37,253 nt of DNA from Acidobacteriota bacterium. GTDB taxonomy: Bacteria; Acidobacteriota; Terriglobia; Acidiferrales; UBA7541. Made by a program: the position numbers and the translations under genes. This document shows, piece after piece, positions 1-37,253 of this stretch (positions are counted from its first letter, which is position 1; each line of letters begins with the position of its first letter). The notes beneath the pieces were generated by a model. That model was not told where the DNA came from, ran no database searches, and saw only the letters and a program-made list of their open reading frames with translations. Location: assembly GCA_003224525.1 (NCBI GenBank), contig QHZB01000228.1:1-37253 (forward strand). The letters are read 5' to 3'.

Positions 1-698
1 AGCCGCTTGGCAATATCGAGCGGCGCCGCGCGGCGCGCTAACGCGATGACGCGCACTCCGCGCCTTGAAAGCATGCGGACAAACTTTAATCCGATAGGAC
101 CGCAGCCGATCACCGCGGCGGTATCTCCGGCACGCACTTCCATTTCGTGAATTCCACGAAGCACGCAGGCCAGGGGTTCGGCCAGCGCGGCGCTCTGATC
201 GTCCACCGAGTGCGGCACTTCCAGCATATTTTCCACGACGATGCGGCCGGGGATGCGCATGTAATCGGCGTAGGCGCCGTTGTTGAACAACAGGTCGTCG
301 CAAAGATTTTCCTGGCCACGGCGGCAGTGATAGCAGCGCAAACAAGGCGCGGAATTCGCGGCGATAACGCGCATGCCGATCCGCCAGCGTGGATCCACCC
401 GCTTGCCGACGGCCGCGATCTCGCCGACCAGCTCGTGGCCAAAGACGGCCGGCGGTTGAATCATTTTCGCGTGATAGCCGCGCTTCCAGACTTTGAGGTC
501 GGTACCGTCGGTAAGCGCCAGCCGGACGCGCACCAGGACTTCGTCGGCGGCCAAAGCGGGCACGTCGATTTTTTCAATGCGAAGATCTTCGCTGCCATAC
601 AACACCGCCGCGGTCATCTTCGAGGGCACCGTGGCGTGGGTTACGGCAGCTTTCACTTCTTCGCCTACTTCCAACTTCTTTGGCGTCGTCGTGCTCAT
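1..698 (-). CDS. Zinc-dependent medium-chain dehydrogenase (partial, 3' end outside window)
   Basis: Medium-chain dehydrogenase/reductase of the sorbitol/threonine dehydrogenase type; an NAD(P)-linked alcohol/ketone redox role is expected from the family. The frame is open from ATG at 698 to the window edge (about 232 codons), so the C-terminus is missing. Visible are the GHE motif (H88-E89), the four-cysteine structural zinc loop C119-x2-C122-x2-C125-x7-C133, and the Rossmann motif GCGPIGLKF near residue 200. Odd: the usual catalytic zinc cysteine (C of CGTD) is Asp64 (TDGTD). Asp at this place is known in some haloarchaeal glucose dehydrogenases, so zinc binding may persist. The start codon overlaps the stop of the upstream dehydrogenase as ATGA, so it is the sixth gene of the hopanoid operon. 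Substrate unknown. Confidence 0.9.
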   Translation of the reverse strand, partial: MSTTTPKKLEVGEEVKAAVTHATVPSKMTAAVLYGSEDLRIEKIDVPALAADEVLVRVRLALTDGTDLKVWKRGYHAKMIQPPAVFGHELVGEIAAVGKRVDPRWRIGMRVIAANSAPCLRCYHCRRGQENLCDDLLFNNGAYADYMRIPGRIVVENMLEVPHSVDDQSAALAEPLACVLRGIHEMEVRAGDTAAVIGCGPIGLKFVRMLSRRGVRVIALARRAAPLDIAKR

Positions 699-1801
699 GC
701 GTGTGTGATCAAAATCTTGAGTGATTCCGCCGTCGGCTTGGCGGCCAGATCCAACCCTTCTTGGATTCTAGCCAGCGGAAAACGGTGCGTCACAATTTCC
801 ATGACCGGCAGTTCCTTTTTCAGCACCAGGTCAGCCCCTGCTTCTTGGATGTCCACGGCCGCACTATAGCTGCCCAGGATTTCTTTTTCGTCGATCCCCA
901 CGGCCGCAGCGGGAAACTCAATCCTGCTTACCGGGTCGTTTGCGGCAAACAGAAGTATACGTCCACCGGGCCTTGCCGCTGCCAGCGCATCGACGACAAC
1001 AGACGGGTGCGCCACCGCAACCAAAACCGCATCGGCGCCTCGACCCTCCGTTCGGGCCTTCATATGTTCCACAAGCTTACCATCACTGGGGTCAAAGGAC
1101 TCTAACGCTCCTAAAGTTAAGCTCTTCGCGCGCCGGACGGCCATGGGGTCGCTGGTATAGAGCTTCGCACCCTGCAGATTTGCCACCATCTGCAATTGCA
1201 GGCCGATGGGGCCGCAGCCGACGATCAATACCGTTTCGCCTGCCGTTACGCGAGCCTTCTGCACGGCTTTCAGAATCGTGTTGATCGGCTCGATGAACGT
1301 GGCTTCCTCGAAACTAACGTCATCGGGCAGGGCCACGATCCCGCGTTCGGCCACCCAGGGCATGGCTTTCACGTATTCGGCGAATCCGCCGCCGTTTGGC
1401 GCGAATCCGCCTGTCAGTCCCGTGGTCTTGTACAGTTTGCATTGGGAGAAAAGGCGTCGTTCGCAATAGAAACAGTTCCCGCAGGGAATGTGATGGAAAC
1501 TCATCACGCGGTCGCCGAGCTTCCATTTCGTGACGCCGCGGCCAACTGCAACCACCGCGCCTGCCAATTCATGTCCAAGGATTTGCGGAGGCGGAACGTA
1601 AGCGTGAAAAATCTTCTTGATATCTGTGCCGCAGACCCCGCAAGCGGCAACTTTGATGAGGACTTCGCCGTCGCCCACTTCGGGAACAGGGACTTCCTCG
1701 ACGCGGACGATTCCCTTTTCGCGGTAGACACCGGCGCGCATGGTCTTGGGGATTGGACCCAGCGTCTTCACGGCTTCTAGCGTTGTCCCGGTCCGGCTCA
1801 T
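695..1801 (-). CDS. Zinc-dependent medium-chain alcohol dehydrogenase in hopanoid operon
   Basis: Full-length (368 aa) member of the zinc MDR family. It has the catalytic cysteine (CGVCGTD, C57), GHE (H77-E78), a structural zinc loop CGNCFYCERRLFSQC, and the dinucleotide motif GCGPIGLQ, so it should be an active NAD(P)-dependent dehydrogenase or reductase. Its start overlaps the hpnG-like stop by ATGA and its own stop overlaps the next dehydrogenase start the same way, which indicates translational coupling. Context suggests a redox step on the hopanoid side chain, for example reduction of the open aldehyde form of ribosylhopane to bacteriohopanetetrol; this is inference, as the standard hpn gene set does not include it. 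A general sugar-alcohol dehydrogenase carried in the operon is the alternative. Confidence 0.9.
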   Translation of the reverse strand: MSRTGTTLEAVKTLGPIPKTMRAGVYREKGIVRVEEVPVPEVGDGEVLIKVAACGVCGTDIKKIFHAYVPPPQILGHELAGAVVAVGRGVTKWKLGDRVMSFHHIPCGNCFYCERRLFSQCKLYKTTGLTGGFAPNGGGFAEYVKAMPWVAERGIVALPDDVSFEEATFIEPINTILKAVQKARVTAGETVLIVGCGPIGLQLQMVANLQGAKLYTSDPMAVRRAKSLTLGALESFDPSDGKLVEHMKARTEGRGADAVLVAVAHPSVVVDALAAARPGGRILLFAANDPVSRIEFPAAAVGIDEKEILGSYSAAVDIQEAGADLVLKKELPVMEIVTHRFPLARIQEGLDLAAKPTAESLKILITHA

Positions 1802-2562
1802 CGCGCCGCCACCTCTTGGAGTTCAGGTGGAGGCCAACCGTGGCTACGGAGGGAAAGCTCCTTAATAAATACCTCCAGAAAATGACAGAGTGCCTCTGCG
1901 GCCGTGTGACTGTGTCTTCCCAGCCGGATCAAAGCCGGCAATTGCAACGGATGTGACGCCAAATGTTTGACCACTCCGCCAATCTTCACGCGTCCCCGCT
2001 CGTCCACGGTCGTCGAAATATCGGCTGGCATGTCCTCGTCAAAGCGGTCGCTGACCACCCGGATTGCTACTGCAGGCAGTTTCTTTTCTTTTGCCACCGA
2101 CAATATCGCGAAGCTCTCCATATCGACTGCGTCAGCAAATGGACTCAAGCGTTGCTTCTCTTCCACCGTGGCAATCACTTTGTCTGTCGTGAGGAACATC
2201 GCTGCCTCAATCGCCCGATTCACACAAGCCGCCCAAAATAAATTGCGGGAACACTCAATGGTCTTGGATTTTCCGAGTAGCTGAACGGCGCGCGCGGCCA
2301 ATATATCGCCGACCTTGTGGGTCCCCTTGAGAGAACCTGCGAAACCTGATGCGATACAAATCGTATGAGGAGCGGCCATCGCTACTGCGGCTCCTCGGCG
2401 GGCATTCTCCATACCCATGCCGGTCACGACAAAATCTACGGTGGCGCGGCCGATCTGGCACCGAAACATCTCAAGACCATTGAGGTGTACTGGTTCTAGC
2501 GTTCTGAGCTTGCGCCAGGGGGCGAATTCGGCTTCGACGGCGAATGTGACAAGGATACGCAT
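1798..2562 (-). CDS. hpnG: HpnG-like hopanoid nucleosidase/phosphorylase
   Basis: 254 aa protein of the purine nucleoside phosphorylase/MTA-SAH nucleosidase fold. It starts MRILVTFAVEAEFAPW, carries a VTGMGMENAR loop near residues 46-55, the DAVDMESFAI ribose-binding segment with its key Glu, and VVSDRFDEDMP, in which the Asp of SDRFDE is the usual base-binding acid. In hopanoid producers HpnG removes adenine from adenosylhopane to give ribosylhopane (or its phosphate). The position between hpnA-like and dehydrogenase genes downstream of shc supports that assignment over a general MTA/SAH nucleosidase. It starts 50 bp after the hpnA stop; the gap holds a perfect palindrome. Confidence 0.82.
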   Translation of the reverse strand: MRILVTFAVEAEFAPWRKLRTLEPVHLNGLEMFRCQIGRATVDFVVTGMGMENARRGAAVAMAAPHTICIASGFAGSLKGTHKVGDILAARAVQLLGKSKTIECSRNLFWAACVNRAIEAAMFLTTDKVIATVEEKQRLSPFADAVDMESFAILSVAKEKKLPAVAIRVVSDRFDEDMPADISTTVDERGRVKIGGVVKHLASHPLQLPALIRLGRHSHTAAEALCHFLEVFIKELSLRSHGWPPPELQEVAAR

Positions 2563-2583
2563 TGATTCAAAGTTCGAGAAACA

Positions 2584-2599
2584 CCGGTCTAAAGACCGG
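2584..2599. repeat. Perfect 16-bp palindrome between hpnA and hpnG
   Basis: CCGGTCTAAAGACCGG is fully self-complementary over two 7-nt arms around AA. It lies in the only sizeable intergenic space (50 bp) inside the hopanoid operon, about 20 bp upstream of the hpnG start. It may be a small REP-like intergenic element, an RNA stem modulating expression of the distal genes, or a protein site. No run of T follows on the minus strand, so it is not a standard terminator. Confidence 0.5.
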
Positions 2600-2612
2600 C
2601 CACTGCAAAACC

Positions 2613-3632
2613 TTAAGCGGCGGCGTGGGCCATGCGCTTGGCGCGGCTTTTCGCGATGTAACCGTTCGCTTCGTACCAGCGCACCGCACGCTCGAGCGCC
2701 GCGGCAACCGGCCCCGCTTGAAATCCCAATTCACGCTTGGCGCGCGCGCAATCCACAAACATCATGTGGCGCGCGATTTTGACGCCTTCGACCGGAATGC
2801 CGGGCTCGCGCCCGACCAGCCGCGCAAAAGCCGTATTGGCATAGGCTACACCCAGCGCGAGTCCATGAGGAATTTTCAAAATGGGCGCGCGCAGACCGGT
2901 TATCTTCGCGAGTGTGTCCAGCATCTGCTTCAGCGTCAGATTCTCTCCGCCCAGCAGGTAGCGCTCGCCGACTTTGCCCTTTTCGGCGATCAGCAGGTGC
3001 CCTGCCGCGCACTCTTCCACGCCGACAAAATTCAGGCCGGTCTTCACGTAGCCGGGCATCTTGCCATTCAAAAAATCCAAAATAATCTTTCCGGTGGGCG
3101 TCGGCTTCCAATCCCATGGACCTACCGGCGTGGTCGGCATGGCCACAATGACCGGCAATCCGCTCTTCGCAGCGCCAAGCGCTTCCTTTTCCGCCATCCA
3201 CTTCGAGCGCTTGTAGTGGCCCACCATTTCTTCGAGCTTGGCGTCGGTGAATTCATTCGGATGCTGCGGCCGGTCGACGGCAATGGTTGCCACCGTGCTG
3301 GTGTAAATCAACTGCTCAACGCCGGCGCGCTTCGCGGCGTACAGAAGATTTTTTGTTCCGCCGACGTTGGAATCGTATATGTCTTGCTTGCGCTTGGCCC
3401 ACAAGCGGTAATCCGCGGCGACGTGAAAAACGCGCTTCACGCCTTTCATCGCGCGATCGAGCGAGGCGGGATCGCGCAGATCCCCGGTCACATACTCGAG
3501 GGGCAAATCCGCAATGGCGCGGTTGGTGCTCGAAGCGCGCAGGAGCACGCGCACGTCGTCGCCGCGGGCCACCAACTGCCGTGTCACGTGGCTGCCAAGG
3601 AAGCCCGCCGCGCCTGTGACCAGCGTGCTCAT
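2613..3632 (-). CDS. hpnA: HpnA-like NAD-dependent epimerase/dehydratase
   Basis: 339 aa extended short-chain dehydrogenase. It begins with the NAD-binding TGAAGFLGSH motif (residues 6-15), has a YTSTVATIA strand with Ser/Thr near the active site, and the catalytic pair in HYKRSKWMAEKEA (YxxxK). The family name HpnA comes from its regular linkage to squalene-hopene cyclase; it is thought to act on a sugar or hopanoid-linked substrate, but the reaction is not firmly known. Start and the stop of the upstream radical SAM fragment share ATGA. It sits in the expected place in the operon, so the assignment rests on both sequence and context. Confidence 0.85.
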   Translation of the reverse strand: MSTLVTGAAGFLGSHVTRQLVARGDDVRVLLRASSTNRAIADLPLEYVTGDLRDPASLDRAMKGVKRVFHVAADYRLWAKRKQDIYDSNVGGTKNLLYAAKRAGVEQLIYTSTVATIAVDRPQHPNEFTDAKLEEMVGHYKRSKWMAEKEALGAAKSGLPVIVAMPTTPVGPWDWKPTPTGKIILDFLNGKMPGYVKTGLNFVGVEECAAGHLLIAEKGKVGERYLLGGENLTLKQMLDTLAKITGLRAPILKIPHGLALGVAYANTAFARLVGREPGIPVEGVKIARHMMFVDCARAKRELGFQAGPVAAALERAVRWYEANGYIAKSRAKRMAHAAA

Positions 3633-4343
3633 CCGGCTTTGATGCCTTCTTCATCCGCTCTTGCTTCGTGTTCGAGGTGCACCGCTGAAGCGCCAGCTGC
3701 CGGCACGCTCGGCGGTTCGCCGAGGAGCACTGGTCCAGCAAGTTGTGAAAAGGACTCCCACCAAAAATTTCCGATCCGTTTACGGGATTCGGTAGATTTC
3801 TGCGACAAATCTTGAGCGGCCGGAAAGGCGGAATTCGATTCGCCACGGGTGGGCGAGATTACAAATCCATCCACATCCAGAGAATGCGCCAGGTGGAACA
3901 ACCCCGCTGCATCGCTCATTTCCGTTTCCGGAGTAACGCGCACGTGAACGCAGATCAAAAATCCAGAGAGCTTCGCGGCGCGGATGCCCTCCATGGCAAG
4001 TTCCGATGCTCCCCGCCGGAGGCCGCTGGAGGTGCGATGCGGCGCGCCAGACTCCAGACGAACGGTTAGAAAGAGCCGCGACACCGGCTGAAACTCATGA
4101 ATGCGGCGGCGGAGAAGAGTTCCAGCGGTTTCGAGAAAAACAAAATGACCGCTCTGGGCGATGGCGCGAACCAGATGCGCAATGCCTGGATGACACAGCG
4201 GTTCGCTTCCCCCGATCCAAATGACCGGCGAGCGGTGCCGCATCCACGAATTGGATGGGGCGGGCGCCTTGCGCGAGACGCAGCTTCTGGGCGAGCCGGG
4301 CCATGGTGAGTTCCGCGGTAAGCCGCAGGGGGAAGCGCATCAT
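3629..4343 (-). pseudogene. HpnH-like radical SAM gene, frameshifted and lacking the iron-sulfur segment
   Basis: Two frames join near 4240. The first, from ATG 4343 (or 4340), reads MMRFPLRLTAELTMARLAQK and on to ...ARPIQFVDAA. The second continues with HRSPVIWIGGSEPLCHPG and FVFLETAGTLLRRRIHEF. Laid on the general HpnH pattern (N-terminal KQKLRG-type stretch, CxxxCxxC cluster, then VVSIPGGEPL, then TNALLL), the N-terminus and the GGEPL part are present, but the roughly 30 residues holding CxxxCxxC are gone and the frame changes at that point. Later segments such as AMEGIRAAKLSGF and SLDVDGFVISP also match the HpnH barrel. HpnH joins adenosine to diploptene; this copy could not bind the cluster. 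It begins 5 bp after the shc stop and ends in ATGA with hpnA. It may be a true internal deletion, an assembly error, or a lineage-specific cluster-less paralogue. Confidence 0.7.
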
Positions 4344-4348
4344 GCGCT

Positions 4349-6364
4349 CTAAAACCCACGGCGCAGCCGGAATTCGCTGGGCTGGAATTTCAGCGCCACG
4401 TACTCATCCGCGCCGCGCGACTGGTGGGAATAGCGCGCCAGCGCATAGACCGGAAAGGAATTCCTGTAAAGGTGGTATTTCAGGTAAAACACGCCCGGGA
4501 AACCTGTGCCGGTGAAATCCGGCTCGCTCCATGAGCCATCTTCTTTCTGCTGGTGCACGAGGTAGGAAACCGCTTTGACGATGGCAGGCTCGTGGAGATC
4601 CCCGCCCGCGAGCAACCCAATCAAACCCCAAGCCGTCTGCGAGGGCGTGCTCGGTCCCTGCCCTTTTGTGGCCGGCATCTCATAGCTTCGCAGCGACTCG
4701 CCGAAACTGCCGTCGGCTTTCTGCATCGTGCGAAGCCAGAGCAAGGCGCGCTGGCAGTAATCGCGCGCGGTCAGCGAAACGGTTTCCAAGGCGCGCAATA
4801 CGCCGCTGGTTCCGTAAACGTAGTTGACGCCCCAGCGGCCGAACCAGGAACCGTCGTCGGATTGGTCTTTCAGCAGAAACTTCACGGCGCGCTGAATGGC
4901 GGGATGTTCCGCGGGCCAGCCAAACCTGCCGAGGCACTCGACCACGCGAGCGCTGACATCGGCTGTGGAAGGATCGATCATCGCGTTGTGATCCGCGAAA
5001 GGAATGTTGCAGAGGAACTTTTGGTCATTGTCGCGGTCAAACGCGCCCCAGCCTCCGTCGCGGTTCTGCATGCTGAGCAACCATTGGATTCCTCGGCGTA
5101 TGGCGCCTTCCATGCGCTCGGGATCGGGGTACTTCACGCGCTGAAGAGCCATCAGCACAAACGCGGTGTCGTCGACGTCGGGATAAAAATCGTTGCGAAA
5201 TTCAAAAGCCCAGCCGCCCGGTTCGGCGTCTTTGTTCTTCACCTGCCAATCGCCCGGCCCGAGCACTTGCTTCGAGAGCATCCAGTCCGCGGCCTTCACC
5301 ATGGCGGGATGATCCGCGGGCAATCCGGCTTCTTCCAGGGCAACCATGGCGATGCAGGTATCCCAAACCGGCGAAACGCACGGCTGCATGCGGATGGTGT
5401 CGCCTTCTTCAATTTCAAATCGCGAAAATTCCTTGATTTCCCGCCAGGTCAGCGGATCGTCCGGGCCATGTCCCAGGGCCATCAGTGCGAAAATCGAATT
5501 CATCATCGCCGGGTAGATCGCGGCAAGTCCCTCGGTCCGCTCGATGTGATTCAGCATCCAGGTCTTCGCTTCGCGGAGCGCGCGCTGGCGCAGCGGCTTC
5601 CAGGGCAATTTCTCGTAGAGCTTTAATCCGCGATCCAACGCCAGGAAAACGTTTTTCCAGGAGATGAGCTGGGTACTCCAATCAAAAGCCGCGGTCTTTC
5701 GCGTGGGGTCCTTGAACAATTCATCGACGCGCGCGCGCTCCGGCAAGCGCCAAGCAGGCCGAAGCGAGGAAAGGATGGCCATCGGAATCACGATGCCGCG
5801 CGTCCACGAAGACATTTCGTAAATGTTGAAATAGAACCAGTTCGGTAGGAGCATCAGCTCCGGCGGGATCGAAGGAACAAGCTCCCATCCGACCACGCCG
5901 ATCAGGGCCAGGTAAAAACGCACGTAGGAATTCGTATGCTCGAGGCCGCCGAGAAGATGGACGGTCTCGCGTGCTTGCACCATATGACGCGCTTCCGTGG
6001 AGTCGCCCGCCAGCTTCAAGGCGAAATATGCTTTGCAGGTAGCGTTCAGCTCCGAAGGCCCACCAGGATAGATAGCCCAGCCGCCGTCGGCGAGTTGCCG
6101 GCGGCGTACGTAGTTGGCAAGTTTGGCAATACGCTCCGGATCGGCCTTTCCCAGAACGTGCAAATAGTAGATGTAATCGGATTCGAGGGTGGTGTCCGCT
6201 TCGAGCTCGCCCTGCCAGTATCCTTCCGCTGCCTGGACGGAAAGGAGATGATTTGCGCCGCGCTCGATGGTTTTTTCAAGACGCTCCACCCAATCCTGTT
6301 CCTGCCAAGACGCAGGCACGGGTCGAACGGGAATCTCTTGTCCCATTCGGGCGAATGAGGCCAT
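4349..6364 (-). CDS. shc: Squalene-hopene cyclase
   Basis: Cyclises squalene to hopene/hopanol at the membrane, the entry step of hopanoid synthesis. The 671 aa length is normal. The catalytic DxDD is DVDD at residues 396-399, and several QW repeats are visible, e.g. LADGGWAIYPGG, GGWAFEFRNDFYPD, NRDGGWGAFDRDND, DDGSWFGRWGVNYVYG and KADGSFGES. I chose ATG 6364 over the longer TTG at 6391 because GGGGGAG lies just before it. It is the first gene of the minus-strand hopanoid operon, 5 bp from the HpnH-like fragment. A strong predicted promoter lies at 6513-6541, giving a leader of roughly 140 nt. Stop codon is TAG. Confidence 0.97.
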   Translation of the reverse strand: MASFARMGQEIPVRPVPASWQEQDWVERLEKTIERGANHLLSVQAAEGYWQGELEADTTLESDYIYYLHVLGKADPERIAKLANYVRRRQLADGGWAIYPGGPSELNATCKAYFALKLAGDSTEARHMVQARETVHLLGGLEHTNSYVRFYLALIGVVGWELVPSIPPELMLLPNWFYFNIYEMSSWTRGIVIPMAILSSLRPAWRLPERARVDELFKDPTRKTAAFDWSTQLISWKNVFLALDRGLKLYEKLPWKPLRQRALREAKTWMLNHIERTEGLAAIYPAMMNSIFALMALGHGPDDPLTWREIKEFSRFEIEEGDTIRMQPCVSPVWDTCIAMVALEEAGLPADHPAMVKAADWMLSKQVLGPGDWQVKNKDAEPGGWAFEFRNDFYPDVDDTAFVLMALQRVKYPDPERMEGAIRRGIQWLLSMQNRDGGWGAFDRDNDQKFLCNIPFADHNAMIDPSTADVSARVVECLGRFGWPAEHPAIQRAVKFLLKDQSDDGSWFGRWGVNYVYGTSGVLRALETVSLTARDYCQRALLWLRTMQKADGSFGESLRSYEMPATKGQGPSTPSQTAWGLIGLLAGGDLHEPAIVKAVSYLVHQQKEDGSWSEPDFTGTGFPGVFYLKYHLYRNSFPVYALARYSHQSRGADEYVALKFQPSEFRLRRGF

Positions 6365-6512
6365 TAGTGCTCCCCCAGAGCGGAACGACAATCTGGCATG
6401 TCCAGCAGACCTATACAGTCAACATTAAAATCAGTCTAACTGCCGTGTTGCGCATCACTTCCCCACAAAAGCAGCGCGGCGGTTAGGGTTCGGGTACCAC
6501 GGGTACTATTAA

Positions 6513-6541
6513 ATTATCGCCGCCTTTGCCGCCATGGTCAA
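6513..6541 (-). promoter_or_regulatory. Predicted sigma70-type promoter of the hopanoid operon
   Basis: On the minus strand, TTGACC (6541-6536) and GATAAT (6518-6513) are separated by exactly 17 bp; each hexamer matches consensus at 5 of 6 positions. It lies in the 210 bp gap between the P-loop gene stop (6575) and shc, so the hopanoid genes probably have their own promoter and do not depend on readthrough from lpxD. Confidence 0.6.
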
Positions 6542-6574
6542 CGGATAAGATGCGCCATTCCCAACCACGCCTTG

Positions 6575-7267
6575 TCAAATCGAAACACTTGGGGGGCCCT
6601 CCAGCATTCGATGCACGAGCACGCGCAGCGGCTCAGCCAAGGGCTCACCCTCGCGTTGCGAGACAGGTGGTTTTTCTCGAAGCAAACGTGAGGGAAGCTT
6701 CATCCACGCCGGTCCCATCGCTGGGAAAATATCCGACGACCCTCGCAGCACTAAAGCATCCGCGCGGTCCAGCGCCACGCGAGCCGAACCCTTGAAATCT
6801 TCCTTCGCCGGATCGACCACAGAAAAATAGAGGCTGGGCCTCAGGAACTGAAGCAAGGAATTGCTTTCCACAATCAGGGGTGGCAACTCCCCCTGGGCAT
6901 CTGCAGTCGTTTCCTGCAAGGCAGTCCTCAGGAGTGGCAGGCCTTCAGCGAGAAACCCCTGTTTGGTTCTGAGCCAGAACGATCGCCGCGCTCCGGCTGA
7001 AAGGAAACGGGCACTATCCGTTCCCGTGTCCGCCTGCAACTCCCAGTTGATCGCCGAGACGTGTTCATCCGGCGCGCAAGCGCAATTCTCTCCATTCTGC
7101 GCGCAGACACCGTGCCCATACTGGGTGATCTTTCCCGCGATCCAGTTCGCGGGACGAAACGCGGAGATCACATCGCACACGAGTTGCGTCTTCCCAATGC
7201 TGCGCGTGTGCCCGCCAACAACGATCACCCGCCACTGCGCCGGCGATTTCTTGTCATTTGCCGCCAA
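6575..7267 (-). CDS. MobB-like P-loop protein of unknown role downstream of lpxD
   Basis: About 230 aa. A Walker A motif [13 protein letters not shown] sits at residues 17-29 after a hydrophobic strand (WRVIVVGG), resembling MobB-type NTPases. A small cysteine cluster follows ([16 protein letters not shown]), then [35 protein letters not shown] and RADALVLRG. The best start is TTG 7267: it overlaps the lpxD end and has GAGGAA at a good distance; a longer frame reaching 7381 would lie inside lpxD. MobB proteins assist molybdenum-cofactor dinucleotide formation, but no moa/mob gene is nearby, so function is not assigned. The cysteines could bind a metal. It ends the lpxL-lpxD transcription unit. 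Confidence 0.7.
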
Positions 7268-8276
7268 GCTTTTCCTCAATTCCTTTGATGCGCACGGCCA
7301 GTTCCGGCAGCCGGCCATACCATGCGAACAACTCTTTGAATTTTTGCAGCGAACGAGCCGGTGTTCCCCAAACTGTCTCACCGCTGCGAATGGTTTTTCC
7401 TCCGAGCACGCCGCTTTGCCCGCCGATCACCGCACCGTCCTCCAGTTTGCAGCGCTCGCCAAAGCCCGCCTGTCCGCCCACAACCACGTGCTTTCCAAAT
7501 ACGCAAGACCCGGACAATCCTGCCAGGGCTGCAATCACCGTGTGCGCCCCGATCTGACAGTTGTGCCCCACGTGCACGAGATTGTCCAGCTTCACGCCTT
7601 CCGCGAGGCGGGTGTCGTCGAGTGAACCGCGATCGATCGTGGTGTTCGCCCCGATTTCCACGTCATCGGCAATCTCCACGATCCCCGCCTGCGGAAATTT
7701 CCAATGCTTTCCCTCACCGAAAGCATATCCGAAACCGTCCGCCCCAATCACCGCGCCTGAATGAACCTCCACGCGATTCCCCAGGCGTACGCCGGCGTAC
7801 AGCGTGACCCGCGGATGAATGCGGCAATTCTCCCCGATCCAACAACCTGCGCCGATCACCGAGTGTGCGCCGATCTGCGTGCCAGCGCCAACATGGGCAT
7901 CTTCACCAACCACGGCGTACGCCCCGATACCGGCCTCCGGCGCTACCTGCGCGAGCGCCGCGACGATCGCCGTCGGATGAATCCCCGAAGCAATCGGGGC
8001 GCGCCCCAGCAGCAGTTCTGCTGCTCGCGCGAACGCCACTTTGGGCTGCCCACTCCGCAATACGGTTTTTCCCGCTAACGTTATTCCCTCAGCCGCAATA
8101 ACACAGATCGCAGCCGAAGCCGCGGCCCGCTGCGCATGCTTCGCGGATTCCACATAGATCAAATCGCGCGCTCCCGCGCGCTCCGGCGCAGCAACTCCGC
8201 CAAGTTCGGCTGCGCCATCGCCCTCCAGCTTCGCGCCAATCGCTTCGGCCACTTCCTTAGCAGTTCGTCTCATCAT
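7254..8276 (-). CDS. lpxD: UDP-3-O-(acyl)glucosamine N-acyltransferase
   Basis: Third step of lipid A synthesis: transfers a hydroxyacyl chain from ACP to the amino group of UDP-3-O-acylglucosamine in the cytoplasm. The 340 aa length is typical. An N-terminal uridine-binding domain (about 1-95) is followed by a left-handed beta helix of hexapeptide repeats ([19 protein letters not shown] and others), the GADGFGYAF loop near 178-186, the catalytic-histidine motif HVGHNCQIG around 235-243, and a C-terminal helix. A GAGG ribosome site precedes ATG 8276/8273. It lies 5 bp after the lpxL-like gene. It supports a lipid A-containing outer membrane. Confidence 0.96.
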
Positions 8277-8281
8277 CTACC

Positions 8282-9149
8282 TCACTGGAAATCGTAGGGC
8301 GATGGCTCGCCCTTCGGCCTGGTGTTCCACCGCCCGTGCACCCAGACCCATTGCTCCGGATACTTCCGGACAATTTCTTCGATCACTTTCGTGAACTTTC
8401 TAGTATTCTCCAGAACGTCCCGCCCCATATCGCCCGTTCGAATCAGCTCGACTGGCGGCTCGAAACGCAACCGGTACTTTCGGCTGCGTTCATCCCAAAC
8501 GGCATATCCCGGCACGACCGCAGCGCCGGTATGCAACGCCACGCGCGCAATCCCCGTCTTCGTCCGGCATGGTGTTCTGGTCCGCCAGAATCCCGACTGT
8601 TCCGGCCTCTTTCAATACCTTCAGCATCATGCGCGCCGACTCATTCTTGAAAATCGGCCGATTCCCTGACAAACACCTGTAACCGTTCACGAGTGCATCG
8701 ATCCTCTGGTTGTCGATTCGCCGGGCCATGAAATGCAGAGGAAATCCGTACAGCGCGTGCGCAAAAGAAGACAACTCCCACGCGCCGATGTGCCCTGTCA
8801 GATAGAGCACGCCTTTCCCGCGCCGCCGGCCTTCCAGAAAGTTTTCGTGCCCATCGAGCACGACAAGCTGCTCAATGTTCTCTTTCGAATATTTCGGAAA
8901 CCGGGCAAATTCCGCGGCCATCCAACCCAGATTCCGCAGCATTCCGCGGATGACCGTCCTACACTGCGCCTCGCTCCACTCCGGAAAGGCAATGCGCAAA
9001 TTCACTTGAGCGGTTTCCCTCAATCCAGGCAGCAGCGCATAAATAATGCGCACCGCTCCTGCGGCAACACTCCGTGCCAGCGGGCGCGGCAATAGACCCA
9101 ACCCTTTCAAAATGACCCACACAGCCGCGTATTCCACGCATTCCTTCAT
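8282..9149 (-). pseudogene. LpxL/HtrB-family lipid A acyltransferase, frameshifted
   Basis: Late lipid A acyltransferase family. The N-terminal part (frame from ATG 9149) has the catalytic HX4E motif in TGHIGAWELSS, the ARRIDNQRID segment and GILADQNTMP. After ...PDEDG, near 8551-8560, the frame changes and the C-terminal part continues as GIARVALHTGAAVVPGYAVW and ends KGEPSPYDFQ. In the family a short stretch of the form GVFVDFFGxPAxTTT normally lies between these two parts, so about 15 residues appear deleted, with a net frameshift. The first frame alone would end at 8490 and lack the C-terminal third. It may be a true loss, or a sequencing or assembly error. It is the first gene of the lpxL-lpxD-P-loop group and diverges from the ArnT-like gene. 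Confidence 0.8.
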
Positions 9150-9244
9150 TGCCTACCCAAGTTCGCGCGAGTTCCCCGCCGGGCGACAGTATGCAAGAGG
9201 TCCGCCGCTGGAAGATAGTGGTTCAATGTTAGACTCGACTTTCC

Positions 9245-10906
9245 GTGACCGAAACAACCGCTCCCCTTACCGAGAATCCGCGCACCAGAACCGCCGCCCG
9301 AATCGGCTGGGCCATCCTCATCCTGGCAACGCTCTACGTTTGCTACTTCAGCCATCTCGGCGCCATCGGCTTCGTCGGGCCTGACGAGCCGCGCTACGCC
9401 TGGATCGCGCGCGACATGGCTGAGACCGGCGATTGGGTCACGCCGCGCCTCTACGGAAAACCGTGGTTCGAAAAGCCTCCACTTTTCTATTGGGGCGCGG
9501 CAATAAGCTTCAAGCTCTTCGGCGTTAGCGAAGCCGCCGCGCGGCTGCCGAGCGCCGTCTCTGCGTTTCTCGCGACGCTCGCGCTCGCCTGGCTCGCGCT
9601 CCGTCTCTACGGCGCGGAAACCGCTCGGTGGCTCCTTCTTCTGCTGCCGACCACCGTCGGCATGATCGGCTTTTCGCACGCCGCCGCCACGGACATGCCC
9701 TTCAGCGGCATGCTCACCATTGCCATGGTCTGCGCCGCCGTCGTTCTGGGCCTCACGTGCAACGAGAATTCTCCCGTCATTCCGCAAACGCCTTGTTTCG
9801 CCCTTGTCCTTTTCGGTTTTTTCCTAGGTCTCGCCGTCCTCGCGAAAGGCCCTGTCGGTATCATCCTCTCCGGAGGCGCCGTTTTTTTCTTGGCGCTCGT
9901 CACCAAGCGCTGGCGCGACGCCTTCCGTCTTTTTCATCCCGCCGCTCTCGCGTCTTTTTGCCTCACCGCTCTCCCGTGGTACATCCTGTGCGCCCGCCGC
10001 AACCCCGACTTCTTCCGCATCTTCATCATCGAGCACAATTTCAAGCGCTACCTCACCCCCGAATTCCAGCATATCCAGCCCTTTTGGTACTACGGCCCGA
10101 TCATTTTGATCGCAATTCTCCCATGGAGTGTCATTCTTCTTCGTGTAGGGTACGACGCGGTTCTCAGTTTTCGTCAGCGTCAGTGGAAAGAATCAAATTC
10201 GCTGTTTTTGGCGCTCTGGACCATCTTCCCACTAGTATTCTTCAGCTTTTCGCAATCCAAACTCCCTGGTTACGCTCTCCCGGTCTTGCCACCGTTGTCC
10301 GCCCTTGCCGCTCGAAGTCTCGTCTTAGCGTTTCAGCGATCTTTGGGCGCTGCCCGCTGGGTTGCCGTCGCCGTTGCCATGTTGCTTATGGCGCCCGTTG
10401 GTGTGTTCAGCTATCTCGCGCTCATAGCTCATGGCGGTATTGGACTTCTTCCCCTTTCGGCAACGCTCCGGTGGGCTTCAATCTGTGCGCTTTTGGGCTT
10501 TTTGGCTCTGATTCTCGCCTTGTGGAACAAGTCGCGTGCCGCGTTCTTGATTGCGATCGTGGTCGTTCTCCTTTCTATAACCGCCATTCACGGTGGTCTC
10601 AAAGATATCGGCGTCCAAAATCTTTCAATTCGTGCCAGTGTTCAAGAGGCCAGAAACCACTGGTCAGATTTTGCCCCGGGCCAAGCGTCAAGCTTCAAGC
10701 TGCGTCGCGCCGATCAGTACGGCCTGAATTTCTATCTGCGGCGCGAGGTACCAACGTGGTCTCCAGATCATCGGCAACCAGGCTGGGTATTCGGTTCTAA
10801 GATCCTTGTAGGGGACGATTGGACCCGGGGGATGGACTGCATATTCGTCACGGAATTGGACACGTTTTCACAACCAGTGGTGTGTAAGGACCCGGGGGCC
10901 AACTAG
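9245..10906 (+). CDS. ArnT-like (GT83/PMT family) membrane glycosyltransferase
   Basis: 553 aa integral membrane protein with about ten or more hydrophobic segments. It has the diagnostic periplasmic-loop motifs VGPDEPRYAWIARDMAETG (residues about 45-63) and KPWFEKPPLFYW (about 76-87), typical of ArnT and related enzymes that move a sugar from polyprenyl phosphate to lipid A, protein or another acceptor at the outer face of the inner membrane. The start is GTG 9245, because an in-frame TAG lies a few codons upstream. The divergent lpxL-like gene fits a role in lipid A decoration, but the sugar and acceptor are not known. Its TAG stop overlaps the stop of the convergent hydrolase. Confidence 0.88.
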   Translation: MTETTAPLTENPRTRTAARIGWAILILATLYVCYFSHLGAIGFVGPDEPRYAWIARDMAETGDWVTPRLYGKPWFEKPPLFYWGAAISFKLFGVSEAAARLPSAVSAFLATLALAWLALRLYGAETARWLLLLLPTTVGMIGFSHAAATDMPFSGMLTIAMVCAAVVLGLTCNENSPVIPQTPCFALVLFGFFLGLAVLAKGPVGIILSGGAVFFLALVTKRWRDAFRLFHPAALASFCLTALPWYILCARRNPDFFRIFIIEHNFKRYLTPEFQHIQPFWYYGPIILIAILPWSVILLRVGYDAVLSFRQRQWKESNSLFLALWTIFPLVFFSFSQSKLPGYALPVLPPLSALAARSLVLAFQRSLGAARWVAVAVAMLLMAPVGVFSYLALIAHGGIGLLPLSATLRWASICALLGFLALILALWNKSRAAFLIAIVVVLLSITAIHGGLKDIGVQNLSIRASVQEARNHWSDFAPGQASSFKLRRADQYGLNFYLRREVPTWSPDHRQPGWVFGSKILVGDDWTRGMDCIFVTELDTFSQPVVCKDPGAN

Positions 10907-11844
10907 CGCACAGCCATCCCCGTAGCAGGCAGCCTCACTAGAAAAAACGACACCACGCGGTTCTCATAGGCGCGCTTCTCTTCGTCGTTCAAGCTCACAA
11001 AGTTTCCGTGCTGAATGATGGCCTGCTCATGCGGCTCCGGCGCTTTCAGAAACATCTGCCGTGTAGTCTCCGCGAGCTCAGGGTCGTCCAACGCCTGAAT
11101 GTACAGCATTGGGACGCCAACGAGCGCAATCAGCTTTTGGGAGAGCGGCGGGTCGTCGCGGTGCGCGTAGTTCAAGTACTCAAAGCTGAACACGGCCGCG
11201 CGCACCATGAACGGAAAACCGCCCAGGCCGTTGCGCTCCACCCCCACCTTGACCATCTGCTTCGGTTCGTCATACACGGAGTCCAATACCAGAGCGCGAA
11301 TCCGCTTGTCTCTTTCCGCTTCCCGCAGCGCCGCATACGCTCCGAGGTTATAGCCCCAAAGCCCGAACCGCGTTGGGTCCAAATCAGGCCGCGCGGCCAG
11401 CAGATCGACCGCCGCGCGCACTTCGTCCACTTCGCGATAGCCGAGCGTGCTAATCCCCGCGTTCGCCCCATGCGCGGCAAAATCAAAGATGAAAACGTTG
11501 TATTGGTGGTCCTGCAGCGCTGATTCCAGCGTCAACAGCTCGCCGCGGCTGGACTCGTATCCGTGGCACAGAATTATCGTCGGCGCGCCCCGAAAGCCAG
11601 GAAAGAACCACCCCTCCCGTGTTCCCAGCCCCCCCGGTACCTCAAAATTCAACACCTCCGGCCGGCCAGGAAAACTCGCCATGTTGATTTCGGAGCTGGT
11701 CCGTTGCGGTTTCACGATGCGATAGACGAGAAAGCCCGCTATGGCCGTTGTGGCCAGCACGGCAAAAAAGACCAGGGCCGATAGAGCCATCAGCAACTTG
11801 GTGTACCAGCGCGTCGGATAGCGGAGTTCGTACAGGATCTGCAT
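10903..11844 (-). CDS. Membrane-anchored alpha/beta hydrolase-fold protein with Asn at the nucleophile position
   Basis: About 313 aa from ATG 11844 (a TTG at 11859 would add five residues, Arg-rich). One N-terminal transmembrane segment (LLMALSALVFFAVLATTAIA) is followed by an alpha/beta hydrolase domain: APTIILCHGYESSRGELL (oxyanion region), FIFDFAAHGANAG, and the elbow GLWGYNLGAYAAL. The elbow would be GxSxG in an active serine hydrolase, but residue 166 is Asn (AAC, one base from AGC Ser). The acid (QALDDPELAE) and histidine (IIQHGNFV) regions are present. It may be a non-hydrolytic member or use another chemistry. It lies tail to tail with the glycosyltransferase, sharing CTAG. Confidence 0.85.
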   Translation of the reverse strand: MQILYELRYPTRWYTKLLMALSALVFFAVLATTAIAGFLVYRIVKPQRTSSEINMASFPGRPEVLNFEVPGGLGTREGWFFPGFRGAPTIILCHGYESSRGELLTLESALQDHQYNVFIFDFAAHGANAGISTLGYREVDEVRAAVDLLAARPDLDPTRFGLWGYNLGAYAALREAERDKRIRALVLDSVYDEPKQMVKVGVERNGLGGFPFMVRAAVFSFEYLNYAHRDDPPLSQKLIALVGVPMLYIQALDDPELAETTRQMFLKAPEPHEQAIIQHGNFVSLNDEEKRAYENRVVSFFLVRLPATGMAVR

Positions 11845-12076
11845 TCGTCGTCTGCGCAACTGGGTTGGCGGCAGTGGCCGCTTCTTCTATACCTCACGAT
11901 ATAAACGCAATAGCTGGCATCCTAGCACACCTCCCTCGTCCCACTGCCTAAACCCCTCCTTGTGTGTCGGATTTGTATCACCTGTGGCACGCTGGCACGC
12001 TAGTGGCCACTCGCCCGCAATGAATCGGCTATGATAGTGTTCGCGCGACAGGGGCCGCGCCGCTTTCCGCACATTC

Positions 12077-13009
12077 ATGAACATCGTCGATTTGCGACAG
12101 ACCACCGTCCGCCAGATTGAGCCATTGCTCGAAGAGGAAGCGCGGCATTGGCGCGACGAACTGCATTGGGATTACCGCGGCGCCCTCGAACTCATCAAGC
12201 GGTTCCTTGACGCCCACGCCCTTGCCGGCTGCGTAGCGTTCGAAAACGGTTCCGCTGCGGGATATACCTTCTACGTCCTCGAGGATCAGAAAGGACTAAT
12301 CGGGGGGCTGTATGTCTCCTCCAAATTCCCGCAGAATTCCATCGGGCGACGGCTCCTCGAGGAGATGCTCCTCTCGATGCGCGCCATCCCGTATCTCGCG
12401 CGCATCGAAGCCCAGCTAATGCCCTTTAGCGGCCCGGTGGATGCGCCGCTGCTCGACCAGGGATTTCACCTCTACACGCGCCAGTTCATGCTCCTGGATC
12501 TGCATAAGTCGCACGAGGCGAATGCCGACGCCTCGGGGGGCATGCGCCTCAACCGCTGGAATGACCGCCACTTCGAGCCTTGTGCCAAGTTGATCTATCT
12601 GGCTTACGCGAATCACGTCGATGGCGAGATCAACGACCAGTACCGCAGCCGTAGCGGCGCGCTGAAGTTCTTAAAAAACATCATCCTGCTTCCCGGCTGC
12701 GGGCAGTTCGTGCCGGGCGCATCGTTCGTTCTTCACGAGCCTGGCAGCGATGAACTCATCGCTGCCGTTCTGACCAGCGAAGTGTCACCTGGTGTCGGCC
12801 ACACCACCCAAATTTGCGTCCTGCCCGGCTACCAGGGACACGGCCTCGGCCGCATGCTCATGCAAACTTCCGCCGGCGCCCTGCGCTCCATGAAATTCCG
12901 GGAATTGACGCTGACGGTAACATCGGACAACCACACCGCTGTCCAGCTCTACGAGAAACTCGGCTTCCACACCATTAAGTCCTTCACTGCGGGTGTTTGG
13001 CCGCGTTAG
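12077..13009 (+). CDS. Two-domain GNAT-family N-acetyltransferase
   Basis: 310 aa. The C-terminal half is a clear GNAT domain: ICVLPGYQGHGLGRMLM (acetyl-CoA pyrophosphate loop, about residues 248-264) followed by LTLTVTSDNHTAVQLYEKLG, the typical last strands. The N-terminal half has a weaker GNAT-like pattern (GLYVSSKFPQNSIGRRLLEE, LLDQGFHLYTRQFM), so this is probably a tandem GNAT with one degenerate domain. The substrate cannot be told. It stands alone between the hydrolase and the convergent cupredoxin-like gene. Confidence 0.88.
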   Translation: MNIVDLRQTTVRQIEPLLEEEARHWRDELHWDYRGALELIKRFLDAHALAGCVAFENGSAAGYTFYVLEDQKGLIGGLYVSSKFPQNSIGRRLLEEMLLSMRAIPYLARIEAQLMPFSGPVDAPLLDQGFHLYTRQFMLLDLHKSHEANADASGGMRLNRWNDRHFEPCAKLIYLAYANHVDGEINDQYRSRSGALKFLKNIILLPGCGQFVPGASFVLHEPGSDELIAAVLTSEVSPGVGHTTQICVLPGYQGHGLGRMLMQTSAGALRSMKFRELTLTVTSDNHTAVQLYEKLGFHTIKSFTAGVWPR

Positions 13010-13116
13010 GTGGAGTTCCTGCAGCGTTTCTTCCTAAGCTGGAAGCCCGCTCACGAATGACTGGAGACAACCCGCTCTAAGATCTCAGGCAGCGCATCAC
13101 GTCTGGGTAAGCTTTC

Positions 13117-13872
13117 TCAATGGGCGTGAGCTTTGAACACAAAATCCATGTTCTTGGCTTCTCCGGCCGCAACCGTGATGGTTTGTTTCATGGCCCCCAA
13201 TTTTTCGTGCCAGGCCTCCACGGTGTATTCACCGGGCGGCAAATTGCGCAGATCGAAGTGTCCGTCCACGCCGGTGACGGCGAAGAAAGGATGCTTGAAC
13301 ACGGCGATGTAGCTGCGCATCCACGGATGCACGTTGCACTTGACGGGAATGGCGATCTCCTCCCGCGCGAAGGTTTCTTCTAAGGTCGTGCCCGCGGGCT
13401 GGGCCTTATTCCATTCGCGGTTGTTGATCGGAACAGCATGGATATTGTGTGTTGTGCTGTCACTATTCACAATGTGAAGTTTCTGCTGAGCTTGCAGCCC
13501 GATCACGTGCGGCAGATACATGCATCCTTTTTGGTCAACCTCGACCGGTTCAGCCGGTACATCGAAGCTGCGGCTTCCAAGTCCCTCCGAAACAAAAACG
13601 ATCACGTTACCGAGCGCGCCGCCAGTTCCCGTCACGAATTCTTCGTTGACAGCGGGCCCGGGATGCGCCTTGGCGCAACTCGGGTCCGCGGACATGCTAA
13701 TGCGGTTGGGTTGAGGCAGCTGACCCTCGATCCTGACCCGGCCAGCCACCGTACTTCCCGCGTGGGTGTCGGGCTTGGCCAAACCCAGATTCAATGCGGC
13801 CAAATTTCCAAGGCTCGCAAGTACTCCGAAAAAACCGAGCAGCAGACTGAAATACAGACCCTTGAGTCGCAT
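13117..13872 (-). CDS. Secreted cupredoxin-like protein
   Basis: 251 aa from ATG 13872, chosen for the GGAAGGA ribosome site just upstream and the N-terminal signal sequence MRLKGLYFSLLLGFFGVLAS. The mature part has a blue-copper-like set of ligands: His in TTHNIHAVP (about 140-145) and the PVKCNVHPWM loop (Cys-x2-His-x2-Met, about 174-182). A C-terminal carboxypeptidase-regulatory-like beta-sandwich follows (GVDGHFDLRNLPPGEYTVEA). A periplasmic electron-transfer or copper-binding role is likely. Related proteins are often called methylamine-utilisation or plastocyanin-like, but no partner gene is adjacent. Confidence 0.82.
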   Translation of the reverse strand: MRLKGLYFSLLLGFFGVLASLGNLAALNLGLAKPDTHAGSTVAGRVRIEGQLPQPNRISMSADPSCAKAHPGPAVNEEFVTGTGGALGNVIVFVSEGLGSRSFDVPAEPVEVDQKGCMYLPHVIGLQAQQKLHIVNSDSTTHNIHAVPINNREWNKAQPAGTTLEETFAREEIAIPVKCNVHPWMRSYIAVFKHPFFAVTGVDGHFDLRNLPPGEYTVEAWHEKLGAMKQTITVAAGEAKNMDFVFKAHAH

Positions 13873-14121
13873 GATAATTCCTTCCTGCGGACGCATTTAT
13901 AAAACTCGTAAAAACCGCCAACAGTGCTTGCCCCGGGGGGAAAACGAACCGTTATCCACCGTGCTACTTTGCCGCTACGCTCGGGAACGGCTGACGTTGA
14001 GCTTACGGCAAATCTTTTAAGGTCAATCCCTTGCCGTGGCATTGTGTGGATCCAACACGAAGCGTTTCAGGACCCCGATTCCAAAAGGCATGATATTTCT
14101 TTCAATGGATTTCAGGCCCTT

Positions 14122-14631
14122 CTACTGCTGCTGAAGGTAGTAGCCTTGCTGGTATCCATTTGAATAAGCCTGGCGATAGAACCGCATGTACTCTTCGGGA
14201 TGAGCCTTCGCTTCCAAGAAGCCCTGGCCCGCATTGCGATAATTGGCGGTCTTCTCCACCTGAAAGGGTTGCGCCTTAATGCGATCGGCGGCGCCATCCA
14301 AAGTTCCATCGCAGTAGCCCGCCAATTCCGCTGCACTGGGCTCCGCCAATTTTCCCGACCGCGCTTCGGAGTACTCGCGGTAACCCTGTTCGTAACCGGC
14401 AATGAACACGACGCGGTCGGCGTTGTGACCCCAACGGCCAGTCCTAAGCCGGGGTGCTCTGCCGTCCTGAACATCGAGTTTTGCCTGATACAGTCCATCG
14501 CGGAATGCCGCGTCCATGGCTTGCGCGCCCTTGCCGGCCTCGAACTTTGGCCGATAAGCCGAGACTCCCACCAACGCCACGATCGCAAGGCCCAAACTCA
14601 CATCCAAGATAAAGAGCGATTGTCTTTTCAC
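14122..14631 (-). CDS. Membrane-anchored or secreted protein of unknown function
   Basis: 169 aa, GTG start at 14631 with GGAGAGGTG as a ribosome site. An N-terminal hydrophobic segment (LFILDVSLGLAIVALVGVSA) acts as signal or anchor. The rest is hydrophilic with repeated short GY/YxxGY patterns (AGYEQGYREY, YRQAYSNGYQQGYYLQQQ) and a pair of similar units: residues about 41-52 (AAFRDGLYQAKL) and 100-112 (AGYCDGTLDGAAD). I do not recognise the family. It stands alone, upstream of a gene-poor stretch. Confidence 0.7.
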   Translation of the reverse strand: MKRQSLFILDVSLGLAIVALVGVSAYRPKFEAGKGAQAMDAAFRDGLYQAKLDVQDGRAPRLRTGRWGHNADRVVFIAGYEQGYREYSEARSGKLAEPSAAELAGYCDGTLDGAADRIKAQPFQVEKTANYRNAGQGFLEAKAHPEEYMRFYRQAYSNGYQQGYYLQQQ

Positions 14632-15010
14632 GGTTTCACCTCTCCGTCACTGCTTCCAGGAGCGCAGGGAGTTTGCACATACAAATAGCTACCGGCTCCC
14701 GCGCACACCTTGAGCCGCCTTCGTCTGACGCTCTGCTTTGCCCTCAAGCAGAGAGAACCAGGGCACACCACTGCTAATGGGCGCAATCGGAACGATTGCA
14801 CGGGATACCGGCCGTACCAGCGAGGACCGCGGCAGCGACGCCGAACACCGTGATCGCGACCGTCCGATTCGCGATCGAGCTTTACCGGCACGTCCATTTA
14901 ATCCCCTCTGTGGCTGCAACTCATTGGTGTATCGCAAATAAGGTGTAAAGTAGCTGTAAACTTTGTTGGACGATGGTTGACGGCTGACCACTCGTGACGG
15001 TAACCCAAAC
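14632..15010. other. Intergenic stretch with no convincing gene
   Basis: Between the GTG of the small secreted protein and the PilZ promoter. The open frames here are Arg-rich, lack ribosome sites and look like chance. A minus-strand stretch at about 14750-14870 gives a hydrophobic peptide (AITVFGVAAAVLAGTAG), but with no start codon after the preceding stop, so at most it is a relic. Confidence 0.4.
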
Positions 15011-15039
15011 TTGACGCGACGGAACGCCGGGCGTATGTT
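15011..15039 (+). promoter_or_regulatory. Predicted promoter of the PilZ gene
   Basis: TTGACG (15011-15016) and TATGTT (15034-15039) are separated by 17 bp, matching consensus at 5/6 and 4/6 positions. This places transcription start about 80 nt before the chosen start codon. Confidence 0.45.
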
Positions 15040-15123
15040 TTTGCGCACAGACATTGGTGAAATCGAAATTTCCGGCTTAAAGTTTGATGTGTGAGTAAGG
15101 GCCCCGCAGAACGGAGGTGGCGG

Positions 15124-15822
15124 TTGACAACGGACAAGTCGGGCGTGGAGCAGCCGGTCGCCAAGGGAAAAAACAGGAGGAGTGACCGTTACCCCGTAGT
15201 TGTTCCCGTGCAGGTGAAGTGGTCGGAGGCTAGCGGCGCAGGCATCATCGAGTTTGCCGAAGCCAAAGAAGTCAACATGCACGGCGGGCGGCTGGACTTG
15301 AGAGGCCGCCCGGCGATTGGCAGCGTGATCGAGTTGACTAACCTTACCTCATCTAAAATAGCCGTTGCGCGAGTGATATCCCTGCGCCCCTCCAAAAAGA
15401 GCGACGTGTTGGGAGTGGCCGTCGAGCTTCTTACTCCCAGCGAAACTTTTTGGGGCGTGACCTTCCGGCTGAAGAGGGCGATCGACGACCTGCAGAAACT
15501 GGAAAACGCCATCCGGTCGGGTGGGATGGACCCTCGCGTCCTTCGTGAGTTTCGCGACGCCGTCGATTATGTACGCAAGACCGCCTGGGCTCTTCAAGAA
15601 TTGCAGGAGCGCCAGGCCCACCAACGGGATACCGCCACGGTGCGCTCCTTGCTCACGGAGGAGCGCGTCCGCCGCGCCACTCAGCTCTGCAAAGCGCTGG
15701 CCTCGGATTTGGACTCCCACGAAGTAACCGACAGAACCACCGGCGCCGCAGATCTTTTTCAAGCCATCCGAGGGCTCTATCAGCGCTTGGCCACTCTGTT
15801 CAAGATCCGTGAATCTCGGTAA
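15124..15822 (+). CDS. PilZ-domain protein
   Basis: 232 aa. The N-terminal half is a PilZ domain: NRRSDRYPVVVPVQVKW gives the RxxxR-type c-di-GMP motif followed by the first strand, then EVNMHGGRLDLRG in place of the usual (D/N)xSxxG, and IELTNLTSSKIAVARVISL. A helical C-terminal half (about 130-232) may form a coiled coil. I prefer TTG 15124, with GGAGGTGG six bases upstream, to GTG 15091, which has no ribosome site. A c-di-GMP-responsive role is likely, but the target is unknown and the second motif is imperfect. Confidence 0.8.
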   Translation: MTTDKSGVEQPVAKGKNRRSDRYPVVVPVQVKWSEASGAGIIEFAEAKEVNMHGGRLDLRGRPAIGSVIELTNLTSSKIAVARVISLRPSKKSDVLGVAVELLTPSETFWGVTFRLKRAIDDLQKLENAIRSGGMDPRVLREFRDAVDYVRKTAWALQELQERQAHQRDTATVRSLLTEERVRRATQLCKALASDLDSHEVTDRTTGAADLFQAIRGLYQRLATLFKIRESR

Positions 15823-15902
15823 CCGCTCCGAGCCAGGAAACCCCCCGAAAACGCAAAGACAAGCTGATATCTCTGATTCTTGTCAACTCCTGATTTACTG
15901 CG

Positions 15903-16106
15903 GTGGCTTCGACTACAGCGAGCGTCCGAAAGCGATTTAATGTCGAAATGATCTCAGCGGTCTTGAAGCAAACGGTGGCGGGAGTTAAACCCGCGGAGCT
16001 TATACGACGGGTTGGGACCTCCGAAGATGCTTCCGATTTTGACCACCGGGCTCGCTCGTTGAACCTGATTACGCCCCATGAGTTCTCTCTGCATGAGCCG
16101 ATGTGA
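15903..16106 (+). mobile_element. Remnant of an IS3-type OrfA (transposase helix-turn-helix)
   Basis: The first 45 or so codons read RKRFNVEMISAVLKQTVAG then VKPAELIRRVGTSED, matching the general pattern of IS3/IS911 OrfA (KRFxxEQIxAVLKQxExGxxxAELxRxxGISEQTFY). After GTSED the similarity stops: the expected TFYRWK is missing and the frame ends at 16106. No orfB or inverted repeats are seen. This is a truncated remnant lying next to a broken protease gene. Confidence 0.6.
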
Positions 16107-16168
16107 TTGACAACTTGCCAGTTAACATAGGCCTGCTGGAGTGGCTTGGTGGCCTACAGCGGCGTCCG

Positions 16169-17474
16169 TCAGTGGCCCAAAACGGAAGGCCCCGCAGCCA
16201 CCGCCTGGTAAAGACCGAGACGTCCATTGCCAAGATCGGGACTGATCCAGACCGCGTTAGCCACCGCCCGTTCCGCCGAAGACTCGCTGAAACTCATGCT
16301 AACGTTTAACAGCAGGGCCGCCGCGCCGGATACAAATGGCGCGCTGAAGGGAGGTTCCCCACCCCGCGCCAAAGGTGCCAAAGGGATAGGTGGTGATGAT
16401 GCCCTCGCCCGGAGCCGCCACCCAAACGAGTTCCTCGCCATAGTTGGAGAACGTAGAAAGGATGTCATTGTTTGTCGTTGAGGCTACGCCCATGACACCA
16501 GAAAGCGCGGCGGGATAGACAATTTCCTCTTTGCCGTCATTTCCTGCGGAAGCCACGCAAATCAGTCGATGGCGGGTGGCATACTTAAGGGCGGGGGACA
16601 CCTCAGCGGAATACGTTGAGAAACTGAAGCTCATATTAACCACTCTTGTCCCGTGCTGCACCGCGAAATGTATAGCTCGCAAGACATCTGACAAATAACC
16701 CGTTCCATCGGCTCTGAAAGCTTTCAGAGGCATGATGAGCGCGGTAGGGGCCACGAGGTGAATGATGCCCGACACCATGGTCCCGCGGCCAAACGCCTGG
16801 TATTGTGGCTGTCCGAGATTGAGTGCCGATGCTCGATCGAGAACTGCAGCCGTCGATTGGTTCACCATCGCTCGCTGGTGAAGTGCCGCGGCCGCTAGAG
16901 GATTGGTTCACGTCCGCGAGCTCTGAAGCTGAACCGGCGATGTTGCGTGTAAAGTCATAACCCGGAACGAGGACACTTTGAAGTACGGGATGCGCCGGAT
17001 CGACGCCCGTATCAATAACCGCTACCGTCCCCGCACCGCTCACGCTGAAAGTAGTTTGCGTGTCCGGCAGCCGGATAATGGCAATCGCAGGCTGGCTGAC
17101 ATACCCATGGATGACGGTCATTCCGTATTAATCTACAGGCACATTATCCGACAATCCGCTAGGTAAGCTAGGCGGCGCCGTTGCGGTGGCTTGCATAACT
17201 TTCAGCAAGGCGTCTAGCTCTACGTGCCTGATGCCCGGTTGACTCTGGAGGATTTGCAGAAAGGCGTTCGGGTCAATCCAGTCGGGCGTAGTGACCAAGA
17301 AAACTCTGCCAAGGCTGCCGTCCAGGCCTCCACCTACATTACAACCGAACACGAAGCAGAGGTCTTGCAGTGGATCGAGCCCGGACGAAAACGGACAATA
17401 AATCTGTTGTCAGCGGCGGCTGGGCTGCTCCATATCCCAAACAAGACTAGAAGGGCCCACGCTCTCGATTTCAT
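16169..17474 (-). pseudogene. Subtilisin-family (S8) serine protease, broken by several frameshifts
   Basis: Read from ATG 17474: signal peptide MKSRAWALLVLFGIWSSPAA, then RFIVRFRPGS. A frameshift near 17380 moves the frame to DPLQDLCFVFGCNVGGGLDG and on to VTTPDWIDPNAFLQILQ. A stop lies near 17130. The next piece carries the catalytic Asp (GTVAVIDTGVDPAHP). Another shift leads to GRGTMVSGIIHLVAP, where the catalytic His of GHGT is Arg, then SAGNDGKEE. A last shift near 16350-16440 leads to PPFSAPFVSGAAALLLN, where the catalytic Ser of GTSxSAP is lost. With at least three frame changes and two catalytic residues replaced, it is dead. Confidence 0.85.
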
Positions 17475-17549
17475 GGCTTAGTCTCATTCTCTCCATCCCC
17501 GGGCGTAGTTCTCATAGACATCGAGCTGTGTTGCCGGCTCGAACAGTTA

Positions 17550-18347
17550 CTAAAATCCCGCCGCGCTCCGGCGGGCCCGCTCCATAACCGGCAACGGAAC
17601 CGTTATGCAGTTAGTTTTAGCAATTTTTATTTCTAGGCTGATGTTTGATTCAAAGCGGAAATCCACATGGAACTCGCCGAACTCCCCGGCAGTTACCTGC
17701 GCCACCGAGCCCTTCCAGCCCTGAAGCGTCACGGGAACGCCATCAAACCTGCGATCGGGCTTGGCTGAATCCAGAATTTGCCCCGCGAGCGCCAGGCGAT
17801 GGGATCCTGCGTCAGGCTCGATTAAGAGATCCACCCTCAGGCTCCCGGCAGCGTAGAGCAGCCTTCGACTCCGATCCTGCGACCCGCGCACCCCGGCTGG
17901 AAGCGGGTCGCGGAAGCTATCGGAGATGACGCGGGCTACGTGCGTGACGTCCGGAAAGAGCGCCTCAGGACGGAACAAGGCATCCAAGCTGCCCAAAAGT
18001 TGTTGCAACAGGAACTTCCGTTGCACGTGGGAGACCGAGTAGCGCTCGGCCAAATCCTTTATTTCCGAATCACTGTCCTCGTCGGCGATAATTACCACGT
18101 GTTTTAGCAGATTCGGATGAAATTCGTTAATCCTCGAAATCATGTCGGCAGCTTGCGAGATTGAGGACTGCGGGTCGAGTACAACAGCGTCGAATTTTTT
18201 TTGCCCTATCGTCGCCAGTGTTTGTTCGACGCTCGAGGCCACCGTGCATTCACAGCCCGCACTTCCGAGCAAAATTCGCATGTCATCGCGGGCCAATGGT
18301 TCCTGCCCGACGATCAATATCCTCTGCCGCTCGCGACCGGTACTCAT
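17550..18347 (-). CDS. Pseudo-receiver protein with a C-terminal beta-sandwich-like domain
   Basis: 265 aa. Residues about 9-125 follow the receiver fold: ILIVGQEPLARDDMRILL, then FDAVVLDPQSS with the phospho-acceptor-like Asp, then VVIIADEDSD and HVQRKFLLQQL near the Lys position. The acidic pair that binds magnesium (DD in ILIVDDEP) is GQ here, so normal phosphorylation is doubtful. The C-terminal 130 residues (RRLLYAAGSLRVDLLIEP, GSHRLALAGQILDS, GEFGEFHVDFRFES) resemble a carboxypeptidase-regulatory-like sandwich. No kinase gene is nearby. It may be a regulator acting by protein binding. Confidence 0.72.
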   Translation of the reverse strand: MSTGRERQRILIVGQEPLARDDMRILLGSAGCECTVASSVEQTLATIGQKKFDAVVLDPQSSISQAADMISRINEFHPNLLKHVVIIADEDSDSEIKDLAERYSVSHVQRKFLLQQLLGSLDALFRPEALFPDVTHVARVISDSFRDPLPAGVRGSQDRSRRLLYAAGSLRVDLLIEPDAGSHRLALAGQILDSAKPDRRFDGVPVTLQGWKGSVAQVTAGEFGEFHVDFRFESNISLEIKIAKTNCITVPLPVMERARRSAAGF

Positions 18348-19004
18348 ATGAGCTTATCGTGTATAAGAGCCTGGGCGTCTCCAGCCCACCACTCCGGGAT
18401 CATGCATCGCCTCAAAAAGGCGCGGCGTCCGCCCTTCGATTGTGAAATTCAGGGACACGTCATAGGAATGAATGTACGACCGTGAATTGGCCCGCTATTG
18501 CCAGGCTCCCAGTTGCTGCCACTCTCGTGCGATCGCGGGAATTGGTGACGCCGTCACTTCGGTCGACCGAGTGCCTTACCTCAGCCACTGGCAACTGGGT
18601 CGAACTACCTGGGGCCTTGTACATAATGGCTGTGGTGGACGATAGGACTGCCCTGCCTCTGAATCAATCGGGTAAAGTACGTAATTTGAAGGCGGGAGAA
18701 TCCCGAGGGTACAAATTATTGCCTTGCACTTATCTAAAGGAAGGATCGATCGCCCCAAGGGAATGGGGCGCTGGGTAGACTCGAGCTCCCGACCTACTGT
18801 TTGCCCGGCGGCGCCAGAAAACGGAGGCAGTAAATAGGTCTTGCTCCTAGCCGCTGGGTGCTGTGTTCTGGTCACCGTGCCAAGCTACAGGCACAAATAC
18901 CCGTATCAAGTCGCGGTTTATCAGGCACAACTTCGTATTCCACAGGTGCGCATGCGGTAAGGGCTCACCGCACCATCCCAGCCGAGAATCCCGCGTCCTT
19001 CGGT
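18348..19004. other. Gene-poor region of about 0.66 kb
   Basis: Several short open frames exist on both strands, but none has a ribosome site, a known motif or plausible composition. It holds a 7-bp-stem hairpin at 18751-18770. Together with the protease and IS remnants to its left it looks like decayed DNA. No RNA gene is recognised. Confidence 0.45.
18751..18770. repeat. Inverted repeat (7-bp stem, 6-nt loop)
   Basis: CGCCCCA-AGGGAA-TGGGGCG is a perfect GC-rich stem-loop. No T-run follows on either strand, so a classic intrinsic terminator is not supported; it may still act as an RNA 3'-end stem. Confidence 0.35.
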
Positions 19005-21296
19005 TCAGTTCGGCAGGAGGCCGTAGATTTCGAGTTCTCCCAATACGGATGAGTCATTGCCCCGGGTGCCGACGTAGACCTTGCCATTGGCAACGGTGGG
19101 CACGGTGAATTTTACGGCGTGTCCTGCCAGGTCCCGATTCGCGGCGGCCTGTGAACTATTCCACAGTTCGGTGGCGAGATTGGTGGCGTCGTAGGCGTGG
19201 AGGACGGTAGCGCCGCAACCCGGCGATTGTGGAGTGCAAAAGAGGCCATTGTCCAGCGCCCAGATGATGCCGTTGGTAGCTCCGTTGGAGGATACCGACG
19301 GGGTAGCACCAGGAAATCTGTAGCTCGTCGAGGATTGCGAAAAGGGCGCGCCGTTGAACTTGCCCGTGGTGCCGTTGAAGGCGAATTGCTTGAGGGTGCC
19401 GACACCGGCGACGTAGAGATTATTCTGCCAAAAGACAGGCGTGGCGAAGATGGAGTTGCCCAGGTTGACGGTCTGCAAGACGTTGTTCGTGGAACTGCTG
19501 AATTTTCCCATGCTGTCGCGATTGAGAAGGAACAGGTTGCCCTGCTTGCCGCCTCCGATGACCAGGTGAGTTACGGGACCAGCAGGCTGATCGACGAGAA
19601 TGGTTGCCGCCCCGGATCCGAAATCGGTGTCATTGGCGTCGAGCGACGCCTGATCGAGAGGAGTGAAGTAATCCGCCACGGAGAGACCGCTGGCGGTGTT
19701 GAGCCTCACAACGCTATCACCATAGTTCGATCCGCCGGTGTTCGCGTCGAAAGTTCCGTTGCCGGTGATGAAAAAGAGATTCCCGGCAGCATCGACGGCC
19801 GGAGCGCCGCCGCCCATCCAGATTCCTCCGCGGGAATAGGAGAGCGTGCCAACCTGATTTGGCGTGGAGTTGAACACCGCATTGGCCACGGCAGCGAGTG
19901 TGGAGGCGTTAAAGCCCATCACCCAGCCGTGGTACGGATCGTGGTCTTCGTGGGAAGCCCAAGCGACGTAGACCACGGCATTGGAAAGAACCAGGCCGGC
20001 GCGCTGGCTTTCATTGCGCGGATCGAACGCCACTCGTCCGGCGACAGAGCCAGCTCCAGTGCCGGGAACAGAAATGGAAGCGTCGATGCTATGGGGCGCG
20101 ACCCGCTCGGCGCCGGTAGTGAGGTCAATCGCGTGCAGCCGCTGGAAGAATTGCGTGCTGGCGTTGACGGACTTGCTGACGACATAAAGCGTGTTGGAGG
20201 TTGCGTCGATGACGGGCGTGCCGGTGATACCGACTTCGGGGGAGATATCTCCGTAACCGCTGCCGACCAGCGCGCCTGATCCGCCGGAGAGCACGGATGT
20301 TTCGCCGGAACTGCCACCGTGTGCGGAGTCTACCAAATTGACGTGCCAGAGCGTCATGCAGGGAGTGGCATCGGCATCAAAGGCGTAGAGGCTTTCGTGC
20401 TGCGTGGCCACGATGATCACGTTGTGAGAAGAACCAGCCACGGTCAGATTTGGCACCCAGAGTGGTTGGGCATAAATTGCGCCGTCGGCTTGGCAAGAGA
20501 AGAGCTTGCCGAAGGTAGCCGTGTTGACGTTCGAGGGAGTGAGGGCAAACTCGTGGGGGTTCGTTCCGTCACGGGACAGGTTGTTGTGATAGGTGAGAAC
20601 GCCCGTGAGATCGGTGACGCCGATGGAAGTTGAGGCGCTCTTGGTGACGTCAGTAACGCTCGTGGCGGTGATGGAGTAGATGCCTGGCGTGTTAGGGGCC
20701 ACGTAAGTAGCTGACCTGGAGGTCGCACCGGCGAAAGTGCCGCAGGAGGTCCCGGAACAAGCTGGACCCGAAGCCGACCACGTTACCCCAGCAGCAGCGA
20801 CATCGTTCTGCACGGTTGCGGTAACGGGCAGTGTCTGCGCGATTCTCAGGCCACCTCGCTTGGGGACAATGGTGACACTAAGGGCGGTGGAAGAGCCAGT
20901 GACCGTGATGTTTGCGGAGGCTTTTTTCGAAGTGCTCGAGACGGAGGTGGCAGTGAGGGTGACCGTGGCGGGGTTCGGAACATTCGGGGGAGCCGTATAA
21001 GTGAGGGGTGCTCCCGAGGCACTGGTGGTCGCGGAAAGCGTTCCGCAGGTGCTACCGCTGCAACCTGCGCCGGAGAGCGTCCAACGCACACCGCGATGAT
21101 GCCAGTCATTGTGCACGGTTGCGGTGAACTGCTGGGTGCCGCCCCCCGCTCGAACACTGGCGGTTGCAGGAGAGACCGAAACGGAGATGCGGGACTGCGC
21201 GGAAACTCGCGGAACGGATGCGAGACCCAGTAGAGGGATGACCGCAAGAGCCGCAAGAATTGCCTGCCAGGATGCGCTGTGGAATTTCACCAACAT
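19005..21296 (-). CDS. Secreted protein with two Ig-like repeats and a beta-propeller
   Basis: 763 aa from ATG 21296, chosen for AAAGGAG upstream and the signal peptide (LAALAVIPLLGLASVPRVSA, cleavage after VSA). Two Ig-like (Big-type) repeats follow, each with the paired-cysteine motif: CSGSTCGTLSATT and CSGTSCGTFAGAT. From about residue 230 there is a PQQ/WD-type propeller: ...YHNNLSRDGTNPHEFAL, NVIIVATQHESLYAFDADA, TPVIDATSNTLYVVSKS, AVDAAGNLFFITGNGTFD, and it ends VANGKVYVGTRGNDSSVLGE. Such proteins are common in Acidobacteriota, and the role is not known. Likely monocistronic, with a promoter at 21383-21411. Confidence 0.88.
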   Translation of the reverse strand: MLVKFHSASWQAILAALAVIPLLGLASVPRVSAQSRISVSVSPATASVRAGGGTQQFTATVHNDWHHRGVRWTLSGAGCSGSTCGTLSATTSASGAPLTYTAPPNVPNPATVTLTATSVSSTSKKASANITVTGSSTALSVTIVPKRGGLRIAQTLPVTATVQNDVAAAGVTWSASGPACSGTSCGTFAGATSRSATYVAPNTPGIYSITATSVTDVTKSASTSIGVTDLTGVLTYHNNLSRDGTNPHEFALTPSNVNTATFGKLFSCQADGAIYAQPLWVPNLTVAGSSHNVIIVATQHESLYAFDADATPCMTLWHVNLVDSAHGGSSGETSVLSGGSGALVGSGYGDISPEVGITGTPVIDATSNTLYVVSKSVNASTQFFQRLHAIDLTTGAERVAPHSIDASISVPGTGAGSVAGRVAFDPRNESQRAGLVLSNAVVYVAWASHEDHDPYHGWVMGFNASTLAAVANAVFNSTPNQVGTLSYSRGGIWMGGGAPAVDAAGNLFFITGNGTFDANTGGSNYGDSVVRLNTASGLSVADYFTPLDQASLDANDTDFGSGAATILVDQPAGPVTHLVIGGGKQGNLFLLNRDSMGKFSSSTNNVLQTVNLGNSIFATPVFWQNNLYVAGVGTLKQFAFNGTTGKFNGAPFSQSSTSYRFPGATPSVSSNGATNGIIWALDNGLFCTPQSPGCGATVLHAYDATNLATELWNSSQAAANRDLAGHAVKFTVPTVANGKVYVGTRGNDSSVLGELEIYGLLPN

Positions 21297-21382
21297 GGGA
21301 GAACTCCTTTCCTGATGGAAACGAGTCGAACCAAGAGACATGGTTGCGAATCGACGGCATTCAATCGAGACTTAAGAGAGGC

Positions 21383-21411
21383 ATTATACTTAAGCAGGCA
21401 GAAATTGCGAA
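21383..21411 (-). promoter_or_regulatory. Predicted promoter of the Ig/propeller gene
   Basis: On the minus strand TTCGCA (21411-21406) and a perfect TATAAT (21388-21383) are 17 bp apart. The -35 hexamer matches consensus at 4/6. It lies 87 bp upstream of the start codon. Confidence 0.5.
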
Positions 21412-21423
21412 TAGAACGAAGGG

Positions 21424-21675
21424 TCAGTGTTCAGAATTGCCCTGCGGGTCAACGGGGGGCAGCGTCAATGCGGAGGCGTGTCTTGCCAGTCCGAGATTTT
21501 CTACCTGAGCGGATACCATAACTTTGCCCTGCACTCCACCAGCCCTGGCACTCGGTGGGTAATGGGGCGACTCAACATGGGTCACACGACATTTTTCCGG
21601 ATCGCCATAACCTGGAGCAGCAAAACGGCGGAGGCCAGGGCCATGGATCCTGTCCTTCACATCTCTGTAGACGAA
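21424..21675 (-). pseudogene. Possible relic of a TonB C-terminal domain
   Basis: In the frame ending at 21424 the peptide CRVTHVESPHYPPSARAGG continues with VQGKVMVSAQVENLG. This matches the start of TonB C-terminal domains (PxYPPxARxxxxQGxVxVxxxVxxxG). The rest of the domain is absent, there is no start codon of its own, and the frame runs back into the M28 peptidase gene. Probably the leftover of a tonB-like gene. Confidence 0.4.
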
Positions 21676-21731
21676 TCGTACGTCGCTATCGGTACAAACA
21701 ATTCTGCTCAGTCGAACTCGGTCAGCGCAAC

Positions 21732-23429
21732 TCAGTTCGGAGTTGTCAGGCGCTGTTTTCCTGCGGCCTCGAATTCGTCGCCGGGGATCCATCCCGCCAG
21801 CCCGGGCAGCCATGCCGCTTTCGATCCAAGCGCGAAGCCGAACCTGGCGATCACCGCGTCGCCGGTAAAATCCATGTCTGGACTGTACTCGTCGCTCGGC
21901 TGGTGATAGCGGTGCTCGGTGAAATCTTTCGCCTGCTCCTCGCCCCACTCCGCCGGATGGCCCGCGTACTTGATGCCCTCATTGATCGAAAACGACGGCA
22001 CTCCCACATGGGCCAAGCTGAAATGATCCGAGCGGTAGTAGTGCCCAGCCTCCGGGCGGGGGTCGGGGCGGATCGCCAAGCGAAAGTCTCGCGCGGTCGC
22101 CTGCACCACGGGATAAAAGGTGGTGCGCTCCGCGCCGCTGACTTCCACTTCCTCCGGCGTCCCCAGCGGCGGCACATCGTCAAAATTCAAATCCACGATA
22201 ATCCTTCCTGGCGGCACCGGCGAATGTTTTCCCAAATACTCCGACCCGAGCAGCCCCTGCTCTTCCGCGGTGACCGCCGCGAACAGAATCGACCGTGGCG
22301 CCGCCACCGGCATCGCTGCCCACACGCGCGCCAGTTCCAGCAGGATTCCGCATCCCGTCGCATTATCATTCGCGCCGTTGTAGATCTTATCGCCCGGCAG
22401 ACTCGGATCGATCCCCAGATGGTCGTAGTGGGCCGTGTACAGCACCGCCTCTTTGCCGAGCGCGGCATCCGTACCCTGCAGCATCGCCAGAACATTTCTC
22501 GAGACGAACGGTTTCAACTGGCTCGCTACGTGGGCCTTCAGACGAATTGGCAATTCGAACGGCTTGAATTCCTTCAACTGCGCCTGCTGAAATATTTTGT
22601 CCAGATTCAGCCCCACCATTCCCACAATTCTTTTCGCCACGTCCAGTTGTATCCACGAAGCCGCCTGCAGCTTCGCCGTTGCATCTCGTTTCAAGTACGA
22701 GCGCTCGGTTCCCCACGAATTGCGCACCACCTCCCAGCCGTAACTCGCGAGGTCCTTGCGGTGGATGATCAGAGTGGCTGCCGCTCCGCGCCGCGCCGTC
22801 TCCTCAAACTTGTATGTCCACCGGCCGTAATAGGTCAGCGCCTGGCCCTTGAAAAAATGGGGATCATCCGAGCCGGGCTCGTTCACGAAGAGCAGCGCCA
22901 CTTTCCCGTGAAGGTCGACGTTCTTGTAATCGTCCCAGTCGTACTCGGGCGCCTTGATTCCATAGCCCACAAACACGATGGGCGCATCGATGTCCGCCAC
23001 CTCCGTCTGGCTCTCGTTGTTGGTTACGAAATCGATCAGGTTCTTGGCCTCGAAGGATTTCCCGCTGGCCTCCGCGAATTGGAAGGTGGTTTCCGGAAGC
23101 GTCTTCACGCCCACCATCGGCACGGCCTGGAAAAAAGTTCCGTTGTCTCCCGCCGGCTTCAACCCATAGGACGCAAACTGTTTCCCGATGTAATCCGCCG
23201 CCGTGTCGCCGCCGCGCTGCCCCGTCCCGCGCCCTTCCAATTCATCGCTCGCAAGATATTTCACATGCGCGCGAATTTTTTCCTTGTCCATCTGCGGCAA
23301 TGGCGCCTCAGCCGCAGGCGCCTTCTTCGCTCCCGCCACCTTCCCCTGCCCTGCCGCGCGATTCTCTCTTGCGAAGACGCACGCGAATCCAAGCAAGGCG
23401 CACGAAAAAATCACCGCAGTTTTCTTCAT
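21732..23429 (-). CDS. Secreted M28-family zinc aminopeptidase
   Basis: 565 aa, signal peptide MKKTAVIFSCALLGFACVFA. An inserted PA-type domain lies about 130-290 (APIVFVGYGIKAPEYDWDDY, GKVALLFVNEPGS). The di-zinc peptidase core has ligands in the expected order: His in TAHYDHLG (about 331), Asp in GANDNATG (about 352), the Glu pair in TAEEQGLLGS (about 386), Asp in NFDD (about 415) and the distal His in HRYHQPSDEY (about 506). It should remove amino-terminal residues from peptides in the periplasm or outside. ATG 23429 has GAGGAG just upstream and lies 25 bp after nrdR on the same strand. Confidence 0.94.
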   Translation of the reverse strand: MKKTAVIFSCALLGFACVFARENRAAGQGKVAGAKKAPAAEAPLPQMDKEKIRAHVKYLASDELEGRGTGQRGGDTAADYIGKQFASYGLKPAGDNGTFFQAVPMVGVKTLPETTFQFAEASGKSFEAKNLIDFVTNNESQTEVADIDAPIVFVGYGIKAPEYDWDDYKNVDLHGKVALLFVNEPGSDDPHFFKGQALTYYGRWTYKFEETARRGAAATLIIHRKDLASYGWEVVRNSWGTERSYLKRDATAKLQAASWIQLDVAKRIVGMVGLNLDKIFQQAQLKEFKPFELPIRLKAHVASQLKPFVSRNVLAMLQGTDAALGKEAVLYTAHYDHLGIDPSLPGDKIYNGANDNATGCGILLELARVWAAMPVAAPRSILFAAVTAEEQGLLGSEYLGKHSPVPPGRIIVDLNFDDVPPLGTPEEVEVSGAERTTFYPVVQATARDFRLAIRPDPRPEAGHYYRSDHFSLAHVGVPSFSINEGIKYAGHPAEWGEEQAKDFTEHRYHQPSDEYSPDMDFTGDAVIARFGFALGSKAAWLPGLAGWIPGDEFEAAGKQRLTTPN

Positions 23430-23454
23430 GAAAACTCCTCGATTACGGAAGGGA

Positions 23455-23919
23455 TTATTTCTTCACGCGATCCTTGAGCAGATTCTTCAGCTCGCTCATG
23501 AACTCCTGCACATCCTTGAAGTCCATGTACACCGATGCAAATCGCACGTAGGCGACCTTATCCAGCTTCTTGAGACGGTGCATGATCATTTCGCCGATTT
23601 CGGTGGTGGTAAGCTCGCGTTCCGTGGCCTCGTGCACCACGCTTTCGATTTCATCCACGATGGCTTCCAGCTTGGGGGTGGCCACGGGACGTTTTTCGCA
23701 CGCTTTCAAAAGTCCCTGCAAAATCTTTTGCCGCTCGAAGCGTTCGCGCCGCCCGTCCTTCTTGATGACCATGTACGGAATTTCGTCGATGCGTTCGTAG
23801 GTTGTGAACCGGCGGCCGCACTTCAGGCACTCGCGCCGCCTGCGAATGGTGTCGCCGAGGCGGCCCTCCCGCGAATCGATCACTTTGTCGTCGATGTTCG
23901 CGCAAAAAGGACACTTCAC
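23455..23919 (-). CDS. nrdR: Transcriptional repressor NrdR
   Basis: 154 aa, full length. It has an N-terminal zinc ribbon (CPFC at 3-6 and CLKCGRRFTTYER from about 31) and the ATP-cone domain (VIKKDGRRERFERQKILQGL). NrdR senses ATP/dATP and represses ribonucleotide reductase genes. The GTG start overlaps the stop of the flippase-like gene (GTGA), so the two are translationally coupled. No ribonucleotide reductase gene or NrdR box pair is in the window. Confidence 0.97.
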   Translation of the reverse strand: MKCPFCANIDDKVIDSREGRLGDTIRRRRECLKCGRRFTTYERIDEIPYMVIKKDGRRERFERQKILQGLLKACEKRPVATPKLEAIVDEIESVVHEATERELTTTEIGEMIMHRLKKLDKVAYVRFASVYMDFKDVQEFMSELKNLLKDRVKK

Positions 23920-25010
23920 TTGGCTGAGCCTCCTTGCTGTGCGGCGCCTTCGATTGCCGCTTCTTTTTCGAGCTCGGCCATCTCCTTCAGTTTCCCGAGC
24001 GAAAGCCCTTCGTGAATCAGCAGCGGCACCCCTGCAAGACTAACCGCCGCGAACGTAATCAGCCAAATCACGATGGATGCGGCAAGAGCTGCCTCAGATT
24101 TTATTAGAAAGATCTTTGTATACGCACCAAACGACCCTGCTTGGGAACCACCACCGACGCCAGGCAACTGCAATATTGAGCTCACCAGCGTAACTGCCAG
24201 CACTAGCATGGCGTCGAAAAGGCTTAGGTTGCCAAGGGTACCGCCAAAACTCTTCGCCACCCAAAGATAAATGACCAGCACAAGAAACCAATGGGCTGCA
24301 GAATAAAACAGCGCTAGGGCCAAATCACGTCCGCTCCGGATGGTTTGCACGCCGCGTGCAGTCTCAAGCACAATTCCCGCGATCTTGCTGCGCCAGCCGT
24401 GCGCCTGCAGCCAACCTTGCAGTTGCCTCTCGAGCAGCGCCGTGCCGCGAAAACGCAGATACACCAGCAACGCAGTTGCAGTCAGGATTCCCAGGACGAG
24501 AAATAGTGACGCGGGCTTCGCTGTTTTCTCCAAGGCTCGAGCGGTTTCGCTGCTTTGAGCGTCCGTTCGAAATCCCAGGAGCGCGACCGTCGCGATTACG
24601 GCCATGCTCGCAAAATCGAAAATCCTCTCCAGTAAATAAACTCCGAACATGCCGGACACTTGCAACTTCTCTTTTCGCGCCAGCAGAAATGGCCGCACCG
24701 GCTCACCCGGCCGCCCCAACAATTGCAGCGCGGAAAATCCCGCAAGAGTCATCTTGTAAATATTCCAGAAACTCGAGGGCCCCAGGTTTTCTTGAAACAC
24801 TTTCCAGCGAAGGGCGCGCAGTGCATAACACGCGTAAATCGCCACGAGGGAAAGTATCAGATAGTAGGGATTGGCACTGCGGACCGCTTGCAACATCTCC
24901 GTGCCGCTGAAATCAGAATGATGGATCATCCCGCTCGAGCGGTAGATGACAAATCCCAGCACGAGCAGCCCGATCAGGACGACAAGAAGCTTCCTCGACG
25001 ATGATTGCAT
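23916..25010 (-). CDS. UPF0104 / LPG-synthase-TM-type flippase-like membrane protein
   Basis: 364 aa with about eight hydrophobic segments. It shows family features: an N-terminal segment KLLVVLIGLLVLGFVIY, ALRALRWKVFQ, LGRPGEPVRPFLLARKEKL (the GRxGExxRPxLL motif), ERIFDFASMAV, and LQLPGVGGGSQAGSFGAY near the end. This family includes the membrane domain of MprF and proteins linked to polyprenyl-sugar or lipid handling. The cargo is unknown. First gene of a flippase-nrdR-M28 unit. Confidence 0.88.
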   Translation of the reverse strand: MQSSSRKLLVVLIGLLVLGFVIYRSSGMIHHSDFSGTEMLQAVRSANPYYLILSLVAIYACYALRALRWKVFQENLGPSSFWNIYKMTLAGFSALQLLGRPGEPVRPFLLARKEKLQVSGMFGVYLLERIFDFASMAVIATVALLGFRTDAQSSETARALEKTAKPASLFLVLGILTATALLVYLRFRGTALLERQLQGWLQAHGWRSKIAGIVLETARGVQTIRSGRDLALALFYSAAHWFLVLVIYLWVAKSFGGTLGNLSLFDAMLVLAVTLVSSILQLPGVGGGSQAGSFGAYTKIFLIKSEAALAASIVIWLITFAAVSLAGVPLLIHEGLSLGKLKEMAELEKEAAIEGAAQQGGSAK

Positions 25011-25044
25011 GTGCTGGCCAGCCTAGCGGGACCAGCCATCGCCG

Positions 25045-25416
25045 TCAAGGCATGCGAATAACATTCGTCAGGAAATTTCGGAGCAAGGCGGCCACACGAG
25101 CGCGCACTTGCTCTAGAATCGATCGCGGGATTTTTCCGGCTTTCTGGGCTTGCCGCTAGCGCCAATCAGGGTTTTTCAAATGGTCGCAAAGAATCGCACC
25201 TCGGATGCGCGACCCCGCAGGGAGGCCCACTTCGAAGGGATACCCCTTCACAAGGCTCGTGACCGGACAGACAACCGCAAGACTCGTCTTCTCGTTGTGG
25301 CTCCGGGGCGAAAGAACCACAGCAGGCCGGCGCCCCGCCTATTCCCTGCCAGCTTGCGGCGTAAAATCGAGCCAGATCAAATCGCCGGCATCAGGCACAT
25401 ACTCGCGGGCTACCAC
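25045..25416 (-). pseudogene. mazF-type toxin interrupted by two in-frame TAG codons
   Basis: One frame of 124 codons, the normal length for MazF/PemK, from GTG 25416 to TGA 25045. It reads REYVPDAGDLIWLDFTPQA then GRE-TAG-AGRRPAVVLSPRS, then KTSLAVVCPVTSLVKGYPFE, RGAILCDHLKNPDWR-TAG-RQAQKAGK and ILEQVRARVAALL. The two stops are at 25341-25339 and 25158-25156. The first falls where Gln is usual (a single CAG to TAG change). The frame is otherwise unbroken. MazF toxins are mRNA interferases. As read with the standard code only about 25 residues would be made. See the antitoxin entry for a third TAG. Confidence 0.8.
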
Positions 25417-25653
25417 AGTTCTTTGCCTTCTCCGGGCGCCCCAATCCGTTTCCGTGTGGAGATTTGCCGCAGTGATCTCCCGAACGAGATCTCTAAGTTT
25501 TGAAGTTCCTTTTTTCTTGCGAATCCTCACTGTCCCCGAACCTTCGACGGACAACTCCAGATGATCGCCAGGACGAAGCTTGGCAGCCTCCGCCACGTTC
25601 TTGGGAATCCGCACGGCCATGCGATTGCCCCATTTTGCGACCTATGGCTTCAC
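25410..25653 (-). pseudogene. mazE-type AbrB antitoxin with an early TAG and a 1-nt frameshift
   Basis: From GTG 25653: VKP-TAG-VAKWGNRMAVRIPKN, then ...KLRPGDHLELSVEGSG and LRDLVREITAANLHTETDWG. The swapped-hairpin AbrB domain is intact, but the early TAG (25644-25642) stands where family members usually have Gln (compare MKxQVAKWGNSLAVRIPK). Translation could restart at ATG 25620, making a 93 aa product. Past DWG, adding one base in the C run near 25435 would give GKELW and a stop overlapping the mazF start, as in intact operons. Without it the frame runs straight on into mazF, giving an unnatural antitoxin-toxin N-terminal fusion that ends at the first mazF TAG. Confidence 0.75.
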
Positions 25654-25704
25654 GACGCGCCGCCCCTTGTAGATACAAACGTATACAAGCAAGGCGCACC
25701 CATG

Positions 25705-27039
25705 TCACTTCGCCAGCTTGACCGCCATCCGGTCGGCGGATTCCTCGCCGGTGCGCAGGGCGCCTTCACTGGAGAGGCCGTCGAGATAGTCGCCGCACAG
25801 GTCAAACGGGAAATCCCAAGCCGCGAGGCGTTTGCGCAGCGCAGTCATTTCGCGCAGTCTCCCGGGCGGAAACTGGGCGATGCCGATATTCCATCGTACG
25901 AGATGCACAAAAAGCACCTTGCCGCGGCATTCCGGGAAGGTCTGCTCCACAATTTCGCATGCTTGCTGCTTAACGGATTCATCGTTGGCGTCCAAGCGGC
26001 AGAACTCCGGCGTGTTCCACAGGAAGACGCCCGCCATACCTGCGCCTTCGGGACAGCGGTTGGGAGCGCGCAGGTGCTCCATTTCGATTTCCGCGCCGGG
26101 TACAACATCCGGTGTGAAGGCGTACCCGGCGTAAGGAACACTCGGCGGATTCGAGAGCGCTACCGCCGCGTTGGCAATCCTCGAATACTGCGTTCGGGAG
26201 AGCAGCTCGCGAAGATCTGCAGGAAGTTGTGGGCAAAGCTCCGGCACAAGCTGTCCTGGAATCGCGAAAATGACCGCGCGCGCTCTAAGAGTTTGTTGCT
26301 TGCCTTTAACCTCCGCTTCAACCTGAACGCCTTTCGGGCGCTGCTCGACATGCAGAACCCGAGCTTCCGTCACGACACGCACCTGGGAAGCCATAGTTTC
26401 CGGAATGCGATCGACGCCATCCGCAAGAGTCCATTGCCCACGCACGAGCAGGTTCCAGATCACTTGCATCAGGATTACGCGCGAAGAGGTTTCGACCGAT
26501 CCGCCAACGGGCCCATTCAACCCCGGCCGGAAGATGCGCTCGAATACTTCTTCCCCGCCGATGCGGCGGAAATACGTCCGCGCGTCTTCGCCGTCGAGCG
26601 AACCAGTGAGAATGCTGCGGCCATGGACGAGAGCGCGATGATGACGCAACAGGTCGAATCCGAATCGCAGGCAGGCGACGCGGGTACGCAAAGATATTCC
26701 GCGGTCAAAGAGCAGGTCCTCGAACCGCCCGCTGCGATAACCTCGGCAACCCGCGGCGTCTTGAATGCCCACACTGAAACTTCCTGTGCCGACTAGCGGC
26801 GACAATCCCAAGCGGCGCACGAGCGAGCGCATGCGCACAAAGCCATTTCCCAGCAACGTGACACCGCGATCGATCACAAATCCGTTGACCCGATCGGTGG
26901 TCATCCGGCCGCCTACGCGGGACTCCGCCTCCAGCACCAGCGGCTCCAGGCCGCGGTCCTTCAGCCGGAGAGCCGCAGCAACTCCGGCAATCCCTCCGCC
27001 AATCACGATTACGTCGGCGTCTCCGCTCTGGGTCCCCAT
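25705..27039 (-). CDS. FAD-dependent amine oxidase/phytoene desaturase-like oxidoreductase
   Basis: 444 aa flavoprotein. It begins with the dinucleotide-binding motif DVIVIGGGIAGVAAALRL (residues 9-26), then the second motif LEAESRVGGRMTTDRV, in which R and GGR contact FAD, and VIFAIPGQLVPEL in the middle. The C-terminal FAD motif is GDYLDGLSSEGALRTGE, the usual closing pattern of this superfamily. HpnE, CrtI and protoporphyrinogen oxidase share this fold, and the substrate is not determined. AAGGAG precedes ATG 27039. It lies 11 bp after the methyltransferase gene, in one unit with the TetR gene. Confidence 0.88.
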   Translation of the reverse strand: MGTQSGDADVIVIGGGIAGVAAALRLKDRGLEPLVLEAESRVGGRMTTDRVNGFVIDRGVTLLGNGFVRMRSLVRRLGLSPLVGTGSFSVGIQDAAGCRGYRSGRFEDLLFDRGISLRTRVACLRFGFDLLRHHRALVHGRSILTGSLDGEDARTYFRRIGGEEVFERIFRPGLNGPVGGSVETSSRVILMQVIWNLLVRGQWTLADGVDRIPETMASQVRVVTEARVLHVEQRPKGVQVEAEVKGKQQTLRARAVIFAIPGQLVPELCPQLPADLRELLSRTQYSRIANAAVALSNPPSVPYAGYAFTPDVVPGAEIEMEHLRAPNRCPEGAGMAGVFLWNTPEFCRLDANDESVKQQACEIVEQTFPECRGKVLFVHLVRWNIGIAQFPPGRLREMTALRKRLAAWDFPFDLCGDYLDGLSSEGALRTGEESADRMAVKLAK

Positions 27040-27050
27040 CAGGATTCTCC

Positions 27051-27884
27051 TTAGCGGCGCGTCCCGGCGAAGAGATCGACGGCCTGAGTGCTGCGCGCGT
27101 ACTTCACGTCATCAAAACGTTCGCGCAAGAACTTGTCCCAATCCTGGCGCTTGGTCACGTGATGAATCACCGGGCCGAAGATCACGTAGTTGTGCGCGTC
27201 CCACCCGTGTTCGAAGAGAAGTACCTTTCCTCCCGGCCTCAAGATGCGGTTCGCTTCGCTGAACAATTTTTCTCGCGCACCGCCCGTGGGAATTTCGTGC
27301 GTCCCGAACCCAAAACAGACCGCATCGCAGGAGGCATCCGGCAGCGGCAACGTGAAATGGTCCGCCTTATAGGCGACGATGCGCGGGTTGCTTGTGGGAG
27401 GCGCTTCCAGGTCGCGCACGTCCTGCACGGCTTCTTCGGGCGACTCGCCTTCCACGTTCCAGCAATCCACGGTTTGAATGGTGGCTTCCGGCAGCACGTC
27501 AGAGAGCAGGAAGGCGTGGCGGTACGTTCCGATGTGCAGGTCCGCGACGGTCACTTTGCCCTTTAGACTGCCCAATTCCACCAACCGGCGTACGTAGCGA
27601 GCTCCCGGATGACCGTACATGCGATACAAACCGAACAGTGAGTAGGCCAGAAGCAGCAATCCGATTTCTGCGAGTGCCACGGACGCCCAAAATGCCAGCG
27701 GCAGACGAAACATAACTCCAATGGCACCAAGCGGAATTCCAACCGCGAGAAAATATTTTGTAATTTTCCAGTAGTCGCGGCGGCTGACATACACGGCGCG
27801 TCCCCAATACCACCATGGCGTCGGCCGCTTCGCGGCGACTGATGCGGGATACCAGTGTGTGACGGCTTCGTGTGACTTGGTCAT
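27051..27884 (-). CDS. Membrane-anchored class I methyltransferase-like protein
   Basis: 277 aa. Residues about 40-92 form two hydrophobic segments (YFLAVGIPLGAIGVMF and FWASVALAEIGLLLLAYSLF). The C-terminal half is a methyltransferase-type domain: VTVADLHIGTYRHAFLL, QTVDCWNVEG, YKADHFTLPLPDASCDAVC and RILRPGGKVLLFEHGW. Motif I reads ADLHIGT instead of the usual (D/E)xGxGxG, so SAM binding may be altered. GAGGAGG precedes ATG 27884. It is probably co-transcribed with TetR and the FAD oxidoreductase, suggesting modification of a hydrophobic small molecule at the membrane (inference). Confidence 0.82.
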   Translation of the reverse strand: MTKSHEAVTHWYPASVAAKRPTPWWYWGRAVYVSRRDYWKITKYFLAVGIPLGAIGVMFRLPLAFWASVALAEIGLLLLAYSLFGLYRMYGHPGARYVRRLVELGSLKGKVTVADLHIGTYRHAFLLSDVLPEATIQTVDCWNVEGESPEEAVQDVRDLEAPPTSNPRIVAYKADHFTLPLPDASCDAVCFGFGTHEIPTGGAREKLFSEANRILRPGGKVLLFEHGWDAHNYVIFGPVIHHVTKRQDWDKFLRERFDDVKYARSTQAVDLFAGTRR

Positions 27885-27940
27885 CGCTCCTCCTCGATTC
27901 CGAAATTCAAGGTCGCAGGCTTCTCTCTTGTTCGAAACTC

Positions 27941-28627
27941 TTAGGTTCCTCCGGTCCAGCCTGCCTCACGCAGCATTCCCAGAATCTTTCTCTGGAAGGG
28001 CTGAACGAAAGGCCGCACTAGCGCCGAACGCGTCAACTCTATTAACTGAGTAAACAGATCTAATATTCCGTCTGCCAGCTTGTGGGTTCTCTGCTGCCCT
28101 TCCGTTTCGTCGTAGATGAAGAACAGGATCATGCCGAGATGCGCCAACCAGAGTGCCCACGGAAGAAGTTCCTGCAGTTCTTCGCTCACGTTGGTGCCCG
28201 CAACAGCTTCCTGGAAAATCGCAACGCTCTGGCTGCGCTGCGCGTCTGTGCCTTTCCCAAATACTGACAGCGGATGGTCCGGATCGCCGGTGTAGCGGAA
28301 CAAGGCCCCCAGAAACATGCGGTCATCCTTCAAGATTTCCAATTTCGAATGCACCGCCACTCCCAAGCGCTCGCGGAGTCCGGCCTTCCCGCTCAGCTCT
28401 AGGCGAACTTTCTCCGCATGCCGGCGCTGCACCTGGTCGTAGTAAGCCGCGACGATGGATTCCTTGCTCGGGAAGTAGTAGTAGGCAGCGCCGGTGGCTA
28501 CCTTGGCGGACCGTGCGATGTCGCGCATGGTGGTGACTTCAAAACCGCGCATGCGGAAGAGTTCCAGCGCCTTTTCGAAAATCACCGCCTTGGTTTTTTC
28601 GCCGGCGCTCTTGTTTGCTGTGCTCAT
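27941..28627 (-). CDS. TetR-family transcriptional regulator
   Basis: 228 aa. The N-terminal helix-turn-helix is typical: KTKAVIFEKALELFRMRGF, TTMRDIARSAKVATGAAYYY, FPSKESIVAAYYDQVQ. The C-terminal part is a ligand-binding helical domain (WALWLAHLGMILFFIYDETEG). It is the first gene of the TetR-methyltransferase-oxidoreductase unit. Its upstream region holds two copies of a perfect palindrome that frame the predicted promoter, so it very likely represses itself and the two enzyme genes until a ligand binds. Confidence 0.93.
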   Translation of the reverse strand: MSTANKSAGEKTKAVIFEKALELFRMRGFEVTTMRDIARSAKVATGAAYYYFPSKESIVAAYYDQVQRRHAEKVRLELSGKAGLRERLGVAVHSKLEILKDDRMFLGALFRYTGDPDHPLSVFGKGTDAQRSQSVAIFQEAVAGTNVSEELQELLPWALWLAHLGMILFFIYDETEGQQRTHKLADGILDLFTQLIELTRSALVRPFVQPFQRKILGMLREAGWTGGT

Positions 28628-28642
28628 AACGTTGGCCCGATA

Positions 28643-28656
28643 TTGAACATGTTCAA
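28643..28656. promoter_or_regulatory. Operator copy 1 for the TetR regulator (palindrome)
   Basis: TTGAACATGTTCAA, a perfect 14-bp palindrome, directly abuts the -10 hexamer of the TetR promoter and covers the expected transcription start. Shares TGAACATGTTCA with the second copy 50 bp away (centre to centre). Confidence 0.72.
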
Positions 28657-28685
28657 ATGCTAAACCAAACCCAGCTCCGAGTCAA
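28657..28685 (-). promoter_or_regulatory. Predicted promoter of the TetR operon
   Basis: On the minus strand TTGACT (28685-28680) and TAGCAT (28662-28657) are separated by 17 bp (5/6 and 4/6 matches). It lies exactly between the two palindromes, 30 bp upstream of the ATG, so the leader would be about 23 nt. Confidence 0.6.
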
Positions 28686-28693
28686 GTAGAAAA

Positions 28694-28705
28694 TGAACAT
28701 GTTCA
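28694..28705. promoter_or_regulatory. Operator copy 2 for the TetR regulator (palindrome)
   Basis: TGAACATGTTCA, a perfect 12-bp palindrome, lies 8 bp upstream of the -35 hexamer on the minus strand. Next to it on the plus strand is TATAAT (28724-28729), with no good -35 hexamer. Confidence 0.7.
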
Positions 28706-29077
28706 ATAAGTCTCTATACTATTTATAATCTGTTACTTACGAACATTTCGAGGAGTATGGTTTCGACCCGGCAACAGCCGTGATCCCTGGAACTGAAGTC
28801 TGCCCAGCAAGAATAGCCTGCGAGTTCAGAAAATCGTACGTCGATTTGAAGCCAGCGCCCGCGTACCTCATTGATTCCCTTGTCTCTAGGGAACTTGCTC
28901 CAGTAAGATGCCGGTTATAACGGTCGGGAATCATGGGCTGATCCCGCGGGGAACATTTCGAGAGCATTTTACGTTCCATAGTTGGCAGGCCGAGATGGAC
29001 TGCCAGACGGCTTTTGAGAGAGAAGCCGACTCGCAGACACGCCTTGCACCGCAGCAGGTTATGAGGCTGACGATACG
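28706..29077. other. Intergenic region between the TetR operon and the ECF sigma gene
   Basis: No convincing gene. It holds the ECF-type promoter candidate at 28949-28975 and two exact copies of GAACATTTCGAG at 28741-28752 and 28951-28962, 210 bp apart; the second forms part of that promoter. Confidence 0.5.
28949..28975 (+). promoter_or_regulatory. Candidate ECF-type promoter upstream of the sigma factor gene
   Basis: GGGAAC (28949-28954), a 17-bp spacer, then CGTT (28972-28975). GGGAAC...CGTT/CGTC is the usual form of ECF sigma promoters. It lies about 100 bp before the sigma gene start on the same strand, as expected if the sigma factor transcribes its own operon. Confidence 0.45.
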
Positions 29078-29647
29078 TTGGAGCAGGATGCCCAACTGGT
29101 CCAGCAATGCCTCCAGGGCGACGGGTCGGCCTGGGAGGAACTTGTGCGTCGCCATACCAGGCGCATCTTTAACATCTGCTACCGCTTCACCGGAAACCGA
29201 ACGGAATCCGAGGACCTGTCGCAAGATGTTTTCCTCCGCGTGTACCGTACGTTGGGCAGTTATCGTTCGGCCCATGGCGGTTTCGCAACTTGGATGACCA
29301 GCGTGACGCGCAATCTATTGATTGACCATTACCGTAGAACGAAGCGCGATCGCATTACCGACTCGCTGGACGACAAGATGCCGATGGTGGAGAACAAGGA
29401 ATCGGCGGGACGTCGGCCGGATGAGCAGGCGCTGCTCGGCGAATTGAGCGGCCAGGTGCAATCAGCGCTGACGCGGCTTTCGCCGGAATTGCGCGAGGCG
29501 GTGATCCTGCGCGACCTGCAGCAATTGGAGTACAGCGAGATTCAGCAAGTTTTGGCGGTACCGGAAGGAACGGTAAAATCACGAATCAATCGCGGACGCA
29601 TCGAACTGGCGCGCGTTCTGCAGCAGATGGGAGTGCGCCCGTCATGA
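29078..29647 (+). CDS. ECF (sigma-70 family) RNA polymerase sigma factor
   Basis: 189 aa. Region 2 shows EELVRRHTRRIFNICYRFTG, SEDLSQDVFLRVYRTL and GFATWMTSVTRNLLIDHYRR; region 4 has RLSPELREAVILRDLQQLEY and EIQQVLAVPEGTVKSRINRG. The first plausible start is TTG 29078; the frame is open only from 29018 and has no ATG or GTG before this. It is first in an operon with a zinc-finger anti-sigma gene 38 bp downstream and three envelope-type genes, which fits control of cell-envelope stress (inference). Confidence 0.93.
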   Translation: MEQDAQLVQQCLQGDGSAWEELVRRHTRRIFNICYRFTGNRTESEDLSQDVFLRVYRTLGSYRSAHGGFATWMTSVTRNLLIDHYRRTKRDRITDSLDDKMPMVENKESAGRRPDEQALLGELSGQVQSALTRLSPELREAVILRDLQQLEYSEIQQVLAVPEGTVKSRINRGRIELARVLQQMGVRPS

Positions 29648-29684
29648 TGGAATTTGGAGTTTCGAAGCGAGCGCGGAGCATGCC

Positions 29685-30368
29685 ATGAACTGGAACTGCG
29701 AACAAACCGAAGCGCGGCTGAGCGATTACCTGGACGGACTTCTTCATCCCGGAGAGCAAGCCGCTTTCGACTTCCATGTGAACGCGTGCGAGCGTTGCAC
29801 TCCGCTGGTCGCCGGTGTTTCCCGTGTTCTCGGCACTCTGCACTCCTTGGCGCAGGTTGAACCACGGCCGCAACTTTTCGACTCGATTCTGACGGCGACT
29901 CTCGGCCCGCAGAGCTGGCGCAGCGCGAAGCGCTGGCTGCGCGGGCTGCGGTCGCCTCGTTTTGTGTACAGCGCGGTCTCCGTTGCCGCGACTTTCTTCG
30001 TCATTCTTACGGCCTCTGGTTTCTCGTTTCGCAAGCCGAAGCTGGCGGATCTTAATCCCGCCACGATTTATCGCAAGACGAACAGCCAGGTGCATCTCGT
30101 TTATGCGCACAGCGCCAAGTTCGTCAGCGATCTGCGCGTGGTTTATGAAATTCAAACGCGCCTGAACGAAAACGAACAGAATCCCACTACCAGGGAGCAA
30201 ACCATTCCGCAGAATTCTCCCGGCAAACAACCCGGCCGCACCGACAGCACGAATCCGTCCGCGCCCAAACAGCAGAACCGTGCCGACCAAATCGGCAGGA
30301 ATTTGCGGGTTCTGGCTTCGCAATTCCCCGTTCTGAGCGGATCGATTGGTGAGAGGAGAAGGTCATGA
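29685..30368 (+). CDS. Zinc-finger (zf-HC2) anti-sigma factor, membrane-anchored
   Basis: 227 aa. The N-terminal anti-sigma zinc finger reads MNWNCEQTEARLSDYLDG followed by FHVNACERC, the HxxxCxxC zinc motif (about 31-38) of ZAS-type anti-sigma factors. One transmembrane segment lies at about 94-113 (VYSAVSVAATFFVILTASGF), with a polar Gln/Asn-rich tail outside. It should hold the upstream ECF sigma at the membrane until a signal releases it. Its stop overlaps the start of the next gene (ATGA). Confidence 0.9.
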   Translation: MNWNCEQTEARLSDYLDGLLHPGEQAAFDFHVNACERCTPLVAGVSRVLGTLHSLAQVEPRPQLFDSILTATLGPQSWRSAKRWLRGLRSPRFVYSAVSVAATFFVILTASGFSFRKPKLADLNPATIYRKTNSQVHLVYAHSAKFVSDLRVVYEIQTRLNENEQNPTTREQTIPQNSPGKQPGRTDSTNPSAPKQQNRADQIGRNLRVLASQFPVLSGSIGERRRS

Positions 30369-31033
30369 AGTGTGCCGTCCATTCCGATGTGGACGCGGTC
30401 GGCTACTGCCGCAATTGCGGCAAGGCCATGTGCTCGACGTGCGTGCGTCCGGTGCGCGACGTTCTCTATTGCGAAGAGTGCTTGGCGGCTATCGTGGGCA
30501 TTCCCGCTCCGGCTCCGTCCGTTCCGACTGTGGCAGCGGAATCGCAATACCAGATGCCCGCTTCCGGTTTGCCTGGGGCCTCACCGGGCTACGCAAGATC
30601 GAATCCAGTCTTGGCTTTCTTCCTGGGATTCCTGCCGGGGATGGGCGCCTTCTATAACGAGCAATACGGCAAGGGCATGATTCATCTCGCCATCTTCTTG
30701 GTGCTCTTCATAAGCGGTGTCGATGGGGCGATGAGCGGGGGAGCTGAAGCCGCTTTGTGGATCTGTGTCGCTGGACTGTGGGTCTACATGCCCATTGATG
30801 CCTACCGCACGGCAAAAGCGCGGCAGGCCGGCGAAACTTTGTCCGATCCTCTTGATGCCTTTACCAAGGAGCGCCCGATTGGGCCGATTCTTCTGATCGG
30901 TGCGGGAGTCTTGCTGCTGCTGCACAATTTTGATTGGTTTCCCTGGTACCGGATTTCGCAGTTTTTCTGGCCGGCGGTTCTGATTGCCGCGGGAGTTTTG
31001 ATGATGCGCAAAAGGCTCGACCGCCGTTCTTAG
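30365..31033 (+). CDS. B-box zinc finger membrane protein
   Basis: 222 aa. The N-terminus is a B-box-type zinc finger: CAVHSDVDAVGYCRNCGKAM followed by CSTCVRPVRDVLYCEECL, spaced Cys/His pairs at residues 3 to about 40. Three or more transmembrane segments follow (PVLAFFLGFLPGMGAFYNEQ, HLAIFLVLFISGVDGAM, GPILLIGAGVLLLLHNFDWF). The last part matches the LiaI/LiaF-like transmembrane unit also found in the next two proteins. It may link cytoplasmic sensing to membrane state; exact role unknown. Confidence 0.8.
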   Translation: MKCAVHSDVDAVGYCRNCGKAMCSTCVRPVRDVLYCEECLAAIVGIPAPAPSVPTVAAESQYQMPASGLPGASPGYARSNPVLAFFLGFLPGMGAFYNEQYGKGMIHLAIFLVLFISGVDGAMSGGAEAALWICVAGLWVYMPIDAYRTAKARQAGETLSDPLDAFTKERPIGPILLIGAGVLLLLHNFDWFPWYRISQFFWPAVLIAAGVLMMRKRLDRRS

Positions 31034-31046
31034 GAGGTTTTTCTCG

Positions 31047-31340
31047 ATGAGTGACCGTATCCGGTGCGCATGCCGCCGTTGCACGATTCGCGGGCTGACG
31101 GGTCCCGCTGTCATTATTACCGTCGGCGTGCTTTTTCTCCTCGACCAGATGCGCGGCGGTGATTTTTCGTTCGGCAACACGTATCCCGTGATCCTCATCG
31201 TCATCGGTGCAATCAGCCTAGCCGCTGCCGCTGCACCGGCTGACGGCCACATTTCCGGGCCGATGCCTCCCGCGGCTCCAAGTGCGCCGGGCTCCGCGCC
31301 AACTGTCCCGCAAAATCAATCTCCCGGCCAAGGACAATAG
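31047..31340 (+). CDS. Small LiaI/LiaF-like transmembrane protein
   Basis: 97 aa; AGGAGG lies 8 bp before ATG 31047. It starts MSDRIRCACRRCTIRGLTGP, then two hydrophobic segments with a short turn (AVIITVGVLFLLDQM and YPVILIVIGAISLAAAAAP), the DUF5668-type pattern, then a Pro/Ala-rich tail. In LiaF proteins this part anchors a sensor of membrane stress. Co-directional with its neighbours at short spacing. Confidence 0.75.
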   Translation: MSDRIRCACRRCTIRGLTGPAVIITVGVLFLLDQMRGGDFSFGNTYPVILIVIGAISLAAAAAPADGHISGPMPPAAPSAPGSAPTVPQNQSPGQGQ

Positions 31341-31346
31341 GGCTCT

Positions 31347-32696
31347 ATGGCGAATCTCCGTCGTCGCGGCAGCTCACTTTTTCCCGGCCTTCTCCTGCTC
31401 TTCATTGGAATGCTGCTGCTCCTTCACAACTACCGCGGTCTCGTTATTGTCAATGTGCTCGGCCACTGGTGGCCGCTCATTTTGATTTTTTGGGGCGCGA
31501 TCAAACTCTATGAGCGCATGGCTGCCAGCCGCTCTGGCGATCCCCGCGCTGCAAGCATCACCTCCGGTGAGGTTTTTTTAGTTCTGGGACTTCTCAGCCT
31601 TCTAGGAATCGTGGTTGCCGTCGACTACGGCAGGGAAAATATCCCCGGTCACTTTCGAGAGTGGGGAAACAGTTTTGACTTCGACCTGGAGGTCGCACCC
31701 AAGTCCGTTCCCGCGGATGCCCGCATCACGATACGCAACGGCCGCGGCAACATTAGCGTGCGTCCATCGGACGACGCCCAGATTCGAATCTCCGGCAAGA
31801 AGAAGGCCAATGCCTGGAACGAGAACGATGCCCAGCAAGTTGCCGCACGCGTTGGCGTCGAAGTCCTGCAGAATGGCGACGGCTACGAAATACGTCCAAC
31901 GGGGGTAAGCAAAGGTGAATCGCGCATCCGCCTGGATCTTGACGTGGCGGTTCCGAAGAAGGCCTCGCTGACGATCCGGAACGAGAAAGGCGACATCACC
32001 GTCGCCGACATGGCGAAGCCCGTAAGTGTGACGAACGGCGTTGGTGACATCGAGATTCGCGACACGGCGGGCGACGTCAGTATCGATACCCGGAAGAGCG
32101 ACATCAAAGTTTCCGACACAAAGGGCAACATCAAGATTTCCGGCCACGGCGGGGAAATAAATGTATCGGGCGCCACGGGCGGGCTTACCATCGAGGGCGA
32201 ATTTTACGGGGCCATCCGGGTAGACAAAGTTGCCAAGGGCGTGCGCTTCATTTCACAGCGCACCGATCTGACACTCTCGCAACTCGCCGGCCATATGCAG
32301 GCCGGCCCAGGCAACCTCGAAATCTTTGACGCTCCCGGGAACCTCAGCGTGCGCTCGCAGGACGACATCACGCTGGAGAACGCCGGCGGCAAGGTCAATG
32401 TGGACAATCGCAGAGGAAACGTTGAAGTTCGCTTCTCGGCTCCGCCGAAAGACGACATCGAGATCAACAATTCTTCCGCGGGAATTACGCTTAGCCTGCC
32501 CGAATCCTCGAGCTTTGAGATTCTCGCCGATTGCCATTCCGGCGATATTGACACCGAGTTTCGAGCGGATTCCCTTAAGCAATCTGCGACGCATTCCGGT
32601 GACTCCCATTTGGAAGGGAAATACGGAAGCGGCCGCGGCCCGAAAATCATCTTGAAAACCAGCTACGGCGCCATCGCCATCCGCAAGACCAGCTGA
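31347..32696 (+). CDS. DUF4097-type beta-helical protein with LiaF-like membrane anchor
   Basis: 449 aa. Residues 1-95 carry three hydrophobic segments of the LiaI/LiaF-like kind (LFPGLLLLFIGMLLLLHNY, VNVLGHWWPLILIFWGAIKL, FLVLGLLSLLGIVVAVDYG). From about residue 120 a DUF4097-like beta-repeat region follows, with recurring units such as ITIRNGRGNISVRPS, LTIRNEKGDITVADM, VGDIEIRDTAGDVSI and GGKVNVDNRRGNVEVRF. Such regions form beta-solenoids on the cell surface or periplasmic side. Last gene of the ECF operon; a plausible output or sensor of envelope stress. Confidence 0.85.
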   Translation: MANLRRRGSSLFPGLLLLFIGMLLLLHNYRGLVIVNVLGHWWPLILIFWGAIKLYERMAASRSGDPRAASITSGEVFLVLGLLSLLGIVVAVDYGRENIPGHFREWGNSFDFDLEVAPKSVPADARITIRNGRGNISVRPSDDAQIRISGKKKANAWNENDAQQVAARVGVEVLQNGDGYEIRPTGVSKGESRIRLDLDVAVPKKASLTIRNEKGDITVADMAKPVSVTNGVGDIEIRDTAGDVSIDTRKSDIKVSDTKGNIKISGHGGEINVSGATGGLTIEGEFYGAIRVDKVAKGVRFISQRTDLTLSQLAGHMQAGPGNLEIFDAPGNLSVRSQDDITLENAGGKVNVDNRRGNVEVRFSAPPKDDIEINNSSAGITLSLPESSSFEILADCHSGDIDTEFRADSLKQSATHSGDSHLEGKYGSGRGPKIILKTSYGAIAIRKTS

Positions 32697-32821
32697 GCGC
32701 CGTGCAGCAGCAGACGTTCCGCGCACCGATTTTTTCGCTGGCGGAATTATTCCGTCAAGAATGGCTCGGCTCGCGCCATTTGCATCGCGTATTTCGCGTG
32801 CTCGTTAATGCGCCCACTCCC

Positions 32822-34192
32822 TCAGAACGCACTTGGCACCGAGAATCCAAGCGCCGCCGCTTGCTGGCCAAGTTCTTGCCAAATGCCGGCCGACATGGCA
32901 GTCCCGCCGCTTGTCAAAATTCCGCCACCCAGGTTCTGAAGGCATGGCGCCGCAATGAGAGGCGCTTGAGGCTCCGGCAGGCTCGGTACAGTGGCATCTT
33001 GCTCGTTGAAATTCAGAGCGTACGCGAGGTTCTGCACGTCATTGCTCGCGTCGCGTGGCGTCAAGGGCGCAAGGTCCCAGCGCCACTCAATCAATTTCAA
33101 GACGGAAGTATGATCGAACACCAGGGCGCTGACTCTCGAATCAGCCGGATTCCCCCGGCTGAAGGGTGACGCAACGACTGTAGGGACGCGCAAACCGAGC
33201 AGCGCTTTGCCATCCACGAGATCCGTATCGACGTTGTTAGCGGCCGCGGCGCGCGGCGGCGCAATGTGCTCGAAGAAGCCGCCCCATTCATCAAAATTCA
33301 CAATGAACACCGTGTTCGTCCACTTCGGCCCTGTGGCCACGGCCTTGAATGTTTCATAAAGGAAGAGATCACCTTTGCGGATATCGGCGTGAGGATGGTC
33401 GTCGTTGCCCGTACCATCATCCAGGATGGTATATCTGGGGTCAACGAAAGAGACCGCGGGCAGGGTCCCCGTGCTGGCCGCCACGAGGAACTCGTCGTAG
33501 AGACGCGAGATGCCGAGATATTTCGCGCCCCACAGGGCAACGAACGGCACGTTGGAGAAGTAATAGCGTGCCGTCACTCCGGCGCTGGCAAGCCGGTCCC
33601 AAATTGTAGGCAGTGAACTGAAGTTGGTGCTATTGGTCAAGCGGTCGGTTTGCGCGGCGTGCAGAAACAGCCGGTTCGGAAAGGTCGGCCCAAGGATCGA
33701 GGCGAAGTACCGGTCGCAAGCGGTGTAGTTCCGGGCCAGCGCCGCGTAAAACGGGATGTCTTGTTCGCCGTAATAGCCAATGGAATAGACGTCGTTGCTA
33801 CCCGCACGGAGAAAACCGTCCATCATTCCATGGTCATACTCGACGCGACCGCCGCTGTAGGAATGGTCTGGACCCGGATGGGGGCAACCGGTGTTGTCGC
33901 CCGAGAGCGAATGAGTCGCGTGGCTCACGGCCGCGCTGTCCACATACGTCAATCCGGCTTGTTTGCCATCCGCATCCGGCAGCCAGCCCAGGAAGTGGTC
34001 GAAACTCCGGTTCTCCAGCGTCACCACCACGATGTGTTCGATGCCCGAATTCTGCGGGCTCGGCAGGTTAGGCAAATTCAGAAGAAAATCTTGCGCAAAC
34101 AATTTCTTGCTCGAGGGCCACGACGCGCCAACCAACGCGGCTCCCGAAACGAATGCGGCGTTCTTCAACAACTCGCGACGATTTACCTTCAT
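32822..34192 (-). CDS. Tat-exported phosphoesterase (phospholipase C/acid phosphatase type)
   Basis: 456 aa from ATG 34192, which has GGGAG upstream; a longer ATG at 34276 would add a hydrophilic leader before the signal. Tat motif: NRRELLKNAAFVSGAALVG. The alkaline-phosphatase-superfamily core shows IEHIVVVTLENRSFDHFLGW (metal-binding Glu/Asn), PDHSYSGGRVEYDHGMMDGF, and FDEWGGFFEHIAPP (the second metal site). It should hydrolyse a phosphate ester outside the cytoplasmic membrane; the choice between phospholipid and other substrates is open. Alone on the minus strand between the ECF operon and aroA. Confidence 0.9.
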   Translation of the reverse strand: MKVNRRELLKNAAFVSGAALVGASWPSSKKLFAQDFLLNLPNLPSPQNSGIEHIVVVTLENRSFDHFLGWLPDADGKQAGLTYVDSAAVSHATHSLSGDNTGCPHPGPDHSYSGGRVEYDHGMMDGFLRAGSNDVYSIGYYGEQDIPFYAALARNYTACDRYFASILGPTFPNRLFLHAAQTDRLTNSTNFSSLPTIWDRLASAGVTARYYFSNVPFVALWGAKYLGISRLYDEFLVAASTGTLPAVSFVDPRYTILDDGTGNDDHPHADIRKGDLFLYETFKAVATGPKWTNTVFIVNFDEWGGFFEHIAPPRAAAANNVDTDLVDGKALLGLRVPTVVASPFSRGNPADSRVSALVFDHTSVLKLIEWRWDLAPLTPRDASNDVQNLAYALNFNEQDATVPSLPEPQAPLIAAPCLQNLGGGILTSGGTAMSAGIWQELGQQAAALGFSVPSAF

Positions 34193-34367
34193 GATGTCAC
34201 TCCCTGATTTGGATGATTTGTACTTCGGACTCTTCAGAGCTACAGCCGGAGTCCGCGAGCAGGCTGGGGATTGCACGATCTACGATCGGCCAAGGCTAGC
34301 GCCGCTAATATGAACAGTAAATAAAAAATGCTAAAAAAATACCTGAGTTCAGCGTCCGGTCTTTACC

Positions 34368-35678
34368 CTAGCGCTCTGCCAAGCGGTTCAACTCCTGAAA
34401 AAATGTGGGGAAGGAAACGGCGGCGCAATCGGCGTCGCGAATCATGGTGTTTCCCTTGGCCGCCAGGCCCGCGACGGCGAACGCCATGGCGATACGGTGA
34501 TCCCCGCGCGGCTCGATCTCTGCTCCGCGCAGCTTTCCCGCGCGGCGGCCTTCCACCTTCAATCCGTCCGGCCGCTCCTCCACCGAGGCGCCCATCCGGA
34601 GCAAATTCTCCACGAGCGCGGCGATCCGGTCGCTCTCTTTCACTCGCAGCTCTGCGGCATCGCGAATCTCAATCCCCTCTTCCGTATACGGGCCCAGTGC
34701 GGCGAGCATCGGCAACTCGTCAATCACCAGCGGAATTTGTCCGCCCGCGATCACGCCACCTTTCAGCGATGCTCCTTTCACGGCCAGGTCGCCGACGACT
34801 TCCCCGTGCGCGCTCTTGAGCCCGAGGATTTGAATTGCGGCGCCCATCGAAGCAAATAAATCCAGAATGGCGGTCCTCGTCGGATTCAACCCCACATTGT
34901 GAATCAGCACGTTCGAATCGGGGAACAGGGATGCCGCGGCAATAAAAAATACCGCCGAAGACAAATCTCCCGGTACATCGAGCGATTTGGCTAGCAGCTT
35001 GCCGCCGCCATTTGCGCCGCCGAGTCCGTGAATTCGAATCGTTCGCCCGTCTTTTTCGATGGCTGCGCCAAATTCTTCGAGGGCCAGCTCGGTGTGATCC
35101 CGGGTTCGCGCCGGCTCCGTCACGCACGTCACGCCATCCGCAAACAGTCCCGCGAGCAAAACTGCGGATTTTACCTGCGCGCTGGCCATGGGCATCTTGT
35201 AATCGATGGCCTTGAGCGGGGCCCCGCGAATTTCCAGGGGGGCAAAATTATCGTCGCGCGCGCGAATGTCCGCGCCCATTTCCCGCAGCGGCCCGATTAC
35301 CCGCTTCATGGGCCGCTTCTGCAGCGAGCCATCTCCCGTCAGCTTCGACGAAAATTGCTGGCCGGCCAAAATTCCCGCAAGGAGCCGCATGGTTGTTCCG
35401 GAATTCTCCGCATCCAGCGCGCGCCAACTGCTCTTCAAGCCGTGGGGCCCGCGGCCGGTCACTCGAACCGTATCTTTGTCGGTCTTGACTCCGGCGCCCA
35501 GCGCGCTCATGCACGCCAAGGTGCTGCGGCAATCCGCCGCCGCCGAAAAATGCCGCAGTTCGCTGGCGCCCCCGGCCAGCGCGGCGAGCATCGCGTATCG
35601 ATGGGAAACGGACTTATCGCCCGGCAAGTCCAGTCCTCCGGTCAGGTGCTTCGCGGGTTGAATGGTTTCTTTTTTCAC
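34368..35678 (-). CDS. aroA: 3-phosphoshikimate 1-carboxyvinyltransferase (EPSP synthase)
   Basis: 436 aa. Joins PEP to shikimate-3-phosphate in the cytoplasm, step six of the shikimate pathway. Family motifs: LPGDKSVSHRYAM (residues 18-30), AENSGTTMRLLAGIL, LQKRPMKRVIGPL, ELRVKESDRIAAL and EPRGDHRIAMAFA. GTG start at 35678. LPGDKSVSHR and NSGTTMR segments are intact, so it should be active. No other aro gene is adjacent. Confidence 0.97.
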   Translation of the reverse strand: MKKETIQPAKHLTGGLDLPGDKSVSHRYAMLAALAGGASELRHFSAAADCRSTLACMSALGAGVKTDKDTVRVTGRGPHGLKSSWRALDAENSGTTMRLLAGILAGQQFSSKLTGDGSLQKRPMKRVIGPLREMGADIRARDDNFAPLEIRGAPLKAIDYKMPMASAQVKSAVLLAGLFADGVTCVTEPARTRDHTELALEEFGAAIEKDGRTIRIHGLGGANGGGKLLAKSLDVPGDLSSAVFFIAAASLFPDSNVLIHNVGLNPTRTAILDLFASMGAAIQILGLKSAHGEVVGDLAVKGASLKGGVIAGGQIPLVIDELPMLAALGPYTEEGIEIRDAAELRVKESDRIAALVENLLRMGASVEERPDGLKVEGRRAGKLRGAEIEPRGDHRIAMAFAVAGLAAKGNTMIRDADCAAVSFPTFFQELNRLAER

Positions 35679-35874
35679 CGCGAAGATTTTAGCACGCTGC
35701 CTATCTTCGTTTCGCGCTCCGCCAATTCACGCCAAATCTACCGCGTCTTTCTTTACTTCCTTTACCTCCCTTAGCTCCCTGTACTCCCGGCCAGTCTTTC
35801 GAGAGGCACGCCCTGTACCACGCGCTGAAATCTCGCGGCTTCGCGATACGTATGATTAGCTGAGGAGAATTGTC

Positions 35875-36708
35875 ATGTCCGCCCGCAGCACGTTTGTTCA
35901 TCTCGCCACCAGAGCCGGAATCTTGTTCGGCGCACTCTTTCTTGTGAGCGTCCTCCTTGCCGCCATCCCCGGCCATCGCTCGCCCGCGGCACCTTTGCAG
36001 GATGCCCAGGAGTCCTCCAGCTCGCCGTCGAAGGAATCGCAGCCGATGGACCACAGCAAAATGTCCGGAATGGATATGGACGATGCCAAGGCCAACGAAG
36101 CTCACGCTGTTCACGATATGACGCCCGGGCTCATGGACGCGCACAATCTCCACATGCACATGACGGCGATGCGCCCTCAAACACCAGAGGACGCCGCACG
36201 GGCCAACGAGGTCGTCACCGAGCTCCGCTCCGGCATCGAGAAATACAAGGACTACCGCGTCGCCTTGAACGACGGTTACAAAATCTTTCTCCCGAATCTG
36301 CCGCAGCCCGAATATCACTTCACGAATTACTGGAACGGGTTCCTGGAAACCTTCGCTTTCGATCCCGCGCGCCCCACTTCCCTGCTTTACAAGAAAACTT
36401 CAGAAGGCTACGAGCTCGTTGGCGCCATGTACACCATGCCCAAGCGCGCGACCGAAGAGCAGCTCAACAGGCGCGTGCCACTCAGCATGGCCATGTGGCA
36501 TTTGCATACCAATCTTTGCATGCCGCAAAAAGGGCAGTTCCGCAACGCCGACTGGAGCAAGTTTGGCCTCAAGGGCGCGCTCACCACGCAGCAAGCTTGC
36601 GACGCGGCGGGTGGCCGCTTCCAGCCCGTCATCTTCGGCTGGATGGTCCACGTGTACCCGTACGAAGAGTCGCTCGACAAAATCTTCGCCGTGCACCATC
36701 GCGAGTAA
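35875..36708 (+). CDS. Exported Met/His-rich protein of unknown function
   Basis: 277 aa; GAGGAG lies just before ATG 35875. N-terminal hydrophobic segment (GILFGALFLVSVLLAAIPG) as signal or anchor. Residues about 60-105 are rich in Met, His and Asp (MDHSKMSGMDMDDAK, HDMTPGLMDAHNLHMHMTAM), like the copper-binding DHSxMxGM repeats of PcoA/CopA. The remainder is a conserved-looking domain (YRVALNDGYKIFLPNLPQPE, YHFTNYWNGF, LSMAMWHLHTNLCMP, VIFGWMVHVYPYEES) that I do not recognise, with several His and two Cys. Copper binding or handling is an inference from the repeats. Confidence 0.75.
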   Translation: MSARSTFVHLATRAGILFGALFLVSVLLAAIPGHRSPAAPLQDAQESSSSPSKESQPMDHSKMSGMDMDDAKANEAHAVHDMTPGLMDAHNLHMHMTAMRPQTPEDAARANEVVTELRSGIEKYKDYRVALNDGYKIFLPNLPQPEYHFTNYWNGFLETFAFDPARPTSLLYKKTSEGYELVGAMYTMPKRATEEQLNRRVPLSMAMWHLHTNLCMPQKGQFRNADWSKFGLKGALTTQQACDAAGGRFQPVIFGWMVHVYPYEESLDKIFAVHHRE

Positions 36709-36881
36709 GAAGCACGCAGTCTTGTTGATGATAGTTGAGGTGTCGGAATATGTTGCTCAGTTCAATCAAAATGGAGTGCGCTCCCAGGACGTCCAGCTAG
36801 TGCATTCTACTTGACATCCTCGCTTCATCCTCGCGGCGTTGGATTGCTTCTCGATACTCCGCCGCGTATCATGGGTGGTTC

Positions 36882-37253
36882 ATGGTCAAGGATCGGTGTC
36901 AACTGTTGAACTATCGTCGCTCTTTCCTCGGCGCTGTCCTCGCCCTCGCGGCTGCCATCTGCCTGCCGGCTCGTCTCGCAGCCGTTCCGCAGTCCAATGA
37001 ACTCCTTCCCTTGAGCCGGGTCCATCCCGGCATGCAGGGCTACGCCTACACCATCTTCGAGGGCGACCAAATCGAAAAATTTGACCTTGAAGTCATCGGC
37101 GTGCTGGAGAATTTTCTCGGTCCTAAGCAAGCTATCATCCTTGTCCAGCTCAAGGGCCCCAAAGTGGAGCACACCGGGGTGGTGGCAGGTATGAGCGGCA
37201 GCCCCGTCTATCTCGATGGCAAACTGGCGGGTGCGCTCTCCCTGAAACTCGGA
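36882..37253 (+). CDS. S55 (SpoIVB-type) peptidase, N-terminal part (cut by window end)
   Basis: Open from ATG 36882 through the edge, 124 codons. Signal or anchor FLGAVLALAAAICLPARLAA, then ELLPLSRVHPGMQGYAYTIF, VIGVLENFLGPKQAIILVQL, and HTGVVAGMSGSPVYLDGKL. The GMSGSPV motif with catalytic Ser and the preceding His are the hallmark of SpoIVB-type S55 peptidases. In non-sporulating bacteria these proteins are periplasmic or membrane-bound with unknown substrates. The C-terminus is outside the window. Confidence 0.88.
   Translation, partial: MVKDRCQLLNYRRSFLGAVLALAAAICLPARLAAVPQSNELLPLSRVHPGMQGYAYTIFEGDQIEKFDLEVIGVLENFLGPKQAIILVQLKGPKVEHTGVVAGMSGSPVYLDGKLAGALSLKLG

Follow-up and report, generated by a model that had tools for sequence, protein, structure and literature searches.

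The window, the whole stretch of 37,253 nucleotides that was analyzed, carries a tetR gene on its minus strand, followed by a methyltransferase gene and an FAD oxidoreductase gene, with two short palindromes, OL and OR, upstream (Table 1). Read on the minus strand, the order is TTGAACATGTTCAT-tttctac-TTGACT-(17)-TAGCAT-TTGAACATGTTCAA, the centers of OL and OR are 50 bp apart, and tetR lies directly downstream, which confirmed from the letters what the initial annotation had described. The palindrome of OR is exact over all 14 bp (28643-28656), and that of OL is exact over 12 bp (28694-28705) inside its 14-bp frame. TTGACT-17-TAGCAT was the sole consensus promoter match between positions 25000 and 29100 and agrees with the consensus at 9 of 12 positions; as 1.2 such matches are expected by chance, the promoter call rests on the comparison between species described below. 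A hairpin or terminator reading of the palindromes was ruled out, as they are without a loop, and a terminator scan of the same interval gave 5 matches against 5.2 expected, none of them at the palindromes.

Table 1. Features of the tetR region, in positions of the window
Feature	Coordinates	Strand	Remarks
Predicted upstream operator OL	28693..28706	-	TTGAACATGTTCAT, read toward tetR; 7 bp above -35; predicted at about -56 to -43
-35 hexamer TTGACT	28680..28685	-	Promoter scan; TTGAC at the same place in relatives
-10 hexamer TAGCAT	28657..28662	-	17-bp spacer; promoter scan and comparison with relatives
Predicted downstream operator OR	28643..28656	-	TTGAACATGTTCAA; abuts -10; predicted at -6 to +8
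Predicted leaderless 8-codon ORF	28624..28650	-	MFNIGPTL, stop; opens at the OR-center ATG
tetR	27941..28627	-	228 aa; PF00440 and PF17931 (TetR_C_23); recognition residues R35 and T45
Class I methyltransferase	27051..27884	-	Carries a UbiE-like domain; presumed second operon gene
FAD-dependent oxidoreductase	25705..27039	-	Amino_oxidase PF01593; third gene of the presumed operon
Flippase-like membrane protein	23916..25010	-	PF03706/TIGR00374; behind the FAD gene in relatives

The tetR product matched the N-terminal helix-turn-helix family PF00440 (TetR_N) at 57.7 bits (cut-off 24) and the C-terminal TetR-type domain PF17931 at 41.5 bits (cut-off 29.1). An AlphaFold2 model of the protein, built from 29 sequences, had a mean pLDDT of 91.2. 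The closest PDB chain by sequence was 3c07, a TetR-family regulator of Streptomyces coelicolor (2.5e-40), and the same chain was the best fold match of the model (Z 25.2, rmsd 2.2, 212 residues aligned). The probable locus tag of 3c07, SCO4850, turned up only in two transcriptome papers among the open-licence papers searched. The next fold matches included QacR, FadR, COQ9, and KstR entries with Z of about 14-16.5; human COQ9 reached a Z of up to 16.0, level with QacR and FadR. By both its TetR_N and its helical C-terminal domain, the window protein is a member of the TetR/AcrR family.

The genes of the presumed operon, tetR, methyltransferase, and FAD oxidoreductase, share one orientation and are separated by gaps of 56 bp and then 11 bp. 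Gene clustering found a methyltransferase homologue behind tetR in six related loci (L015, L017, L018, L020, L021, and L022) and an FAD-gene homologue in the same six and in L019. This conserved order backs the operon that had been predicted from the window alone, and membership of the TetR family suggests that a ligand would control it. The FAD oxidoreductase resembles HpnE and protoporphyrinogen oxidase below cut-off. Whether the flippase-like gene is co-transcribed is uncertain because 694 bp separate it from the FAD gene. This interval (25011-25704) is 70-73% identical to the corresponding one in L018 and L019, whereas L015, L017, and L021 have just a short gap at this place; in the window, its operon strand is free of ORFs that reach 100 aa. 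Elsewhere, the genes near tetR encode PEMT/isoprenylcysteine-methyltransferase-like proteins, TIGR01777 (YfcH) oxidoreductases, and DoxX-like and DUF4166 proteins. As the genes behind tetR differ among relatives, the switch is retained while its cargo varies. Divergent from tetR, the window also encodes an ECF sigma factor and a zinc-finger anti-sigma-type protein (29078-29647 and 29685-30368). Divergent control of the sigma gene was unsupported, as it starts 372 bp beyond OL and the upstream neighbor varies among relatives.

The rarity of the palindrome was then analyzed. Exact TGAACATGTTCA occurs twice in the window, compared with 0.00 expected from 100 dinucleotide shuffles. With up to two mismatches allowed, the count stayed at 2 (1.04 expected), a number that 26 of the 100 shuffles also reached, so it is the exactness of the palindromes that is striking. 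In the whole genome (6,474,271 bases, 98.15% complete), the only two exact copies are those of the window pair. The initial annotation had itself named a common genomic repeat as grounds for refutation; the repeat reading was rejected, both copies being at the tetR promoter. Places with one mismatch to TGAACATGTTCA numbered 12 genome-wide, whereas the reversed control pattern, with one mismatch allowed, gave 1. A looser 14-bp consensus with one mismatch gave 51 places against 48 for its control, which is background.

Judged by the exact sites, the regulon would thus consist of the tetR operon alone. A wider regulon was considered and rejected: a one-mismatch site in C434, about 100 bp before a response-regulator gene, has no twin. 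Two further one-mismatch genome places, L006 and L009, were inspected. Extra single sites in three other genomes (G028, G027, and G023) had no common target except for a place beside rnhB in two relatives. There, a perfect single 14-bp site has an rnhB-like gene, identified by eye, and a TPR-like gene as neighbors (L157:1501-1514 and L185:1501-1514), possibly a second target.

A footprint of the sites was sought at 36 loci, the window and 35 of 80 homologous loci. Nine of an earlier set of 43 loci (L038, L040, L041, L043, L044, L046, L047, L050, and L056) were excluded from the gene-clustering and footprint sets, and L032 was added. Twin sites, each with at most 2 mismatches to TTGAMCNNGKTCAA and 49-53 bp apart, were present at 20 of the 36 loci, with TetR identities from 86% down to 37% (the lowest in L052). 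The other 16 had no twin pair. Among these, L026 has one site at the usual place and an upstream site overlapping -35, and L053, L055, L061, L065, and L067 have a single site; the remaining ten showed no site within 260 bp upstream, where L032 has almost no upstream DNA and L035 has 213 bp.

Furthermore, genomes were scanned blindly with a DNA pattern for the pair, free of any protein information and with the reversed pattern as a control. The strict pattern matched in 18 of 399 class genomes, and the control matched in 0; the T at the end of its OL kept the window itself from matching. A second, wider pattern, with centers 34-64 bp apart, matched in 11 of 396 phylum genomes against 0 for the control. 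Its matches covered 12 places, of which the window was one, and although 34-64 bp was allowed, every distance fell within 49-62 bp. Leaving out the window and duplicates, the two scans gave 25 places, and L129 and L133 among them had also been found by homology. At 21 of the 25, a TetR with the reading head of this subfamily followed on the same strand no more than 1.2 kb downstream, and further DNA placed the tetR start of L142 at +1433, bringing the total to 22.

The three remaining places, L125, L146, and L147, have twin sites and no TetR in the DNA examined (about 10 kb for L146 and L147). The L125 site precedes a gene for a 159-aa protein without a family match, followed by a TIGR01777 gene; as the same genome has a subfamily TetR elsewhere, with two tandem sites, control in trans may apply. 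TetR relatives also occur elsewhere in the genomes of L146 (one, in G567) and L147 (two). No site was found in the DNA examined for the G567 TetR, and the L147 twin sites may be due to chance. At the group-B places examined, an unannotated small membrane protein often comes first, and tetR follows as the second or third gene. Such a protein comes first behind the twin sites in L126 (1551-2000), L122, L123, L127, L135, L137, and L140-L142, and that of L126 had no Pfam or NCBIfam match.

The operator letters were compared with the residues of the reading head in 39 loci in which the head is readable. All 13 loci whose sites have a GACC/GGTC half carry Q at the position of R35 and K at that of T45, whereas all 26 loci without this half keep R35 and have no K at T45. 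According to a table in the available part of PMC2723105, R35 and T45 align without gaps to Arg28 and Gln38 of TetR. According to PMC7102968, no side chains other than these two form hydrogen bonds with bases of the tet operator. In the 55-row tree, the Q/K reading head has a single origin (support 100/100). Several independent changes were therefore rejected, and the joint change of operator and head counts as one event, not 13; even so, it links this protein to these boxes. A second tetR copy was observed in L106 (G029:C239, 1-690), with one operator containing an in-frame central ATG and a head short of about a dozen residues (GAAYYDQVQ); this copy is perhaps a decaying or non-binding paralogue.

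Binding of the palindromes by the window TetR is suggested by the footprint and by this joint change. Given the rarity of the palindrome in the genome, the convergence of the blind scans on one TetR subfamily, and the joint change, the two palindromes are very probably the adjacent TetR's own operators, in agreement with the initial annotation.

The position of the sites relative to the promoter was measured in 43 distinct loci (the window, 17 found by homology, and 25 found blindly). L031 and L045, which duplicate L133 and L129, were left out, as were L026 (upstream site overlapping -35) and L053 (no pair). The set was restricted to loci with TTG[AG]C or TTGCA 4-14 nt after OL, and under this condition OL lay 6-9 nt above -35 in all 43 (a distance of 7 in 27, 8 in 10, 6 in 5, and 9 in 1). 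TTGAC was likewise found 6-8 nt below OL at 18 of 18 strict-scan places, where no TTG condition was imposed; at the seven new places of the wider scan, TTGAC lies at this distance below OL at 6, and the seventh has TTGGC. With -10 chosen by a simple score that favors a 17-nt spacer, OR abuts -10 (-2 to +1) in 28 of the 43 loci and lies 3-11 nt below it in the other 15. The placement first noted in the window, with OR covering the predicted start site and OL just above -35, was thus supported across loci. The spacing between OL and OR was 49 bp in 3 loci, 50 in 14, 51 in 5, 52 in 2, 53 in 7, 54 in 5, 55 in 3, 56 in 3, and 62 in 1.

A predicted start codon in the center of OR, absent from the initial annotation, is a new observation here. 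In the window, the A of this ATG is the predicted +1 (28650), and the TGA of the short ORF that it opens overlaps the tetR ATG as ATGA; no Shine-Dalgarno-like string was found before the tetR ATG. A TetR is present at 26 of the OR-abutting loci, and in the 55-row tree these 26 coincide with a single supported clade (98/96). In 25 of them, ATG or GTG stands at the OR center, no more than 2 nt from the predicted +1, and in 21 of them the frame of this codon runs into TetR (MFK, MFN, MVK, or VFK). The window, L018, L019, and L021 instead have an ORF of 7-8 codons whose stop overlaps the tetR start at +23 (ATGA or TAATG). The exception is L022, with ACG at the OR center and AAAGGAG before a later ATG. 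Outside the 43 loci, L099 has the leader-ORF arrangement of the window, and L026 has an OR-center start in frame with TetR.

A start-like codon occupied the OR center in 26 of the 28 OR-abutting loci compared with 2 of the 15 others. At the OL center, ATG, GTG, or TTG was present in 17 of the 28 (Fisher p = 0.0095 against the 26 at OR, uncorrected for kinship); as OL too is often start-like, the pooled excess at OR is only moderate. The contrast is plain between these two groups of loci and also inside the GACC clade, where the OR center is ATG in 13 of 13 loci and the OL center in 2 of 13 (ATG, GTG, or TTG in 6 of 13). A start behind a Shine-Dalgarno-like string was found in 13 of the 15 other loci but in only 5 of the 28. 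Three of these five (L017, L020, and L132) have an in-frame ATG at +1 as well; the other two are L022 and the leader-ORF locus L021, which has AGGA before its tetR ATG. Among the 15 other loci, 4 had an open start no more than 2 nt from the predicted +1, and all four were TTG. In Actinomycetota, L053-L066 (mostly Microbacterium) have a single box with an in-frame ATG in 14 of 14 loci, or 14 of the 20 actinobacterial loci examined, and the box lies next to a TATTCT/TAGTCT-like string. The other actinobacterial loci comprise L036, L043, L044, and L050 without a box, L047 with two boxes and no open start, and L067 with TTG in the box and a frame that stops.

Three other explanations were weighed against these data. 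It is very improbable that the palindromes bind another regulator, such as a LexA- or KstR-like protein, beside which the TetR is an incidental neighbor. The GAAC/GTTC arms of the LexA boxes of some phyla recall the window palindromes, but LexA arms are 4 bp apart, compared with 2 in the window. The 14-mer also fits the KstR core TnnAACnnGTTnnA given in the available part of PMC1995591; however, the KstR model NF033703 scores the window TetR at 34.7 against a cut-off of 280, and one pair of exact sites in the genome is unlike an SOS or lipid regulon. The same-strand subfamily TetR at 22 of the 25 blind places and the change of its reading-head residues with the site further argue against another regulator. 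Improbable, too, is a reading in which the spacing itself is conserved so that a pair of TetR dimers can make contact or fold the 50-bp promoter into a small loop. The initial annotation had seen a nearly ideal layout for cooperative repression or for a small loop, and sites are indeed kept as pairs in many species, exactly 50 bp apart in 14 of the 43 loci. A 50-bp DNA loop is stiff, however, and no helically phased, conserved spacing of the kind expected of a loop repressor was found: over the 43 loci, the distance ranges across 49-62 bp, more than one helical turn, and shifts as OR moves relative to -10, whereas OL stays at -35. Moreover, the actinobacterial L053-L066 have a single site, and L154 has two tandem sites 14 bp apart. 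The looping claim was thus not borne out, and two blocks fixed to the promoter fit the variation in spacing better than a phased loop.

The OR-center ATG, in turn, could be a by-product of an operator centered on AT, with tetR read from its annotated ATG behind an ordinary leader. We consider this unlikely, even though an AT palindrome center easily yields ATG, OL carries the same ATG in 11 of the 28 OR-abutting loci, and the OR frame of the window stops after 8 codons. Against a by-product stand the contrast between OR and OL in the GACC clade (ATG in 13 of 13 against 2 of 13) and the frames, of which 21 of 26 enter TetR and 4 of the remaining 5 stop on the tetR start. The window ATG is also without the Shine-Dalgarno-like string that 13 of the 15 other-group loci have, and the frame is kept in all 14 of L053-L066.

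The sites, their anchoring on the promoter, the link to a TetR subfamily, the joint change of operator and head, and the in-frame ATG are all results of sequence comparison. On these grounds, we consider it likely that the window encodes an autorepressing TetR of the PF17931 subfamily, with OL and OR as promoter-anchored road-blocks and OR also holding a leaderless translation start. One TetR dimer would bind each palindrome, and TetR would repress its own tetR-methyltransferase-FAD oxidoreductase operon. Bound at OR, over the predicted start site beside -10, it would block RNA polymerase binding or escape; bound at OL, about 7 bp above -35, it would occlude the upstream (UP-element/alpha-CTD) side. 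The two sites would act as promoter-anchored road-blocks, not as loop ends, and some ligand would release them. With the central ATG of OR located at the predicted +1, a leaderless mRNA is probable. As this ATG is the tetR start in most relatives of the clade, the operator would there encode the N-terminus of the repressor (MFK/MFN/MVK). The window tetR itself is probably translated by termination-reinitiation, since the stop of the 8-codon leader overlaps its ATG.

A broader proposal, which we judge to be evenly poised, is that one 14-bp sequence serves as operator, transcription start, and leaderless start codon, so that the first codons of the repressor are dictated by its own site. Through small indels, gp2-type acidobacteria would switch between an N-terminal extension of TetR and a 7-8-codon leader, coupled through ATGA or TAATG, that sets the repressor dose, and the overlay would extend over Acidobacteriota and Actinomycetota.

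No described operator for this TetR subfamily was found in the open-licence literature searched, and predicted operators, reading-head residues, and a probable +1 are now given for it. The overlay of operator and start codon and the leader switching were not found in open-licence literature either, although absence there is weak evidence. The design is simple, in that one short sequence would set repression, transcription start, and translation start. The natural pairing of GAAC with R35 versus GACC with Q35 and K45 would offer a ready specificity swap, and the repressor dose is predicted to be tunable by a leaderless leader ORF that starts inside the operator.

Precedents exist both for TetR autorepressors that use palindromic operators and for repressor genes on leaderless mRNAs. 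In the available part of PMC3017554, AcuR of Rhodobacter sphaeroides (acuR-acuI-dddL) is described as a TetR-family repressor whose gene, as in the window, is first in the operon. It represses its own operon from an operator that overlaps the promoter, and its mRNA is leaderless from the acuR AUG by 5' RACE, with no Shine-Dalgarno sequence; the same text names Tn1721 tetR and lambda cI as repressor genes on leaderless mRNAs. The AcuR operator described there is one inverted repeat, TAATAGAC-n6-GTCTATTA, whereas the window has two 14-mers flanking the promoter, and AcuR is leaderless by experiment, the window by prediction. While the acuR mRNA starts at the regulator's AUG, the window ATG at the predicted +1 opens the 8-codon ORF and not tetR, and the window TetR scored 28.1 bits against the AcuR equivalog NF051457, below its cut-off of 247. 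KstR of Mycobacterium is a TetR-family self-repressor whose 14-bp core is matched letter by letter by TTGAACATGTTCAA, and its fold (5fmp) is similar to that of the window TetR model (Z 15.5, rmsd 3.7, 181 residues aligned). It governs a large lipid regulon, with 16 and 31 other motif instances in the available part of PMC1995591, whereas the window has one operon by exact sites; the window therefore shares the operator core of KstR but neither its NF033703 score nor its many genome sites. The 5'-terminal uORFs of Escherichia coli have an AUG at or near the 5' end, and the 8-aa ORF of rhaB ends in an ATGA overlap as in the window; their downstream genes are led by a Shine-Dalgarno sequence, and the available part of PMC4965119 describes no operator at the uORF start. 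The arrangement found in the window is ordinary in kind, and its layout is unusually clean.
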